From NCBI RefSeq assembly GCF_019802125.1, contig NZ_JAHVHT010000003.1, positions 1 through 64,000 of the forward strand: a DNA stretch of 64,000 bases. The letters run 5' to 3'. Every line of letters begins with the position of its first letter. Position 1 is the stretch's first letter. Made by a program: the position numbers and the translations under genes. Of the stretch, positions 1-64,000 are shown in pieces. The stretch is from Tateyamaria omphalii. Lineage in GTDB: Bacteria > Pseudomonadota > Alphaproteobacteria > Rhodobacterales > Rhodobacteraceae. Under the pieces are notes generated by a model. The model was not told the origin of the DNA. It worked only from the letters and a program-made list of their open reading frames with translations, and searched no databases.

Positions 1-273
1 TTCGAGGCCGAAGCCTACATCCTGACCAAGGAAGAGGGTGGCCGTCACACGCCGTTCTTCGCGAACTACCGTCCGCAGTTCTACTTCCGTACGACGGACG
101 TGACGGGCACGGTTCAGCTGAACGAAGGCACCGAGATGGTGATGCCGGGCGACAACGTGTCGTTTGGCGTCGAGCTGATCGCGCCGATCGCGATGGAAAA
201 CGGCCTGCGGTTTGCGATCCGTGAGGGTGGCCGGACCGTTGGTGCCGGCGTGGTGTCCAAGATCACTGAGTAA
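1..273 (+). CDS. tuf: Elongation factor Tu, C-terminal part (cut by window edge)
   Basis: The first 90 codons in frame 1 give the C-terminal part of EF-Tu, the GTPase that brings aminoacyl-tRNA to the ribosome. The beta-barrel domain 3 is recognisable from [20 protein letters not shown], then the DVTG and GDNV segments, ending in [15 protein letters not shown] before TAA. The GTPase domain lies outside the window, so the start is missing. A strong intrinsic terminator follows about 150 bp downstream. The identification is certain; which tuf copy this is cannot be told. Confidence 0.97.
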
Positions 274-420
274 CAGTTCGCGCTTACCGCGACCTGTGGA
301 CGGCATCTGTGGCAGTGCCTTTGCGCAGCAAAGGACACGAGATCAGAGCCGCAGCACCACGGTCGCAGATTGAGCACCCATCGTAAGACGGATCTCGATC
401 CGAAACACGTTTCATTTAAA

Positions 421-447
421 AGGCCGCGCCAATTGCGCGGCCTTTTT
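421..447 (+). terminator. Intrinsic terminator downstream of tuf
   Basis: A 9-bp GC-rich perfect stem (421-429 with 435-443) has a 5-nt loop and is followed by five T residues. It ends the tuf transcript before the next gene at 476. Confidence 0.85.
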
Positions 448-475
448 ATTTGTTTGCGGATCTATCCTTGTTAGA

Positions 476-1812
476 ATGAACCAAACCGGAGCGCAAAATT
501 TGAAATCTCTTTTTCTTGGGACATTACTGGCCAATTTATTTCTGTTTCAAACGGCACTTGCGCGTCCAATTCTGTCGGACAGCCAAAAAAGTTACGCGGC
601 CGTCTGCCTCGAGGAAGACGAATCCCCCGACCGTCTGATTGCGATCTGTGAAACGGCGCTTGCACGCGCGTCTGTGCTGAACGCGGATACGCGGGACATG
701 CAGGTGTCGCTCGCGCGGGCCTATGACAATGACGGACAGCCGCAAACCGCGATCACCATCGTGGCGGATGTTCTTGAACATGATCCGAACCATGGCGCTG
801 CGCTTAATGTGCTTGGTTGGGCACATTGGGGTTTGTCCGACTACGACGCGGCAATTGATGCGTTTGAACGTGCTCTGAACACGGGCGCGTCAGCGCAATC
901 TTTTGCCGGTCTCGCCTCGTCCGGACGTTACATGGGCACGATTGAGGAAGACGAGTATGTCACTCTAATTGACACCGCGCTCGCAATATCACCCGATTAC
1001 CTGTGGGCCCATCGTGAGAAAGCGTGGTTTTATATCGAAAGTGGTCGTCCGAATGAGGGCGAACAGATCCTGAAAGCGGCCCTGCAATACGATGATAAAG
1101 ACCCCTGGACGCTCTATGCCCTTGGCGTGGCCTGTACGATCAGGGTGAATCAGGTGCTGCTCTTGCCCGGCTGAACCGAGCCATCGAAAGCGGGTATGCC
1201 CCGACCGAGGCTTATCTTTACCGGGCCAAGGCCAATCTCGACCTTGAAAACTATCGCCGCGCAATGGTCGATGCCGAACGCGTCGTGCAAGACTGGCCGG
1301 ACACGTCTCACGGGTACGTCTGGAAAGCGCGCGCGCTGTCTGCGCTTGGATTGCGCTATGCGGGCCAGACCGTCTTGCGTGAGTTTCTGGCCAAGGGTCA
1401 TGATGACGTTGCTGTCTACTGGCTGGCGGATTTGTTGTTTTATGGCGACGAGGACGAGGAAGCGGTTCGCGTTCTGCAGGCGAATTTCGAAAATGGGGAC
1501 GCTGACTACTACGATCATGAATTCATGGCGATGATGATGTTGGACGCCGATGATTTTGCCACTGCACACACACATATCGACGCAGCACTGGCACTGGATC
1601 CCGAAGCCGTTTACCCGATATTCTACCGGTCGCTGATACTCGTGGCCGAGGGGGAATACGACACTGCGGAGGGCAAGTTTCTTGACGCGCTTCGCGGTGG
1701 CTTGCCCAGACATCGTATCGCCTTTTTCATCGGGGCGCTCACTGAACAGCGACAGATGGAACGCGCTGTTGAATTCCGAACCAAAGCCAACCTGGTCTCT
1801 GCCGGAGACTAA
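476..1812 (+). pseudogene. Exported tetratricopeptide-repeat protein, frameshifted
   Basis: Two overlapping open frames make one protein. Frame 2 from ATG 476 begins with a signal peptide (hydrophobic LFLGTLLANLFLFQTALA) and TPR-like helices with the typical ALNVLGWAHWG and AIDAFERAL repeats. It stops at 1174. The continuation lies in frame 1 (YDQGESGAALARLNRAIESG onward, TPR repeats to TAA 1812). Adding one C near 1131-1134 joins them as ...LYALGVALYDQGE.... Both halves keep good coding character, so this is either a recent mutation or a sequencing indel in a short C run. TPR proteins are protein-interaction scaffolds; the partner is unknown. It was probably about 445 residues and periplasmic or outer-membrane associated. 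Confidence 0.75.
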
Positions 1813-2094
1813 CCCGACTGTGGAAGCGCTTTTGCGTTGCGCTGTGTCGTCGTAGGCCAGTCGACAGCAACGAAGTTGCGCCAAATGGCACGCGCGGCGA
1901 AACTTTTTCGCTTTTTCTTTCTCTCTTTCTGCATCTGCAAAGCCATCGCCAAAGTGGCTGAATTCCAAGGCTTCTCTTGGTGCTGCAGCTGCGAAATGGG
2001 CCGCAATGTATACGACGGTATTCAGCTAAGTTATTAAAATATATTGATTTTTTCTCGCGCTTGCGCACCTTAGGTTGCAGCGGGAGGACACGCG

Positions 2095-2934
2095 ATGGAT
2101 CAGATCAACACAGCGGCTTGGGTTGGAAAAAGCGCGTCAGACGTGGGTGGCATCGACATCTCAATGGCGGCCAAGCTTCACGCCACCATCGGTCGCTCGG
2201 ACGAGACAGCGCCGCGCGGACGGGCACTGCTGCCACCTCTCTGGCACTGGGCGGCCTTCCCTCCGATCAGCCATGTCGATCATCTTGGCGTCGACGGTCA
2301 TCCTGCGCCGGGCGCGCTTTTGCCGCCGCTTGGCTTGCCTCGCCGCATGTGGGCCGGCGGCGCGCTCAGCTTTCACGCGCCAATCCGCGTGGGTGACACA
2401 CTCCATCGCCACACCGCCGTTCGGTCGGTTGAAACCAAGACCACTGGCACAGGACCCATGGCACTTGTGACGCTGGATCATACCGTGATCGGACCCCAGG
2501 GGCTCGCCATCGAGGAACGCCAGGACATTGTGTACCTGCCAATGCCCGAGCAATTCACGCCGCCCAAGAAACGCGCAATGCCGGCCGACACAGGCGAGCG
2601 CGTAGATGTATCTGCGGCAATGCTGTTCCGCTACTCATCCGTGACCTTCAATGCCCACCGCATCCATTACGATCTCGATTATGCGCGAAAGGTCGAGAAA
2701 TATCCGGGCCTTGTCGTTCATGGTCCGCTCCAAGCCGCGCTGCTCATGCGTCACGCGGCAGAGCAAACCGGCCAAACCCCGATCTTTTTCGATTTCCGCG
2801 CGGTCCACCCGCTCTTTGCCGGAACACCAATCGACATCTGCACAACGGAAGATGACGGCGTGCTGTCGCTCTTTACCGGCCAGGATGGCTACCAGGGCAT
2901 GCAGGCCACAGCAATGTTCGGAGGAACCCAATGA
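2095..2934 (+). CDS. MaoC/hotdog-fold acyl-CoA hydratase (mesaconyl-C4-CoA or itaconyl-CoA hydratase-like)
   Basis: This is a 279-residue protein of the FAS1-like/MaoC dehydratase family. The N-terminal half carries the PPLWHWAAFPP segment, and the C-terminal hotdog half has FNAHRIHYDLDYA followed by LVVHGPLQAALLM, which is the usual hydratase active-site region. Proteins of this length and layout include mesaconyl-C4-CoA hydratase of the 3-hydroxypropionate bicycle and itaconyl-CoA hydratase. The start follows GCGGGAGGA at about 2079-2087. The stop overlaps the next start by 4 bp (ATGA), so the two genes are translationally coupled with a CoA transferase, matching the meh/mct and ich/ict pairings. 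Whether the substrate is mesaconyl-C4-CoA, itaconyl-CoA or another methyl-branched enoyl-CoA cannot be read from the sequence. Confidence 0.75.
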   Translation: MDQINTAAWVGKSASDVGGIDISMAAKLHATIGRSDETAPRGRALLPPLWHWAAFPPISHVDHLGVDGHPAPGALLPPLGLPRRMWAGGALSFHAPIRVGDTLHRHTAVRSVETKTTGTGPMALVTLDHTVIGPQGLAIEERQDIVYLPMPEQFTPPKKRAMPADTGERVDVSAAMLFRYSSVTFNAHRIHYDLDYARKVEKYPGLVVHGPLQAALLMRHAAEQTGQTPIFFDFRAVHPLFAGTPIDICTTEDDGVLSLFTGQDGYQGMQATAMFGGTQ

Positions 2935-4169
2935 CCGTACTCTCAGGAATGCGCGTGATCGAACACGCCGCCTTTGTCGCTGTCCCCCTTGCGGGCATGA
3001 CCTTGGCTCAAATGGGTGCCACCGTTATCCGCGTCGACCGGTTGGGCGGCGGGCTGGATGCAGGGCGCTGGCCGCTCGCGCCGTCGGGCCAAAGTCTGTT
3101 TTGGGCGGGCATGAACAAGGGCAAGAAGTCAGTCGCGGTCGACACCCGCCATCCCGAAGGCCAGGCACTTGTGCAGCATCTGGTGGCTGCGCCCGGCGAC
3201 GATGCGGGGCTGTTCCTGACAAACCTGCCTGCACGCGGCTGGCTCGACCATGAAACACTGCGTATCCTGCGCGACGATGTGGTCAGCGTTACCCTTATGG
3301 GCGACCGCCACGGGCGTCCGCAGGTGGATTACACCGTGAACCCTGCCCTCGGTATGCCGCATATGACAGGCCCCGAAGGATTCCGCGAGCCGGTTGCCCA
3401 CGCGTTGCCCGCCTGGGATCTTATCGCGGGCAATATGTGCGTCTCCGCCCTGCTGGCCGCCGAGCGGCACAGGCTGCGCACAGGGCAAGGGCAAAACGTG
3501 CAACTGGCGCTCAAGGATGTCGCGGCAGCCACCATGGGTCACCTTGGGATGCTGGGCGACGCGACCTTGAACACTACGGACAGGACAAAGGCGGGCAACG
3601 CGCTCTACGGTGCGTACGGGCAGGACTTTGTTTGCGCCGACGGGCGGCGCATCATGGTTATCGGCCTGACTGACCGGCAGTGGCGGGGCCTGATCAAAGC
3701 AACCAGAACCGAAGATGCGATGCGCGCGATGGAACGCCGTTACGGTATCTCACTCGCGGATGAGGGCGAGCGTTGGCGCCGCCGGACCGAGATCACAGAC
3801 ATTCTGCGCCCATGGTTTGCCGCGCGCCGTGTGTCGGAATTCAGGACCGAATTTGATGCGGTGGGGCTGACTTGGTCCGAATTTCGCACTGTGCGCGAAG
3901 CGCTGGCCGACGACGCGGACCTAAGCAGCGACAACCCGATGTTCGATGTCCTGCACCAACCGGGGCTGGGCACATATCCGACGCCACGCCATCCTGCAAC
4001 CTTCGGTGCGGTGGACCGGACCGCAGCGCAGGTGGCGCCGTCGCTGGGTGCTCATACCGAAGAGGTGCTAGGCGACGTCGCACGCCTGACAGACACTGAA
4101 ATCGCGCATCTGTTTGATACGGGCATTGTGCAATCGGACACCTACAGCGCGACCCGCAGTGCAGCCTGA
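2931..4169 (+). CDS. CaiB/BaiF family (class III) CoA transferase
   Basis: A 412-residue class III CoA transferase, close to the length of mesaconyl-CoA C1-C4 transferase. The N-terminal Rossmann-like part (GMRVIEHAAFVAVPLAGMTL, then GATVIRVDR) is typical. The catalytic aspartate is probably Asp163 in LPAWDLIAGNM, which forms the aspartyl-CoA thioester in this family. A GQGQNVQLAL strand follows. It overlaps the upstream hydratase by 4 bp, so the pair likely activates or shifts CoA on a C5 dicarboxylate and then hydrates it. Family assignment is firm; substrate (mesaconyl-CoA, itaconate/succinyl-CoA, other) is inference from the pairing. Confidence 0.85.
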   Translation: MTVLSGMRVIEHAAFVAVPLAGMTLAQMGATVIRVDRLGGGLDAGRWPLAPSGQSLFWAGMNKGKKSVAVDTRHPEGQALVQHLVAAPGDDAGLFLTNLPARGWLDHETLRILRDDVVSVTLMGDRHGRPQVDYTVNPALGMPHMTGPEGFREPVAHALPAWDLIAGNMCVSALLAAERHRLRTGQGQNVQLALKDVAAATMGHLGMLGDATLNTTDRTKAGNALYGAYGQDFVCADGRRIMVIGLTDRQWRGLIKATRTEDAMRAMERRYGISLADEGERWRRRTEITDILRPWFAARRVSEFRTEFDAVGLTWSEFRTVREALADDADLSSDNPMFDVLHQPGLGTYPTPRHPATFGAVDRTAAQVAPSLGAHTEEVLGDVARLTDTEIAHLFDTGIVQSDTYSATRSAA

Positions 4170-4218
4170 TTTCGCCCTTGCAAAGCGTGGGGCTGGCGCG
4201 TAATTCATTCCGGCGTGA

Positions 4219-4294
4219 AGGGGTATAGCTCAGCTGGTAGAGCGACGGTCTCCAAAACCGTAGGTCGCGGGTTCGAACCCTGCTGCCCCTGCCA
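4219..4294 (+). tRNA. tRNA-Trp (anticodon CCA)
   Basis: It folds as a complete cloverleaf. The acceptor strands AGGGGTA (4219-4225) and TGCCCCT (4284-4290) pair with one G-T. The D-arm holds AGCTCAGCTGGTAGAGC, the anticodon loop CTCCAAA places CCA at 4252-4254, and the T-arm is GCGGGTTCGAACCCTGC. CCA is encoded at 4292-4294. It lies upstream of secE-nusG, a usual place in proteobacteria. Confidence 0.97.
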
Positions 4295-5006
4295 CGCAGA
4301 TCCTTGCAAACGCTTTGAATGTGAAACCCCAGAGGGATTGCAACGGGTGTTCCTGGTTCGAGGGCGGTTCCGTTTTCAGCACACTTTCCGCGTATCGTTG
4401 GCCCACTTCTGCAATTGCTTGCCTCATCCTTCCGCGTCAGTGCGGCTCATGCCGACTCGCTGAAACGCCGATTTGCCAAAGTGTTCATAGTGGTTCGAAG
4501 ATACGTTCAGTCCTAATTCTGCGGGTCAGGCGATGTGCGCCGGTCCGCTCAGGATGTCGAACGCGCCTTGCGTGATGCGCGACACAAGAGCGGCCTTCGT
4601 CTACGCCAAGGCCCAGTGTATTATTGCAGCCATTGACCTCTGGCTGCGTCTCAATGGCGTCACGGCGTTCGCCTATCAGTAAAGCCGATGGAAAAGCATA
4701 AGCGACACTGTTCATTTGGTCAGATCTGATCATCTGTAGTGATTCATCAGATATTGCCGGTCGAGGCTGTACTTGGGAAATTCTCTTCGGCCAAGGTTCC
4801 GCATTGGGAAACAGTCCCACATTGCGATCGGTGACTGTCGTCTGATCTTACACAGTGCCATGTTTTCGCCACATCTCTGACACGGGTCGCTCTCATTCCG
4901 GCCGTAGCTTTGCCTCATCCGCATAGTGCGACCCGTATCAAACGCCCGATCTGCCCGGGCCCGGTAAAGACAGCCTCGAATTGTGACGGGGCAAGGAAGC
5001 TGCCAG
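4295..5006. other. Gene-poor spacer between tRNA-Trp and the secE-side genes
   Basis: About 710 bp with only short open frames on both strands. None has a ribosome binding site, recognisable domain or coding-like composition, and base composition is less GC-rich than in the neighbouring genes. I see no repeat, tRNA or clear terminator. It may hold decayed gene remnants and the promoter for the gene at 5007. Confidence 0.5.
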
Positions 5007-5690
5007 ATGAACTATACATTGATCCCCGGTCAGTCTCATGCCGCAAGTGAGGAAGAGACGATGTCGATGATCCGCTCGGTCTTGGCCGACGACGTCGATA
5101 CGCCGGTCAAGCAACCCAGACCAGCGCCCGTCGTTCCAGCCCAAGCCTTTGTCGAAAGGACAAACGAAGCTGCCCCGCGCCGCCGCGCTGAGGATCTGCC
5201 GGAACTCGCGGACGCAGAGGATGTGCCCGCCGCCCCTCGCGCTCGCCTGATATCCCGCATGTCACTGCCCCGTCTGCGATCCGTGTCGACTCTTGCCGCA
5301 CGCATCCGCAACTTCCAACCGACAACCCGCCATGTTGCCCTTGCTCTTTCGGCTCTGCTGATCGTTCTGCGCCCGCATTGGTTTGTCATCGGCGCGGTGC
5401 TCGGCCTTGTGATCGTGGCCGGGGCATTCCTTATGCTTGGATCCGACCGTATCTGGCGCGGCATACTTGCCTGGCTTGACCGGGTAGAGACACGCGATTC
5501 CGCCCGCGCCGCCGAACTGCGCGGCAAACTCGACAGATTTGCCTGTCTCTGGGACGGTGTGCTCGACATCTTTCCCGACGGGATGGTCGATAGCCTCTAC
5601 ATGCCCGATTTCCAGGCCATGCAGCAGGCGGACATCGACCACGAGCGGGTGGTCAACGATCGGCTGGACCGCATGGTGCAGGAAAGCTGA
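5007..5690 (+). CDS. Conserved-looking membrane-hairpin protein of unknown function
   Basis: A 227-residue protein that I do not assign to a family. The start is MNYTLIPGQS at 5007, 9 bp after AAGGA; an in-frame ATG at 4983 lacks this spacing. The first 90 residues are polar and rich in Ala, Pro and Arg. Residues about 109-145 form a hydrophobic hairpin (ALALSALLIVL, then VIGAVLGLVIVAGAFLML). The rest is an amphipathic cytoplasmic tail with FDxxPDGMVDSLYMPDFQAM-like text. It reads toward secE 100 bp downstream. A role near the Sec translocon can only be guessed from position. Confidence 0.6.
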   Translation: MNYTLIPGQSHAASEEETMSMIRSVLADDVDTPVKQPRPAPVVPAQAFVERTNEAAPRRRAEDLPELADAEDVPAAPRARLISRMSLPRLRSVSTLAARIRNFQPTTRHVALALSALLIVLRPHWFVIGAVLGLVIVAGAFLMLGSDRIWRGILAWLDRVETRDSARAAELRGKLDRFACLWDGVLDIFPDGMVDSLYMPDFQAMQQADIDHERVVNDRLDRMVQES

Positions 5691-5790
5691 ACACCATCCC
5701 CGACACGTGAACAAGGCGGGTGCAATCCCGCCTTGAATTCGTCCCGGCCTGCCGTTAAATGCGGTCCATCCGCAGTAAAGGACATGATCC

Positions 5791-5988
5791 ATGGCCACCA
5801 CCAACCCACTTCAGTTCATCCAGCAGGTCCGCTCGGAAGTCTCAAAAGTGGTGTGGCCAACCCGGCGCGAGGTTTTCCTGACCACGGTCATGGTGTTTAT
5901 CCTGTCGGCGCTGACAGCTGTGTTCTTCGCCTTGGTCGACATCATCATCCGCTGGGGGCTTGAGACGGTTCTGACCACTTTCGGCTAA
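5791..5988 (+). CDS. secE: Preprotein translocase subunit SecE
   Basis: This 65-residue protein is the short, single-span SecE form. It has the conserved amphipathic start QFIQQVRSEVSKVVWPTRRE followed by one transmembrane helix (VFLTTVMVFILSALTAVFFAL). SecE clamps SecY in the protein-export channel. AAAGGA lies about 10 bp before the ATG. It sits directly upstream of nusG, as in most bacteria. Confidence 0.96.
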   Translation: MATTNPLQFIQQVRSEVSKVVWPTRREVFLTTVMVFILSALTAVFFALVDIIIRWGLETVLTTFG

Positions 5989-6159
5989 GGCTGGGCAGTG
6001 GGCCGGCCCCCTTGCACTTTGAAATGGTGCAGAGTATTTCACACACCTGATCTGACACAGGCGCGCGGCGATTCGAGCCCCGCGCCACTTTTTATTCCGG
6101 GCAGCGATTCACGCGGGTCGCGCCCAGACGAACCAAACGGGCGAGGGGCCAGAAAAGAC

Positions 6160-6693
6160 ATGGCAAAACGGTGGTATTCGGTCAGCGTTCTTTCGAACTT
6201 CGAAAAGAAAATCGCAGAGCAGATCCGCACCTCGGTCGAGGAAAACGGGCTTGAGGACCAGATCGACGAAGTGCTGGTCCCGACCGAAGAAGTGATCGAA
6301 GTCCGTCGCGGCAAGAAGGTCACGACCGAACGCCGTTTCATGCCGGGCTACGTACTGGTGCACATGGAAATGTCCGACCAGGGCTACCACCTGATCAACT
6401 CGATCAACCGCGTCACCGGTTTCCTGGGCCCGCAAGGACGCCCCATGCCCATGCGCGACGCCGAAGTGAACCAGATCCTGAACCGCGTTCAGGAAGGCGA
6501 AGAAGCACCCAAGCTGATGATCAGCTTCGAGGTCGGCGAAAAGGTCAAAGTCAACGACGGCCCTTTCGAAGACTTCGACGGCATGGTCGAGGAAGTCGAC
6601 GAAGACAACCAGCGCCTCAAGGTGACCGTGTCCATCTTCGGCCGCGAAACGCCGGTCGAGCTGGAATACACACAGGTCACGAAACAGATCTGA
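6160..6693 (+). CDS. nusG: Transcription termination/antitermination factor NusG
   Basis: A 177-residue protein with the NusG N-terminal domain (KRWYSVSVLSNFEKKIAEQI, later RFMPGYVLVHMEM) and a C-terminal KOW domain beginning near FEVGEKVKVNDGPF. NusG binds RNA polymerase, links it to the ribosome and to Rho, and affects elongation. The frame is open upstream to 5998, but the family-typical start MAKRWYS at 6160 follows GAGGGGCC. It ends in a strong terminator, so rplK is not simply read through from here. Confidence 0.96.
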   Translation: MAKRWYSVSVLSNFEKKIAEQIRTSVEENGLEDQIDEVLVPTEEVIEVRRGKKVTTERRFMPGYVLVHMEMSDQGYHLINSINRVTGFLGPQGRPMPMRDAEVNQILNRVQEGEEAPKLMISFEVGEKVKVNDGPFEDFDGMVEEVDEDNQRLKVTVSIFGRETPVELEYTQVTKQI

Positions 6694-6719
6694 TATGGGT
6701 CAGGTTTCTTGACGAGAAA

Positions 6720-6742
6720 GGCGCACATTGGTGCGCTTTTTT
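6720..6742 (+). terminator. Intrinsic terminator after nusG
   Basis: Stem GCGCAC (6721-6726) pairs with GTGCGC (6731-6736) around ATTG. Six T residues follow, and AAA precedes the stem. Confidence 0.85.
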
Positions 6743-7101
6743 GTTGCGCAATGCGGATCAGCTCTGTCGCGGCGTGATACAGCCACCATCTACACTCATC
6801 ACTCAATTCGACTTTAGATTGAAAAAACCTGGCATCGGCTGTGGCATGGAAAACCTGCAAATCGGATCTGTCGCCGACCCTAGAGTGCGCGGCATCGGCG
6901 GCAGCCCTGAGCTGAAACCTCGATCCGGCGGAAATCGACCGATACGACTCTGGGTTGTTGAGCGCGGCCCATCTGGCTGCTATCCATCGAAATTGGAAAC
7001 CCCAATCCAGGACGTGTCAACTATGATCACATGCCAGACCCCAATGCTTCACGCCTCAGGCGCAGTAGCCCGTTAAAGCGGTCTGACAGGTTTCCAATCT
7101 G
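6743..7101. other. Non-coding spacer bounded by two terminators
   Basis: About 360 bp with no convincing protein gene on either strand. It lies between the nusG terminator and a second strong plus-strand terminator at 7102-7128 that has no protein gene in front of it. This could be a small RNA gene or a decayed locus. No tRNA-like fold was found. Confidence 0.4.
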
Positions 7102-7128
7102 AAGGCCGCCTCGTGAGCGGCCTTTTTT
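7102..7128 (+). terminator. Intrinsic terminator of an unidentified transcript
   Basis: Perfect stem AAGGCCGC (7102-7109) with GCGGCCTT (7117-7124), loop CTCGTGA, then a T run to 7128. No coding gene lies between it and the nusG terminator. Confidence 0.8.
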
Positions 7129-7173
7129 GTGTTTTCCTCATGCGGCGGCTTTCCATTTTCAATGGAGAGAACA

Positions 7174-7377
7174 ATGCCAACCTTATCCCTTTACATCCCC
7201 CTCAGCCGGTCGCGTGGCGTAGTGCTGCGGCTTGCGGCCATCTTGGCTTCGCGCCCCGACCCAGCGCGTCCCGTTCCGCGCGGGCACGTGGATCTGCCCG
7301 CTTATCTGAAAAAGGACGTTGGTCTCCCGGCAGAGGTTGAACGCCCACCGCCTTTTCACCACGGGCTGTATTTTTAA
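7174..7377 (+). CDS. Small protein with DUF1127-like C-terminal motif (hypothetical)
   Basis: A 67-residue reading frame starts at ATG 7174 just after GGAGAGAACA. It has a Leu/Arg-rich N-terminal helix (GVVLRLAAILAS) and the text HVDLPAYLKKDVGLPAE. This resembles the L-x-D-h/YLxxDIGL core found in short Arg-rich DUF1127 proteins of alphaproteobacteria, though the arginine density is lower. Such proteins are often stress-regulated. A weak hairpin (7402-7418) follows the stop. The evidence is the ribosome site, the motif and the position between two terminator-like elements; it could still be spurious. Confidence 0.45.
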   Translation: MPTLSLYIPLSRSRGVVLRLAAILASRPDPARPVPRGHVDLPAYLKKDVGLPAEVERPPPFHHGLYF

Positions 7378-7429
7378 CTGCTCCGCGCCAGCGGGTCTGC
7401 TACCATTTTAAGAAATGGTGTTCCTTCTG

Positions 7430-7461
7430 TTTCGGGTGGGCACGGCAATGCTCACCCGAAA
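7430..7461. repeat. 13-bp perfect inverted repeat with 6-nt loop
   Basis: Positions 7430-7442 pair fully with 7449-7461 (one G-T), loop CGGCAA. No T run follows on either strand, so it is not a standard terminator. It could be an RNA-stability element, a protein site or an mRNA leader structure. Confidence 0.7.
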
Positions 7462-7591
7462 TCCGTGAACGATCACCGGTCGCGGAGGCAAGTTTGATGC
7501 GGTAACGGTAAAATCCGCGCGAAGTGCAGCATGCGGTACTGTGGCGGGACCGGTCATGCCGCGCATCCCACTCGCCAAGCAAATCCCCAAC

Positions 7592-7612
7592 TTATCCACA
7601 GAAACATCCACA
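7592..7612 (+). promoter_or_regulatory. DnaA-box-like sites
   Basis: TTATCCACA at 7592-7600 is an exact match to the consensus DnaA box. ACATCCACA at 7604-7612 matches 7 of 9 positions, 12 bp downstream in the same orientation. No replication gene or strongly AT-rich segment is next to them, so a DnaA-regulated promoter or titration site is more likely than an origin. Confidence 0.4.
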
Positions 7613-7714
7613 ACACCTGTTGACGAATGTGGCGGATTATCGCCTACTGGTTGATACAAGCACACCATGTAGATGTGCGCGCATAGGCCGAGCAGCGTAT
7701 CTGGGGGATATTCT

Positions 7715-8893
7715 ATGGCATTGAAGTATTTGAGGGACAGCCTTCCATGGCTGGTTCCATCCGCAGCAATTGTGTTCGCAGCATCCGGTTTTCTCGAGCT
7801 CGGAGGCACCGAAGAGGCGGCGGAACCGCAGCCTGTCGCCGCCGCCGTGCCGCAACCCGCACCTGTTGCGCCGCAGCCTGTATCGGCGCAGATCGTGGAT
7901 ACTGCTCTGCCAGCTGATCAAGAGGTCGTCGCCCGCCAGGTCTCGCCCGAAACATCCCTGACCGCCGTCGCACCGGTCGCGCCGCAAGCGCAGCCCGTAA
8001 CAGCCGCAGCGCCGGCACCTGCGCCAAAGCCAGTGGCAACGCCTGCGCCACAGCGCACGGCGTCGCTCGCCGCCACACCCGTCGCGCCGTTCTTTGATAC
8101 CAACACGTTTGGAGCAGGCGCGCAGCAGCAGTGCATCGACGATCTGCGCACCATGGCCGATCAGGCGCGCGTCTACTTTCCCAGTGGCGGTTTGACCGCG
8201 GACCAGGGCGGTATCGAACAGGGCCGCCTGCTGGGTCTGATTGCGCAGAACTGCCAGGGCGTTCAGATCCGGGTCGAGGGGCATTCGGACCCGTCGGGTG
8301 ATCCGGCTGCCAACCTGCGTCTCAGCCAGGCCCGGGCCGAAGAGGTCATCAAACGCATCGGCGCCTCGGGCATCGACACGCGCATGTTCGTTGCGCAAGG
8401 CATGGGCGACCGGCAGCCGTCGGGCATCGTGGGCCCGGAACCTGCATCTTACTATGATCGCCGTGTCGAGTTCTCACTTGTGGAAGAGGTGACACGCGTC
8501 GCCGTCCGCGTTCCCACTGCGACACCCAAGCCATGGGCCAACGCCACATGCGTGACAGCGCTTCAGCAGGCCGTCGACAGTACCATGCTGTTCTATGCGC
8601 CGCGCTCGGTCTCTCTCGGCTCCAGCGACGTCGATACGGCGATGACCCTTGCCATGATGGCGATGGAATGCCCCCACGCGCGTCTGCGCGTGATCGGCCA
8701 CCATGCCGGTGACGTCGGTTCGGGCGAGGGCGTGTCGACCGGGCTCCTGCGGGCCAAGGCGTTGATGGCGATGCTGGTGGGTAGAGGGGTAAATGCTGAA
8801 GAAATCATTATCGCAGCGCCCTCTCGTCCCCTGAACGACGCAGGCCTGCCAGGCAGCCGCGTCCGCTTCGACGTGATCCTCGAAGAGGGCTGA
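7715..8893 (+). CDS. OmpA-family protein with two OmpA-like domains
   Basis: A 392-residue envelope protein. The start MALKYLRDSLPW at 7715 follows GGGGGATATTCT. A hydrophobic N-terminal segment (LVPSAAIVFAASGFL) is followed by about 90 residues of Pro/Ala-rich linker. The first OmpA-like peptidoglycan-binding domain has IRVEGHSDPSGDPAANLRLS and the RAEEVIKRIGASGID segment. A second, diverged OmpA-like unit follows (CVTALQQAVDSTMLFYAPRS, LRVIGHHAGD, LLRAKALMAMLVGRGV). The likely job is anchoring to peptidoglycan. It sits alone between nusG and rplK with its own terminator. Confidence 0.85.
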   Translation: MALKYLRDSLPWLVPSAAIVFAASGFLELGGTEEAAEPQPVAAAVPQPAPVAPQPVSAQIVDTALPADQEVVARQVSPETSLTAVAPVAPQAQPVTAAAPAPAPKPVATPAPQRTASLAATPVAPFFDTNTFGAGAQQQCIDDLRTMADQARVYFPSGGLTADQGGIEQGRLLGLIAQNCQGVQIRVEGHSDPSGDPAANLRLSQARAEEVIKRIGASGIDTRMFVAQGMGDRQPSGIVGPEPASYYDRRVEFSLVEEVTRVAVRVPTATPKPWANATCVTALQQAVDSTMLFYAPRSVSLGSSDVDTAMTLAMMAMECPHARLRVIGHHAGDVGSGEGVSTGLLRAKALMAMLVGRGVNAEEIIIAAPSRPLNDAGLPGSRVRFDVILEEG

Positions 8894-8899
8894 CGATAC

Positions 8900-8913
8900 G
8901 TCCCCGCGGGGAC
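8900..8913. repeat. Perfect palindrome GTCCCCGCGGGGAC, copy 1
   Basis: A 14-bp perfect palindrome 6 bp after the OmpA-like stop codon. The same 14-mer occurs at 34780-34793 and 54714-54727. Confidence 0.9.
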
Positions 8914-8933
8914 ATTCCCCCTTGTGTTTTTGG

Positions 8934-8967
8934 CAGGAGCGCTGTAACCGGCGCTCCTGTTGCTTTT
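8934..8967 (+). terminator. Probable terminator of the OmpA-like gene
   Basis: The 9-bp stem 8934-8942/8951-8959 (core AGGAGCGC with GCGCTCCT) has an 8-nt loop and is followed by a T-rich GTTGCTTTT tract. Confidence 0.65.
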
Positions 8968-8990
8968 GCAACATTCCCCGTGGGAGGCGA

Positions 8991-9006
8991 GGGCATCGCG
9001 ATGCCC
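8991..9006. promoter_or_regulatory. 16-bp perfect palindrome in the rplK leader
   Basis: GGGCATCGCGATGCCC is a perfect palindrome 68 bp before the rplK start. It may be a protein-binding site or part of leader RNA folding. Confidence 0.5.
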
Positions 9007-9030
9007 AGACCACGACCACGTCAACATAGG

Positions 9031-9050
9031 CTTTGGAACGCGTTCCAAAG
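9031..9050. promoter_or_regulatory. 20-bp perfect palindrome just upstream of rplK
   Basis: CTTTGGAACGCGTTCCAAAG is a 20-bp perfect palindrome ending 23 bp before the rplK ATG. A loop-less RNA hairpin is strained, so the symmetry fits a dimeric DNA-binding protein. LacI-type operators with a central CG look similar. No such operator is known to me for an L11 operon. Confidence 0.55.
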
Positions 9051-9073
9051 CTGTTTGAAAAGGAGATTGGCAC

Positions 9074-9499
9074 ATGGCCAAGAAACTTGCCGGCACCATG
9101 AAATTGCAGGTGCCCGCCGGTCAAGCAAACCCATCCCCGCCGGTTGGTCCGGCTCTGGGTCAGCGCGGCATCAATATCATGGAATTCTGCAAGGCGTTCA
9201 ACGCCAAGACCGCAGACATGGAGCCCGGCGCGCCGTGCCCGACCGTGATCACCTACTACCAGGACAAATCCTTCGCCATGGATATCAAGACGCCGCCTGC
9301 GTCTTACTATCTGAAGAAAGCGGCCAAGGTGAAATCCGGCGCCAACAACCCCTCGCGTGAGACGGTTGGTACGGTGACGGCCGCGCAGGTGCGCGAGATT
9401 GCCGAAGCGAAGATGAAGGATCTGAACGCCAACGACATCGACGGCGCGATGCAGATCATCCTGGGCTCTGCCCGCTCCATGGGCATCGAGGTGAAGTAA
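9074..9499 (+). CDS. rplK: 50S ribosomal protein L11
   Basis: A 141-residue L11, standard length. The N-terminal signature is [20 protein letters not shown] followed by [20 protein letters not shown]; the C-terminal RNA-binding domain has the [20 protein letters not shown] segment. L11 binds the GTPase-associated centre of 23S rRNA. AAAAGGAG lies 10 bp before the ATG. The stop is one base from the rplA start, so the pair is one transcript. The leader carries several inverted repeats. Confidence 0.97.
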
Positions 9500-9500
9500 G

Positions 9501-10199
9501 ATGGCAAAGCTTGGAAAACGCACAAAAGCAGCCCGCGAAGCCTTCGCCGGGAAAGAGAACCTGACCGTCGAAGACGCGGTGAGCCTGATCAAGGCGAACG
9601 CCTCGGCCAAGTTCGACGAGACGGTTGAAATCTCGATGAACCTGGGCGTTGACCCTCGCCACGCGGACCAGATGGTGCGCGGCGTGGTTGGCCTGCCCAA
9701 CGGCACCGGCAAGGACGTGCGCGTCGCCGTGTTTGCCCGCGGCCCCAAGGCCGAGGAAGCGCAAGCGGCGGGTGCGGACATCGTGGGCGCCGAGGACCTG
9801 ATGGAAACCGTCCAGGGCGGCACCATCGAGTTCGACCGCTGCATCGCCACCCCCGACATGATGCCCATCGTGGGCCGTCTGGGTAAGGTGCTGGGCCCCC
9901 GCAACCTGATGCCGAACCCCAAGGTCGGCACCGTGACCATGGACGTCGCTGACGCCGTGAAAGCGGCCAAGGGCGGTGAAGTTCAGTTCAAGGCGGAGAA
10001 GGCCGGTGTGGTCCACGCAGGCGTGGGCAAGGCATCGTTCGACGAGGCCAAGCTGGTCGAAAACATCCGTGCATTCGTGGGTGCCGTGGCCAAGGCCAAG
10101 CCCGCAGGCGCGAAAGGCACCTATATGAAAAAGGTGTCGCTGAGCTCGACCATGGGTCCGGGCGTGAGCGTCGATGTGGAGAACGCCGTCACCGAATAA
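9501..10199 (+). CDS. rplA: 50S ribosomal protein L1
   Basis: A 232-residue L1, standard length, with [14 protein letters not shown] at the start, the [13 protein letters not shown] strand, and the L1 signature near [21 protein letters not shown]1 forms the mobile stalk of the large subunit and is the usual autoregulator of rplKA mRNA. It starts one base after rplK ends. A terminator follows; rplJ, rplL and rpoB, which normally come next, are absent from the remaining 54 kb. Confidence 0.97.
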
Positions 10200-10225
10200 T
10201 CAGGAACAAGTTCGAGAGAGTTTGG

Positions 10226-10258
10226 ATGGCGCGTGCCCGAAGGGGTGCGCGCCATTTT
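10226..10258 (+). terminator. Intrinsic terminator after rplA
   Basis: Stem ATGGCGCG (10226-10233) pairs with CGCGCCAT (10248-10255); the inner part can pair further around GAAG, and TTTT follows. Confidence 0.75.
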
Positions 10259-10259
10259 C

Positions 10260-10532
10260 TGTTCCCGCGTAGACAGACCGTTTGGCACCGTCATCGTCTG
10301 GCCGAACGTCATCTGACAGCCAGTCAATGTAAGGTGCACTTTTGCGTTCGGATATCTGCGTTTCGCGCAGCGTCGAAACTCCGGCAACTTTGCATTCGCT
10401 TATCGCATCTCCGCAGGAGAAAAGCCTACGGCGAGGCTTAATTGGTGTGGGACGCGGACAACCGAGCTTGCGAGTTACTCCAACTCCGTCATCGGTGCTC
10501 CCGATGCGAGAGCGTTTGGGTCCGAGGCATCA
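10260..10532. other. Spacer between rplA and the convergent catabolic operon
   Basis: About 270 bp with no supported gene. Short frames here have no ribosome site or known motif. A weak imperfect hairpin near 10500-10517 might end the minus-strand operon. Confidence 0.4.
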
Positions 10533-11315
10533 CTAGCGCATCGACGGCGCGTCGGGCACATGGGTATCCACCATACGGCGTGCGAGTTCGAGGCAGCCCC
10601 CTGCCTGATGCACCGCCAATGCGCGTCCTTTCTCGGCAGTCGCAAGATGCGCTTCGCCTACCACGCCGGTTTCGGACAGATCCGATGCGATCCAGCCATA
10701 GGATATGGGACCGATTGGCGGGATAGCCGACGTTTCCGCGCTGGATCGAAAGTCACGGGCGGCTGCCATATCAACTGTCTCGGGTCTGAAAGCCAGCATA
10801 AGCGACGTTTCCCTATCGCCGCCGTGAATCCCAAACATGTCCTCTTGTTCGCTGAATAGCCCCTCGGGTGCGCCGAACGATCCCCATTGGGCCTTGACCG
10901 CAAGCATCCCTGCCTGCACCCGCAACTCGCGGCTGAGAATCGAGATGAGGTCGAGGTTGCCGCCATGAGAATTGACGATCATCAGCTTTGTCAGACCGGC
11001 TCGCGCTACGGATAGGCCGATCTCGGTCCAGGCGCGCAGTGCCGTTTCTGCGGTCAACGTACAGGTTCCTGCGGCCCATAGGTGTTCGTTGGACTTGCCA
11101 ACCGCTTGCACCGGTAGGATCAGCAGATCGAGGTCATCGGGGCAAGCTGCGCGAACGGCATCCAGCATCCCTTCGGCGATCAGGGTGTCCGTGCCGACGG
11201 GCAGGTGGGGGCCATGTTGTTCGATGGCTGCGGTGGGCAGAAGAACAATGGTTCGATCAGGGTTCCGCGCCTCGAATTCCGGCATTCGCAGGTCCGCCCA
11301 GTTGCGCGCGCTCAT
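10533..11315 (-). CDS. Creatininase-family amidohydrolase
   Basis: A 260-residue protein of the creatininase family, whose members are metal-dependent amidases (creatininase, MftE, ArfB). Metal ligand candidates are in place: Glu32 and His34 in IEQHGPHLPVG, Asp43 in GTD, His117 in VNSHGGN, and Glu169 in GIHGGDRETS, with His164 nearby as in the catalytic region. The start at 11315 overlaps the upstream stop by 4 bp. It is the last gene of the coupled minus-strand operon, suggesting it hydrolyses a ring amide or amide formed by earlier enzymes. Creatinine itself is only one possibility. Confidence 0.85.
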   Translation of the reverse strand: MSARNWADLRMPEFEARNPDRTIVLLPTAAIEQHGPHLPVGTDTLIAEGMLDAVRAACPDDLDLLILPVQAVGKSNEHLWAAGTCTLTAETALRAWTEIGLSVARAGLTKLMIVNSHGGNLDLISILSRELRVQAGMLAVKAQWGSFGAPEGLFSEQEDMFGIHGGDRETSLMLAFRPETVDMAAARDFRSSAETSAIPPIGPISYGWIASDLSETGVVGEAHLATAEKGRALAVHQAGGCLELARRMVDTHVPDAPSMR

Positions 11316-12232
11316 GCTTCTTCCTTCGGGGCGTAGGTTGCCGCAAGACGCGAGGCCAGATAGTCCGCCGCGCGGATCGGCGGGTACTTGGCTTCGCCCG
11401 TGCCTGGCAGCGCTTCGACCAGCGCATCGGGGTTGGCTTCGCAGAAGAATGCGACCGACCGACGTTGACGTTTTGGGGGCAGTACGCGATGCGGGGTAGA
11501 GACATAGATGTCGTTGGTCCAGCGCATCAGACAATCGCCGATATTGACGACATAAGCTCCCGGCACATGCGGCACATCCGTCCAGTCGCCCCCGCGCGGC
11601 TGCACCTGCAATCCGGGCTCGCCATCCGTCATCAACAGCGTGATTGCGCCATAATCCGTGTGCGCGCCCGCGCCAATCTCGTTGGCGGCACCACTGGCAG
11701 GCGGGTAGTGGAGCAGCCGCATGGCCGAAAGTGGCTCCGTGAACAGATCAGCAAAGTGGGTGGAGGGGAGCGCCAGATCCTCGGCCATGACACTCAGCAG
11801 CGCCGATGCCTGGACCTGACAGGCATCGTAGTAGGCCAGCATGGTGTCTGCGAAACCGGGAATATCGGGCCAGCGATTGACACCACGAAACGGCTCGTTC
11901 GCAAGCACGCGGGGATCATCAGGTGCCAGGTCATAGCCGATATTGAAGGTTTCCTTGCTGTCGACTTCGGGCCGGGTTTCGTCCAGCGACTCGTCCCCCG
12001 GCTTGGCCCAGCCGCGAAAGTGCGGGGTGTCGAGGATCGACAGCTTCGCCTTTTCCGCCCGTGGCTGGTTGAAGAACATGTCCGCCAGTCGGAAAACCTC
12101 GTCCCGCAGGTCTTGCGGCACTTGCGGGTTGGAGAGAAGAAAGAAACCGCTTTCGCGCACTGCTTGGCCCAGTTGTGCGGCAAAAGCAGCGCGATCGCTT
12201 TGCGCCTCCGACCAGTCGAGAACGGGGATCAT
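11312..12232 (-). CDS. Isopenicillin-N-synthase-like 2-oxoglutarate/Fe(II) dioxygenase
   Basis: A 306-residue member of the IPNS/2OG-Fe(II) oxygenase superfamily. The N-terminal DIOX_N-type region (IPVLDWSEAQ, later ESGFFLLSNPQV) leads into a double-stranded beta helix. Iron ligands are probably His191 and Asp193 in GAHTDYG and His248 in STPHRVLPP; the Arg257-x-Ser259 pair would hold 2-oxoglutarate. It overlaps both neighbours by 4 bp. The likely role is hydroxylation or oxidative ring/demethylation chemistry on the operon's substrate. The frame is open further upstream to 12415, but MIPVLDW is the family-like start. Confidence 0.85.
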   Translation of the reverse strand: MIPVLDWSEAQSDRAAFAAQLGQAVRESGFFLLSNPQVPQDLRDEVFRLADMFFNQPRAEKAKLSILDTPHFRGWAKPGDESLDETRPEVDSKETFNIGYDLAPDDPRVLANEPFRGVNRWPDIPGFADTMLAYYDACQVQASALLSVMAEDLALPSTHFADLFTEPLSAMRLLHYPPASGAANEIGAGAHTDYGAITLLMTDGEPGLQVQPRGGDWTDVPHVPGAYVVNIGDCLMRWTNDIYVSTPHRVLPPKRQRRSVAFFCEANPDALVEALPGTGEAKYPPIRAADYLASRLAATYAPKEEA

Positions 12233-12825
12233 GCTGTCAGCCTTTCCATACGTTCCGCCACCTTCCTCAGATAGCTTGCCCGCGATGTGTCTGTCGAGCT
12301 GTCCATCAGATAGTGCGCGGCAAAGACCGTGCGGCACCGTTTGGCGCAGATTGCGCGGAGGCCGCGCGTCAGCATCTTGCGTCCGGGTGCGCCGATCAGG
12401 GTGGTAAGCCACCATGATGCGCCGCAGGTCGTAAAGACACCCAACCGTTTGATATGCGTGAGGCCCGGCTGGATGTTGTCACCTTCGCCCTTGGGCATGA
12501 TGAACGCGACACCGGGCAACAGCACCCGGTCAAGCCAGCCCTTGAGCATCGCTGGCAGACCGTACCACCATGTCGGATAGACGAAGATGAGCGCATCGGC
12601 CCATTGCACATCTGCCACGTCCTGCGCCACGGGGGCCGCGTTACAGGTTTCATCAAGGTAGCAGTCCAGCTCATGAGCCGTCAGCACGGGCATGAAATTC
12701 GACCGATATAGATCGCGGACCCGGTATTCGATTCCGACCTTGTCTAAATGGGTTGTCACCGTCTCCAGCACGGCGGCGTTGAAACTGTCCTCCTTGGGGT
12801 GGCAAAAAATGATGAGCGCACGCAT
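12229..12825 (-). CDS. Flavodoxin-fold NAD(P)H:quinone oxidoreductase family protein, paralogue A
   Basis: A 198-residue protein of the flavodoxin_2/NQO1-KefF-like family. MRALIIFCHPKEDSFNAAV is the phosphate-binding start, and PTWWYGLPAMLKGWLDRVLL is the family hallmark at the FMN site. It begins at 12825, sharing one base with the stop of the gene before it, and overlaps the next gene by 4 bp. It probably supplies electrons through FMN or reduces a quinone-like intermediate. It is clearly related to the adjacent 12825-13436 gene, so this is a tandem duplication that may form a heterodimer. Confidence 0.8.
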   Translation of the reverse strand: MRALIIFCHPKEDSFNAAVLETVTTHLDKVGIEYRVRDLYRSNFMPVLTAHELDCYLDETCNAAPVAQDVADVQWADALIFVYPTWWYGLPAMLKGWLDRVLLPGVAFIMPKGEGDNIQPGLTHIKRLGVFTTCGASWWLTTLIGAPGRKMLTRGLRAICAKRCRTVFAAHYLMDSSTDTSRASYLRKVAERMERLTA

Positions 12826-13436
12826 CAGAATGTCCTTAACTGTTCTCCGACATGCTCCAGAAAACTGCGCCTTTTCGCATCCGTTGCCCGGTTCATGTCG
12901 TAAAGGGCAAGGTATTTGGTCGTCCTCGGCCTGCACACATGCCAGACCGCTCTGGTCACGCATTTGCGCGGCGGGTCACCGCACAGCATGGCCCTGACCC
13001 GCGTGCCGCCATAGGTGGTGACAGCCGCCAGCCGCCGGATGCGTGTCAGGTTCGGGACGACCTTGCCATCGTCCAACCGGAAAGACACGCCCGGTAAAAA
13101 CACCCGGTCGAGAAAGCCCTTGAGCATCGCCGGGTAGCCAAAATTCCACACCGGAAAGACCATGATCAGCGCGTCCGCCGCACGCAGGCGGTCCACGTAG
13201 TCTTTCACGGGTTCGATGTTTTCCGGCACGTCGTGATAACCGCGCCGGTCCGCCTCCGACATGATCGGGTCAAAGCCTTCGGCATAAAGATCGCAATCAT
13301 CCACGTCCCACCCGCGTCCCGTCAGTGTCTCGACCACTTGGTGATGCAGGGCAGCGTTGAAGCTGTCCGGCACCGGGTGGGCTGCCAACACCAGCGCGCG
13401 CTGCGGTTCGGCCGGGACTGTGGGTGCCGGTGTCAT
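12825..13436 (-). CDS. Flavodoxin-fold NAD(P)H:quinone oxidoreductase family protein, paralogue B
   Basis: A 203-residue paralogue of the next gene downstream. The fold markers are RALVLAAHPVPDSFNAAL and FPVWNFGYPAMLKGFLDRVF. The start MTPAPTVPAEP at 13436 overlaps the stop of the FAD oxidoreductase by 4 bp (ATGA). The C-terminal parts of the two paralogues differ more than the FMN-site regions. In this operon it may work with the FAD enzyme or the dioxygenase as a reductase. Confidence 0.8.
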   Translation of the reverse strand: MTPAPTVPAEPQRALVLAAHPVPDSFNAALHHQVVETLTGRGWDVDDCDLYAEGFDPIMSEADRRGYHDVPENIEPVKDYVDRLRAADALIMVFPVWNFGYPAMLKGFLDRVFLPGVSFRLDDGKVVPNLTRIRRLAAVTTYGGTRVRAMLCGDPPRKCVTRAVWHVCRPRTTKYLALYDMNRATDAKRRSFLEHVGEQLRTF

Positions 13437-14827
13437 TCCGCCGCCTGTATCTTGGGGTAACTGTACATGCGGCTGAAATCCCACTCGGGATCGTCCCACG
13501 CGATCATCTTGCCGGGGTTCAAGAGGCCCTTGGGGTCCGCCTCCTGCTTGAACTTGAGTTGTCGGTCGTCGACCGTCTGTCGCCCGCCTTCCTCCAGCGT
13601 GTAGCGGTGCGGGTTGAAGACCATGGCGCCTGCGTCTTCGTGGATCTGTATGATCTCATCCAGCCGTTCCTCGGTCGTAAATTTGACAAGGGACAGCCCC
13701 GCAAACATCACCTTGCCGCCCTCTTTCAACACTTCAAGGTGGTGCAAAACCTCGGGCGACAGCGCATCGCGCATCTTTTCGATCAGGTGCAGTTGGTCAG
13801 GATAGCCAAAACGCACCTGCAAGTAGGTGATGGACGGGTCGACCTTGAGCGCGCGCAGCGTGGTGTGGTTCCAGCCGTATTCAAAGACTGTACCGGGCGC
13901 GCGGTCCCAGTCGTGGTCATCGCTGCGATAGATCAGGGTCAGGTCTGGGTTGCGGCCCAAAAGTGTCTGGAACCCGTCCATCGAATGTGGCGCGACCATC
14001 AGCCCGATCAGGGTATCGTCGGCCTCCACATGCGGGGCCACGCGCTGGAAATAGTCCTTGGCCACGGGCGCTTCGAACACGGTGGCAAGCTTGATCAGGA
14101 TGCCGTCCTCGTTTGCAAGATCCTGGGCAAAGCGGGTGGCCGCCATGAAGTCCTTGGATGTCACGAACATCTCGACCCAGTCATAGGCCGGGGCGAGAGG
14201 CATCTCGATCTCGGTAATGATGCCGTTGGTGCCATAGGCGTGGCTGACGCGGGCCAGTTCCTCGCCCCTAAACTCAAGTATGCGCGGCTCTTCTTCCATC
14301 GTGACCACCCGCAGGCGGATGATGTTGCCCAGATCGCGCAAGCTGCCCCAGGTGCATGAGCCGACACCACCCGACCCACCAGCGATGAACCCACCAATGG
14401 TGGCCGTGGCCCACGTGGATGAGAACATGCGGATTTCCTGGCCTGAATGCTCTTTGCAGGCAGCGTCCAGGTCCTTGAGTAGACATCCTGGTTCGACAAT
14501 CACGCGCCCCGGATGCACTTCCTTGACCTTGTCCATCCAGCGCAAGTGCATGACGCAGCCGCCCTCAAGCGGCATGGCCTGTCCATAGTTGCCGGTGCCA
14601 GCGCCTCGCGTGGTGACAGGGACATCGTGCTGATAGCAGACCTTCAGCACTTCAATCACTTCGGCCTCGTTCCGGGGGCGCACGACAAAATCGGCAACGA
14701 CGTGATCCAGCCGCTCCTTCAGCACAGGAGAGTACCAAAAGAAATCACGCGAGGATGCGCGGATGCTTGTCTCTTTTTCTTCAATGTCGAGATGGGCCAG
14801 AGCGGCCTTGGCAGCGTCGAGGTTCAT
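13433..14827 (-). CDS. FAD-binding oxidoreductase, VAO/PCMH (GlcD-like) family
   Basis: A 464-residue flavoprotein. The PCMH-type FAD domain holds TTRGAGTGNYGQAMPLEGG (from about residue 72), followed by PGCLLKDLDAACKEHSGQE and TIGGFIAGGSGGVGS. The C-terminus ends with the typical KFKQEADPKGLLNPGKM. Relatives oxidise 2-hydroxy acids such as glycolate, D-lactate or D-2-hydroxyglutarate, passing electrons to quinone or another acceptor. Start at 14827 and stop overlap both neighbours by 4 bp. The substrate here is unknown; an alcohol or hydroxy acid made by the dioxygenase or amidases is a reasonable guess. Confidence 0.85.
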   Translation of the reverse strand: MNLDAAKAALAHLDIEEKETSIRASSRDFFWYSPVLKERLDHVVADFVVRPRNEAEVIEVLKVCYQHDVPVTTRGAGTGNYGQAMPLEGGCVMHLRWMDKVKEVHPGRVIVEPGCLLKDLDAACKEHSGQEIRMFSSTWATATIGGFIAGGSGGVGSCTWGSLRDLGNIIRLRVVTMEEEPRILEFRGEELARVSHAYGTNGIITEIEMPLAPAYDWVEMFVTSKDFMAATRFAQDLANEDGILIKLATVFEAPVAKDYFQRVAPHVEADDTLIGLMVAPHSMDGFQTLLGRNPDLTLIYRSDDHDWDRAPGTVFEYGWNHTTLRALKVDPSITYLQVRFGYPDQLHLIEKMRDALSPEVLHHLEVLKEGGKVMFAGLSLVKFTTEERLDEIIQIHEDAGAMVFNPHRYTLEEGGRQTVDDRQLKFKQEADPKGLLNPGKMIAWDDPEWDFSRMYSYPKIQAAE

Positions 14828-16095
14828 GATGTCTCCCACAGATGATCGAGGGTGGCGTAGTCGGGCTGGGTGCGGTCGATGGCGATACCGTTCCGCAGCA
14901 CGATGCGGTCGGATTGGGGGCGGGCGTAAAGCTCGGTCCACTCCCGTGCATTGTAGATAACAAGGTCAGCAGGGTCGCCCGCATTCATCCCTTGTGCGGC
15001 AAAGCCGCAGGTGGCAACGGGCTGAGAGGTGAAGGACGTCACCCAGTCGGTTTCAGAATGGTCCAGATGTGCGATGCGCGTCGCCTGCCGCATCACCTCA
15101 AGCATATCCAGATCGCCATAGGCATAGAACGGATCCCGCGTGTTGTCCGAGGCGAAGCTGACAGGGATGCCGCGTGCCTTCATCTCATGCACCAACGTCA
15201 CACCACGCCCGCGCGGGGTGCGGGCCGTGCCAGCGGGCGTGCGGTCCTGAAGGTAAAGGTTGCACATCGGCAGGCTGACCACATGCAACCCGGCCTTCGC
15301 GACCAGATCCAGCGTGTCCATCGCGCGTGTTTCGTTCTGTGTGGACAGCGAACAGCAATGGCCGACAACGATGCGCCCTTCGAAGCCGACCTCCAGCGCG
15401 ACCTCGGCGATCAGGCGCAAGGTTTCCGACGACGCATCCATAGTCTCGTCCACATGGAAATCCGCATCCAGCCCGCGCGCTGTGGCGAGGCGAAAGAAGC
15501 CCTCCAACCGCGCGCGCAGGTCCGGTACGGGATAAGTCACCATGCCAAGCGTCCCACCATGTTCCGCCACCAGATCTGCAGTCACCTTGAAATCGCCGTC
15601 TTCTGAAAACCCGTCGCAGCCGATCAGGCAGACACCCTGTAAATCAATCCTGCCAGCCCACGTCTCACGCAACTCGGAAAACACGGGCCACGTGATCTGT
15701 GGCTGCGGAGGGATACTGTCGAGATGGGTGCGTACTGCCCGCGTGCCGTGGGCGTAGGCGCATTTCAGGCCGAACTCCATCCGCGCGCGTAAATCATCAG
15801 CGGTCCAGTGGGCATGATCCTCGCGCACCATGGTCAGCGCGCCCATGAACGAGCCGTCAGGGTTCGACGCCCGCGGCCAGATGTGCCCCTTGTCCAGATG
15901 CGCGTGCATGTCGGTGAAACAGGGAAGAACCATCGCCCGCGCCATATCCACGCGCTGGCCTGGGGCATCGGCAATCTTTCCGTCCGCAATGTGCAGTTCA
16001 GTGGTGGTGAGGTCTCCGTCCTGCCCGACGAGGCAGGCCGGAACAGTGACATTGGCAAGGGTTATGTGTCCGCTGGGCAGAGCGCGAAAGTCCAT
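14824..16095 (-). CDS. Cytosine-deaminase-like amidohydrolase
   Basis: A 423-residue amidohydrolase-superfamily protein. Metal and catalytic residues of the cytosine deaminase branch are visible: His64 and His66 in MHAHLDKGH, His214 and Glu217 in DFHVDE, His246 in VGHCCSL, and Asp317 in FASDNTRDPF. Known members deaminate cytosine, isoguanine, creatinine or pterins. The start MDFRALPSGH at 16095 shares one base with the permease stop; the end overlaps the FAD enzyme by 4 bp. Placement directly after the transporter suggests it performs the first hydrolytic step on the imported ring compound. Confidence 0.88.
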   Translation of the reverse strand: MDFRALPSGHITLANVTVPACLVGQDGDLTTTELHIADGKIADAPGQRVDMARAMVLPCFTDMHAHLDKGHIWPRASNPDGSFMGALTMVREDHAHWTADDLRARMEFGLKCAYAHGTRAVRTHLDSIPPQPQITWPVFSELRETWAGRIDLQGVCLIGCDGFSEDGDFKVTADLVAEHGGTLGMVTYPVPDLRARLEGFFRLATARGLDADFHVDETMDASSETLRLIAEVALEVGFEGRIVVGHCCSLSTQNETRAMDTLDLVAKAGLHVVSLPMCNLYLQDRTPAGTARTPRGRGVTLVHEMKARGIPVSFASDNTRDPFYAYGDLDMLEVMRQATRIAHLDHSETDWVTSFTSQPVATCGFAAQGMNAGDPADLVIYNAREWTELYARPQSDRIVLRNGIAIDRTQPDYATLDHLWETS

Positions 16096-16955
16096 CAAGT
16101 CTCCCGTTTGATGGCGCTTTCGTGCCACTTGCGCAGCAACATATGCGACAGAAGCGACAGGGCCGCAAAGATGAAAACCCCCATGGCCGCAACGATGGCA
16201 AGGGCCGCAAACATCCGCGCGATGTTCAGTCGGTAGCCTGCCTCCTGAATGCGGAAGGCCAAACCGGTGCCCACGCCACCCGTTCCGGCAACCAGTTCGG
16301 CGACCACCGCCCCGATCAGCGACAGCCCACCGGCAATCTTGAGACCGCCAAGGAAGTAAGGCAGGGCGGAGGGCAATTGCAGCATCCACAGGCGCTGCCA
16401 ACGGGTGGCGCCATAGATGCGGAACAGATCGCGCAGGTTGTGGTCGACAGAGTTGAGACCAAGGGTCGTAGAGCTTAGCACCGGAAAGAACGCGACGATC
16501 CAGGCACACATCAGCATGCCCACTGTTTTGCTTTCCACATAGATGAAGATCAGCGGCGCAATGGCCACGACCGGGGTTACCTGCAGGATCACCGCATAGG
16601 GGTACAGTGACAGCTCAACCATCCGGTTCTGATTAAACAGGATGGCGAGGCCCGCACCGCCGACAACAGCAATGGCAAGCGCCATCAAGGTGATGCGCCC
16701 GGTGAGCAGGGCACTGTCCCACAGGATCTCCCAGTCTCCTGTCAGGCTGCCCCAGACGCGCGCCGGGCTAGGTAGGATGAAATGGGGGATGTCGTTCCAC
16801 ACGACGATGCGATCCCAGATCCAGATCATCAGTGCCATGACCAGAAGCGGCAGCAGCCAGCGCGCGGTCTTTTCGATCCGCCGCGCACGGGCACGGCGCG
16901 CTTCCTCGGCATCAACGGTTGGGGCTGCGGGTTGGTTCAGTTCGGTCACGCTCAT
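16095..16955 (-). CDS. ABC transporter permease (SsuC/TauC/ThiX type)
   Basis: A 286-residue inner-membrane permease with about six hydrophobic spans and the BPD-type coupling segment near LRDLFRIYGATRWQRLWMLQ. The N-terminal 25 residues are polar and cytoplasmic. This subfamily imports small organics such as sulfonates, taurine, nitrate or pyrimidine precursors. It overlaps the ATPase gene by 4 bp upstream and touches the amidohydrolase downstream, so transport and breakdown genes are translationally linked. Confidence 0.9.
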   Translation of the reverse strand: MSVTELNQPAAPTVDAEEARRARARRIEKTARWLLPLLVMALMIWIWDRIVVWNDIPHFILPSPARVWGSLTGDWEILWDSALLTGRITLMALAIAVVGGAGLAILFNQNRMVELSLYPYAVILQVTPVVAIAPLIFIYVESKTVGMLMCAWIVAFFPVLSSTTLGLNSVDHNLRDLFRIYGATRWQRLWMLQLPSALPYFLGGLKIAGGLSLIGAVVAELVAGTGGVGTGLAFRIQEAGYRLNIARMFAALAIVAAMGVFIFAALSLLSHMLLRKWHESAIKRET

Positions 16956-17734
16956 GCCGCGGCCTCCATCGCCTGTTCAAGCGCTTGAGACGCGGCGCGG
17001 CAGTGCGCGACATATTCGGAGGAGGTTCGGAACACCTCTCCACGCGGATAGGGCTCGTCGACGTGCAATTCCTCGATCACACGGCCGGGGCGGGCGGCCA
17101 TAACGACAATGCGGTCCGACAGGAACACGCTTTCAAAAACAGAGTGCGTCACAAAGATCACGGTGCAGCCGATGCGGGCCTGCATATCCAGCAGATCGTT
17201 GTTCAGCTTGAAGCGCGTGATCTCGTCCAGCGCCGCAAAGGGTTCGTCCATCAGGATGAGCTTGGGCTGCGTGACCATGGCGCGGGCAATCGACACGCGC
17301 ATCTTCATGCCGCCAGATAATTCACGGGGGTAGGCGCTCTGAAACTTCTCCAGCCCCACCAGCTTCAACGCCTCCAGGATCTCATCTTTGACGGAGGCGT
17401 ATGTTTTGCTTTCCAGCCGGAAGGGCAAGTACACGTTCTGCGCAACAGTCGCCCATGGCATGAGGGTCGGTTCCTGAAACACCACTCCCAGATCCCCTTG
17501 CGCGCGAGGCTGGGACCATTCGATGCGGCCCGAGGTCGGCTCAGACAAGCCCGCAATCAAGCGCAGAGCCGTGGACTTGCCGCAGCCGGACGGGCCCAGA
17601 AGTGAAATGAAATCACCCTCGCGCACGGTCAGTGACATGGCGCGCAACGCCTGCACGTTGCCTGGAAACACCTTGTCCACGGTGTCCACGCGCATCAATT
17701 CCGGCCGCATGTCAAAAGGGGCGATCAGTGCCAT
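16952..17734 (-). CDS. ABC transporter ATP-binding protein
   Basis: A 260-residue ABC ATPase. Walker A is LGPSGCGKST (about 47-55), the signature LSGGM is at 139-143, and Walker B LILMDEP is at 159-165, followed by a switch histidine in VTHSV. It resembles the SsuB/TauB/ThiZ group. GGCAGGAGTAGCGG precedes the ATG at 17734. A hairpin with a T run separates it from the substrate-binding gene, so it is probably expressed at a lower level than that gene. Confidence 0.92.
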   Translation of the reverse strand: MALIAPFDMRPELMRVDTVDKVFPGNVQALRAMSLTVREGDFISLLGPSGCGKSTALRLIAGLSEPTSGRIEWSQPRAQGDLGVVFQEPTLMPWATVAQNVYLPFRLESKTYASVKDEILEALKLVGLEKFQSAYPRELSGGMKMRVSIARAMVTQPKLILMDEPFAALDEITRFKLNNDLLDMQARIGCTVIFVTHSVFESVFLSDRIVVMAARPGRVIEELHVDEPYPRGEVFRTSSEYVAHCRAASQALEQAMEAAA

Positions 17735-17748
17735 CCGCTACTCCTGCC

Positions 17749-17771
17749 AAAAACCGGGCGGAACCGCCCGG
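17749..17771 (-). terminator. Hairpin with T run inside the operon (attenuator)
   Basis: CCGGGCGG (17754-17761) pairs with CCGCCCGG (17764-17771); read on the minus strand it is followed by five T residues (17753-17749). It lies between the binding protein and the ATPase, where partial termination would favour the binding protein. Confidence 0.75.
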
Positions 17772-17795
17772 CTTTCCCTCATACTGTCAGCCAGT

Positions 17796-18782
17796 TCAGG
17801 GCTTGATGTCGATACCGACCTTCTTGTTGGTAAAGTCGAGCGTATAGGCCGCCTTCCAATCCAGATCGTCGGAGATCACGCCAGCATCGACCATTTTCTG
17901 GTAGAAATCACCAATCACCTCGTCCGACATGGCACCGATGCCCAGCTCAAGCGTCTTGCCGCTGTCCACGATACCCTCGTCGCGCATCATGTTCTTGGCA
18001 AATTCGATCTTGTCCTGGGTCATGTCGGCATTGGCCTCAAGGATCAGCGCATCGGCAGCCGCGCTGTCGCCGTAGAGGTAGTTGTACCAGCCGGTCAGGG
18101 ACGCATCGACAAAGCATTCCACCTGGTCCGGGTTCTCGTCGATCGTCGCCTGCATCACTTCGATGGTCGTGGCGTAAGAGGAATAGCCGTTGTCGGCGAT
18201 CAGGAAGACGTTGGGTTTGAAGCCTGCCTCTTTCTCAACCAGGTAGGGCTCGGACGAGAGATACCCCTGCATGGCCGTGTCCGTGTTGGCGATGAAGGGC
18301 GCCGGGTTAAAGGTGTAGGGTTGGCGCTGATCTGCGGTGAAACCATGCTCGGCAATCATCCACTGGTAATAGCTGGTGTAGCCATTGTCCCCGATCAGCA
18401 GGGTCTTGTCCTTCAGGTCCTCCCAGCTTTCGACATCTGGGTGTGCCACGATCACCTGCGGGTGTTTCTGGAAGATGGCGGCCACTGCAACGACCGGAAT
18501 GTCTTCGGCCACGGCGTTGAACGCCTGCAGCATGTCACCACCCATGTGGTACTGGATGCGATCCGCCAGCAGCAGGGCGCGGTTGTTCACTTGCGGGCCG
18601 CCTGACACGATGGTCACGTCCAAACCACATGCGGCATATGTGCCGTCGGCTACCGATTGATAAAACCCGCCATGCTCTGCCTGAGCTAGCCAGTTCGTTC
18701 CGAACGTGACGGGTGTCAGCTCCTGTGCCATCCCGGACATCGGTGTCGCGGCAAGCGTTGCGGCAATTGCAAATCTGTACAT
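17796..18782 (-). CDS. ABC transporter substrate-binding protein (NMT1/THI5-like)
   Basis: A 328-residue periplasmic binding protein. MYRFAIAATLAATPMSGMAQ is a signal peptide with cleavage likely after GMA. The mature part has the NMT1/THI5/SsuA pattern: FGTNWLAQAEHGGFYQSVAD, GLDVTIVSGGPQVNNRALL, then WEDLKDKTLLIGDNG. GGGGAG suits the start at 18782 better than an ATG three codons earlier. Relatives bind pyrimidines, alkylsulfonates or amides. First gene of the nine-gene minus-strand operon; the ligand is not known. Confidence 0.88.
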   Translation of the reverse strand: MYRFAIAATLAATPMSGMAQELTPVTFGTNWLAQAEHGGFYQSVADGTYAACGLDVTIVSGGPQVNNRALLLADRIQYHMGGDMLQAFNAVAEDIPVVAVAAIFQKHPQVIVAHPDVESWEDLKDKTLLIGDNGYTSYYQWMIAEHGFTADQRQPYTFNPAPFIANTDTAMQGYLSSEPYLVEKEAGFKPNVFLIADNGYSSYATTIEVMQATIDENPDQVECFVDASLTGWYNYLYGDSAAADALILEANADMTQDKIEFAKNMMRDEGIVDSGKTLELGIGAMSDEVIGDFYQKMVDAGVISDDLDWKAAYTLDFTNKKVGIDIKP

Positions 18783-18832
18783 CAAAGACATCTCCCCTGT
18801 GTTTTTTAACATCACATGACGCTGGAGAATGA

Positions 18833-18850
18833 CTTTCGATTGTTCGAAAG
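18833..18850. promoter_or_regulatory. Inverted repeat upstream of the nine-gene operon
   Basis: CTTTCGA (18833-18839) and TCGAAAG (18844-18850) form an 18-bp near-palindrome 51-68 bp before the first start codon. It is a plausible operator; no regulator gene lies inside the operon. Confidence 0.45.
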
Positions 18851-18961
18851 AAAGCCGTGATCGCAAAAGTCGGGCCATGCTGCTGCGCAATCGGTGGGAT
18901 ATCGCCTAAAAATGTGGCAAATCTGCTCGAAGGCGGTCAATTTGGGCTTCGTTCGTTCCCG

Positions 18962-19441
18962 TCAGTAGTCTTCGCCCGCGTAGCGATTGGGTTGTCCACA
19001 TGCCGCAGGGTCGTCGATAAATGCCGCCCAATCACTGCCTGGACGCCAGATGCTCTCCATATTCTTAAATGCGGCTTCCCTGGACAGCCCGGACTCCGCG
19101 GCCGCGTAGCGATAAAAGAACGCGCTGACCCGTGCATTGTAGATGCAGTGCACATGCATCAATGTGTTTCTGTTGGCATCAATGGCGTGGCGGAAGGCTT
19201 CGAAGTCAGCGTCAGTCGGGGCATCGAACTCTACGGGGATATAGATGTACTTCATGCCCAAGCCGCCCACTGTGCCCGCCTCGTCTTCCAGTGCGCCAGC
19301 ATTATGGTGCGGGCCCAGATTGACAATGTGGGTGACGCCAAGTGCTCGGATGTCGGCAAGTTGCCCTTCGGTTGGTTGTCCGGAGGTTGTCAGGCGCGCA
19401 TTCAGACGACGCCAATTCAGGATATGGGTCAGCTCGCTCAT
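18962..19441 (-). CDS. Protein-tyrosine-phosphatase-fold protein (DUF442-like) with CX4R loop
   Basis: A 159-residue protein. TTSGQPTEGQLADIRALGVT and HIVNLGPHHNAGAL resemble the cysteine-phosphatase fold of the DUF442/Blh group. The catalytic loop reads VHCIYNARVSAF: Cys99 and Arg104 have four residues between them, not the five of a standard phosphatase P-loop. The spacing may define a separate subfamily, or an enzyme without phosphatase activity. It overlaps the DUF1272 gene by 4 bp, so both are made from one transcript. Confidence 0.7.
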   Translation of the reverse strand: MSELTHILNWRRLNARLTTSGQPTEGQLADIRALGVTHIVNLGPHHNAGALEDEAGTVGGLGMKYIYIPVEFDAPTDADFEAFRHAIDANRNTLMHVHCIYNARVSAFFYRYAAAESGLSREAAFKNMESIWRPGSDWAAFIDDPAACGQPNRYAGEDY

Positions 19442-19710
19442 TGGTTTCTATGTCCGTGACCGGTGGTGGGCGCGCACGCCGTGTGAGATTTGATCACGCG
19501 CTCAGTCGATGCGGGATGCTTTGCGAGGCAGGCCATGGGCCGGATGGGGCGCGGTACGAAATTGCCGCCGCAATTGGGGCAGATGCCGTTCAATCTGGTC
19601 TCGACGCAATTGGCGCAAAACGTACATTCATAACTGCATATCCGTGCCTCCGAGGTATCAGGCGGAAGGTCCTTGTTGCAGCACTCACAATTCGGTTTCA
19701 GGGCCAACAT
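19438..19710 (-). CDS. DUF1272 zinc-binding small protein
   Basis: A 90-residue protein starting MLALKPNCECCNKDLPPD, the usual DUF1272 opening. Cysteine pairs (CECC, CSYEC, CANC, CPNC) indicate a treble-clef or double zinc-ribbon fold. GGAG nine bases before the ATG at 19710 supports this start over an in-frame ATG at 19737. Function is unknown. It is coupled to the phosphatase-like gene and divergent from the AraC regulator at 19773, which may control the pair. Confidence 0.75.
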   Translation of the reverse strand: MLALKPNCECCNKDLPPDTSEARICSYECTFCANCVETRLNGICPNCGGNFVPRPIRPMACLAKHPASTERVIKSHTACAPTTGHGHRNQ

Positions 19711-19772
19711 CGGGGTCGTCTCCATGTTCGTAGGCATAGACTACCTCATCTGCGGGTGGCAGAAATGACAAT

Positions 19773-20777
19773 ATGACCTCAAAATCTGCCAAGTCCTGTA
19801 TTACATCCGAAATGCCACGTGTCGTTGTTTTTGTCGTTTATGATGGCATTGTTCTGCTGGATCTTGCGGGCCCCTTGCAGGTTTTTTCCCGCGCGGTCGA
19901 CCCGTCGACCGGCGCGTTTGGCTATGAATGCCTTGTGGCTTCGGTCACCGGTGAGTCAATCGAAACGAATACGGTTCTCTCGATACCGACTGTAACAATA
20001 GCAAGCCTCGAAGAACACAATATAGACACGTTGATCATTGTCGGCGGAGACGGTGCAATTCGCGGTATGCGCGATGCTGAATTGGTCGGCGCGTTTGGAA
20101 GGCTGGCCAGCCGGGCGCGGCGCGTTTGTTCCGTTTGCTCGGGCGCGTTGATCCTCGCGGCGACCGGCCTTCTGGATGGGCGGCGTGCTGTCACGCATTG
20201 GGACGACTGTGCAATGCTGGCGGCTGAGTTTCCGGCTGTGAACGTAGAAATGGATCCGATTTTCATCAAGGACGGTCACATATGGACATCCGCAGGGATC
20301 ACGGCTGGCATCGATATGTCGCTTGCCATCGCTGCCGAAGACTTTGGACGGGCAGCCGCCTTTTCCGTCGCGCGCGCGATGGTCGCTCAAATGGTGCGCT
20401 CGGGAGGGCAATCGCAGTTCAGTCCCGCCCTCAGCCGTCAGTTGCGAGACGGGGCAGGGCAGTTCGAAAAACTGCATGATTGGATTGCCAACAATTTGCG
20501 CCGGGACCTGACCGTCGAAGTGCTTGCCGCCCAAGCGAACATGAGCGCGCGCAACTTTGCCCGTGTTTATGCCAAGGTCATGGGTGTAACGCCAGCCAGA
20601 GCCGTTGCAGCGATGCGGGTCGAAAAGGCGCAAGGTCTACTGGAATCCAGCCAACAAAGCGTCAAACAGATCGCTGTTTCCTGCGGGTTTGGGGATGAGG
20701 ATCGGATGCGACGTGCGTTCGTTGGGACATTGGGTGTGTCACCATCCGCGTATCGCGCGAATTTCAACGTACCCTGA
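19773..20777 (+). CDS. GlxA-type AraC transcriptional regulator with DJ-1/PfpI domain
   Basis: A 334-residue regulator. The N-terminal domain has the DJ-1/PfpI amidotransferase-like fold (VVVFVVYDGIVLLDLAGPLQ, RVCSVCSGALILAATGLLDG, AVTHWDD). The C-terminal third is an AraC DNA-binding domain with two helix-turn-helix motifs (LTVEVLAAQANMSARNFARV, SVKQIAVSCGFGDEDRMRRA). Members such as GlxA, GbdR and ArgR-like proteins respond to small amines or amino acids. The start is uncertain; an ATG 13 codons later is possible. It probably acts on the divergent DUF1272/phosphatase pair. Confidence 0.88.
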   Translation: MTSKSAKSCITSEMPRVVVFVVYDGIVLLDLAGPLQVFSRAVDPSTGAFGYECLVASVTGESIETNTVLSIPTVTIASLEEHNIDTLIIVGGDGAIRGMRDAELVGAFGRLASRARRVCSVCSGALILAATGLLDGRRAVTHWDDCAMLAAEFPAVNVEMDPIFIKDGHIWTSAGITAGIDMSLAIAAEDFGRAAAFSVARAMVAQMVRSGGQSQFSPALSRQLRDGAGQFEKLHDWIANNLRRDLTVEVLAAQANMSARNFARVYAKVMGVTPARAVAAMRVEKAQGLLESSQQSVKQIAVSCGFGDEDRMRRAFVGTLGVSPSAYRANFNVP

Positions 20778-20921
20778 CGCCAGGGCAGTTGCGACGTCCG
20801 CAGAAAGTTGGCTCAGTAGCGTGTCAAGTTTCTCGACTGTGGCGGATCAGCACTAGGCAAATCACCGCCGATTAGGGTATTCGAAATTTGCCCGGGGGGG
20901 CACTTTTGTCGGGATGCCCTG

Positions 20922-21839
20922 ATGATCAAATATTTGACCGCCGCGCTTTGCGCGACGATCGTCCTCTCGGGTGTTGCGGATGCGCAGGACCGTAAGCGCC
21001 TCGGCTACGGTCGTCTGATCACCAACGACTTCTTTGGCGATGGTGAAGATCGTTGGCGCACGGGCGGTTTCCAATCCTCTCGCATTTGGGGTCCCACCTG
21101 GCAGGGAAGAGCACCGGAAGGATTTGGCCAACTGCTTGAACTCCGCCTGGCGGCTGAAATCCTTGCGCCAGATGATATTCGTACCCCCGCACCAGGCGAT
21201 CGCCCCTATGCAGGTGCCTTGTCTGCCGGGTTGCACACGCATTTCGTGCGTGGACTGATGGAATACTCGGTTGGCGGCGATATTGTCTTTCTCGGGCCTC
21301 AGACCAAGCTGGACGAATTTCAGGACGCTTTTCACGACACGTTCAACATCGTGCGCCCCTCGGATGCCGTGCGCAATGCACAGATTGGCAACGATATTGT
21401 CCCGAATGTCGTATTGGAAGCCGGGCGCAGCATTGCCGTAGGTGGAGCCTCGACGTTGCGGCCGTTTGTCGAAGCCCGCGCGGGGGTCGAGACAATGGTA
21501 CGCGCAGGTGTTGATTTCACCTATGGCAGTCTCGGCCACGGTGACCTGTTGATCCGGGACAGTGTGAGCGGTCAGCGGTACCGTGCGGTTGAAGGCGAGT
21601 GGAGCGGCTACAGCTTTGTTCTTGGCGCCGATATCGCGCGCGTCTCGGACAGCAAACTACTGCCATCCGATCGCGGCGTGACGGCCGAAGACGTTCGTGA
21701 ACGTGTACGCGCTGGTGTTATGTGGCGGAGCGAGACAGGGATAACCGGTTTCTACGGGCTGACCTACTTGGGCGAAGAGTTCGAAGGCCAGGACGAGGGA
21801 CAAATCGTAGGCGCAGTCCGTTGGCGTGTGCCGTTCTAG
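20922..21839 (+). CDS. LpxR-like lipid A deacylase (DUF2219) outer-membrane protein
   Basis: A 305-residue protein with a signal peptide (MIKYLTAALCATIVLSGVADA) and a C-terminal Phe, as in outer-membrane barrels. LpxR-family positions can be followed: Asn35-Asp36 in LITNDFFGDGEDRW, Thr47 in RTGGF, GDRPYAG at 92-98, and Gln134/His138 in DEFQDAFHDTFN, where His138 matches the catalytic histidine. LpxR removes the 3'-acyloxyacyl chain from lipid A in the outer leaflet. It stands alone, 145 bp after the AraC gene. Confidence 0.78.
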   Translation: MIKYLTAALCATIVLSGVADAQDRKRLGYGRLITNDFFGDGEDRWRTGGFQSSRIWGPTWQGRAPEGFGQLLELRLAAEILAPDDIRTPAPGDRPYAGALSAGLHTHFVRGLMEYSVGGDIVFLGPQTKLDEFQDAFHDTFNIVRPSDAVRNAQIGNDIVPNVVLEAGRSIAVGGASTLRPFVEARAGVETMVRAGVDFTYGSLGHGDLLIRDSVSGQRYRAVEGEWSGYSFVLGADIARVSDSKLLPSDRGVTAEDVRERVRAGVMWRSETGITGFYGLTYLGEEFEGQDEGQIVGAVRWRVPF

Positions 21840-21993
21840 CTTACGTTGAGTGTGTCTACGTCAAGTGGATATTTGACTTACCTGATGTTCAGCACGCAAC
21901 ACACTGGAATCTGACACAAAACCGGGCTTCACAGACGGAAATTCCGCTGTTAACGTACGGTTAATAAAAAAAGACAAGGCAGGCATACAGGCA

Positions 21994-23058
21994 ATGGAAA
22001 CGGGCTTTCGTGGCACGTTTGTCATCTCCTGGTCGCAAACAGAAGTGGACGGTCTCGAGGCCGCACCATTGCCGTCATTGGCGGTTGGGGCAGCATGGGC
22101 ATGGCGTGGGGACGCTGTGCGTGTGGATGGTCCGCAAGATGTATTGCGCTTGGACAGGGCGAACGGAGAAGACGTCATCCGGCGGCGTGCGGCACGGATG
22201 GTGCACAGGCTGGTTGGAGCGGCACTGGACAATACCCCACTCAAATCCGAGGCTGCGGAGCCGGACGCGTTGATGTCCGATAGCAATTTCGTCGTGACCG
22301 ATGGGGCCAAAAGCTACACTGTGACGGTTATCGAAGTTGGGCGCGGCGCCCCGCCGCTTTTGATGTTTTTGGATGACATTCCGCCACGCAAGACGGACTT
22401 GTGGGTGGTCCATCATACCATCAACACAGCGCAGGGTGATCCCTCTCCGGACGGATCGGGCGGTGTGATCTGCTTTACCCCTGGGACGTGGATAGATACG
22501 CCGGACGGGCCGCGGCTCATTGAGGAGCTGCGCGAGGGTGACAAAGTCCAGACACAGGATAACGGAGCACAGGAAATTCTGTGGGTAGGCAGCCGTCGTA
22601 TGACGGGCGCGCGGCTCTTTGCCCTGCCACGTTTGCGGCCTATTCGGATCGCAACCGGTGCGTTGGGCGTGGAGCGGCCGGATCAAGAATTGCTCGTCTC
22701 ACCCGAGCACCGGATGTTGGTGAAGGGTGACATCGCTCGCGATCTGTTCAATACGCCAGAGGTACTGGTGGCCGCCAAGGATCTGGTCAATGGCTCCACC
22801 ATTTCCGTCGATCTCAAGGCCCGTTCCGTAACATATGTGCATCTGCTGTTACCACGCCATGAGGTCTTGCGGGCCAACGGTGTCGAGACGGAGAGCTTCC
22901 ATCCTGCAAACACGGCGCTGTCGATGCTGAATGACGGTGATCGGGCGCGGTTGGTGTCGGCGATGCCAAATCTTGAATATGATCCGCATACCTATGGCAG
23001 CTATGCGCGACGAAACCTGAGCGCAAGCGAGGCCGCGATCCTGAATCACGCAGCCTGA
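21994..23058 (+). CDS. Hint-domain (hedgehog/intein-type) protein
   Basis: A 354-residue protein. A Hint module starts at Cys160 (CFTPGTWIDTPDGPRLIEEL, then REGDKV) and includes the SPEHRMLV block and an HLLLPRHEVLRANGVETESF block near the end. There is no C-terminal extein-like His-Asn, so self-splicing is unlikely. The first 150 residues resemble no family I know. Hint proteins of this type are common in Rhodobacterales, often secreted or attached to repeats, with uncertain roles; self-cleavage at Cys160 is possible. It follows a short AT-rich leader. Confidence 0.8.
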   Translation: METGFRGTFVISWSQTEVDGLEAAPLPSLAVGAAWAWRGDAVRVDGPQDVLRLDRANGEDVIRRRAARMVHRLVGAALDNTPLKSEAAEPDALMSDSNFVVTDGAKSYTVTVIEVGRGAPPLLMFLDDIPPRKTDLWVVHHTINTAQGDPSPDGSGGVICFTPGTWIDTPDGPRLIEELREGDKVQTQDNGAQEILWVGSRRMTGARLFALPRLRPIRIATGALGVERPDQELLVSPEHRMLVKGDIARDLFNTPEVLVAAKDLVNGSTISVDLKARSVTYVHLLLPRHEVLRANGVETESFHPANTALSMLNDGDRARLVSAMPNLEYDPHTYGSYARRNLSASEAAILNHAA

Positions 23059-23162
23059 GCGAACGAACACGTTGTCCGGCACCATCTTCCATGGAGGTGG
23101 CTCCGGGTGCGGTGTCTCCCAAACTGGTCGAATGAACTTGGGTTAAGTGAGCCGGGCTCTCT

Positions 23163-23729
23163 TCAGCTACTTTCCGCCCCGATCAGGGTCGCAATGATGG
23201 CTTTCGCGCTGTCCGAGGACCAGTCTGCATCGCCACGCAGGCGGGCAATCTCGCGGCCTTCCGGATCGATGATTACGGTGATGGGTAGGCCGAACACGCC
23301 CATTTGCGCTGCCAGCTTCTGTTTCGGATCTTGATGGCGCGGCAGGTTTGTGGCGTTGATCTCGTTCAGGAACTTCACGATGGCCGCAGGGTTGTTGCGG
23401 CCAGTCGCAATTGTCACCACTTCAAAGTCATCGCCACCAAACTCGGTCTGCAATTCGGACAGCATCGGCATCTCGTGCCGACACGGCGCGCACCAAGTGG
23501 CCCAGAAGTTCACGAGGATGTGCTTGCCTTCGTAGTCGGCCAGCGACCCCTGACCTGCACCATCGGCCAGATCGAAGGATTGGTTCGAAACAGCCTCGGG
23601 CGTGCTGTGGAAGATCAATTTCTTCATGTCGCCCTCGCGCAGCGCCTCTGCCGCCGATGTGTCGGCCAGGGCGGGAATTGCGCCCACGCTCAGGGCCATG
23701 TAGAGGGCTGCGGTAACAAGCTTTTTCAT
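23163..23729 (-). CDS. TlpA-like thiol:disulfide oxidoreductase
   Basis: A 188-residue exported thioredoxin-fold protein. [25 protein letters not shown] is a signal peptide, and the active site is WATWCAPC (Cys80, Cys83). The cis-Pro loop is [14 protein letters not shown]. TlpA-type proteins reduce periplasmic disulfides, for example in cytochrome maturation. GAGGAAG suits the start at 23729, with a second ATG three bases earlier. It diverges from argH with only 24 bp between the starts, so their promoters overlap. Confidence 0.9.
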
Positions 23730-23753
23730 CATCTTCCTCAAGGTGGCACGTTC

Positions 23754-25145
23754 ATGTCCGACAAGACCGCAAATCAGATGTGGGGGGGCCGTTTTGCAGC
23801 AGGTCCCGATGCGATCATGGAGGCAATTAATGCCTCGATCGGGTTTGACCAGCGCATGGCGTCCCAGGACATCGCGGGCTCGCGGGCCCATGCCGCCATG
23901 TTGGGCGCCACCGGCATTCTGAGTGATAAGGATGTCGAAGCGATCCGGGAAGGGCTGCTCACGGTCTTGTCAGAAATCGACGCAGGCACGTTCCAGTTTT
24001 CGACAGCACTTGAAGACATCCACATGAATGTGGAGGCGCGGCTGAAAGAGGTCATTGGCGAGCCTGCGGGGCGGCTGCACACAGGTCGATCCCGGAACGA
24101 CCAGGTGGCGACCGATTTCAAGCTGTGGGTGCGTGACCAATTTGATGCCGCCGAAGGTGCCCTGTTGTCGCTGATCGCTGCCCTGCTGGATCAGGCAGAG
24201 GCGGGGGCCGATTGGGTCATGCCAGGCTTTACCCATTTGCAGACCGCGCAACCGGTGACATGGGGCCATCACATGATGGCCTATGTTGAGATGTTCGGGC
24301 GCGATTTGTCCCGAGTGCGCGATGCGCGGGCACGGATGAACGAAAGCCCGCTTGGGGCGGCCGCACTGGCGGGCACGTCCTTCCCGATTGATCGGCAGAT
24401 GACGGCAGAGGCGTTGGGCTTTGATCGGCCTGCCGCCAATTCGCTGGATGCGGTGAGCGACCGCGACTTTGCACTGGAGTTTCTGAGCACGGCGAGCATA
24501 TGTGCCATGCACCTCAGCCGCTTTGCAGAAGAGCTGGTGATCTGGTCTTCAGCGCAGTTCCGTTTTGTCACGCTGTCCGACCGCTTCTCGACCGGCTCGT
24601 CCATCATGCCGCAGAAAAAGAACCCCGATGCGGCGGAACTGATCCGGGCCAAGGTCGGCCGCATCTTTGGCGCGAACGCGGGCCTGATGATGGTGATGAA
24701 GGGGCTGCCGCTGACTTATTCCAAGGATATGCAGGAAGACAAAGAACAGGTCTTTGATGCGGCCGACAACTGGATGTTGGCGCTGGCTGCGATGGACGGG
24801 ATGGTGCGGGACATGACCGCTAACCGTGAAAGCCTCGCTGCAGCGGCAGGGTCTGGGTTCTCGACCGCGACGGATCTCGCCGACTGGCTGGTGCGGGTGT
24901 TGGGCTTGCCGTTCCGCGACGCTCATCATATCACCGGTAGCCTCGTTGCGCTTGCCGAAGCCGAGGGCTGCGACTTGCCCGACCTGACGCTGGATCAGAT
25001 GAAAACCGCCCACAAGGGCATCACCGAAGATGTCTTTACCGTTTTGTCCGTGGAAAATTCCGTCGCATCGCGTACAAGTTACGGGGGCACCGCGCCCACA
25101 CAGGTGCGTGCGCAGGTGACCCGGTGGAGAGAGGTGATCGCATGA
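23754..25145 (+). CDS. argH: Argininosuccinate lyase
   Basis: A 463-residue enzyme of standard length that splits argininosuccinate into arginine and fumarate, the last step of arginine synthesis. The start [20 protein letters not shown] is typical. The fumarase-superfamily signature [12 protein letters not shown] carries the catalytic serine loop, and [12 protein letters not shown] is conserved. The frame is open far upstream, antisense to the thioredoxin gene, but AAGGTGG and homology fix the start at 23754. It overlaps the next gene by 4 bp. Confidence 0.97.
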
Positions 25146-25318
25146 TCCGCATCCTTTGTGTGCTGTCATTGCTGTTTGTTGCCGCCTGTGGGGCGGACGG
25201 AGAGCCCGTGCAACCACATGGCGGTGTGAGCATTGGGGTCGGTTCAAACGGCTTGAGCGCTGGCGGCACAGTGGGCGTGCGGCGCGGGCCACTGTCCGTC
25301 GGCGTGAGCCTGTTCTGA
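25142..25318 (+). CDS. Small glycine-rich lipoprotein
   Basis: A 58-residue product with a lipoprotein signal (LLFVAAC, modified Cys16). The short mature part is rich in Gly and Val ([20 protein letters not shown]) with a repeating GxSxG pattern. It is coupled to argH by an ATGA overlap. The same kind of small lipoprotein is often seen beside argH/lysA in Rhodobacterales. Function is unknown. Confidence 0.7.
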
Positions 25319-25321
25319 TCC

Positions 25322-25639
25322 ATGGCCCCGGTGCGAATGATCTATCTCGCCTTGGCCATATGGGGTGCGGTGCACCCAATGTACTATTTCATTGCGTGGT
25401 TCCAAGCGAACACCTGGGACATCATGGCCATGGTCGATGCATGGCACGTCAATGCCGCCACAAGTGGCCTGGTCTGGGATCTGACCATTGCGGCTCTTGC
25501 CCTGACTGTCTGGATCGTTTCCGAGGTCGCGGTGCGGCGCAATTGGTTGGCGTTGATCGCCATTCCAGCCACTTTTTGCATTGGCGTCAGTTGCGGATTG
25601 CCACTCTACCTGTTTCTGCGATCCCGGCCCGTTCGATAA
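25322..25639 (+). CDS. DUF2834 membrane protein
   Basis: A 105-residue protein with three hydrophobic spans: IYLALAIWGAVHPMYYFIAW, LVWDLTIAALALTVWIVSEV and LALIAIPATFCIGVSCGLPL. The pattern of a short loop and the WDL motif fits DUF2834. Its function is not known. It begins 4 bp after the small lipoprotein, so it is part of the argH transcript. Confidence 0.75.
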   Translation: MAPVRMIYLALAIWGAVHPMYYFIAWFQANTWDIMAMVDAWHVNAATSGLVWDLTIAALALTVWIVSEVAVRRNWLALIAIPATFCIGVSCGLPLYLFLRSRPVR

Positions 25640-25729
25640 AATCTGATCTTTTCCGGCCCTAATTTCGCCCAAATCCTCGGTATTGTTTCGTTTGCAGGTA
25701 CAATGCGTTCGAGCAGAGGAACAGATTTT

Positions 25730-26917
25730 ATGGAGCAGACAGCCCCCAAGGCCCTTTTGGCGGCCCCGGCGAACCCCATTCCACCCGCCCCACAGATGAT
25801 TGTTGATGTGGCCCGCACCCACGGTGTCAGCCCGTTCCGTCAAATGCGTGAAATGTGGACGCTGCGCCGCGGCCAAAGCCGGATGCGCGCGGATGAATAT
25901 CACACGTCAGGCGTATATGATCCTGAGCTGTCGATGGACGAAAAGAAGGCATTCGTAGGCGAGTTGGGCAGCTTCAATTTGAACAACCGCCTGTCGCCGC
26001 TGGACCTGACGCCGATGCGCGCGTTCATCCGCGACAAGGCAATGTATGCTGCACTTCTGGAACGGCTTGGAGCGCGAACCACGCATACTCAGGCTGTCGT
26101 GCATCCAAATCGGGCGTGCGGCAATATCCCCGTGTTGCGTGACCCTCAGTCGGTCGTGGCCTTCTTGCAGAACGATGCGAACTACCCGCTTTTTGGTAAG
26201 CCATGCGAAGGCTCAAAAAGTGTAGGTTCCGCTCTGATCACGGGGCTTGAAGGTGACATGCTGCGCCTGGGCAACGGCCGTGAGGTTGATCTGGAAGGCT
26301 TCGCGCATGAGCTGGTCGAGGACTATCCCGAAGGATTCATCCTGCAATCCGCCGTGCAGCAGCATCCCGATATGACGGCTATTACTGGCCCTGCGGTCGG
26401 TACCTTGCGCGTGGTCACGCTGCGCGATGAAAACGGACCAAAAGTGCTGTATTCGCTCTGGAAGCTGCCCTCGCCCTCGGCCATGTCCGACAATTTCTGG
26501 CAAGCGGGGTCCATGGTGGCTCAGGTCGGCGACGACGGCATTGTCAGCCGCTGCAAACGCGGCACTGGTCTGGCCGCCGAATGGATCGACACGCACCCGG
26601 TCAGCGGGCAACCCATCGTCGGCGCGCAGATCCCGCACTGGGACGCCGTGCAGAAGCTGGCCATGGACAACCACATGCTGTTCCCGGATTTCGGCGTGTT
26701 CGGTTGGGACATCGCAATCGATGCGGATGGCCCGCTGGTCATTGAGTGCAACGCCAACCCGTTCCACATGCTTTATCAGCTGGCGACGGGCGAAGGCGTA
26801 TTGAACGCACGCCATATGCCGGAGTTCGATGCTGCCATCGCATGTTCCGAAGCGATCAAATCCAAGCGCATCGAAACGGAAAAAGCGCGCAAAAAGGCGG
26901 GCGATCTGCCGCGCTAA
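25730..26917 (+). CDS. ATP-grasp protein (sugar-transfer-associated type)
   Basis: A 395-residue protein whose C-terminal two thirds look like an ATP-grasp domain: YPLFGKPCEGSKSVGSALI (nucleotide-binding strand), EDYPEGFILQSAVQQHPDM, and PLVIECNANPFHMLYQLATG at the metal site. The N-terminal third resembles none known to me. Such proteins ligate a carboxylate to an amine or alcohol and often accompany surface polysaccharide genes. AGAGGAAC supports ATG 25730 over one at 25703. It separates the argH-side genes from lysA. Confidence 0.7.
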   Translation: MEQTAPKALLAAPANPIPPAPQMIVDVARTHGVSPFRQMREMWTLRRGQSRMRADEYHTSGVYDPELSMDEKKAFVGELGSFNLNNRLSPLDLTPMRAFIRDKAMYAALLERLGARTTHTQAVVHPNRACGNIPVLRDPQSVVAFLQNDANYPLFGKPCEGSKSVGSALITGLEGDMLRLGNGREVDLEGFAHELVEDYPEGFILQSAVQQHPDMTAITGPAVGTLRVVTLRDENGPKVLYSLWKLPSPSAMSDNFWQAGSMVAQVGDDGIVSRCKRGTGLAAEWIDTHPVSGQPIVGAQIPHWDAVQKLAMDNHMLFPDFGVFGWDIAIDADGPLVIECNANPFHMLYQLATGEGVLNARHMPEFDAAIACSEAIKSKRIETEKARKKAGDLPR

Positions 26918-26957
26918 GCAATTGAAGCCGGGCGCCTGCTGAATTAGGCAGGCGCTC

Positions 26958-28223
26958 ATGGATCATTTTCTTTACCAGAATGGCGTTTTGCACGCCGAGG
27001 ATGTGCCCGTGGCCGAGATTGCCGCCGCGGTAGGCACGCCGTTCTATGTGTACTCGACAGCGACGTTGCTGCGCCACTTTACCCTGTTCGACGACGCACT
27101 TGATGGCATGGACCACCTGGTCTGCTATGCGATGAAGGCGGCCAGCAACCAGGCGATCCTCAAGACGCTGGCCCAAGCCGGCGCAGGCATGGACGTGGTG
27201 TCGGGCGGCGAGTACGCGCGCGCCAAGGCTGCGGGCGTGCCGGGTGAGAAGATCGTGTTTTCAGGCGTCGGCAAGACCGCCGACGAAATCCGCATGGCGC
27301 TGACTGGAGGCATCCGCCAGTTCAACGTGGAATCCGAGCCCGAGATGGAGGTCCTCAACCGCGTCGCGGGCGAGGTGGGCGCCATTGCCCCGATCACCAT
27401 ACGTGTGAATCCGGACGTAGATGCCAAAACCCACGCCAAGATCGCGACTGGCAAATCCGAAAATAAGTTCGGCATTCCCATTGCGCGGGCGCGTGAGGTT
27501 TATGCAATGGCCGGTGCGATGGAAAACCTCGATGTCATAGGCATCGACGTCCACATTGGCTCTCAACTTACCGAGTTGGCACCGTTTGAGCTCGCCTACC
27601 AAAAGGTCGCTGAACTCACGGTCCAATTGCGTGAAGACGGTCACAACATCCGCCGCCTCGATCTGGGGGGCGGTCTTGGCATTCCCTACGCCCGCTCGAA
27701 CGAAGCACCGCCGTTGCCCACCGACTATGGCGCGCTGATCAAGCGGACCGTCGGGCACCTGGGCTGCGAGGTCGAGATCGAGCCGGGCCGCCTGATTTCG
27801 GGCAATGCCGGGCTGATGGTGTCCGAGGTCATCTATGTCAAATCGGGGGAAGGGCGCGACTTCCTGATCCTTGATGGGGCGATGAACGACCTGATCCGGC
27901 CCGCGATGTACGAAGCCTATCACGACATCGTGCCGGTCATCGAACCGAAACCGGGAACGGAACAGGCGCCCTATGACATCGTCGGTCCAGTCTGCGAATC
28001 CGGGGATACCTTCGCCAAGCAGCGCATGATGCCGCCGCTATCTGCCGGTGACCTCGTCGCCTTCAGATCCGCGGGTGCATATGGCGCGGTAATGAGCAGC
28101 GAGTACAATACGCGACCACTTATCCCGGAAGTTCTGGTTCATGGCGATCAATACGCGGTGATCCGCGCACGCCCGACCTTTGACGAAATGATAAATCGCG
28201 ATACCATCCCTGGGTGGCTCTGA
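26958..28223 (+). CDS. lysA: Diaminopimelate decarboxylase
   Basis: A 421-residue fold-type III PLP enzyme that makes lysine from meso-diaminopimelate. The PLP lysine is Lys60 in CYAMKAASNQ. The glycine loop RLDLGGGLGIPY binds phosphate, and GPVCESGDTFA supplies the active-site cysteine of the opposite subunit. Length and order fit LysA well. It is followed directly by the DUF4175 gene, a linkage usual in Rhodobacterales. Confidence 0.96.
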   Translation: MDHFLYQNGVLHAEDVPVAEIAAAVGTPFYVYSTATLLRHFTLFDDALDGMDHLVCYAMKAASNQAILKTLAQAGAGMDVVSGGEYARAKAAGVPGEKIVFSGVGKTADEIRMALTGGIRQFNVESEPEMEVLNRVAGEVGAIAPITIRVNPDVDAKTHAKIATGKSENKFGIPIARAREVYAMAGAMENLDVIGIDVHIGSQLTELAPFELAYQKVAELTVQLREDGHNIRRLDLGGGLGIPYARSNEAPPLPTDYGALIKRTVGHLGCEVEIEPGRLISGNAGLMVSEVIYVKSGEGRDFLILDGAMNDLIRPAMYEAYHDIVPVIEPKPGTEQAPYDIVGPVCESGDTFAKQRMMPPLSAGDLVAFRSAGAYGAVMSSEYNTRPLIPEVLVHGDQYAVIRARPTFDEMINRDTIPGWL

Positions 28224-28294
28224 CCTGATCAGTGCCTATATCGAGGCTTAGGGCGCTATAACGTGGCCCGCGCCACCGACAAGGGACGCGACGC

Positions 28295-30910
28295 ATGGCC
28301 AGTTTTTCCAAACACGACGCGCGGCGTGGGCTGAAAGCCCTGCGCTGGCCGCTTGCGTTCACACGCGCGGGCATGTTTGCGGAAGCGTTCTGGCAAGCGA
28401 CATGGCCGCTTGCGACCGTGGTGCTGGCGGTCTTGGCTGTTCTGATGCTGGGCCTGCAAGACACCGTGATGGTGGAACTCGTTTGGTTCTTTGCCGTTGT
28501 CGCGACCGTTGCGGCCATTGGGGCGCTGATCTATGCGCTGCGCAAGTTCCGTATCCCCACCCGCGAAGCGGCGCTTGTCCGTTTGGACGAAACGCTACCG
28601 GGCCGTCCCATTCAAGCGCTGCTCGATGAGCAAGCGGTTGGTGATGGTGATGCGGCATCGACCGCGGTGTGGCGCGCGCACCAGGCCCGCATGGCTGAAC
28701 GGGCGGCGCGCGCGCAGCCCGTACCGGCCGATCTGCGCATCGCACGCCGGGATCCCTATGCCCTGCGATATGTCGCCGTCCTGATCTTTGCCGTTGCGCT
28801 GATTTTTGGCTCCATCTGGCGCGTGGGGTCCGTGGCGGACATGACGCCCGGCGCGGGCGATGGTCTGGCCACAGGACCGGTGTGGGAAGGCTGGGCCGAA
28901 AGCCCGCGCTACACCGGACGGCCAACGATCTACCTCAACGATATTCCCGAAGGCGTCCTGGAAGTGCCTGCAGGGTCGCTCATCACCTTGCGCCTCTACG
29001 GCGAGGTCGGTGCGCTCACCTTGGCCGAAACAGTATCGGGCCGGTCCGGAGAGGTCCCGCCGGCCTCTGCTCCCGAGCAGGATTTCATCGTCAACCAGTC
29101 GGGTGAGATTGCAATCAACGGTCCAGGCGGTCGCACATGGTCCGTTGCGGTGCTGCCGGACGAGGCGCCGAACATCGAAGTGCTCGATGGGCCGGAAACC
29201 ACTGCGCTGGGCGAGATGACACTGCCCTTCGCCGCCTCTGACGATTACGGAGTAGAAGCGGGCGAGGCGCGCTTTGCTCTCGATCTGCCCGAGGTGGACC
29301 GCAGGCATGGACTGGCCATCGCACCCGAACAACGCCCCGAAATCACCGCATCCTTGCCTATGCCGTTCACCGGTGATCGCACAGGCTTCCAAGAGGCGCT
29401 GGTCGAGGACTTTTCGGAACACCCATGGGCCAATCTTCCTGTCACCGTGGTGATGACGGCGCTTGATGCCGCCGAACAGCAGTCCGAGACAGAGCCATTC
29501 CAGATGATCCTGCCGGGTCGCCGGTTCTTCGACCCGGTCGCGGCTTCCATCATCGAACAACGGCGTGACCTGCTCTGGTCCAGGGACAACAGCACCCGCG
29601 TGGCACAGATCCTGCGCGCGGTCGCCCACCGCCCCGACGACGTGTTCCGCCGCGAAGTGGATCAGTTGCGCCTGCGCCGGGTCATCACCAAGCTGGAAAC
29701 CTTTGCCAGCTATGGTCTGACAGACGAAAAGCAGGAAGAGATTTCACGCGATATGTGGGACCTCGCCCTTGGGATCGAAGAGGGTGATCTCGCCGACGCG
29801 CTGGAGCGGCTGCGCCGCGCACGTGAGCGGCTGGAGCAGGCCATGCGCGACGGTGCCAGCCCGGCCGAGATCGAAGAGCTGATGCGCGAGCTGCGCCGTG
29901 CGACCGACGACTACATGCAGCAGCTGTCACGGCAGGCAGAGCTGGATCGCCAGAACAACGAAGAAAACCCGCGCAACCAGCAAAACCAGAACCAGATGCA
30001 AATGACGCAGGATGACATCCAGCGCATGATGGATCGCATCCAGGAATTGATGGAACAGGGCCGCATGGCCGAAGCCGAACAGGCCCTACGCGAGTTGCAG
30101 GAAATGCTCGAAAACATGCAGGTCACCCAAGGGCAGGGCGGCGAGGGCCAAAGCCCCGGTGAACAGGCGATGGAAGGGCTGGCGGAAACGCTGCGCGAAC
30201 AACAGGGTCTGAGCGACCAAGCCTTCCGTGATCTGCAAGAGCAGTTCAACCCTAATGCGCAAGCCGGCGAAAGCCAGGGCAATGAAGGGCGCGACGGCGG
30301 CGCGGGCCGCGGTCAGGAGCATACCGAGGGCGGCCAAGGCGAGGGCCAACAGGGCGATCAACAGCAAGGCGGCCAAGGCAACCAGCAGGCGGAGGACGGC
30401 CAGAGCCAGGGTCAGGAAGGCTCTCTCGCCGACCGCCAGCAGGCACTGCGCGACGAGTTGCGCCGCCAGCAGGGCAGCCTGCCCGGCAGCGGGACCCCCG
30501 AAGGCGATGCTGCCCGCGACGCGCTGGATCGGGCGGGGCGCGCCATGGACAATGCCGAGGATGCGCTACGCCAACGCGACTTTGCCGATGCCATCGACAA
30601 CCAGAGCCAGGCCATGGAGGCACTGCGCGAAGGAATGCGTGCGCTGGGCGAAGCGATGCAGCAGGAACAACAAGACGCACAGCAGGGTCAGGGCACGTCC
30701 GAGAGCGACCGGCGCGCCGAAGCGCGTGATCCCTTGGGCCGCGAGCCGGGCTCAAACGGGTCCGTTGGCACCGAAGAGGGTCTGCTGCAGGGAGAAGACG
30801 TTTATCGCCGGGCCCGCGACCTGCTTGACGAAATCCGCCGCCGCTCCGGTGAAGGAGAGCGTCCGGATGTCGAGCTGGACTATCTCAAGCGTCTCCTGGA
30901 CAGGTTCTAG
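28295..30910 (+). CDS. DUF4175/TIGR02302 membrane protein
   Basis: An 871-residue protein. The N-terminus has two transmembrane spans (about residues 29-50 and 53-75) and a third near 155-172 (YVAVLIFAVALIFGSIWRVG). A periplasmic beta-rich region follows, then a long helical part with a very Gln/Glu/Gly-rich stretch between about residues 550 and 800 (NQQNQNQMQMTQDD, GQQGDQQQGGQGNQQ). The family is confined mainly to alphaproteobacteria and has no settled function; an envelope role is likely. The low-complexity part makes many long antisense frames, none supported. Confidence 0.85.
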   Translation: MASFSKHDARRGLKALRWPLAFTRAGMFAEAFWQATWPLATVVLAVLAVLMLGLQDTVMVELVWFFAVVATVAAIGALIYALRKFRIPTREAALVRLDETLPGRPIQALLDEQAVGDGDAASTAVWRAHQARMAERAARAQPVPADLRIARRDPYALRYVAVLIFAVALIFGSIWRVGSVADMTPGAGDGLATGPVWEGWAESPRYTGRPTIYLNDIPEGVLEVPAGSLITLRLYGEVGALTLAETVSGRSGEVPPASAPEQDFIVNQSGEIAINGPGGRTWSVAVLPDEAPNIEVLDGPETTALGEMTLPFAASDDYGVEAGEARFALDLPEVDRRHGLAIAPEQRPEITASLPMPFTGDRTGFQEALVEDFSEHPWANLPVTVVMTALDAAEQQSETEPFQMILPGRRFFDPVAASIIEQRRDLLWSRDNSTRVAQILRAVAHRPDDVFRREVDQLRLRRVITKLETFASYGLTDEKQEEISRDMWDLALGIEEGDLADALERLRRARERLEQAMRDGASPAEIEELMRELRRATDDYMQQLSRQAELDRQNNEENPRNQQNQNQMQMTQDDIQRMMDRIQELMEQGRMAEAEQALRELQEMLENMQVTQGQGGEGQSPGEQAMEGLAETLREQQGLSDQAFRDLQEQFNPNAQAGESQGNEGRDGGAGRGQEHTEGGQGEGQQGDQQQGGQGNQQAEDGQSQGQEGSLADRQQALRDELRRQQGSLPGSGTPEGDAARDALDRAGRAMDNAEDALRQRDFADAIDNQSQAMEALREGMRALGEAMQQEQQDAQQGQGTSESDRRAEARDPLGREPGSNGSVGTEEGLLQGEDVYRRARDLLDEIRRRSGEGERPDVELDYLKRLLDRF

Positions 30911-30913
30911 CGC

Positions 30914-31723
30914 CTATTCGCCTTCACTGGCTGTTAAGTTGTCCAGCCATGTCAGACCTGAGGAGACTTGTCCGTCCAACCACAGGCGCGCACCATCAAC
31001 CTGGGCAACGTATGAACTGAGGAACGGATCGACCCCGGGCACCGCCTGGGCAATGTCTGGTGCGAAGACATATATCAGCAAAAGAACGACCGCGAGCAGG
31101 ATCATCAACATGAACCCGCGCCGGAATCCGGATCGGGCTTGTTCCATTTCCGCCGGATCGGGGGCCATTTCTGCCGCGGGCGGCGACTGGCGGTCGCCTG
31201 TCGACCTCAGCGTCGAGTTTATTTCCTCGATATCTGGCAACAAGTCTCGCCGAGAGCCTATGGCGGCGGCTGTGGCAGCAGCCTCAGACACCTGCTCTGG
31301 CGTCGGGTCTTCTCCGCGCATCCGGGCCATGCGCTCGCGCGCTTCGCGGGCACGACGGTCTGCATCGGTTTCTGCATTGCTAAGACCAAGCTCGGGCTGG
31401 CTTTCCAACGCTTCGGCTTCGGAGGCGCGAGCCTGGCTTTCGATCTCGGCCTCTTCCCGCAGGATGTCCGCGACCTCGGGATCCAGTTCACGCCGTTTCG
31501 GTTCCGGGGCTGCCGCGCGCTCTTCATCCTCGGTCGGGCTGTCATCGGGTGCTGCCAGATCAGCCGGAGCGTCCTCGGCCTCTGGCTCCTCAGGCATGTG
31601 ATCGGGATGATGTTGAAACCACGTCTGTCCGCAGTTCGAACACTGCACATCGCGCCCTTCGGCGGGGATCACGTCATCCACCACCTCGTATTGCGCATCG
31701 CAATTGGGACATATCAGCCGCAT
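30914..31723 (-). CDS. Zinc-ribbon (MJ0042-type) membrane protein
   Basis: A 269-residue protein. MRLICPNCDAQYEV and DVQCSNCGQTWFQH form an MJ0042-type zinc ribbon (Cys5, Cys8, Cys28, Cys31). An acidic, Pro-rich linker is followed by one transmembrane helix (about 204-220, MLMILLAVVLLLIYVFA) and a short periplasmic tail. The function is unknown. The start at 31723 lies close to that of the divergent ftsE, 146 bp away. It is convergent with the DUF4175 gene, 3 bp apart. Confidence 0.8.
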   Translation of the reverse strand: MRLICPNCDAQYEVVDDVIPAEGRDVQCSNCGQTWFQHHPDHMPEEPEAEDAPADLAAPDDSPTEDEERAAAPEPKRRELDPEVADILREEAEIESQARASEAEALESQPELGLSNAETDADRRAREARERMARMRGEDPTPEQVSEAAATAAAIGSRRDLLPDIEEINSTLRSTGDRQSPPAAEMAPDPAEMEQARSGFRRGFMLMILLAVVLLLIYVFAPDIAQAVPGVDPFLSSYVAQVDGARLWLDGQVSSGLTWLDNLTASEGE

Positions 31724-31869
31724 TTCGGATCCTGCCTCGTTTTTACGGGTTACCATATGTTGTAGGCCGTGTTCAGAAAAGACATAACTGCGCGGCCCGC
31801 ACGCATGCATTCACATTGAATCCGGCATGGTGCTGAGGCACAACAGGTCTCAAAGGGGCGGGGACGCAC

Positions 31870-32547
31870 GTGATCGAGCTGGAAAATGTTGCCTACAGCT
31901 ATGGCGGGGGTGAGCTTTTGTCCGATATTTCGGTCAAGCTGGCGCCCGGTTCGTTTCATTTTCTGACGGGTCCGTCTGGGGCTGGCAAGACCACGCTTCT
32001 CAAGCTTTGCTACGGCGCGCTGTTGCCGACAGCAGGCCATGTGCGTCTGTTCGACCGCGATGTGCGCAGCCTCCAGCGCGATGACATTGCCAAGGTGCGG
32101 CGGCGGGTCGGTGTCGTGCATCAGGATGTTCAGTTCCTCGACCACCTGCCAGTCTCCGACAATGTTGCCCTGCCGCTGACCGTCTCGGGGCGTCAGGCGG
32201 AAACGGCGAACGGTGATCTGACCGAGCTGCTGGCATGGGTGGGTCTCACCAACCGCTCCGACGCCATGCCACCCGAACTGTCCGGCGGTGAGCGGCAACG
32301 CGCGGCGCTTGCGCGTGCCGTCATCATGTCACCGGATGTGGTGCTGGCCGACGAACCGACCGGCAACGTCGATTGGGACATGTCGCAGCGTCTTCTGACC
32401 TTGTTGGTCGAGCTGAACAAGATGGGCAAGACGGTGCTGATCGCCACCCACGACCTGTCCCTGATCCGGGCGGCCAAAGCGCAGGTGCAGGCGCGAGTTC
32501 TGCGCATCTCGAACCGGCGCGTGCAGCTTGCGGGGGCGGACCTGTGA
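31870..32547 (+). CDS. ftsE: Cell division ABC ATPase FtsE
   Basis: A 225-residue ABC ATPase. Walker A is TGPSGAGKTT (33-42), signature LSGGERQR starts at 137, Walker B is VVLADEPTGN ending near Glu162, and ATHD gives the switch histidine. With FtsX it forms the membrane complex that activates cell-wall hydrolases at the septum. Translation starts at GTG 31870. Its stop overlaps the GTG start of ftsX. Identification rests on this pairing as well as the motifs. Confidence 0.88.
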   Translation: MIELENVAYSYGGGELLSDISVKLAPGSFHFLTGPSGAGKTTLLKLCYGALLPTAGHVRLFDRDVRSLQRDDIAKVRRRVGVVHQDVQFLDHLPVSDNVALPLTVSGRQAETANGDLTELLAWVGLTNRSDAMPPELSGGERQRAALARAVIMSPDVVLADEPTGNVDWDMSQRLLTLLVELNKMGKTVLIATHDLSLIRAAKAQVQARVLRISNRRVQLAGADL

Positions 32548-33449
32548 AATTCGACCTCAAGACCCTGCGCGCCCTTGTGGCCGGTGATCGCTATGCCGAC
32601 CGTGTCGTTCCGCCCACGGGCTTTACCGCGCAGCTGACCCTCTTTGTGTCGGGCGCGATGGCGTTTCTGGCTGTCTTTGCTCTAGCGCTCTCGCTTGCCT
32701 CTGGCCGCTTGGCCGACCGCTGGGGGGATGAGTTGGCGCGCACGGCCACCATCCGCATCGTGGCACCCGAAGACCAGCGCGCGATCCAGACCAACGCCGC
32801 ATTGCAGGTGCTGTCGACAACTCCTGGTATCGCCGACGCCCGCGCGCTGACGGATGAAGAGCAACAGGCCCTGCTGGCACCCTGGTTCGGTCAGGACCTG
32901 CCGCTGGATACACTCCCCGTGCCCCGGCTGATCGAGATCGAGGCGACCGACCAGGGCTTTGACGTCACGGGTCTGCGCCTGCGTCTGGCCGCCGAAGTGC
33001 CGGGTGCCGTGCTGGACGACCACGGGCGCTGGCGCGCGCCGCTCGTGTCTGCCGCCCAACGCCTGCGTCTGCTGGGCTGGACGGTGGCGTTGCTCATCGT
33101 CGGTGCCGTTGCGGCCATGGTCACCCTAGCCGCCAACGCGGCACTTGCGGCCAACGCGCAGGTCATCGCCGTTCTGCGCCTTGTCGGTGCGACCGACAGC
33201 TACATCGCCAATGCTTTTGTGCGCCGCTTCACCCTGCGCGCGCTTGTGGGATCGGCGGTAGGTGTCGTCGTTGGAGTGCTGGCCGTGTGGCTCATGCCGT
33301 CTGGCGGGGATACGCCCGGCTTTCTGACCGGCCTTGGTTTTCAGGGCGTGGGCTGGTTGGTGCCCCTGCTCTTGCCGCCCGTCTGCGGCGGTGTTGCCCT
33401 CTTTGCCACAGCCTATGCTGCCAGCCGCGCCCTAAGGACCCTCACGTAA
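32544..33449 (+). CDS. ftsX: Cell division protein FtsX
   Basis: A 301-residue permease-like protein with the FtsX layout: one N-terminal span (LTLFVSGAMAFLAVFALALS), a periplasmic domain of about 110 residues, then three spans (TVALLIVGAVAAMVTLAANA, LRALVGSAVGVVVGVLAVWL, LVPLLLPPVCGGVALFATAY). The start is GTG 32544, overlapping the ftsE stop by 4 bp; the frame is open upstream inside ftsE but that part is out of register with FtsE. The stop overlaps the acyltransferase start. Confidence 0.85.
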   Translation: MKFDLKTLRALVAGDRYADRVVPPTGFTAQLTLFVSGAMAFLAVFALALSLASGRLADRWGDELARTATIRIVAPEDQRAIQTNAALQVLSTTPGIADARALTDEEQQALLAPWFGQDLPLDTLPVPRLIEIEATDQGFDVTGLRLRLAAEVPGAVLDDHGRWRAPLVSAAQRLRLLGWTVALLIVGAVAAMVTLAANAALAANAQVIAVLRLVGATDSYIANAFVRRFTLRALVGSAVGVVVGVLAVWLMPSGGDTPGFLTGLGFQGVGWLVPLLLPPVCGGVALFATAYAASRALRTLT

Positions 33450-34177
33450 TGCAAATGATCCGTTCCGCCCTGTTTGTGGGCCAGATTTACGTCGCCATGC
33501 TGGTGCTCGGCATCGTCTTTGCCCCCTATGCCATCGTCAGCCGCAACGGCGCCTATGCGGCCTGCAAGACCTATTGCAAATGGGTGTTCTGGACCATGGG
33601 CTGGATGGTCGGGATCAAGGGCGAGGTGCGGGGTGACGTACCGCAGGGCGAGGTACTGATCGCCTCCAAGCACCAGTCCTTCCTCGACATCATGCTGATC
33701 TTTCATGCGTTGCCTGCAGCCAAGTTCATCATGAAACGCGAGCTGCTCTATGCGCCGATCATCGGAATCTACGCCAAGCGGTTGGGCTGTGTGCCGGTCG
33801 CGCGTGGCAAGCGCGGTGCGGCCATTGCCAAGATGGTGGCGGATGTTGAAGCCGGGCGGGCGCATCCCGGCCAATTGATCATTTATTCCCAGGGCACGCG
33901 CGTGGCCCCAGGGGCCAAGGTGCCTTACAAGGTGGGCACGGCGGTTCTGTACCAACAGCTTGGTCAGCCCTGCGTGCCCGTGGCCACCAATGTGGGCCTG
34001 TTCTGGCCGCGCAAGGGGATCTCTCGTCGCCCCGGCACAGCCGTGGTCGAGTTCCTGCCAGAAATGCTGGAAGGCATGTCCAAAGACGAATTCATGGCGC
34101 AGCTGGAAAGCACGGTGGAGGCGCGGTCGGATGCGCTGATGCGCGAAGGAGGGTTTGAACCCAATGGAGTTCATTGA
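33449..34177 (+). CDS. plsC: 1-acyl-sn-glycerol-3-phosphate acyltransferase (PlsC family)
   Basis: A 242-residue membrane-bound acyltransferase of phospholipid synthesis. The catalytic HX4D is His75-Asp80 in SKHQSFLDIML. The second block reads YSQGTR at 146-151; most relatives have Glu where Gln148 stands. An N-terminal hydrophobic segment anchors it. The start shares one base with the ftsX stop (TAATG), so it is translationally coupled to ftsEX. This could be a lineage-specific paralogue and not the main PlsC. Confidence 0.85.
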   Translation: MQMIRSALFVGQIYVAMLVLGIVFAPYAIVSRNGAYAACKTYCKWVFWTMGWMVGIKGEVRGDVPQGEVLIASKHQSFLDIMLIFHALPAAKFIMKRELLYAPIIGIYAKRLGCVPVARGKRGAAIAKMVADVEAGRAHPGQLIIYSQGTRVAPGAKVPYKVGTAVLYQQLGQPCVPVATNVGLFWPRKGISRRPGTAVVEFLPEMLEGMSKDEFMAQLESTVEARSDALMREGGFEPNGVH

Positions 34178-34766
34178 AGACATTCCGTCGCTCGAGGCGC
34201 TCTACGGGACACCCGGTCAGCCGTCGCTCCGCAAGGTCGCGGACCATCTGACACCGCTCTACGCCAAATGGATCGCGGCCTCGCGCTTCGTGGTGCTGAC
34301 AACGGTCGGTCCGGGCGGGACCGACGGCAGCCCGCGCGGGGACGATGGCCCTGTTGTGCTGCAACTTGATCCGAAAACGCTCGCGCTGCCCGATTGGCGC
34401 GGCAACCAGCGCCTCGACAGTCTGCGCAACATCGTGGCGGACGGGCGTGTGTCGCTGATGTTCATGGTGCCGGGATCAAACACGGTTGTACGGGTCAATG
34501 GTGAGGCCAGGTTGACGGCGGATCAGGATCTGCGTCAGCGGTTCGAGCAAAAGGGCCGTCACCCGGCAACAGTCATCGTGATCAAGGTTGGCGAGGTCTA
34601 TACCCAATGCGCACGTGCCTTGATCCGGGCTGGGCTGTGGTCGCGCAACGATGCGGAAGGTTTGCCAACTCCCGGTGAGATTCTGGCGGAGGTGTCGCAA
34701 GGCGAAGAGGGCGGCCAGCCCTATGACGAAGCATGGCCCGAGCGGGCGGCCCGGACCATGTGGTAA
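34164..34766 (+). CDS. Pyridoxamine 5'-phosphate oxidase-family flavoprotein
   Basis: A 200-residue protein with the split-barrel FMN fold. AASRFVVLTTVGPGGTDGSP is the first barrel strand region; DGPVVLQLDPKTLALPDWRG and DGRVSLMFMVPGSNTVVRVN follow. It resembles the MSMEG_1061 group, whose members reduce or bind F420 or FMN. AAGGAGGG 10 bp before ATG 34164 supports the start, which lies inside the end of plsC (14 bp overlap). The substrate is unknown. Confidence 0.75.
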   Translation: MEFIEDIPSLEALYGTPGQPSLRKVADHLTPLYAKWIAASRFVVLTTVGPGGTDGSPRGDDGPVVLQLDPKTLALPDWRGNQRLDSLRNIVADGRVSLMFMVPGSNTVVRVNGEARLTADQDLRQRFEQKGRHPATVIVIKVGEVYTQCARALIRAGLWSRNDAEGLPTPGEILAEVSQGEEGGQPYDEAWPERAARTMW

Positions 34767-34770
34767 TTTA

Positions 34771-34802
34771 ACATAATCTGTCCCCGCGGGGACAAATTAT
34801 GT
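34771..34802. terminator. Bidirectional hairpin between convergent genes, contains palindrome copy 2
   Basis: ACATAAT (34771-34777) and ATTATGT (34796-34802) enclose TGTCCCCGCGGGGACA (34779-34794), giving a near-perfect 32-bp inverted repeat. A/T-rich ends on both sides let it act as a terminator for both convergent genes. Confidence 0.7.
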
Positions 34803-34805
34803 GAA

Positions 34806-35306
34806 TTACGGCAACAGCACCTGATCAATGGCGTGAATCACGCCATTCGATGCAAAGATGTCAGGCTGGATGACATTGGCGCCATTCACGGTCACACCCG
34901 AGCCGAACTTGCCCACGATCCCGTTCACGTCGAGCGTGCCACCTTGCACGGTTGTGACGTTCTGCCGTGTGCCGAGCACATCGCCTGCGGTGATCTGGCC
35001 GGGCACCACATGATAGGTCAGGATGTTGACCAGTTGGTCGCGGTTTTCAGGCAGAAGCAGACTGTCGACCGTTCCGGCGGGCAGGGCAGCAAATGCGTCG
35101 TTCGTTGGTGCGAAGACGGTGAAGGGGCCAGGACCCTTGAGCGTATCCACCAGACCGGCGGCCGACACTGCGGCGACCAGGGTCGAGAAATTCGGATCGC
35201 CCGAGGCGACGTCCACGATATCGGGGTCTTGCGGCTGTGCACAGGCGGCCAGGGTGACAAGGGCGGCGCCGCCCCCGATCAGTTTCAAAGTGCTGCGACG
35301 GTCCAT
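34806..35306 (-). CDS. Fasciclin (FAS1)-domain lipoprotein
   Basis: A 166-residue protein. [22 protein letters not shown] is a twin-arginine-like lipoprotein signal with lipobox LAAC (Cys22). One FAS1 domain follows: [45 protein letters not shown] and [16 protein letters not shown]1 domains mediate adhesion or binding. AAGGAC places the start at 35306 better than the ATG two codons before. It reads away from a 400-bp spacer. Confidence 0.88.
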
Positions 35307-35712
35307 GGTCATGTCCTTTTGTTCTTCAGAATTGGTCAATCGCGCCCAACGGGCTGCAATATGAAGGGGGGCACGGACGTGAAAAGGAAATGTCGCACAC
35401 CCCGCCATATGGGCGTGAACGTGCCACGTGGCGGATTTGTTCCGAGCAGGGCAACGTGCGGCGGCGGATGGCTGCCTGTTTTTTAGTGCGCGCGGCTTAT
35501 GATGGACAGGCGACCCGTCGATGCGCCGCCGATTCCGCTCAGAACTCGAAAACGCCAGCCCGTAAGCGACGGGCCAGATTCGATGTTACACTGCGTTTTT
35601 GACCCAGCTGTGGGTGGGTCCTAAGGCACATGTCAGGGAGCGCGCGGCTGGCTGTAGCCGATGAAAGGCTCGGCGGGCTCTCACTCAGTGCAAGTGGAGA
35701 GCCCCACCTGAC
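35307..35712. other. Spacer upstream of the fasciclin gene and downstream of lpdA
   Basis: About 400 bp without a supported gene. It should hold the fasciclin promoter on its left. At the right, GGGCTCTC (35675-35682) and GAGAGCCC (35697-35704) form a hairpin just beyond lpdA on the minus strand, probably its 3' end. Otherwise nothing recognised. Confidence 0.5.
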
Positions 35713-37101
35713 TTAACTGTGTATCGGCCCCAATCCGCAGGCCAGCGCCGCTTCGCGAACGGCCTCGGAATAGGTCGGGTGCGCATGACAGGTCAGTGCC
35801 AGATCCTCGGCGGACGCACCGAATTCCATCGCGACGCAAACCTCGTGGATCAGATCGCCCGCGCTTGGCCCGATGATATGGGCGCCAAGGATGCGGTCGG
35901 TTTCCGCATCCGCGAGGATCTTGACGAAGCCGTCAGCGGCAAAGTTCGCCTTGGCGCGCCCATTGCCCATGAAGCTGAACTTGCCCGCCTTGTACTTGTG
36001 GCCCGCGTCCTTCAGCTCTTCCTCGGTCTTGCCGACATTGGCCACCTCGGGGTGGGTGTAGATCACGCCCGGGATCACGCCGTAATTCACATGCCCATGC
36101 TTGCCCGCAACCTGTTCGGCGGCGGCCATGCCCTCATCTTCGGCCTTGTGCGCGAGCATCGGCCCTTCGATCACATCGCCGATGGCGTAGATGCCGGGGA
36201 TATTGGTCTGCCAATGCGCGTCCACCGCAATCTGCCCGCGCTCTGTCATCTTGATGCCAAGCGCGTCGAGGCCAAGCCCCTCGGTATAGGGCTTGCGGCC
36301 CGTGGCGACGAGCACGACATCGGCGTCGACCTCATGCGCGCTGTCGTCCTTGCGCAGTTTGTAGTGCACCTTGGCCTTGTTCTTGGAGGTTTCGACCGAC
36401 TGCACGGCCGCACCCATGGTGAAGCTGAGGCCCTGTTTGGTCATGATCTTCTGGAACTGGCGCTGCACTTCGGCGTCCATGCCCGGCGTCACGGCGTCAA
36501 GGAATTCGATCACCTGCACCTCGGTTCCGAGACGGCTATAGACTGACCCCAGCTCCAGCCCGATGACGCCCGCGCCGATCACCACCATCTTTTTGGGGAT
36601 CTTGCCCAGTTCCAGCGCGCCAGTGGAGGAGACAACGATCTTCTCATCGATCTCGACGCCCGGGAGGGTAGCGACGTCCGAGCCGGAGGCGATGATGATG
36701 TTCTTGGCCTCATGGACTTCGTCACCGACCTTGACCTTGCCCGCTTCGGGGATGGAGCCCCAGCCCTTGAGCCAGTCGATCTTGTTCTTCTTGAACAGAA
36801 ACTCGACGCCCTTGGTGTTCTGGCCGATCGTGTCGGTCTTGTATTGCAGCATCTGCTTCCAGTCGACCGACGGGCTTTTGCCCTTGAGCCCCATGGCGGC
36901 GAAGTTGTGCTCGGCCTCGTGCAGCATGTGGCTGGCGTGCAGTAGTGCTTTCGAGGGGATGCAGCCCACGTTCAGGCAGGTGCCACCGAGGGTTTCTCGC
37001 CCTTCGACACAGGCGACCTTCAGGCCCAGCTGTGCGCAGCGGATGGCGCAGACATAGCCGCCGGGGCCGGAGCCGATGATGATTACGTCATAAGAAGCCA
37101 T
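35713..37101 (-). CDS. lpdA: Dihydrolipoyl dehydrogenase (E3)
   Basis: A 462-residue flavoprotein that reoxidises dihydrolipoamide of the 2-oxoglutarate dehydrogenase complex. FAD motif [13 protein letters not shown] starts at residue 8; the redox disulfide is Cys42/Cys47 in [16 protein letters not shown] motif [15 protein letters not shown] follows; the catalytic His is in [10 protein letters not shown] near the end. It lies in the same direction as odhB with three small genes between, and a GC-rich hairpin (37129-37151) precedes it. Confidence 0.96.
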
Positions 37102-37176
37102 TTGTGCGGTCCTTTTGTTTTGCGGTCGGACCGGGGCGCTGCCCCGGACCCCGTGGTATTTTGGGTCAGAAGAAGA

Positions 37177-37587
37177 TCAGGTGAGCGTTGCGATGAGCAT
37201 GAGAGGGGCGGCGAGAAAGCCCACGAACCAGATCAGCGACCGCCATGGGGTCAGGCCGAAGTAGTAGGCGGGGATGTAGAGGACGCGCGCGATCAGGTAG
37301 GTCCAGGCGCAGGTGGCGGTGAAGCCAGTGTTCGCGTCGGCGAGTGACACGACCACGACTGCGATGGTGAAGAGTGCGAGGCTTTCGAAGTGGTTCTCCC
37401 AGGCGCGGATCAGGCGGGCGGTTTTTTCCGATACCTGGTCCTGGATGTCGCCGCCCAGGCGTTTGCGGTCGCGGGGTGAGAGTGTCTTGCCCGGGGGGAG
37501 TTCGACATTCGTGGGGACCGCCATCAGCAGGAACTGCACGAATTGCAGCAGGGCGGCGAGCGCGAGGGCGGTGAGTTCGGGGGTCAT
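37177..37587 (-). CDS. MAPEG-family membrane protein, copy 1
   Basis: A 136-residue protein with about four hydrophobic segments and the MAPEG pattern ARLIRAWENHFESLALFTIA. MAPEG proteins include glutathione transferase-like and eicosanoid enzymes; bacterial members are poorly known. It overlaps the preceding gene by 4 bp and has a paralogue two genes upstream (38126-38554), so the pair brackets the 37584-38129 gene. Confidence 0.85.
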   Translation of the reverse strand: MTPELTALALAALLQFVQFLLMAVPTNVELPPGKTLSPRDRKRLGGDIQDQVSEKTARLIRAWENHFESLALFTIAVVVVSLADANTGFTATCAWTYLIARVLYIPAYYFGLTPWRSLIWFVGFLAAPLMLIATLT

Positions 37588-38129
37588 GCGGCCTGCACCG
37601 CCTGTGCGATCTGTTCGGCGCGCATGTCGTAGCTGCCTATGCGGGCGGAGGGGTGGGGGGCTGTGACGTGGGCGATGCCGAAATGTGCGAGCACTTGCGC
37701 GCTGTCAGTGCCGAGTGCAACGGGGCGGCGGCCCATCAACTCGTGTCTGCCGATAGCGTCGAAGCTGGCGCGGGCGTGGGCGACCGGGATTGTGCTCGAC
37801 CGTTTGGGGGTGAGCAGGTGGAATATCGGCGTGATGTAAATGTCGGCACGGGTGAGGTTCAGGAGATTGAGCACCCGATCGATCACCTTGTTGTAGGGGA
37901 TGTTAGGCAGGTAGCCGGTACGCTTGAGTTGCGCCTTGTGGGTCTGGGCCGAGGGGGCGTCGAGCCAGTCCTTGGACATCAGAAGCGGGCCGGTGAGGTT
38001 GCCGGAGGTCATCTGGATGGGCGAGACGTAGTCACCATCGAACCCGGCCTCGGCCAGTGTCGGGTAGCCCGGCAGGCGGAACGCGCGGCGTGCAGCGATG
38101 GCGCGGTGATATGCGGCTGTCAGGTTCAT
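37584..38129 (-). CDS. Protein of unknown function, with a PHPS motif like uracil-DNA-glycosylase folds
   Basis: A 181-residue protein I cannot place with confidence. The C-terminal part GTDSAQVLAHFGI, followed by VTAPHPSARIGSYDMRAEQI, resembles the APHPS end motif of UDG-superfamily domains. The N-terminal YVSPIQMTSGNLTGPLLM could correspond to their first motif. There is no signal peptide. It overlaps a MAPEG gene on each side by 4 bp, so all three are co-translated. Confidence 0.6.
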   Translation of the reverse strand: MNLTAAYHRAIAARRAFRLPGYPTLAEAGFDGDYVSPIQMTSGNLTGPLLMSKDWLDAPSAQTHKAQLKRTGYLPNIPYNKVIDRVLNLLNLTRADIYITPIFHLLTPKRSSTIPVAHARASFDAIGRHELMGRRPVALGTDSAQVLAHFGIAHVTAPHPSARIGSYDMRAEQIAQAVQAA

Positions 38130-38554
38130 CCGTCGGCGGGTTGGAGAAGGATGGGATCGGGCGGTGTACCGAACATGCCGAGGACCATCATCACGAGGCC
38201 GACCATCGACACGATCCATGCGACGGAGCGGACCAGTGGGATGCCGGAGGCGTAGGTCGGGACGTATGCCACACGGGCCCAGAACCAGATTGCGGCGCCG
38301 AGGGCGGTGGTTTCTGTGTTCAGGTTGGTGATCGTCAGGGCGAGGGCCATGGCGGCGAAGGCCGGGAAGTAGGTGACATAATTCCAGAGCGCCCGTTCGA
38401 CGCGGGCGGCGACGACATTGGGTTCGCGCTTTTCATCCTGAGGGCCGAGAGCCCAGCCGATGCCTTTGGACAGGTCCGAGAGGGTGGCCTGGATCAGGAC
38501 GTGGGCGATCAAGAGGATCACGGCGTAGGTGAGGTAGAGGAGTTCTGGGGTCAT
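38126..38554 (-). CDS. MAPEG-family membrane protein, copy 2
   Basis: A 142-residue paralogue of 37177-37587. MAPEG pattern: VERALWNYVTYFPAFAAMAL, with hydrophobic segments LLYLTYAVILLIAHVLIQAT and VAWIVSMVGLVMMVLGMFG. First of three coupled genes between odhB and lpdA. Shared sequence between the copies is limited to the core pattern, suggesting an old duplication or separate acquisition. Confidence 0.85.
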   Translation of the reverse strand: MTPELLYLTYAVILLIAHVLIQATLSDLSKGIGWALGPQDEKREPNVVAARVERALWNYVTYFPAFAAMALALTITNLNTETTALGAAIWFWARVAYVPTYASGIPLVRSVAWIVSMVGLVMMVLGMFGTPPDPILLQPADG

Positions 38555-38591
38555 GGGCTTGCACCTTGGTCAGTTGGTGGGCTGAAGCTCA

Positions 38592-38620
38592 CCCTACACA
38601 TTACTTGGTCAAATGTAGGG
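38592..38620. repeat. Intercistronic hairpin downstream of odhB
   Basis: CCCTACA (38592-38598) pairs with TGTAGGG (38614-38620). It lies between odhB and the MAPEG genes and may stabilise the upstream mRNA or reduce downstream expression. Confidence 0.55.
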
Positions 38621-38642
38621 TTGGCTTCGGCCTGCTGCACCG

Positions 38643-40205
38643 TCACAAATCCATCAACAACCGCCGCGGATCCTCCAGCGCTTCCTTGACCCGCACAAGG
38701 AACGTCACCGCGCCTTTGCCGTCCACGATGCGGTGGTCGTAGCTGAGGGCGAGGTACATCATCGGGCGGATCTTGATCTCGCCTTTGATCACCATGGGCC
38801 GGTCCTGGATCTTGTGCATGCCCAAAATCCCCGATTGCGGGGGGTTCAGGATGGGCGAGGACATCAGCGAGCCGTAGACGCCGCCGTTCGAGATCGTGAA
38901 CGTGCCGCCCTGCATTTCGGCCATCGACAGTTTGCCGTCGCGGGCGCGGGCACCCTTTTCGGCGATCTGCTTTTCGATGTCGGCGAAGGACAGGCTGTCG
39001 GCTTCGCGGATCACCGGCACGACAAGACCCGTGGGCGTGCCTGCGGCGATGCCCATGTGGACGAAGTTCTTGTAGACGATGTCGGTGCCGTCGATCTCGG
39101 CATTGACCTCGGGCACTTCCTTCAGCGCGTGGCAACACGCCTTGGTGAAGAAGGACATGAAGCCCAGCTTGACCCCGTGTTTCTTCAGGAACAGGTCCTT
39201 GTATTCGTTGCGCAGTGCCATAACCTCGGTCATGTCCACCTCGTTATAGGTGGTGAGCATGGCAGCGGTGTTTTGGCTGTCCTTGAGCCGCTTGGCGATG
39301 GTCTGGCGCAGGCGTGTCATCTTGACCCGTTCTTCGCGTGCGGCATCGTCAGCAGCGACAGGGGCGCGGGGTGCCGCTGCAGGGGCAGACGGAGCAGGGG
39401 CGCTCGCGGCGGCGACGACGGCCTTGGCGACGTCCTCTTTCATCACGCGGCCATCGCGGCCCGTACCGGTGACCTGATCGGCGCTGATCCCCGCCTCGGC
39501 CATGGCCTTTTGCGCCGAGGGGGCGTTTTCCACATCCGAACGGCCCGCGCCGTCACCGGCGGCTGGAGTCTGGTAATTGCTGGTGGGTTCGGGGCTACCT
39601 TCGGTCGCGGCAGGCACTGCACCGGAGGCGGAGATGACGGCCAATTTCGCCGACGCATCGACGGTTGTGCCTTCTGGCGCCGTGATCTCGGCCAGCACAC
39701 CGGCCGCCGGTGCCGGCACTTCCACGCTCACCTTGTCGGTTTCCAGCTCGCAGAGCATTTCGTCTTGCGCCACGCTGTCGCCCACGGCCTTGAACCAGGT
39801 TGATACGGTGGCTTCGGTCACGCTTTCACCCAAGGTCGGGACCATGACATCGACGCTGTCGCCGCCACCGCTGGCGGGGGTATCTTCGGACGCAGTGCGC
39901 GCGGCGGCAGAGGGTGCGTCGTCCTGCGCGGCTTCCTTTGCCTTGGGGGCCGCATCCGACCCGGAATCGCCTTCGGAGATGTTGGCCAGCAGGGCGTCAA
40001 CGCCCACGGTTTCGCCTTCGGCAGCGACGATGTCGGCAAGGGTGCCTGCGGCGGGGCTGGGCACCTCGACCGTTACTTTATCGGTTTCCAATTCGCACAG
40101 CATTTCGTCCACCGCGACCGTATCGCCGGGTTTTTTGAACCAGGTTGCGACAGTCGCTTCGGTGACGCTTTCGCCCAGTGTGGGCACGCGGACTTCTGTG
40201 GTCAT
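38643..40205 (-). CDS. odhB: 2-Oxoglutarate dehydrogenase E2 (dihydrolipoyl succinyltransferase)
   Basis: A 520-residue E2 with two lipoyl domains, where most 2-oxoglutarate E2 proteins have one. Lipoyl lysines are Lys43 and Lys158, each in ELETDK. A Pro/Ala-rich linker follows, then the E3-binding domain ([20 protein letters not shown]) and the catalytic domain ending in [16 protein letters not shown] with the catalytic His and Asp. The two lipoyl domains are very similar ([13 protein letters not shown] in both), so a duplication within the gene is clear. It follows sucA by 4 bp. Confidence 0.96.
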
Positions 40206-40209
40206 GGTC

Positions 40210-43167
40210 TTATCCTTCGATGGTCAGCGCTTCGTTCACGAGGGCTGCTTGTTGTGCTTTGTGCTGGCTGGCGAGCCCCGTGGCGGGGCTGGCAGAGGTG
40301 GCGCGGCCCACATAGAGGGGCCGTGTGTGCTTGGCCTTGATCCGGCTCAGGACCCATTCGATGTTGGGCTCGATAAAGGTCCATGCGCCCTGGTTCTTGG
40401 GCTCTTCCTGGCACCAGACCATTTCCGCCCCTTTGAACCGCTCCAGTTCCTTGACCAGAGAGATCGCCGGGAACGGATAGAACTGTTCGATCCGCATCAG
40501 GTAGATGTCGTCGATGCCGCGGGCGTCACGCTCTTCGAGCAGGTCGTAATAGACCTTGCCCGAGCACATGACGACGCGCTTGATCTTGTCATCCTTGGCC
40601 AGCTTGGCGTCCGAATTGCCCTGCTCGGCATCGTCCCACAGCACGCGGTGGAAGGACGAACCGGTGGTGAATTCCTCGGCCTTGGACACGGCCAGCTTGT
40701 GGCGGAGGAGCGACTTGGGCGTCATCAGGATCAACGGTTTGCGGAAGTCACGGTGGATCTGGCGGCGCAGGATGTGGAAGTAGTTCGCTGGCGTTGTGCA
40801 GTTGGCGACGATCCAGTTGTCCTGTCCGCACATCTGCAGGAAACGTTCGAGGCGGGCCGAGGAGTGCTCAGGCCCCTGGCCCTCAAAGCCATGGGGCAGG
40901 AGGACGACGAGGCCGGACATGCGCAGCCATTTGGATTCGCCCGACGAGATGAACTGGTCGAACATGATCTGCGCGCCGTTGGCGAAGTCGCCGAACTGCG
41001 CTTCCCAAAGCGTAAGCGCATTGGGTTCGGCCATGGAGTAGCCATACTCAAAGCCCAACACCGCGTATTCCGACAGCATCGAGTCGATGACTTCGTAATG
41101 GGCCTGGCCCGCGCGGATGTTGTTGAGGGGGTAGAACCGTTCCTCGGTCTCCTGGTTCACGAAGCCGGAGTGCCGTTGGCTGAACGTGCCGCGGGTCGAA
41201 TCCTGACCCGCCAGACGCACCGGGAACCCCTCGGTCAGAAGCGAGCCGAAGGCCAGCGCCTCACCCGTTGCCCAATCGAACCCTTCGCCGCTGTCGAACA
41301 TCTTTTTCTTGGCGTCGATCAGGCGGCCGACGGTCTTGTGCATGGGAAAGCCATCCGGGGCAAAGGTCAGCGCCTTGCCCACATCGGTCAGGGTTTCGGG
41401 CGCGATGGCCGTCTTGCCGCGCTGGTAATCCTCCTTGTTCTTGTCGAGATGGGACCACTTGCCGTCAAGCCAATCGGCCTTGTTCGGTTTGTAATCCTTG
41501 CCGGCTTCGAACTCATCATTCATGCGCGCCTGGAAGGCGGCCTTCATGTCCTCGATTTCGCCCTCGGGGATCAGGCCGTCTTTCACCAGCCGTTCGGTGT
41601 AAAGCGTGAGCGTTGTTTTGTGCTTCTTGATCCGCTTGTACATCACCGGGTTGGTGAACATGGGCTCGTCGCCCTCGTTGTGCCCGAACCGGCGGTAGCA
41701 GAAGATGTCGATGACAACGTCCTTGCGGAACTTTTGGCGGAACTCGGTGGCGACCTTGGCGGCGTGGACCACGGCCTCCGGGTCGTCACCGTTCACGTGA
41801 AAGATCGGCGCCTCGACCACCAGTGCGTTGTCGGTGGGATAGGGGGAGGAGCGAGAGAAGTGCGGCGCGGTGGTGAAGCCGATCTGGTTGTTCACCACAA
41901 TGTGCATGGTGCCGCCGGTGCGGTGACCGCGCAGGCCCGACAAGGCGAAGCATTCGGCCACGACGCCCTGACCGGCAAAGGCCGCGTCGCCGTGCAGAAG
42001 GATGGGCATGACGGCGGTGCGGTCGTGGTCGTTCAGTTGGTCCTGTTTCGCCCGCGCCTTGCCCAGCACCACCGGGTTCACGGCTTCGAGGTGCGAGGGG
42101 TTTGCGGTGAGCGAAAGGTGGACTTCATTGCCGTCAAACTCGCGATCGGAGGACGCGCCGAGGTGGTATTTCACGTCGCCAGAGCCATCGACATCCTCGG
42201 GTTTGAAGCTGCCGCCCTGGAATTCGTTGAAGATCGCCTTGTAGGGTTTCGCCATCACGTTGGCGAGGACCGACAGACGCCCCCGGTGGGGCATGCCGAT
42301 GACAATCTCTTTCACACCCAGCGCGCCGCCGCGCTTGATGATCTGCTCCATCGCCGGGATTAGGCTTTCACCACCATCGAGGCCGAAGCGTTTTGTACCC
42401 ATGTATTTGACGTGCAGGAATTTTTCGAACCCCTCGGCCTCGACCATCTTGTTCAGGATGGCCTTGCGCCCCTCGCGGGTGAACTGGATTTCCTTGCCGA
42501 AGCCTTCGATCCTTTCCTTGAGCCAGCCGGCTTCTTCGGGGTTCGAGATGTGCATGTATTGCAGCGCAAACGTGCCGCAATAGGTGCGCTTCACGATGGC
42601 CACGATCTCGCGCATCGTGGCGACCTGCAGGCCCAGCACATTGTCGATAAAGATCGGGCGGTCCATGTCGGCCTCGGTGAAGCCGTAGGATTTCGGATCT
42701 AGCTCGGGGTGCGGGGTCTGATCGCGCATGCCCAGCGGGTCGAGGTCGGCCACAAGGTGTCCCCGGATGCGGTAGGCGCGGATGATCATCAGGGCACGGA
42801 TACTGTCGAGCACGGCGCGCTTGATCTGGTCATCGCTGACCTCCACGCCCTTCTCGGCGGCCTTCGCCTTGATCTTGTCGCCCGCGCCCTTGACCTCTGC
42901 CGGGGCGACCCATTCGCCGGTCAGCGCCTGGGTCAGGTCATCGCCCGGCTGGGGCGGCCAGTCGGTGCGCGCCCAGGACGGCCCCTCGGCCTCGCGTTTG
43001 ACGCTGACCTCGTCATCGCCCATCGCCTTGAAGAACGCTTGCCAGCTTTCATCGACCGCCGCGGGGTCGTTGGCGTAGCGGGCATACATCTGTTCGAGGT
43101 ATTCCGCGTTGTGCCCCTGCATGAAGGACGAGGCATGGAACTGGTCGTTGGGGGATTGTTCGGTCAT
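40210..43167 (-). CDS. sucA: 2-Oxoglutarate dehydrogenase E1
   Basis: A 985-residue thiamine-diphosphate enzyme that decarboxylates 2-oxoglutarate in the TCA cycle. The typical N-terminal helix that binds E2/E3 is present ([20 protein letters not shown]), then [34 protein letters not shown] (ThDP site), [12 protein letters not shown], and the C-terminal [18 protein letters not shown]. Length and end are standard. A long open frame runs antisense inside it but has no support. It begins 63 bp after sucD. Confidence 0.97.
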
Positions 43168-43200
43168 GTTGGCACCTATCTGGCAGGCGGTTTGAAGTAA

Positions 43201-43221
43201 GGTGCGCAGTGAATGCGCACC
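43201..43221. repeat. Intercistronic hairpin between sucD and sucA
   Basis: GGTGCGCA (43201-43208) pairs with TGCGCACC (43214-43221), loop of five. The flanking GTAGGG-type sequence resembles the repeat downstream of odhB. It is probably an mRNA-level element. Confidence 0.6.
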
Positions 43222-43230
43222 CTACGGGCG

Positions 43231-44115
43231 TTATCCTTTGATGGCTTCCATCACGGCCTCGCCCAGCGTCGCGGGGCTGTCGGCCACCACGATGCCAGCC
43301 GAGCGCATGGCTTCGATCTTGTCCTCGGCGCCGCCCTTGCCACCGGCGACAATCGCGCCCGCGTGGCCCATGCGGCGGCCCGGAGGGGCGGTGCGGCCTG
43401 CGATGAAACCGGCGGTGGGTTTCCAGCGGCCTTTTTTCTTCTCGTCGGCGAGGAACTGGGCGGCGTCTTCTTCGGCAGAACCGCCGATCTCACCGATCAT
43501 GATGATGCTTTCGGTCTCGTCATCGGCCAGGAACATCTCGAGCACGTCGATATGCTCGGTCCCCTTGATCGGGTCGCCGCCGATGCCAACGGCCGACGAC
43601 TGGCCCAGGCCCATATCCGTTGTCTGTTTCACGGCCTCGTAGGTCAGCGTGCCTGAGCGGCTCACGACACCCACGCTGCCGCGCTTGTGAATGTGGCCGG
43701 GCATGATGCCGATCTTGCAGGCGTCGGGGGTGATGACACCGGGGCAGTTGGGGCCGATCAGGCGGCTGGACGAGTTTTCCAGCGCTCGCTGTACCTTCAT
43801 CATGTCGAGAACCGGGATCCCTTCGGTGATGCAGACAATCAAAGGCATTTCGGCGTCGATGGCTTCAAGGATCGAATCCGCCGCGAATGGCGGGGGAACG
43901 TAGATGACGGAGGCGTTGGCTTCGGTCTTTTCCATGGCCTCGTGCACCGAGTTGAACACGGGCAGGTCCAGGTGTGTCTGGCCGCCTTTGCCGGGGGTCA
44001 CACCGCCCACCATCTTGGTGCCGTATGCAATGGCCTGTTCAGTGTGGAACGTGCCCTGCGAGCCGGTCAGGCCCTGGCAGATCACCTTGGTGTTTTCGTC
44101 AATCAATACGGCCAT
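43231..44115 (-). CDS. sucD: Succinyl-CoA synthetase alpha subunit
   Basis: A 294-residue alpha subunit. [20 protein letters not shown] is the CoA-binding start, and the phosphorylated His is His251 in [28 protein letters not shown] sets the start at 44115. It pairs with SucC to make ATP or GTP from succinyl-CoA. The beta-subunit gene is normally adjacent, but here it lies 2.1 kb upstream, past four inserted genes. Confidence 0.96.
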
Positions 44116-44158
44116 TGTGGTCGTCTCCTTCGGGGGTGTCTTGGGTGTACGGGGCGTG

Positions 44159-44953
44159 TCATGCGGGGGCGGGGCCCTTGCGTAGCAACGCTTTGATATT
44201 GTCGTCGACCGGCAGGCCGACACGGTTGATCAGCTCGACGGTAAAGCCTGCGCGGCGGGCGACATCGCGCAAGCTGTCGAGGGTGAAATAGGTGACGTGA
44301 TCGGGGTAGCGGAAGCCGCACCATTTGGGCCCAACCACGCGGCGGTTGACCGAGCCGAAATTGGGCACGCGGACGTAGGCAGCGCCGCCCGGCTTCAACG
44401 CGCGCCAGACGCCCTTGAGCACGCCCATCAGGTCGACCTCGTGTTCGAGATAGCTGTGCATGACCACGCCATCGAACATCTCGGGCTTGAAATCCCAGAT
44501 CGCCTCGGCACCAGCGCCATGGACGCAATAGCCACCACGCTTGCGCATCCAGTCGTCGGCATAGGCGTGCAACGCCTTGCTAAGCTCGATGCCATAGGGC
44601 GTCATCGGTTCCGGCACGTTCATCAGGTTGCCGCAGCCGATGTCGAGCACCTTGCCGTTGTTGAACCACTCCCCCATGCGGTGCTGGTTCGACTTGTGGG
44701 TCAGCTTCAGCTTCTTGCGGAGCGACCGTATGGCCGGGCTGAGAGAGGTCGACCCCTTGGTCGCAACCTTCTTCTCTTCATAGGTCTTTTCCCAGGCGAA
44801 GTCCTCTTCCAGCGCGGCGTAGTCGACGGGGTTGCGCAGGTAGGTCAGGTCACACGTGCCGCAGCGTGCCACGACATAGGGATCGGGGGAGTATGCTGGC
44901 CAGGGCGTCGCCTCAGTCGCGTCGCAGCTTGGGCAAGGGCGCATGGAGGTCAT
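44159..44953 (-). CDS. Class I SAM-dependent methyltransferase with N-terminal zinc ribbon
   Basis: A 264-residue protein. Residues 1-40 contain CPSC and CGTC (Cys7, Cys10, Cys31, Cys34), a zinc-ribbon start seen in some sugar or lipid methyltransferases. The SAM motif is [10 protein letters not shown] (101-110), followed by [18 protein letters not shown] and [16 protein letters not shown]. The substrate is unknown; polysaccharide methylation is possible. It overlaps the upstream secreted-protein gene by 4 bp and sits directly before sucD. Confidence 0.8.
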
Positions 44954-45435
44954 TCGGACACCCCCATGCCTGCGGGCAAGCGGTCAACGCCGATAAAGGT
45001 TTGCGCGCCGCGGATGCCGATATGAACAACCGCCACGCGACCGCGCAGCAACTTGCGACCCTCGATAAAGGCGGTACCGGGTTCTGCTGCATATGGGGCG
45101 GGCAGAGGAATGGGCGTGCCGAAGACAGGGGGCATTGCCATTTTCGCCTGCACTGCTGTGACGGCTGCGTCCGCATGATCACCCGAAAAGGCAACCTCGC
45201 ACCGGCGTTCGGCATGTGCGGGTGCTTGCGGCGTCGGCTCAAGCGACGTGTCCCAGAAGGTCAGCGCGAAAAGCAGCGGCGCGCCGGCCGTGCCTTCCAT
45301 GTTGGACCTTGCGCGCTCCTGTGTCTGCCCGGCCTTGAAGCACCAGGCATTGAACGCCTCGATTGCGGGATGAGCATGTGCCATCCCGCTGCCAAGCGCC
45401 ACTGCAAGGGCCGATATGCGCGCCGTGCGTTTCAC
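44950..45435 (-). CDS. Hypothetical secreted protein
   Basis: A 161-residue protein with a signal peptide (MKRTARISALAVALGSGMAH). The mature part has two Cys (FNAWCFKAG, RRCEVAF), consistent with one disulfide, and little else recognisable. It touches the lipoprotein gene upstream by three bases and overlaps the methyltransferase downstream by 4 bp. No function can be assigned. Confidence 0.65.
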   Translation of the reverse strand: MKRTARISALAVALGSGMAHAHPAIEAFNAWCFKAGQTQERARSNMEGTAGAPLLFALTFWDTSLEPTPQAPAHAERRCEVAFSGDHADAAVTAVQAKMAMPPVFGTPIPLPAPYAAEPGTAFIEGRKLLRGRVAVVHIGIRGAQTFIGVDRLPAGMGVSE

Positions 45436-45680
45436 TATTGCGCGGCGCTCGCGAAAGACAGGCAGTCATCGACGATGTCGCACAAGTCCTCGGTCGGGAT
45501 GTCTGCGGCGCGGGGGCGTTGCGCCACGGTGACCTGACGGTTGTCCAGCCAGGCGGCGCTGGCCGCCAGACCAACGGGCGGGAAGTTCTCCTGCGACGGG
45601 ATGTCTGGGCGACGTTCGCTGCTGCAGGAGGCGATGACGACCGATGCCAAGGCAATTAAAGACGCGTTGCGGAAAGTCAC
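45435..45680 (-). CDS. Small lipoprotein, hypothetical
   Basis: An 81-residue product with a lipoprotein signal (ALASVVIASC, modified Cys19). The mature part is short and has one CDIVDDC disulfide-like pair. It is coupled to genes on both sides through short overlaps. No family is recognised. Confidence 0.6.
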   Translation of the reverse strand: MTFRNASLIALASVVIASCSSERRPDIPSQENFPPVGLAASAAWLDNRQVTVAQRPRAADIPTEDLCDIVDDCLSFASAAQ

Positions 45681-46186
45681 TTTAGCACCCTGAACTTGAT
45701 AACGAATGGACTGTTCGAAAAGGTGTATCCCAAAGACAGCGTGATCCCACCCTTTTGAAGCACTGTTGTCGATAGGATGCCGTTCGATTGCGGAATTTGT
45801 CCCTTTCGGTAGCCCGCCTTTGCCATGACGGACAATGCGTGCTCAGCGTGGCTGCGCGCTTTGGCTTGCTTTTCTATCGACTTTCGCGGGAATGGTTCGA
45901 TGCCATAGACCGAGACCGAACATTCATCACGCTTTGCGCTGGCGACTACATTCGCGCGGCGCCCGGTGTTCGGGTTTTGGACTCGGATCCGATACTCCCT
46001 ACCACGCTTTTGAAACCCCTGGGTCTCCAATTCGGCCAAACCGCTTTCCGAGCTGAAATAGGCCGCGCATGCGCGAAGCGCAGCATCTGACGCTTGGCCG
46101 ACCGCACCCGGAAAGTTCGCCGCGTACGCCACAGTGCTTGTGCATACTACGGCCGCGGCAAGCGCCATTCTTCGAACGCAGCTCAC
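45677..46186 (-). CDS. Hypothetical secreted protein
   Basis: A 169-residue protein. [16 protein letters not shown] is a signal-peptide core near the start. The mature protein has [20 protein letters not shown] and ends with strands such as [20 protein letters not shown], suggesting a beta-rich fold. It starts 4 bp after sucC on the same strand, and its stop overlaps the lipoprotein gene by 4 bp. First of four genes inserted between sucC and sucD. Function unknown. Confidence 0.65.
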
Positions 46187-46190
46187 AATT

Positions 46191-47384
46191 TTACCCCTTG
46201 ACCGCCTTCACGATCTTCTGCGCACCATCCTTCAGGTCGTCGGCAGCAATCACGTCGAGGCCGGAGTTGTTGATGATGTCCTTGCCCTGCTGCACATTCG
46301 TGCCTTCCAGACGCACCACCAGCGGCACTTGCAGGCCGACCTCTTTCACAGCAGCGACCACACCTTCTGCGATCACGTCGCAACGCATGATGCCGCCGAA
46401 GATATTCACCAGGATGCCTTTGACATTGGGATCAGAGGTGATGATCTTGAACGCTTCGGTCACCTTCTCCTTGGTCGCACCGCCGCCCACGTCGAGGAAG
46501 TTGGCAGGCTCGGCGCCGTAGAGCTTGATGATGTCCATCGTCGCCATGGCGAGGCCCGCGCCGTTCACCATGCAGCCGATTTCACCATCCAAGGCGATAT
46601 AGTTCAGGTCGTATTTCGATGCAGCGAGTTCCTTGGGGTCTTCCTCGGTCTCGTCGCGCAGCTCGTTGATGTCGGCGTGCCGGTAGATGGCGTTGCCATC
46701 GAACGACACCTTGGCGTCGAGCACTTTCAGATCGCCGCTGTCGGTCACGATCAGCGGGTTGATCTCGAGCATCTCCATGTCTTTTTCCATGAAGGCTTTG
46801 TAGAGCAGACCCATCAGGCCCACGCACTGCTTTACCTGTTTGCCTTCCAGACCCAGCATGAATGCGATGCGGCGGCCGTGGTAGGCTTGGTAGCCGGTGG
46901 CGGGATCAACGCTGAAGCTCAGGATTTTTTCCGGAGTCTCGGCGGCCACCTCTTCGATGTCCATGCCACCCTCGGTCGAGCAGACAAAGGAGACGCGGCT
47001 GGTGACGCGATCAACGAGCAGGGCGAGATACATCTCGGTTTCGATGCCCGAGCCGTCTTCGATATAGATGCGGTTGACCTGCTTGCCCGCCGGGCCGGTC
47101 TGGTGGGTCACAAGCGTGCGGCCCAGCATCTTCTTGGCTTCTTCGGCGGCTTCCTCGACCGATTTGGTCAGGCGTACGCCGCCCTTGTCGCCCGCATCCG
47201 CTTCTTTGAAGCTGCCCTTGCCGCGACCACCCGCGTGGATCTGTGCCTTGACCACCCACATCGGGCCATCCAATGCGCCTGCGGCAGTCTTCGCGTCTTC
47301 GGCCCGCAGGACGACGCGCCCGTCCGAGACCGGAGCCCCGTAGCTGCGCAGAAGGGCTTTGGCCTGGTATTCATGGATGTTCAT
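46191..47384 (-). CDS. sucC: Succinyl-CoA synthetase beta subunit
   Basis: A 397-residue ATP-grasp beta subunit of standard length: [66 protein letters not shown] and [14 protein letters not shown]. The start at 47384 is the family-typical MNIHEYQ. A 32-bp element with two GTGATCAC palindromes lies 115-146 bp upstream. It is the first gene of the long minus-strand suc/odh/lpd series. Confidence 0.97.
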
Positions 47385-47498
47385 GGCGGTTTGATCCCGT
47401 ATAGATACGTCAACGTTGGGCCTATTCGACCAACACTGAACGGTGCGTAAACGGAAAATATGTCGCACCGGCGGTTTTGAGGGGTGAAAACGTGATTT

Positions 47499-47530
47499 TG
47501 TGATCACTGCGCGAAAACGTGTGATCACAA
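47499..47530 (-). promoter_or_regulatory. Double GTGATCAC element upstream of sucC
   Basis: Read toward sucC: TTGTGATCACACGT (47530-47517), 9 bp, then GTGATCACA (47507-47499). Palindrome centres are 21 bp apart, about 119 and 140 bp from the sucC start. The same arrangement precedes sdhC. It also lies 32-63 bp before the divergent gene at 47562. Confidence 0.75.
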
Positions 47531-47561
47531 ATTACAATTTGTAAAGGAATCACGAGGGCGC

Positions 47562-48596
47562 ATGTCGCAATTTCCTATAAAATCAAAGGAAAACGGCCTG
47601 CGCTGGGGAACGGTACTGACAGCGAACGAACCGGCGGCGTTGGTCGAGACGAATGTGCGCTGGCATTTGGCCACCGGCGCGGCTGCCGTTTACGTCTTCC
47701 TGGACGACCCCGATGACCCGGCCGCAGAGGTGCTATCGGCAATCGACGGTTGCACCATGCAGTGCTGCGATGATGCCTATTGGCGCGCGCGCCGCCCGAA
47801 CAAGGGACGGCCCCCGTCCCAGATGCGTCGCCAGACCATCAATGCCAACCGGGCGCAGAACCGATGCGATCTGGATTGGCTGTTTCACATCGATGCGGAC
47901 GAGTTCATCTGGCAGGACGGCGATCTGAGCGCCGAATTGTCTGCCCATGCCGATCCGCTGACGGAACTGAACCTGCCGGTCCTCGAACGCATCTTTCCTG
48001 CGGGCGCGCAATCGACGCTGTTTGACGGCGCCTACCGCGCCAGTTCGGACCTGTCCGAAGACGATGCGGAAGCGGCTTTTGCCCCCTTCGCCCGCTTTAT
48101 GAAGCGCGGCCAGTATTCCCACGGCGCAGGCAAAAGCGGTGTGCAGGTCGGGGCGGGTTTGCGCCTTGGCGTGCATAACGCGACACGCACCGGGTCCGAG
48201 GGGCGCCAGCGTCGCGCCGCCAAGCGGGTGTCGACAACGGCGCGCTTGCTTCATTTCGACGGCATGACACCGCTGCACTGGGTGATGAAAGTGCTACGCT
48301 ATCGTCAGACGCCGCCGGAGGTGCAGGCCACGATCCTGCAACCACATCGTGCGGAACAGATCGCGTGGATGCTTGAGAAATCGCAGAACCGGCAAGAGGC
48401 TATGGCTGCCCATCACGCACTCTTTGCCATGACCGACGCCCGGCACGCGCAACTCAACCGTTTCGATCTGCTGCGCGACATATCCTTTGACCCGGCCCGC
48501 GTGCTCGGGCCCGCATGCCCGGACCTCAGCGTTGCAGCCTTCGATGCTGAACTGATGCGCCGTAACCCTGAACTGGCAGATGTGATAAACGCCTAA
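47562..48596 (+). CDS. Glycosyltransferase family 2-type protein
   Basis: A 344-residue protein with a GT-A-like fold. LRWGTVLTANEPAALVETNV is the start of the nucleotide-sugar domain, and DLDWLFHIDADEFIW holds the metal-binding DxD (Asp111, Asp113, with Glu114). AAAGGA and GAGGG lie before the ATG. Such Rhodobacterales proteins usually modify surface polysaccharide. It diverges from sucC over a 177-bp shared regulatory region and converges with the cyclase gene, overlapping it by 4 bp. Confidence 0.78.
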   Translation: MSQFPIKSKENGLRWGTVLTANEPAALVETNVRWHLATGAAAVYVFLDDPDDPAAEVLSAIDGCTMQCCDDAYWRARRPNKGRPPSQMRRQTINANRAQNRCDLDWLFHIDADEFIWQDGDLSAELSAHADPLTELNLPVLERIFPAGAQSTLFDGAYRASSDLSEDDAEAAFAPFARFMKRGQYSHGAGKSGVQVGAGLRLGVHNATRTGSEGRQRRAAKRVSTTARLLHFDGMTPLHWVMKVLRYRQTPPEVQATILQPHRAEQIAWMLEKSQNRQEAMAAHHALFAMTDARHAQLNRFDLLRDISFDPARVLGPACPDLSVAAFDAELMRRNPELADVINA

Positions 48597-49417
48597 GATG
48601 GCGTCGCGGGTGGTGTCGCGCCTTTGTACGCCTTCCACTTTGTGTAAAGCAGGTAAAGCAGCGCAACCTCGGGAATGGCTGTCACCAAAAAAGGCAGGCC
48701 AGCCGTGATGTCGACAATCACAACCGCGCCAAGGGCACCGAGAATGCGATTGCGATCCTTCTTGAACTTTGCGCGGACCGGGGTGTCTGCGACAGCTGGG
48801 ACCGACGCAAACGCATCTTCGTCGGGGATTGAAAAGCTGTCGGCGGACCCGACCTTCGGTCCCAGATTGTCAAGCAAATGCGGTGCGGTCACCCCTTCAG
48901 CGATCACCGCGTAAACGCCGATCTCATCTGCCAGATGCTTCGGCGTTGTCGGACCGAGCGGTCGCATCTCGACAGTGCCCAGATTGTTGCGCGCTGTGTC
49001 AAAGACGTGTTGCGACACCAGAATACCGCCCACTTCGGCCATCTCCTGCAGACGTGCCGCCAGGTTCACGCCGTCTCCCAGCAGATCCTGCCCCTCGACG
49101 ATCACGTCGCCCAGATGGATGCCTAAGCGGAACGGCAGCAAGTCGGGACGGCCGTTGATCGTGCGCTGGATGTCGATGGCACAGCGGACCGCGCCGACAA
49201 CCGAGGGGATGTCTGCAATCAACCCGTCGCCCGATGTGTTCGCAATGCGCCCGCCGCAATTGGCAATAGCGGCATCGATAACAGCGCGCGTGCCGCGCAA
49301 CGCGCGCACGGTGCCTTCTTCATCCACGCTCATCCGTCCGGAATAGTTCGCGGCATCCGCGGCCAGAACCGTGGTCAGCTTGCGTTCTATGGGGCGCATC
49401 TCGGGCATGTGAACCAT
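48593..49417 (-). CDS. Class III adenylate/guanylate cyclase with C-terminal membrane segment
   Basis: A protein of up to 274 residues. The cyclase homology domain has TTVLAADAANYSGRM (one metal Asp), ANTSGDGLIADI (second), and GDGVNLAARLQEMAEVGGIL with the catalytic Asn/Arg. A variable linker follows, then hydrophobic segments near the end (LGAVVIVDITAGLPFLVTAI, VALLYLLYTKW). Three ATGs (49417, 49408, 49399) are possible; none has a good ribosome site. It starts 10-28 bp past the mdh terminator, so readthrough or a leaderless message may drive it. Confidence 0.75.
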   Translation of the reverse strand: MVHMPEMRPIERKLTTVLAADAANYSGRMSVDEEGTVRALRGTRAVIDAAIANCGGRIANTSGDGLIADIPSVVGAVRCAIDIQRTINGRPDLLPFRLGIHLGDVIVEGQDLLGDGVNLAARLQEMAEVGGILVSQHVFDTARNNLGTVEMRPLGPTTPKHLADEIGVYAVIAEGVTAPHLLDNLGPKVGSADSFSIPDEDAFASVPAVADTPVRAKFKKDRNRILGALGAVVIVDITAGLPFLVTAIPEVALLYLLYTKWKAYKGATPPATPS

Positions 49418-49426
49418 ATAAACATG

Positions 49427-49456
49427 AAAAGGGCCGGATGCGATGACATCCGGCCC
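49427..49456 (-). terminator. Intrinsic terminator after mdh
   Basis: GGGCCGGATG (49431-49440) and CATCCGGCCC (49447-49456) form a 10-bp perfect stem with loop CGATGA. On the minus strand TTTT follows. Confidence 0.85.
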
Positions 49457-49480
49457 TCAAATTTCAAGCCTGTGGCTATA

Positions 49481-50536
<1,056 letters not shown>

Positions 50537-50611
50537 CTACGGCGCTGGTCTATGGGTGGTTTGCGCGCTAAGGGGGCGGAAAGAGGCTGTTTTTCGAAGG
50601 GCAACACACCC

Positions 50612-51364
50612 GTGACGCTAGATCTTTGGTTTTTCGCCGTTGCTGCGCCAGCCGTGATCTTTGCCGGGGTGTCCAAGGGCGGTTTCGGATCGGGGGCCGC
50701 CTTTGCCGCCGCATCGATTCTGGCGCTCGTGGTGGAGCCGGGACTGGCGCTGGGCGTAATGTTGCCGCTTCTCATGCTAATCGATCTGGCTACCCTGCGC
50801 CCCTACTGGGGTAAATGGAACGCGCGCGCCTCTTTGCTTCTGATCCTCGGCGGTTTGCCGGGCGTGGCGCTGGGCGCGCTCTTGTTTGCGCGCGCGGATG
50901 CAGACGTGTTCCGTGTTTTGATCGGCGCGATTTCAATCGGGTTCGTCGCCTGGCAACTGGCGCAGTCACGAGGCTGGATCCGGGCATCTCGGGTTGCCTT
51001 GTCCAAAGCCGCAGGTGCGCTGGCGGGGGTGGTCGCGGGCTTCACCAGCTTCGTCAGCCACGCAGGTGGCCCGCCCGCTGCTGTTTACCTGTTGTCTCTG
51101 AACCTGACCAAGACGGAGTATCAGGCCAGCACGGTACTCACCTTCTGGGCCATCAACATCGCCAAGTTCATTCCCTATGCTTTTCTGGGGATGTTCACGA
51201 CACAAACCACAATGGCAAACCTTGCGCTCGCCCCATTCGCCCTGCTCGGCGCGTGGTTGGGGGTCAAGGCGCATCATATGGTCCCGGAAAAGCTGTTCTT
51301 CCGCCTGACCTATGTACTGCTCACGGTGACAGGGACCAAGCTGATCTGGGACGGGCTGACATGA
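50612..51364 (+). CDS. TSUP-family (TauE/SafE) membrane transporter
   Basis: A protein of about 250 residues starting at a GTG (TLDLWFFAVAAPAVIFAG), with about eight hydrophobic segments. TSUP motifs are visible: GVSKGGFGSGAAF near the first span and FTSFVSHAGGPPAAVYLL in the middle. TSUP proteins export sulfite, sulfoacetate or related anions. No ATG is well placed; the frame is open upstream to 50492. Its end overlaps the next gene by 4 bp. The direction is divergent from mdh. Confidence 0.82.
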   Translation: MTLDLWFFAVAAPAVIFAGVSKGGFGSGAAFAAASILALVVEPGLALGVMLPLLMLIDLATLRPYWGKWNARASLLLILGGLPGVALGALLFARADADVFRVLIGAISIGFVAWQLAQSRGWIRASRVALSKAAGALAGVVAGFTSFVSHAGGPPAAVYLLSLNLTKTEYQASTVLTFWAINIAKFIPYAFLGMFTTQTTMANLALAPFALLGAWLGVKAHHMVPEKLFFRLTYVLLTVTGTKLIWDGLT

Positions 51365-51798
51365 CGGTGCGCGCGCTTACCGCCGGTGATACGAAGCAGG
51401 CATTGGATCTCTATCGGGATCTGGTCGGTGACGCTCCGCTTGGGACCGACGATGCATTTGCTGCTGTGGTGACCCATACCGGTACTACCGTTCTTGGCGT
51501 GTTTTCGGATACTACCCTGGTTGCCATGGCTACGCTGCACATACTGCCAAACGTCACGCAGGGTGGACGACCGTATGCGCTTGTCGAAAACGTGGTCACG
51601 CAAAGGGATCATCGCGGCACGGGGCAGGGACGGCGGGTCATGCAGGCGGTGATCGACGCGGCGTGGGCTGCGGATTGCTACAAGATCATGCTGCTCACCG
51701 GGCGCACGGCCGACGCACGCGGCTTCTATGAGAAGCTCGGCTTCGGCGCGGATGAAAAGTGGGGCATGACCATCCGGCGCGCACCTGTTCGAAACTGA
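51361..51798 (+). CDS. GNAT-family N-acetyltransferase
   Basis: A 145-residue acetyltransferase. Motif A is VTQRDHRGTGQGRRVMQAVI, binding acetyl-CoA through the GTGQG turn, and motif B is RGFYEKLGFGADE. The start overlaps the TSUP stop by 4 bp (ATGA), so both are made together. The substrate is unknown. Several hairpins follow before the convergent gene at 51919. Confidence 0.85.
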   Translation: MTVRALTAGDTKQALDLYRDLVGDAPLGTDDAFAAVVTHTGTTVLGVFSDTTLVAMATLHILPNVTQGGRPYALVENVVTQRDHRGTGQGRRVMQAVIDAAWAADCYKIMLLTGRTADARGFYEKLGFGADEKWGMTIRRAPVRN

Positions 51799-51801
51799 TC
51801 C

Positions 51802-51914
51802 AGGCGGATCGGGATCCGCCTTACGATCTTGACCCGCCCGCAGACCAAAAAAGGACGCTCTGAAGAGCGTCCTTTTCAATCTGTTGCAACCGTAAGGCGG
51901 ACGTGTCGTCCGCC
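51802..51914. terminator. Cluster of three hairpins between convergent genes
   Basis: AGGCGGATC/GATCCGCCT (51802-51821), a 12-bp stem with T run (51849-51860/51865-51876, a good bidirectional terminator), and GGCGGACG/CGTCCGCC (51896-51914). CCGCCTTACG at 51816-51825 can also pair with CGTAAGGCGG at 51891-51900. Confidence 0.75.
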
Positions 51915-51918
51915 CGTT

Positions 51919-52239
51919 TCAGGCGTCTTTGCCCTTGGCCGGCAATGCCTCGGCCAGCGCTTCAAAGGCCTGACCGCTTGCCACAAGGCATGTCATGCCG
52001 TTTGGCGTTGTCACCGTAATGGTCCACGTCCCGCTCTCTTCCGAGGCGAACACCTCGATCACCGAATTGTTGGCGCCCAGACCCATGGACTGCCGCGTCT
52101 CGCCATAGCCCTCGGCCAACCGGCTCACCACAATATCGCGGGGACCGCAATTTCGCGCCTGCTGCTGCGCCTGTGCCGCGTTAACCATCGCTGCGAGCGC
52201 CAGAACACCCGCTGTCATCACATTCATCATCCGTGTCAT
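51919..52239 (-). CDS. Small secreted protein, hypothetical
   Basis: A 106-residue product with signal peptide core VMTAGVLALAAMVNAAQA. The mature part has two Cys (ARNCGPRDIV, GMTCLVASG) and WTITVTTPNGMTCLVASGQA. Similar short proteins with this MTCLVASG ending are common in Rhodobacterales but uncharacterised. AAGG sets the start at 52239 over the upstream ATG 52281. Confidence 0.65.
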   Translation of the reverse strand: MTRMMNVMTAGVLALAAMVNAAQAQQQARNCGPRDIVVSRLAEGYGETRQSMGLGANNSVIEVFASEESGTWTITVTTPNGMTCLVASGQAFEALAEALPAKGKDA

Positions 52240-52592
52240 CACGTTCAGCCTTTCACAAAGGAAGGCGTCACCTCTGGTCATCTGGCCCAGCCGGAACCCC
52301 GGCGATGACCGGGCAGCCCCGGTTCATACCCGACCCTTTGCACGTTCCGTGAAGTGTTCGGCGGCCCTGCCGAAACGGCCCTCCCCGCGCAGTCGGATTG
52401 GGACAAATGTGCGGATCTAGCCTTGAATAATGGTTAACGCTGCGTGCGCAGGTCGTTAAAACTCGATGAAAGGCTTCTGAATTGACAGGAAGCCGGGACG
52501 TGATTTCTGCAATGCAGAAAAATAGCGCTTGAACTATCTGGCAAAAAATGGCCCTTTCCGCGCAACTTTATGACTCGCAAGGATCGCACGCC
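52240..52592. other. Divergent promoter region between 51919-52239 and the Mcl-like gene
   Basis: About 350 bp with no supported gene. It contains the palindrome TTTCTGCAATGCAGAAA at 52504-52520, listed separately; no other element was recognised. Confidence 0.5.
52504..52520. promoter_or_regulatory. 17-bp palindrome upstream of the Mcl-like gene
   Basis: TTTCTGCA-A-TGCAGAAA is fully symmetric, 72-89 bp before the start at 52593. It is a candidate operator for the ethylmalonyl-CoA pathway genes. Confidence 0.5.
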
Positions 52593-53447
52593 ATGGCCCT
52601 CGACCGTCCCCTCCGCTCCGTTCTTTACATCCCGGGTTCCAAGCCGCGCGCGTTGGACAAGGCACGCGGTCTGCCGGTCGACGCGATCATCTTCGACCTG
52701 GAAGACGCCGTGTCGCTCGAGGAAAAGGAAAGCGCGCGCGCGACACTGGCAGAGGCGCTGGCGCAGGGCGGCTATGGCGCACGCCTCAAGATCGTGCGCA
52801 TCAACGGCTTCGACACCGCATGGGGTCGCGATGACGCACAGGCGGCCAAGGACATGGGTGCAGACGCAATCCTTCTGCCAAAGGTCAACAGCCCCGATGA
52901 TCTGGATGCATTGGCCGACATTACGGGCGACACCCCGCTCTGGGCCATGATGGAAACGCCTCTGGGCATGATCAACGCACCGGCCATCGGCGCACACCCC
53001 AAGCTGCAAGGCATGGTCATGGGCACAAACGATCTGGCGAAAGAGCTGCAAACCCGCTTCCGCCCCGACCGCCTGCCGCTGCAAACCGGTCTGGGCCTCT
53101 GCCTACTGGCGGCCAAGGCGCATGGCTGTGCTATCGTCGATGGCGTCTACAACGCGTTCAAGGACGAGGACGGCCTGAAAATCGAATGCGACCAAGGCCG
53201 CGACATGGGGTTCGACGGCAAGACACTGATCCACCCCGCGCAGGTGGACATCGCCAACGCCGCCTTCTCCCCATCGGAGGCCGAGATTGACCTCGCCCGC
53301 CGCCAGATCACCGCCTTTGAAGAGGTCGAGGCCAGTGGGCAAGGCGTTGCCGTAGTTGATGGACGTATCGTCGAGAATCTGCACATCGTCACGGCGCGCG
53401 AGACATTGGCCAAGGCCGATGCCATCGCAGCCATGGCAAAAGGATAG
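52593..53447 (+). CDS. mcl2: HpcH/HpaI-type CoA lyase or thioesterase: (3S)-malyl-CoA thioesterase-like
   Basis: A 284-residue TIM-barrel protein of the citrate lyase beta/malyl-CoA lyase family. Arg69 (IVRING), Glu121 (METPLGMINAP) and Asp147 (GTNDLAKEL) are the expected CoA-ester and metal residues. AAGGATCG favours the start at 52593 over 52548. In Rhodobacter sphaeroides the gene at this position, three genes before mch, encodes malyl-CoA thioesterase (Mcl2), while Mcl1 (malyl/methylmalyl-CoA lyase) is elsewhere; the neighbouring NnrU and DUF1737 genes match that order. Lyase or citramalyl-CoA lyase activity remains possible. Confidence 0.8.
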   Translation: MALDRPLRSVLYIPGSKPRALDKARGLPVDAIIFDLEDAVSLEEKESARATLAEALAQGGYGARLKIVRINGFDTAWGRDDAQAAKDMGADAILLPKVNSPDDLDALADITGDTPLWAMMETPLGMINAPAIGAHPKLQGMVMGTNDLAKELQTRFRPDRLPLQTGLGLCLLAAKAHGCAIVDGVYNAFKDEDGLKIECDQGRDMGFDGKTLIHPAQVDIANAAFSPSEAEIDLARRQITAFEEVEASGQGVAVVDGRIVENLHIVTARETLAKADAIAAMAKG

Positions 53448-53450
53448 ACG

Positions 53451-54005
53451 ATGTATTGGATCATTCTGATTGCGGGTGTCGCCCTGTGGTGGACGGCGCA
53501 TCTGTTCAAACGTGTCGCACCCGAACGCCGCGCGGCGATGGGTGATCCCGGCAAGGGCGCCGTTGCAATAGCTGTGGTGCTCTCCATCGTCCTGATGGTG
53601 ATCGGCTATCGCGGCACGGACTTCATCAACGTCTGGTTCCCGCCCAGTTTCACGATCCATATCAACAATCTGCTCATGCTGATCGCCATCTACCTGCTCA
53701 GCCCCGCGCCCAAGCGCGGCAAGCTGGTGTCAGGGATGCGCCACCCCATGCTGACGGGCTTTTCCCTCTGGGCCATCGCGCACCTCTTGGTGAATGGCGA
53801 TCTGGCCTCAATCGTCCTGTTTGGCGGCCTCCTGATCTGGGCCATCGCGGCTGCACGCATCATCAATTCCAACGAGCCAAACTGGCAACGCGGACCCGAG
53901 GGGACACTCGCCAAGGACGCCATGTTCTTCGTGGGCTCCATCATCCTGCTGGGCGTCATCGGCTGGATCCACAACTGGCTGGGTGTCTGGCCATTCCCGG
54001 GATAA
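53451..54005 (+). CDS. NnrU-family membrane protein
   Basis: A 184-residue protein with about five hydrophobic spans (MYWIILIAGVALWWTAHLFK at the start, AVAIAVVLSIVLMVIGYRG next). NnrU patterns are seen at VSGMRHPMLTGFSLWAIAHL and RIINSNEPNWQRGPEGTLAK. NnrU was first linked to nitric oxide metabolism in Rhodobacter, but homologues are widely placed near other genes. It starts 3 bp after the Mcl-like gene. Confidence 0.88.
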   Translation: MYWIILIAGVALWWTAHLFKRVAPERRAAMGDPGKGAVAIAVVLSIVLMVIGYRGTDFINVWFPPSFTIHINNLLMLIAIYLLSPAPKRGKLVSGMRHPMLTGFSLWAIAHLLVNGDLASIVLFGGLLIWAIAAARIINSNEPNWQRGPEGTLAKDAMFFVGSIILLGVIGWIHNWLGVWPFPG

Positions 54006-54009
54006 GCCC

Positions 54010-54213
54010 ATGAAACTCTATCGTTTCCTGTCCGAAGAGGACACATCCGCCTTTTGCCACAAGGTCACTGCCGCGCTCAATGCGGGTTGGGAGCTGTATG
54101 GCCCGCCTACCCAGACCTGGGACCACGCAGCGGGTGTCATGCGCTGCGGGCAAGCGGTCACAAAGGACGTGCCGGGGGACTACACCCCGGACATCAAACT
54201 AGGGGAACAGTAA
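54010..54213 (+). CDS. DUF1737 small protein
   Basis: A 67-residue protein. MKLYRFLSEEDTSAFCHKVT and LNAGWELYGPPTQTWDHAAG are typical of DUF1737, a short family with no known function. It lies 4 bp after NnrU, and the mch start shares the last base of its TAA stop. Confidence 0.8.
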   Translation: MKLYRFLSEEDTSAFCHKVTAALNAGWELYGPPTQTWDHAAGVMRCGQAVTKDVPGDYTPDIKLGEQ

Positions 54214-55244
54214 TGGCCAAAACCAATTCGGGCCGGTTTTTCGAAGACTACAGCGTCGGCGATGTGCTGACGCACGCGGTGCCACGCACTGTCGGGGCAG
54301 GGGAACGGGCGCTCTACCACGCGCTTTATCCGGCGCGGCACGCGCTTTATTCGTCCGACACGTTCGCGCAGGCGTCTGGTTTGGCGGCCTCTCCGCTCGA
54401 TGACATGATCGCGTTTCACACCGTCTTTGGCAAAACCGTGCCGGACGTGTCGCTGAACGCGGTGGCAAACCTGGGCTATGCCGAAGGGCGCTGGCTCAAG
54501 CCGGTCTGGCCGGGCGACACGCTGACATCGGAATCCGAAGTGATCGGGGTCAAGCAGAACTCGAACGGCAAGTCGGGTGTGGTTTATGTGCGCACGACAG
54601 GCCGGAACCAGCATGGCGAAGCGGTGCTGGAATACGTCCGCTGGGTCATGGTGCGCAAAGGGAACCTGGACGCACCCGCGCCCGAGACCGTGATTCCGGA
54701 GCTGAACAAGGTTGTCCCCGCGGGGACACTTACCGTGCCGGAAGGTCTGACGTTCGAAAACTACGACTTCGACCTCGCGGGTGAGCCGCATCGTTGGGGC
54801 GACTACGAGGTCGGCGAACAGATTGACCATGTGGACGGTGTTACCATCGAGGAAGCCGAGCATATGATTGCGACGCGGCTGTGGCAGAACACGGCAAAAG
54901 TGCATTTCGACACCTCCGCCCGCCCCGACGGTACGCGCCTGATTTACGGCGGCCATGTGATCTCCATGGCCCGAGCGCTGTCCTTCAACGGGCTCGCAAA
55001 CGCGCAAATGGTCGTAGGGCTGAACGCGGGCGCCCACGCCAATCCATGTCTCGCTGGCGATACCGTACGCGCGTGGTCCGAGGTGCTGGACAAGGCGGAA
55101 ACCGCAGCGCCTGGCGTCGGTGCGATCCGTTTGCGGCTGGTCGCGACCAAGGGCGGAGCGCCATTCCAGTTGCGCGGCGAGGACGGCAAATATCTGCCGG
55201 AGGTCTTGCTTGACTTGGATTACTGGGCCTTGATGCCAATGTAG
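54213..55244 (+). CDS. mch: Mesaconyl-CoA hydratase (ethylmalonyl-CoA pathway)
   Basis: A 343-residue double-hotdog MaoC-type enzyme, matching the known length of Mch. The N-terminal NSGRFFEDYSVGDVLTHAVP and C-terminal LIYGGHVISMARALSFNGLA are typical. It interconverts mesaconyl-CoA and (2R,3S)-beta-methylmalyl-CoA. The start lies 3 bp before the end of the DUF1737 gene. The codons for Val-Val-Pro-Ala-Gly-Thr near 54711 contain the 16-bp palindrome TGTCCCCGCGGGGACA. Confidence 0.9.
   Translation: MAKTNSGRFFEDYSVGDVLTHAVPRTVGAGERALYHALYPARHALYSSDTFAQASGLAASPLDDMIAFHTVFGKTVPDVSLNAVANLGYAEGRWLKPVWPGDTLTSESEVIGVKQNSNGKSGVVYVRTTGRNQHGEAVLEYVRWVMVRKGNLDAPAPETVIPELNKVVPAGTLTVPEGLTFENYDFDLAGEPHRWGDYEVGEQIDHVDGVTIEEAEHMIATRLWQNTAKVHFDTSARPDGTRLIYGGHVISMARALSFNGLANAQMVVGLNAGAHANPCLAGDTVRAWSEVLDKAETAAPGVGAIRLRLVATKGGAPFQLRGEDGKYLPEVLLDLDYWALMPM
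54713..54728. repeat. Palindrome copy 3, inside mch
   Basis: TGTCCCCGCGGGGACA, identical to 34779-34794 and sharing its 14-bp core with 8900-8913. Here it is translated as part of Mch. Confidence 0.9.
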
Positions 55245-55314
55245 GATGCCGGGGTGACGCGCGTCTGACGACGACGCCCCACCCGCCATCCCGCATGGCG
55301 CAAGGAGTGAGCCC

Positions 55315-56025
55315 ATGTTGCGTTACATTCTGCCCTGCCTGATGCTCGCCAGCCCTGCTGCCGCGAATGAAGAGCGCGAAGCCTTTGTTGAGGCGAACCT
55401 CTTGGGCATTTTCTACCACGAACTGGGCCACGCCCTGATCGACATCCTCGCCCTGCCGGTCTTTGGTCAGGAAGAGGACGCCGCCGACGTCGCCTCGGTC
55501 CTGCTGATCGATGGCTTCTACGAAGAAGAGGCGGCCCAAGCGCTCGCCTATGACACCGCGTTCGGCTTTCTGGCAGAGGCCGACTTTGCGGGCGACGTAA
55601 CATACTGGGACACGCACGGCCCGGACGAACAACGCTTCTACAACACGGTTTGCCTGTTCTACGGGGCCAACCCCGATGCACGCGAGGGTTTCGCCATCGA
55701 CCTCGGCCTGCCCGAAGAGCGAGCGGAAACCTGTCCCGAAGAGTTCCAGCTCGCGCTCGACAGTTGGGGCCCTGCCTTTGACGAGATCACGGGTCGTGGC
55801 GACTCCATCCTCTTTGCCGATGGGGGACACAAACTGCTGACAACCGACGTGATGGCTGCGGAAGTCGCTGCGCTGAATGAGGATTTCGATCTACCGACGC
55901 CGCTTATCGTGCGCGTAGAGTCCTGCGGCGAGGCCAACGCATTCTACGACCTCGGCACCACGGAAATCATCATGTGCACCGAGTTCGAAGACCATTTGCG
56001 CGCCCTCTACGACCAGTTCGAGTGA
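55315..56025 (+). CDS. DUF4344 metallopeptidase, secreted
   Basis: A 236-residue protein with a short signal peptide (ILPCLMLASPAAANEE). The zinc motif HELGH (His35, Glu36, His39) lies just after the signal: GIFYHELGHALIDILALPVF. DFDLPTPLIVRVESCGEANA and TTEIIMCTEFED near the end are typical of DUF4344. It is probably a periplasmic zinc peptidase of unknown target. It is 71 bp after mch. Confidence 0.85.
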   Translation: MLRYILPCLMLASPAAANEEREAFVEANLLGIFYHELGHALIDILALPVFGQEEDAADVASVLLIDGFYEEEAAQALAYDTAFGFLAEADFAGDVTYWDTHGPDEQRFYNTVCLFYGANPDAREGFAIDLGLPEERAETCPEEFQLALDSWGPAFDEITGRGDSILFADGGHKLLTTDVMAAEVAALNEDFDLPTPLIVRVESCGEANAFYDLGTTEIIMCTEFEDHLRALYDQFE

Positions 56026-56075
56026 CGGCACATTTGTGAAGTGCGTTTGCGCATGGCGCAGGCTAGGCTTTGCCA

Positions 56076-56735
56076 ATGTGGCGCGGAATTTTCATATCGC
56101 TTTTTATGGGTGTTCCGGCTCAGGCGTGCCAGTTCGCACTGCTGCTGGCGGTGGATGTGTCGGGCTCCGTGGATCGGGACGAATACCGCATCCAGATGGA
56201 TGGTTTGGCCCATGCGCTGCGCGACGGCATCGTCGCGGATGCGCTGGTGGAGCAAGAAGCACATGTCGCACTGGTTCAATGGACGGGCGCCACGCGCCAG
56301 AAACAGACGATCCCTTGGACCCGCATCGCATCCTATGGTGACGTGCTTGCCCTCGCCGAAGAGATCGAAAACGATCCCCGGATCTGGCGCAATTACTCGA
56401 CGGCCATAGGCGAAGCACTCGCCGTCTCGCGCAAGGCATTCGCAACTGTCGCGCACTGCACCCGCAAGGTCGTCGACGTGTCGGGCGATGGTGTGTCGAA
56501 CGAAGGTCTGGAACCGGCGGGGCAACGCGGCCCTCTGAACGAGGCCGGCATCACCGTAAACGCCATCGCGATTGAAACGGATGACACCGACCTGACGGCC
56601 TATTTTTTCGAAAATGTGATCACCGGGCCCGGCGCCTTCGTGGTCACAGCGCAGGGATTCGAGGACTATCCCGAACAAATCAAGCGCAAGTTGCAGCGCG
56701 AGACGATCCGGCAGGTGACTTATTATGCAGAGTGA
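56076..56735 (+). CDS. DUF1194 protein with VWA-like domain
   Basis: A protein of about 219 residues. After a short hydrophobic start (MWRGIFISLFMGVPAQA), LLLAVDVSGSVDRDEYRIQM carries the MIDAS pattern (Asp27, Ser29, Ser31), and KVVDVSGDGVSNEG follows. It fits DUF1194, VWA-like secreted proteins. The open frame could begin at TTG 56070 (two residues more), but ATG 56076 is preferred. It ends 8 bp before the sdh regulatory element. Confidence 0.85.
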   Translation: MWRGIFISLFMGVPAQACQFALLLAVDVSGSVDRDEYRIQMDGLAHALRDGIVADALVEQEAHVALVQWTGATRQKQTIPWTRIASYGDVLALAEEIENDPRIWRNYSTAIGEALAVSRKAFATVAHCTRKVVDVSGDGVSNEGLEPAGQRGPLNEAGITVNAIAIETDDTDLTAYFFENVITGPGAFVVTAQGFEDYPEQIKRKLQRETIRQVTYYAE

Positions 56736-56741
56736 GTGCGC

Positions 56742-56773
56742 TTGTGATCACACGTATTTCTGCCGTGATCACA
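56742..56773 (+). promoter_or_regulatory. Double GTGATCAC element upstream of sdhC
   Basis: TTGTGATCACACGT (56742-56755), 9 bp, then GTGATCACA (56765-56773). Palindrome centres are 21 bp apart, about 119 and 140 bp before the sdhC start. Same layout and orientation as upstream of sucC. Confidence 0.75.
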
Positions 56774-56825
56774 TTTGGGCAAAATCCTGCAAATGCGCCA
56801 AAAAACCGCGCCATTTCTAGGGTCG

Positions 56826-56844
56826 ACGCGCGTGACTCGCGCGT
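56826..56844. promoter_or_regulatory. Inverted repeat in the sdhC leader
   Basis: ACGCGCG (56826-56832) and CGCGCGT (56838-56844) with a 5-nt loop, 43 bp before the sdhC start. It may be a leader hairpin. Confidence 0.45.
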
Positions 56845-56886
56845 AAAAAGGAGTATCAAAGGGCAGCCGAGAATAAAGGAAGCAAC

Positions 56887-57270
56887 ATGGCCGACGTCAA
56901 TCGGGGCAATCGCCCGCTCTCGCCACACCTGCAAATCTACCGCCCGCAATGGACATCGATCTCGTCCATCATGGTGCGGATCACCGGCATCGGCTGCCTG
57001 ATCGCCTCGGTCCTCGTCGTAAGCTGGCTGCTGGCGGCAGCAACGTCGGAAGCCGCCTTTGCGGCCATCGACGGACTTCTGCGCAGCATCCTGGGCACGG
57101 TAATCCTGACGCTCGCGATGTGGGGTATCTTCTACCACATGCTGGGCCGCCTGCGGCACGTGCTGTGGGATTTCGGCTATTTTGTGCAGGTCCCCGTATC
57201 CGAAGACATGGCCAAGGGCATGTTCATCGGGGCCACGCTGCTCACCATCTTTGTTCTCGTTGTGGCCTGA
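56887..57270 (+). CDS. sdhC: Succinate dehydrogenase cytochrome b556 subunit
   Basis: A 127-residue membrane anchor with three spans. RPLSPHLQIYRPQWTSISSI is the family start, with Ser27 and Arg31 as likely quinone-site residues. FYHMLGRLRHVLWDFG holds the haem-ligand histidine (His84). It joins SdhD to hold the SdhAB catalytic dimer and pass electrons to ubiquinone. The start MADVNRGNRP follows AAAGGAAGCAAC. The upstream double-palindrome element probably regulates the operon. Confidence 0.95.
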   Translation: MADVNRGNRPLSPHLQIYRPQWTSISSIMVRITGIGCLIASVLVVSWLLAAATSEAAFAAIDGLLRSILGTVILTLAMWGIFYHMLGRLRHVLWDFGYFVQVPVSEDMAKGMFIGATLLTIFVLVVA

Positions 57271-57282
57271 GGAGGGTTCGAC

Positions 57283-57654
57283 ATGCGTTTTATGACAGAC
57301 CGCAAACGCGCCACCGGCCTCGGCTCCGGTCGTGAAGGGACCCACCACCACTGGCAGATGATGGTCAGCTCCATCCTGCTCGTGCCGCTGGTGCCGATCC
57401 TTGTCCTGCTCTTTGCGTCGGCACTGGGCGGCAACCATGCCGAGGTTCTGGCCTTCTTCAGCCGTCCGATCCCGGCCATCCTGATGGCTCTGGCCCTGAT
57501 CGTGATCATCCAGCACCTGATGCGCGAAGCTCACGCGGCGATCGAAGATTACATTCATGGCACTGCAGGAAAGTTGACGCTGATCGCAACCACCGCATTT
57601 GCCTATACCATGATCGCAGCAGGGCTGTTCGCGATCGCGCGCATCGCGCTCTGA
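57283..57654 (+). CDS. sdhD: Succinate dehydrogenase hydrophobic anchor subunit
   Basis: A 123-residue anchor protein with three spans (SSILLVPLVPILVLLFASAL, ILMALALIVIIQHLMREAHA, LIATTAFAYTMIAAGLFAIA). GSGREGTHHHWQMM at the N-terminus and EDYIHG near the quinone site are typical. It starts 12 bp after sdhC. Confidence 0.93.
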   Translation: MRFMTDRKRATGLGSGREGTHHHWQMMVSSILLVPLVPILVLLFASALGGNHAEVLAFFSRPIPAILMALALIVIIQHLMREAHAAIEDYIHGTAGKLTLIATTAFAYTMIAAGLFAIARIAL

Positions 57655-57696
57655 CACTTCCCGGGCGGCAAGGCCCGAACCGAATAGGAGGCCGAC

Positions 57697-59502
57697 ATGG
57701 CTGCATATGATTACGAGACGCATGAATATGACGTCGTGGTCGTTGGCGCGGGTGGCGCCGGGCTGCGGGCGACATTGGGTATGGCGGAACAAGGGCTGCG
57801 CACCGCGTGCGTAACCAAGGTGTTCCCGACCCGCTCGCACACGGTGGCGGCACAGGGCGGCATTGCAGCGTCGCTGTCCAACATGGGGCCCGACAACTGG
57901 CAGTGGCACATGTACGACACGGTCAAGGGCTCCGACTGGCTGGGTGATACCGATGCCATGGAATACCTCGCCCGCGAAGCGCCCAAAGCCGTTTACGAGC
58001 TTGAACACTACGGCGTGCCCTTCTCGCGCACGGAAGAGGGCAAGATCTACCAGCGCCCCTTCGGCGGTCACACCACCGAATTTGGCGAAGGCCCCCCTGT
58101 GCAGCGCACCTGCGCCGCCGCCGACCGGACCGGCCACGCGATCCTGCACACGCTCTATGGCCAGTCGCTGAAGAACAACGCCGAATTCTACATCGAATAC
58201 TTCGCCGTCGACCTGATCATGTCCGAAGACGGCGTGTGCCAGGGTGTGCTGTGCTGGAAACTCGATGACGGCACAATGCACCTGTTTGCGGCCAAGATGG
58301 TTGTGCTGGCGACCGGCGGCTATGGCCGCGCCTACTTCTCGGCCACATCGGCCCACACCTGCACCGGCGACGGCGGCGGCATGACGGCCCGCGCCGGTCT
58401 GCCCCTGCAGGACATGGAGTTCGTACAGTTCCACCCGACCGGCATTTACGGCTCGGGCTGCCTGATCACCGAAGGCGCGCGGGGCGAGGGCGGCTACCTC
58501 ACCAACTCAGAAGGTGAGCGGTTCATGGAACGCTACGCGCCGACCTACAAGGACCTCGCGTCCCGTGACGTGGTCAGCCGCTGTATGACCATGGAAATCC
58601 GCGAAGGCCGCGGCGTGGGCGCCGATGGCGACCACATCCACCTGCACCTCAACCACTTGCCGCCAGAAACACTGGCCGAACGCCTGCCGGGCATCAGCGA
58701 GTCGGCACGCATCTTTGCAGGCGTCGACCTGACCAAAGAACCGATCCCGGTCCTGCCCACCGTCCACTACAACATGGGTGGCATACCCACGAACTACTGG
58801 GGTGAGGTGCTGGCACCGACCAAGGACAACCCCGACAACGTCTCGCCCGGCCTGATGGCCGTGGGTGAAGCGGGCTGCGCCTCGGTCCACGGTGCGAACC
58901 GTCTTGGCTCCAACTCGCTGATCGACCTCGTGGTCTTCGGCCGCGCCGCCGCCATCCGCGCCAAGGATGTGGTGGACGCGGCAGCCCCCGTGCCGACGCC
59001 CAACAAACGCTCGGTCGAGGCTGCGTTCAGCCGCTTCGATGGCCTGCGTTATGCCAAGGGCCATGTGCCCACGGCGGAACTGCGTCTGGAAATGCAGCGC
59101 ACCATGCAGCAGGACGCCGCCGTCTTCCGCACCGACAAGACGCTGGCCGAGGGCGAAGAGAAGATGAAGGCCGTGGCCGAAAAGCAGAGCGATCTGCAGG
59201 TCACCGACACGTCGCTCGTCTGGAACTCCGACCTGATGGAAACGCTGGAGTTGACGAACCTCATGCCCAACGCGGTCGCCACGATCACGGCCGCCGCCGC
59301 GCGCAAAGAAAGCCGCGGCGCCCACGCGCACGAGGACTATCCGGATCGCGATGATGAGAACTGGCGCAAGCACAGCCTCGTCTGGTTCAAGGGCAACGCA
59401 GCCAGCCTTGGCTATCGCGGCGTGCACCTGCAACCGCTGACCAGCCACAACGATGGCGGCATCGACCTCAAGAAAATCGCGCCCAAGGCGCGGGTCTACT
59501 AA
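57697..59502 (+). CDS. sdhA: Succinate dehydrogenase flavoprotein subunit
   Basis: A 601-residue flavoprotein of standard length. FAD motif [16 protein letters not shown] starts at residue 14; the covalent FAD histidine is His48 in [23 protein letters not shown]-like text near the substrate site reads [16 protein letters not shown]; the C-terminal [18 protein letters not shown] is conserved. AGGAGG precedes the ATG. The iron-sulfur gene sdhB does not follow at once; three other genes lie between. Confidence 0.97.
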
Positions 59503-59508
59503 ACCCGC

Positions 59509-60339
59509 ATGTCCCAAGCGCTGCGCACCAAAGAGAACGTGGCATTTGCCCCCGGGCAGGTGCTGCGCGTCTATGGAATGCGGCGCTCGGGCAATCATGC
59601 GCTGATCAACTGGATCATGCGCAACGCCCCCAACGGTCATGGCGTGTTTCTGAACGACTGCCGCCCCAAAACCGATCCGGTGGTGTCGTGCAGTGGTGTT
59701 TCCGTGTTTGAAGACGGCGTTGACGTCGACATGCAGGTGGGACGCCAACAAAAGCTGCAACGGGCGGGCGCCTTGCCGTTCACCGTCGTCTCCTACGAAG
59801 ACAGGGTGCCGCCCACGGCGCCCAAGCCGCTATATGCTGCACCAGAAACGCTGATCATCATCTACCGCAGCTTCCTGCACTGGACCGCATCGCTCCTGCG
59901 CAAGGTCCAGGGCAACGAGGGCTACGGCCCGCTGGACCGCAACCGGATCATGGGCCGCGCCCTCGGCACCTATTCCGAGATGCTGACCCGTGTGCAGGAG
60001 GATGACGTCGTGCCCCTTTGCTACGACGACTGGACCGCCGACGCGCACTACCGGGAAGAGGCCCTGTCCCGCCTGAAGCTGCCCGGCCGTGACCTGTCTC
60101 TGGGCACCGTCCAACGCTATGGCGGCGGATCGTCCTTTCAGGATGCAACCGCAGCTTCGGACCTCACAACAGACAAGCGCAGCGCACAGATGGCCGATGA
60201 TCACGAATACCAGATGCTGCTCTGGACCGCTGCACGGGACGAAGGGTTCATGACCAAACTGACCAAAGTGTTTCCCGCCGATGCAAACCGGCTCGACACC
60301 TTGCGCAGCACGGCGAGTGCACAGGTGGTGCTGCCATGA
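59509..60339 (+). CDS. Sulfotransferase-like P-loop protein
   Basis: A 276-residue protein. VYGMRRSGNHALINWIMRNA near residue 21 looks like the PAPS 5'-phosphosulfate loop of sulfotransferases, with LIIIYRSFLHWTASLLRKVQ as the second, 3'-phosphate-site region. No signal peptide is seen. It might sulfate a sugar or lipid, or be a kinase-like P-loop protein. It starts 6 bp after sdhA and overlaps the next gene by 4 bp, so it is part of the sdh transcript. Confidence 0.7.
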   Translation: MSQALRTKENVAFAPGQVLRVYGMRRSGNHALINWIMRNAPNGHGVFLNDCRPKTDPVVSCSGVSVFEDGVDVDMQVGRQQKLQRAGALPFTVVSYEDRVPPTAPKPLYAAPETLIIIYRSFLHWTASLLRKVQGNEGYGPLDRNRIMGRALGTYSEMLTRVQEDDVVPLCYDDWTADAHYREEALSRLKLPGRDLSLGTVQRYGGGSSFQDATAASDLTTDKRSAQMADDHEYQMLLWTAARDEGFMTKLTKVFPADANRLDTLRSTASAQVVLP

Positions 60340-60665
60340 TCCGCGCCACAGCCCTCATCGCCGCGCTCACCCTCACCGCCTGCGCCGAAACCACGCAAGC
60401 CGTCGACAACGTCGCCCGCCGCAGTGCCAAGGCGGCGGTGGCCGAAACCCTCGTCACCCGCTTCCCGGCCGTGCCGCAACAGGCCGTGACCCCCTTCACC
60501 GACTGCGTGATCGACAATGCTTCGGCCCGCGAGATCGGGGAATTTGCCAAGGACGCCGTGATCGGCGTTTCAGAAACAACAGTCGCTTTGGTGCGCTCCG
60601 TCCTTGAGCGGCAAGAGACAGTGCAATGCTTGCTCGCACAGGGCTTAAGAAATGTTCCAACATGA
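60336..60665 (+). CDS. Small lipoprotein in the sdh operon
   Basis: A 109-residue lipoprotein (signal IAALTLTAC, Cys16). The mature part is Ala-rich and helical, with two further Cys (FTDCVIDNA, VQCLLAQG). It is coupled to the sulfotransferase-like gene by an ATGA overlap. No function is known; similar small lipoproteins occur in sdh operons of related bacteria, though I cannot confirm this here. Confidence 0.65.
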   Translation: MIRATALIAALTLTACAETTQAVDNVARRSAKAAVAETLVTRFPAVPQQAVTPFTDCVIDNASAREIGEFAKDAVIGVSETTVALVRSVLERQETVQCLLAQGLRNVPT

Positions 60666-60765
60666 GATGCTATTCAGAAACGCCAAAGAGACAGGTTGCC
60701 GATCTGTCGGCACCGCTGATGCGCAATCCCACGGACGCGGCCACGTAATAGGAACGAAAGACCGA

Positions 60766-61212
60766 ATGAAAAACCTACTCTCGCTGATCATCTTTGCACT
60801 GACCTTTTTGTCTGCCAACGGCGCTGCCGCGAACGAAAACGCTGGTCCGACCCAAACATGCATTGCGCAGACCGGCGCGCCCGGTACGTATCTTTTGGCC
60901 GCAGATGCCCGCGGGCTTCCACGTGTTACGCCCGGACAGGGTGCAACAGCAGCAGGCGCCCGCAACGTGAACGATTGTTTGGCCGATGTGTTTCAAATCC
61001 AATATGGTGCGCGGCAAAGGGCGGTTGCGACGACATCGGGCCAAAGCGGCTTTGCATCGAACCGCGGAGACAGATGCGCGCGTATCCTCAACCGAAGTGC
61101 GGCCACAGCAGGGACATATGCATTCGGCGCTGCTCTGGCCGCTGGCGCTGTTGGCGCAGCAGCGCAGGCCAGCGTGTATCAGCGCAACCTGAACCGATGT
61201 CTTTCCCGATAG
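60766..61212 (+). CDS. Secreted protein, hypothetical, in the sdh operon
   Basis: A 148-residue protein starting MKNLLSLIIFALTFLSANGA, a clear signal peptide. The mature part has four Cys and an Ala/Gly-rich segment (TYAFGAALAAGAVGAAAQ). AGGAACGAAAGACCG sets the start at 60766; the frame is open back to 60652, overlapping the previous gene. Function unknown. It ends 145 bp before sdhB. Confidence 0.6.
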   Translation: MKNLLSLIIFALTFLSANGAAANENAGPTQTCIAQTGAPGTYLLAADARGLPRVTPGQGATAAGARNVNDCLADVFQIQYGARQRAVATTSGQSGFASNRGDRCARILNRSAATAGTYAFGAALAAGAVGAAAQASVYQRNLNRCLSR

Positions 61213-61357
61213 CTCTGGGCGAGATGAGATGTTCAGCGGCACGAGTATGAACAGGGACACGTTGATGGCCCAGAACGACACGGGCGCAAGCCCGAAACGG
61301 AATGTAGATACCGCAACGCGGACAGCGTCGCGGTCTCGCAAATAGAAGGAACTGACC

Positions 61358-62137
61358 ATGGTCCAACTGACGCTTCCGAAGAACTCCCGCATGATGACGG
61401 GCAAGACATGGCCCAAGCCCGAGGGCGCAACCAATCTGCGCAAGTTCAGCATCTACCGCTGGAACCCCGATGACGGCAAAAACCCGCAGGTCGACACCTA
61501 TTTCGTCGATCTCGACGATTGCGGCCCGATGATCCTGGACGCGCTGATCTACATCAAGAACAAGATTGACCCGACGCTCACCTTCCGCCGCTCCTGCCGC
61601 GAGGGGATCTGTGGCTCCTGCGCCATGAACATCGATGGCATCAACACGCTCGCCTGCATCTACGGCATGGACGAGGTGAAGGGCGACGTCAAAATCTATC
61701 CCCTGCCGCACATGCCGGTGGTCAAGGACCTGATCCCAGACCTCACCCACTTCTACGCCCAACACGCCAGCATCATGCCGTGGCTGGAAACCAAGACAAA
61801 CCGCCCTGCCAAGGAGTGGAAGCAGAGCATTGAGGACCGCAAGAAGCTCGACGGCCTCTATGAATGCGTCATGTGCGCCTCCTGCTCCACGGCCTGCCCA
61901 AGCTACTGGTGGAACGGCGACCGCTACTTGGGGCCAGCGGCACTCCTGCACGCTTACCGCTGGATCATCGACAGCCGGGACGAGGCGACAGGCGAACGGC
62001 TCGACGATCTCGAGGATCCGTTCAAGCTCTACCGCTGTCACACGATCATGAACTGCGCCAAGACATGCCCCAAGGGCCTGAACCCGGCCGAGGCAATTGC
62101 CAACATCAAGAAGATGATGGTCGAACGCACCGTCTGA
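61358..62137 (+). CDS. sdhB: Succinate dehydrogenase iron-sulfur subunit
   Basis: A 259-residue subunit with three clusters: [2Fe-2S] from Cys80, Cys85, Cys88 and Cys100 ([14 protein letters not shown]), and [4Fe-4S]/[3Fe-4S] from Cys170, 173, 176, 180 ([13 protein letters not shown]) and Cys227, 233, 237 ([14 protein letters not shown]). It carries electrons from FAD to the quinone. AGAAGGAACTGACC precedes the ATG at 61358. The 145-bp leader before it lacks any supported gene. Confidence 0.97.
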
Positions 62138-62198
62138 TCCGACTTGCACGCTTCCCGGCCTGACGGCACAGTGCCGAAACGACGACCGGGAGGGGGCC

Positions 62199-62915
62199 TT
62201 GGCTGACATTGAATTTCTCTGCCCGCCAGACCTGGCGGGCAAGATCCCAGAACCCGCGCCGGCCTCAAGGTTCCTGCCGGACTGGTTCCGCAATCTCGAC
62301 CGTGAAATGGGGATGAAGGACGCCCATGGCCTGCCGGGTTTGACCGTACGCGCCTGTCTGCCCGTGGCGGACGTCATGGCGCAGGGCTGGATCATCCCGA
62401 CACCCTACGACATCTGGACCTCTGCCGATCCGGCGACGGGTGCCATCCAATTCCACTGGGATGCTTCGGCGGCCTTTGCGCCGATAGACATGCACCACCC
62501 CGGTCAGATCGGCGCCCCGAACCCGCCCTTTGAAAACGCGATGCCGCTCAAGCTGCTGAACCCGTGGCGGGTCAAACTGCCTCCGGGTTGGTCGGCCACG
62601 TTTCTGCACCCGGTGAACCACTTCGAACTGCCCTTCATGGCCTTTGCCGGCACAGTGGATTGCGACGCGCTGGATGTGCCTGTGAATGTGCCGTTCTTCT
62701 GGACCGGGCGCAGCCCGGACATCCGTCTGCCCGCGGGATCACCCATGGTGCAGGTCATTCCGTTCGAACGCCGTGCCCAGATGCGCGCTGCCACAGTGCG
62801 CGCCGAAACCGTGGAAGAGGCCGAGGTGCGGGCGCGGGATCTGAACCGCAAACATACCGAAGAATCCGTCTATGCCCGCGAGTGGCGCCGCCGTCACGAC
62901 CGAACGCCCGGCTGA
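62199..62915 (+). CDS. DUF6065-like protein of unknown function
   Basis: A 238-residue protein read from TTG 62199 just after GGGAGGGGGCC. IPEPAPASRFLPDWFRNLDR and NPWRVKLPPGWSATFLHPVN are the segments most like DUF6065; the match is by eye. A helical Arg/Glu-rich end follows. No signal peptide or membrane span. Other starts inside the frame are not better. Function unknown. Confidence 0.6.
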   Translation: MADIEFLCPPDLAGKIPEPAPASRFLPDWFRNLDREMGMKDAHGLPGLTVRACLPVADVMAQGWIIPTPYDIWTSADPATGAIQFHWDASAAFAPIDMHHPGQIGAPNPPFENAMPLKLLNPWRVKLPPGWSATFLHPVNHFELPFMAFAGTVDCDALDVPVNVPFFWTGRSPDIRLPAGSPMVQVIPFERRAQMRAATVRAETVEEAEVRARDLNRKHTEESVYAREWRRRHDRTPG

Positions 62916-62989
62916 CCTGCAACGCTCTTTCATCAGGATCTGGCGGCCCGCATCTTGCGCCCCTGTGCCCGCCCGCTAGGGTGCAGGGC

Positions 62990-63835
62990 ATGACCGATCT
63001 TCCCGACCACGCCGCCGCCCACCGCGCCTTGCCGCCGGTGATCTGCTACCCGCCCGACACCCTTCCGCAACCTGATATGGCGGCCTACGCCTTGGCTCGC
63101 GAGGGCATGACCAAGCTGTCAGAAGTCATTGCACCGCCACGCGAGGCCGCAACATTCGAGATCCCCGCCGGTCACATCTTTCGGATCTCGTCCATCGAAG
63201 GGCCACAGGTCGGTGACCTGAACCTCTGGAACAGGAACGATCTGAGCGAGCGCTTCTACTCGGGCAAAACCCGCGCCCTGCACGGCACGCATGTGAACAC
63301 AGGCGACCGGCTCTGGACCAGTTTTCCCACCCTGCGCCCGATGGCCACCATCATCCACGATACGCTCGACTGGTACGGGATCGACGACTTCGGCGGTGGC
63401 GTGCATGACGTGATCGGCACGCGGTGTGACCCCTATACAGGCAATCTGCTTCAAGGCGGGCACTACCACCATTGCTGTCACTCCAACCTGACCCGCGCGC
63501 TCGCAGATCACACTGGCCTCTCGTTGCCCGAGGCCGAGCTGCATGTCCACGATGTGCTGAACGTCTTCATGTGCACCGGCTTTACCCGCGACACCGGGCA
63601 ATATTTCATGAAAGCGTCGCCTGTCCGCCCTGGTGATCACATCGACTTTCTGGCCGAGATCGACCTGCTCGGCGCGCTCAGCGCGTGCCCTGGCGGCGAT
63701 TGCGGATCAGAGCACAGCTCCGATGTCGCGCCCTGCCATCCCTTGAAGATCGAGGTGTTCGCCCCAACACCCGGAGCTCTGGAAAATTGGCAAAGCCCCC
63801 CTCCCAACGGCTACGATCGCAGCCACGGCCGGTGA
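62990..63835 (+). CDS. DUF1989 (urea carboxylase-associated-like) protein
   Basis: A 281-residue protein of the DUF1989 family. IPAGHIFRISSIEGPQVGDL and FGGGVHDVIGTRCDPYTGNL are typical, and GHYHHCCHSNLTRAL plus DVLNVFMCTGFT contain Cys/His residues that may bind a metal. Family members lie beside urea carboxylase or aminomethyltransferase-like genes. The ATG at 62990 follows GGGTGCAGGGC; the frame is open upstream, antisense to nothing known. It is alone here, so its role is unclear. Confidence 0.78.
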   Translation: MTDLPDHAAAHRALPPVICYPPDTLPQPDMAAYALAREGMTKLSEVIAPPREAATFEIPAGHIFRISSIEGPQVGDLNLWNRNDLSERFYSGKTRALHGTHVNTGDRLWTSFPTLRPMATIIHDTLDWYGIDDFGGGVHDVIGTRCDPYTGNLLQGGHYHHCCHSNLTRALADHTGLSLPEAELHVHDVLNVFMCTGFTRDTGQYFMKASPVRPGDHIDFLAEIDLLGALSACPGGDCGSEHSSDVAPCHPLKIEVFAPTPGALENWQSPPPNGYDRSHGR

Positions 63836-63865
63836 TGGTACGACTACGGTTTGTTAACCGCTCAA

Positions 63866-63943
63866 GGGTAGGATCCTAACAAATCCCTACCCGACCGTGA
63901 CGGTGGGGGTGCACAGGGGGGTGTACGGATGGTGCACAGGGGG
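63866..63943. repeat. Hairpin and two direct repeats after the DUF1989 gene
   Basis: GGGTAGG (63866-63872) pairs with CCTACCC (63886-63892), a possible terminator stem without a T run. GGTGCACAGGGGG occurs at 63908-63920 and again at 63931-63943, 23 bp apart. The window ends soon after without another gene. Confidence 0.55.
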
Positions 63944-64000
63944 TGACACCCCGTCGCAGCGTTCAACTCCTTGTAATCATGTCGAAAAATATGGACCGGC

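Follow-up and report, generated by a model that had tools for sequence, protein, structure and literature searches.

A likely double operator of the GntR-type regulator AkgR upstream of the sucC and sdhC operons in Rhodobacteraceae

We analysed a stretch of Tateyamaria omphalii DNA of 64,000 nucleotides (the window) and found that the operons for succinyl-CoA synthetase and succinate dehydrogenase are preceded by the same composite element, built from two copies of the palindrome GTGATCAC at a fixed distance from each other. The element is real, widespread and functional-looking, and is most likely the target of a known regulator. Judging from sequence comparison across the family, it is likely to be a double operator of the GntR/FCD regulator AkgR, which would activate the sucC and sdhC operons together. 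The regulator and its motif are already known; what appears to be new is the fixed geometry of the double site, its phasing by whole helical turns and the parallel decay of the gene and its sites. Throughout much of this large bacterial family, a conserved double operator would be tied to a regulator that already has a name, which hints at how joint switching of two TCA-cycle segments is achieved.

Anatomy of the composite element

A pattern scan for TTGTGATCACACGT-N9-GTGATCACA returned two exact matches in the window, one on each strand, and no further match in the window at up to three mismatches. The elements, their palindromes and the genes around them are as follows.

47499..47530, minus strand: sucC-side composite element TTGTGATCACACGT-N9-GTGATCACA (pattern scan), with the pair centred 130 bp before the sucC start codon
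47521..47528: distal palindrome GTGATCAC of the sucC copy (word search)
47500..47507: proximal palindrome GTGATCAC of the sucC copy (word search)
46191..47384, minus strand: sucC, succinyl-CoA synthetase beta subunit (ATP-grasp_2, Ligase_CoA), first gene downstream of the element
40210..43167, minus strand: sucA-like 2-oxoglutarate dehydrogenase E1 (ORF and domain search), following sucC in the same orientation
49481-50521: mdh, lying with other genes between the sucC and sdhC operons
56742..56773, plus strand: sdhC-side composite element TTGTGATCACACGT-N9-GTGATCACA (pattern scan), with the pair centred 129 bp before the sdhC start codon
56744..56751: distal palindrome GTGATCAC of the sdhC copy (word search)
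56765..56772: proximal palindrome GTGATCAC of the sdhC copy (word search)
56887..57270, plus strand: sdhC, succinate dehydrogenase cytochrome b subunit (Sdh_cyt)
57697..59502, plus strand: sdhA, succinate dehydrogenase flavoprotein (ORF and domain search)

At three or fewer mismatches, 0.01 matches to the composite pattern were expected in shuffled windows, and none of 100 shuffles contained two or more. The word GTGATCAC occurred seven times in the window against 1.09 expected. When the 4.49-Mb genome was scanned with 19 fixed bases and up to two mismatches, the sucC and sdhC elements were recovered and no third place was found. The first-pass annotation had described an identical element at the two genes, and this is confirmed. 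The palindrome centres, said there to be exactly 21 bp apart, have this spacing in both copies, and the distances given to the start codon (about 119 and 140 bp, with a difference of 1 bp between the genes) match the pair centres listed above. The two operons had also been called unlinked, a description that fails, as they lie 9.2 kb apart on one contig.

Comparison of 61 loci, the window included, gave a conserved core of approximately TTTGTGATCACA-N11-TGTGATCACAAA at sucC and weaker flanks at sdhC; relatives do not preserve the CGT adjoining the distal palindrome. Two more TGTGATCACA palindromes in the genome, at L144 (G000:C1:1304357) and L002 (C3:635998), were inspected for overlapping ORFs.

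Conservation of the paired palindromes

We searched a sample of 198 genomes of the same family, one per genus code, with the pair pattern GTGATCACN{4,34}GTGATCAC, which allows 31 spacings. Pairs were present in 176 of the 198 genomes, usually two per genome, and the exact 21-bp version was present in 164. Summed over all genomes, 282 of 351 pairs had the 21-bp spacing, which is one of the 31 allowed. A reversed-pattern control gave zero matches in all 198 genomes, and is a weak control, since CTAG, which is uncommon in many bacteria, forms part of the reversed word. Positions of the pairs were recorded in the 61 loci, that is, the window and 60 others fetched because they contain pairs; 43 pairs lay upstream of sucC (39 at 21 bp and four at 20) and 38 upstream of sdhC (36 at 21 bp and two at 20).

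From 187 genomes with an SdhC match we took 156 sdhC upstream regions, and a pair with up to two mismatches was seen in 132 of them. Two of these regions belong to genomes (G096 and G114) without a strong ortholog of the candidate regulator L053 described below. Among the 139 ortholog-bearing genomes, the sdhC pair was found in 130 (116 at 21 bp, 12 at 20, one at 19 and one at 22), while nine had no sdhC pair at this threshold; the absence of the element from close relatives, which had been named beforehand as grounds for discarding it, is therefore not what was observed. Genomes with zero pairs gave 3-119 hits each when three mismatches were permitted, which was too permissive, and their sdhC upstream regions were inspected instead.

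Additional pairs were seen in a few genomes. G042 has a further 21-bp GTGATCAC pair, its third (L332, 1794-1822), upstream of a gene for a FumC-like fumarase, and G135 and G191 have three 21-bp pairs each.

A GntR/FCD protein as the candidate regulator

The genome contains 20 GntR-family genes (21 hits, two of them within one gene). One of these, L053, is located on another contig (G000:C4:189950-190594, minus strand) and encodes a protein with an N-terminal GntR winged helix (PF00392, 54.2 bits) and a C-terminal FCD domain (PF07729, 64.0 bits). A perfect TTGTGATCACAA is found directly upstream of its start codon. The first-pass annotation had held that the binding protein could not be identified from the window; it is indeed not encoded there, but the genome points to L053. 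Escherichia coli McbR has a regulon that differs from the TCA operons studied here. It is likewise of GntR type and is, by sequence, the nearest solved relative (PDB 4p9f, E 1.2e-19 over residues 19-210).

A regulator with this motif and these targets has been described in Rhodobacter sphaeroides under the names AkgR and RSP_0981, which we take to be the same protein. In the portions of the sources available to us, AkgR is described as an activator of the GntR type whose binding sites include GTGATCAC (PMC6365646), and RSP_0981, of the GntR family, is the predicted regulator of sucCD, sdh and the 2-oxoglutarate dehydrogenase genes (PMC4344238). The system described here resembles that regulon in its GntR regulator, its GTGATCAC motif and its sucC and sdhC operons, which we count as targets from the position of the sites. 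We call L053 AkgR on the basis of this match in published motif and targets, and the family and gene order also fit: in G051, sucC, sdhC and the L053 ortholog follow one another within about 10.5 kb, consistent with the order RSP_0967, RSP_0974-6, RSP_0981. The L053 protein is probably the AkgR ortholog. In the accessible parts of the AkgR, RSP_0981 and GTGATCAC literature, descriptions of the R. sphaeroides regulon contain no 21-bp pair, no phasing by whole turns to the promoter and no operator before akgR. In PMC4419725, PMC8557541 and PMC5507952, as far as accessible, AkgR appears solely among the references.

Two other systems share features with this one. According to the accessible part of PMC11323563, the regulon of the LacI-type regulator CceR of R. 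sphaeroides also has succinate dehydrogenase, 2-oxoglutarate dehydrogenase and fumarase, and CceR was considered as a candidate for this reason. In Pseudomonas simiae, the GntR-like PS417_07240 of the deoxyribonate cluster has a GTGATCAC palindrome spanning -47 to -40 relative to its start, and its protein is 32% identical to AkgR. In the text available from the same source (PMC6365646), however, it is the proposed regulator of a sugar-acid oxidation cluster and not of TCA operons, with one palindrome and no pair.

The operator in front of akgR

An exact GTGATCAC was found just upstream of the start in each of the 30 best matches to L053 from the family sample, a set that counts L053 itself, and before the start in all 80 of the nearest named loci (the best 80 of 522 relatives, which may overlap the 30). 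These 80 loci include Tateyamaria, Sulfitobacter, Roseobacter and Ruegeria; in them, the palindrome centre precedes the first in-frame start codon by 6-15 bp, and TTGAC lies 18 bp upstream of the palindrome in 62 and 19 bp upstream in 13. In close akgR orthologs, the palindrome thus covers the place expected for the -10 region, which suggests that AkgR probably represses its own gene in this genome and in closer relatives.

We rejected the idea that an operator precedes every akgR. Among 20 more distant orthologs (L466-L485), it was exact in eight, had one mismatch in one and was absent in 11, and several of the genomes without it retain the pairs at sucC and sdhC. The operator was absent in G051, G040 and G155, had one mismatch in G147 and was present in G122. 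From its absence in G051, G040, G155 and the 11 distant orthologs, we conclude that conservation of the target pairs reaches further than that of the akgR operator. A different arrangement was seen in L333 (G187:C1:3357949-3357969), where two GTGATCAC palindromes precede akgR with centres only 13 bp apart; a single operator is usual in close relatives.

Predicted promoters and helical phasing

The following promoter regions were predicted downstream of the two pairs in the window.

47447..47452, minus strand: candidate sucC -35 region GTTTAC (weak; from the consensus of 43 copies)
47421..47427, minus strand: candidate sucC -10 region GAATAGG (weak)
56832..56837, plus strand: predicted sdhC -35 hexamer GTGACT (consensus of relatives CGTGACA), 63 bp from the proximal palindrome centre
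56854..56859, plus strand: predicted sdhC -10 hexamer TATCAA, with a 16-bp spacer

No consensus promoter was found in a promoter scan at sucC. In the consensus of 43 sucC promoters, a -35-like TTTA starts approximately 51 bp from the proximal palindrome centre within a weakly defined promoter, about one helical turn closer to the pair than the -35 at sdhC. The sdhC promoters of relatives share a common predicted -35, CGTGACA/T, and a -10 near TAtnaa, separated mostly by a 16-bp spacer.

Distances between the pair and the -35 were compared in 114 of the 132 pair-bearing sdhC promoters, those with exactly one [GT]TGAC at 50-86 bp. Left out were 14 promoters without [GT]TGAC in the searched range and four with two such words or only distant ones, G100 (55 bp and a second GTGAC) being one of the four. 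The proximal palindrome centre lies 61-65 bp from the -35 in 95 of the 114 promoters, and the remaining 19 distances are 52-54 bp (eight), 72-75 bp (nine), 82 bp (one) and 84 bp (one). In the sdhC promoters searched, no [GT]TGAC was seen at 56-60, 66-71 or 76-81 bp. None of 200,000 draws of uniform random distances was as coherent as the 114 promoters, a test that is partly post hoc, since the 38 promoters examined first gave rise to the -35 motif and the idea of phasing. Once the idea had been formed, a further 15 non-modal distances within 50-86 bp were added, and all of them were in phase. When stray pentamers at 40-95 bp were retained, such as those at 40, 46, 90 and 94, the broader set held 25 non-modal values and p was approximately 2e-5. 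As a control, the distance from the -35 to the first ATG showed no phasing, with R of 0.15 versus 0.89 for the distance from the pair to the -35.

We placed the distances on an AkgR protein tree, in which 46 of 50 loci had a usable distance (14 of them non-modal) and inner branches are mostly weak (nine of 43 starred as well supported). The minimum number of changes among the four distance classes on this tree is 13, about equal to the number for shuffled labels (13.4), and the starred branches alone force five changes for the 52 class and two each for the 73 and 84 classes. The whole-turn shifts are scattered on the tree, indicating that they arose many times. For instance, the window's genome, with a distance of 63 bp, is closest on the tree to G139, which has 52 bp.

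The whole-turn phasing of the sdhC distances implies that activation depends on the face of the helix. Binding on one face of the DNA, as the earlier annotation had proposed, finds support in both the 21-bp spacing and the whole-turn distances to the -35. Two AkgR dimers would sit side by side on the GTGATCAC palindromes of each element, two helical turns apart. The phasing suggests that these dimers, lying on one face, would contact RNA polymerase from positions 52-84 bp ahead of the -35. Across genera, the shifts repeat what is in effect a natural experiment on spacing, and they lead to a precise prediction, namely that insertions of 5 bp would kill activation and insertions of 10-11 bp would not.

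The same positions bear on the sign of regulation. AkgR could instead act upstream as a repressor of sucC and sdhC, either through looping or because it blocks another activator, with relief by a metabolite. Many GntR regulators are repressors, and at the promoter of akgR, where the operator exists, the palindrome at the expected -10 is in a repressor position. However, the sdhC pair lies upstream of the -35 in all 114 promoters at the distances given above and overlaps it in none, its phasing suits contact with the polymerase, and AkgR is termed an activator in what could be consulted of PMC6365646; repression from upstream is unlikely on balance. Returning to activation by AkgR, we lean towards a fuller account in which two AkgR dimers are locked on one face of the DNA at the double site and evolution repeatedly shifts that site by full turns of about 10.5 bp and rejects half turns. 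In part of the family, on this account, the protein also autorepresses through the single palindrome at its own -10, so that in those genomes the number and position of sites would decide the sign of regulation.

Co-inheritance of gene and sites

With E<1e-50 as the cut-off for orthologs of L053, gene and pair were both present in 173 of the 198 genomes, the gene only in four (G040, G122, G147 and G155), the pair only in three (G019, G096 and G114) and neither in 18; these counts are uncorrected for kinship, and a Fisher value for the table is not a true probability because the genomes are related. Of the gene-only genomes, G040 has a pair with one mismatch before sdhC, and a search for SdhC in G122, G147 and G155 found none, hence there was no sdhC promoter to judge. 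An sdhC region was available for 17 of the 21 genomes in which a strong ortholog is missing; 15 of these regions were without a pair at up to two mismatches, and those of G096 and G114 contained perfect pairs. G114, where no strong ortholog was found, is rated 100% complete. Remnants of akgR were seen in G157 (L267), where the gene has internal stops, a one-mismatch operator and a four-mismatch sdhC pair at the usual place, and in G109 (L270), where it is fragmented and there is no pair.

A control GntR gene, L048, was the only other regulator compared for co-occurrence. It is encoded on the same contig as the window, about 31 kb outside it, has no GTGATCAC in its locus and has a match at E<1e-50 in only three of the 198 genomes. 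We rejected it as a second candidate.

These patterns speak to whether AkgR is the protein that binds. If a different regulator bound the elements, the GntR gene might share the motif in some lineages merely as a member of the regulon; the three pair-only genomes and the distant orthologs that are without the akgR operator in genomes retaining pairs would fit this, and an operator before a gene indicates regulation of that gene, not the identity of the binder. Yet 18 of the 21 genomes without a strong ortholog are also without pairs, the two with broken copies among them, GntR control of the same operons is predicted in R. sphaeroides in the accessible part of PMC4344238, and the palindrome itself is among the AkgR sites in that of PMC6365646. 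We consider binding by another regulator to be very improbable. The proposal that one regulator serves both operons, put forward in the first-pass annotation, gains support from the co-occurrence of the pair with a single GntR gene that carries its own palindrome in the closest relatives (in eight of the 20 distant ones). With gene and sites lost jointly, the regulon is also well suited to studies of how such a circuit decays. CRP/FNR-type sites (TGTGA...TCACA) have similar half-sites, and in the CRP consensus TGTGA and TCACA are separated by a 6-bp spacer, but the palindrome TGTGATCACA is without this spacer in aligned copies, and we rejected a CRP/FNR identity on site anatomy, giving it practically no weight.

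Other features near the elements

A divergent glycosyltransferase-like ORF (47562-48596, plus strand) begins 32 bp from the sucC element. At sdhC, a second conserved element, approximately TGCGCCAAAAAACCGCGC, was observed between the pair and the -35 (interval 56773 to 56832 in the window). An element of this kind is found about 27 bp past the proximal palindrome in 33 of the 132 sdhC promoters, compared with 0.42 expected from shuffles, and its most frequent place is 36 bp before the sdhC -35.
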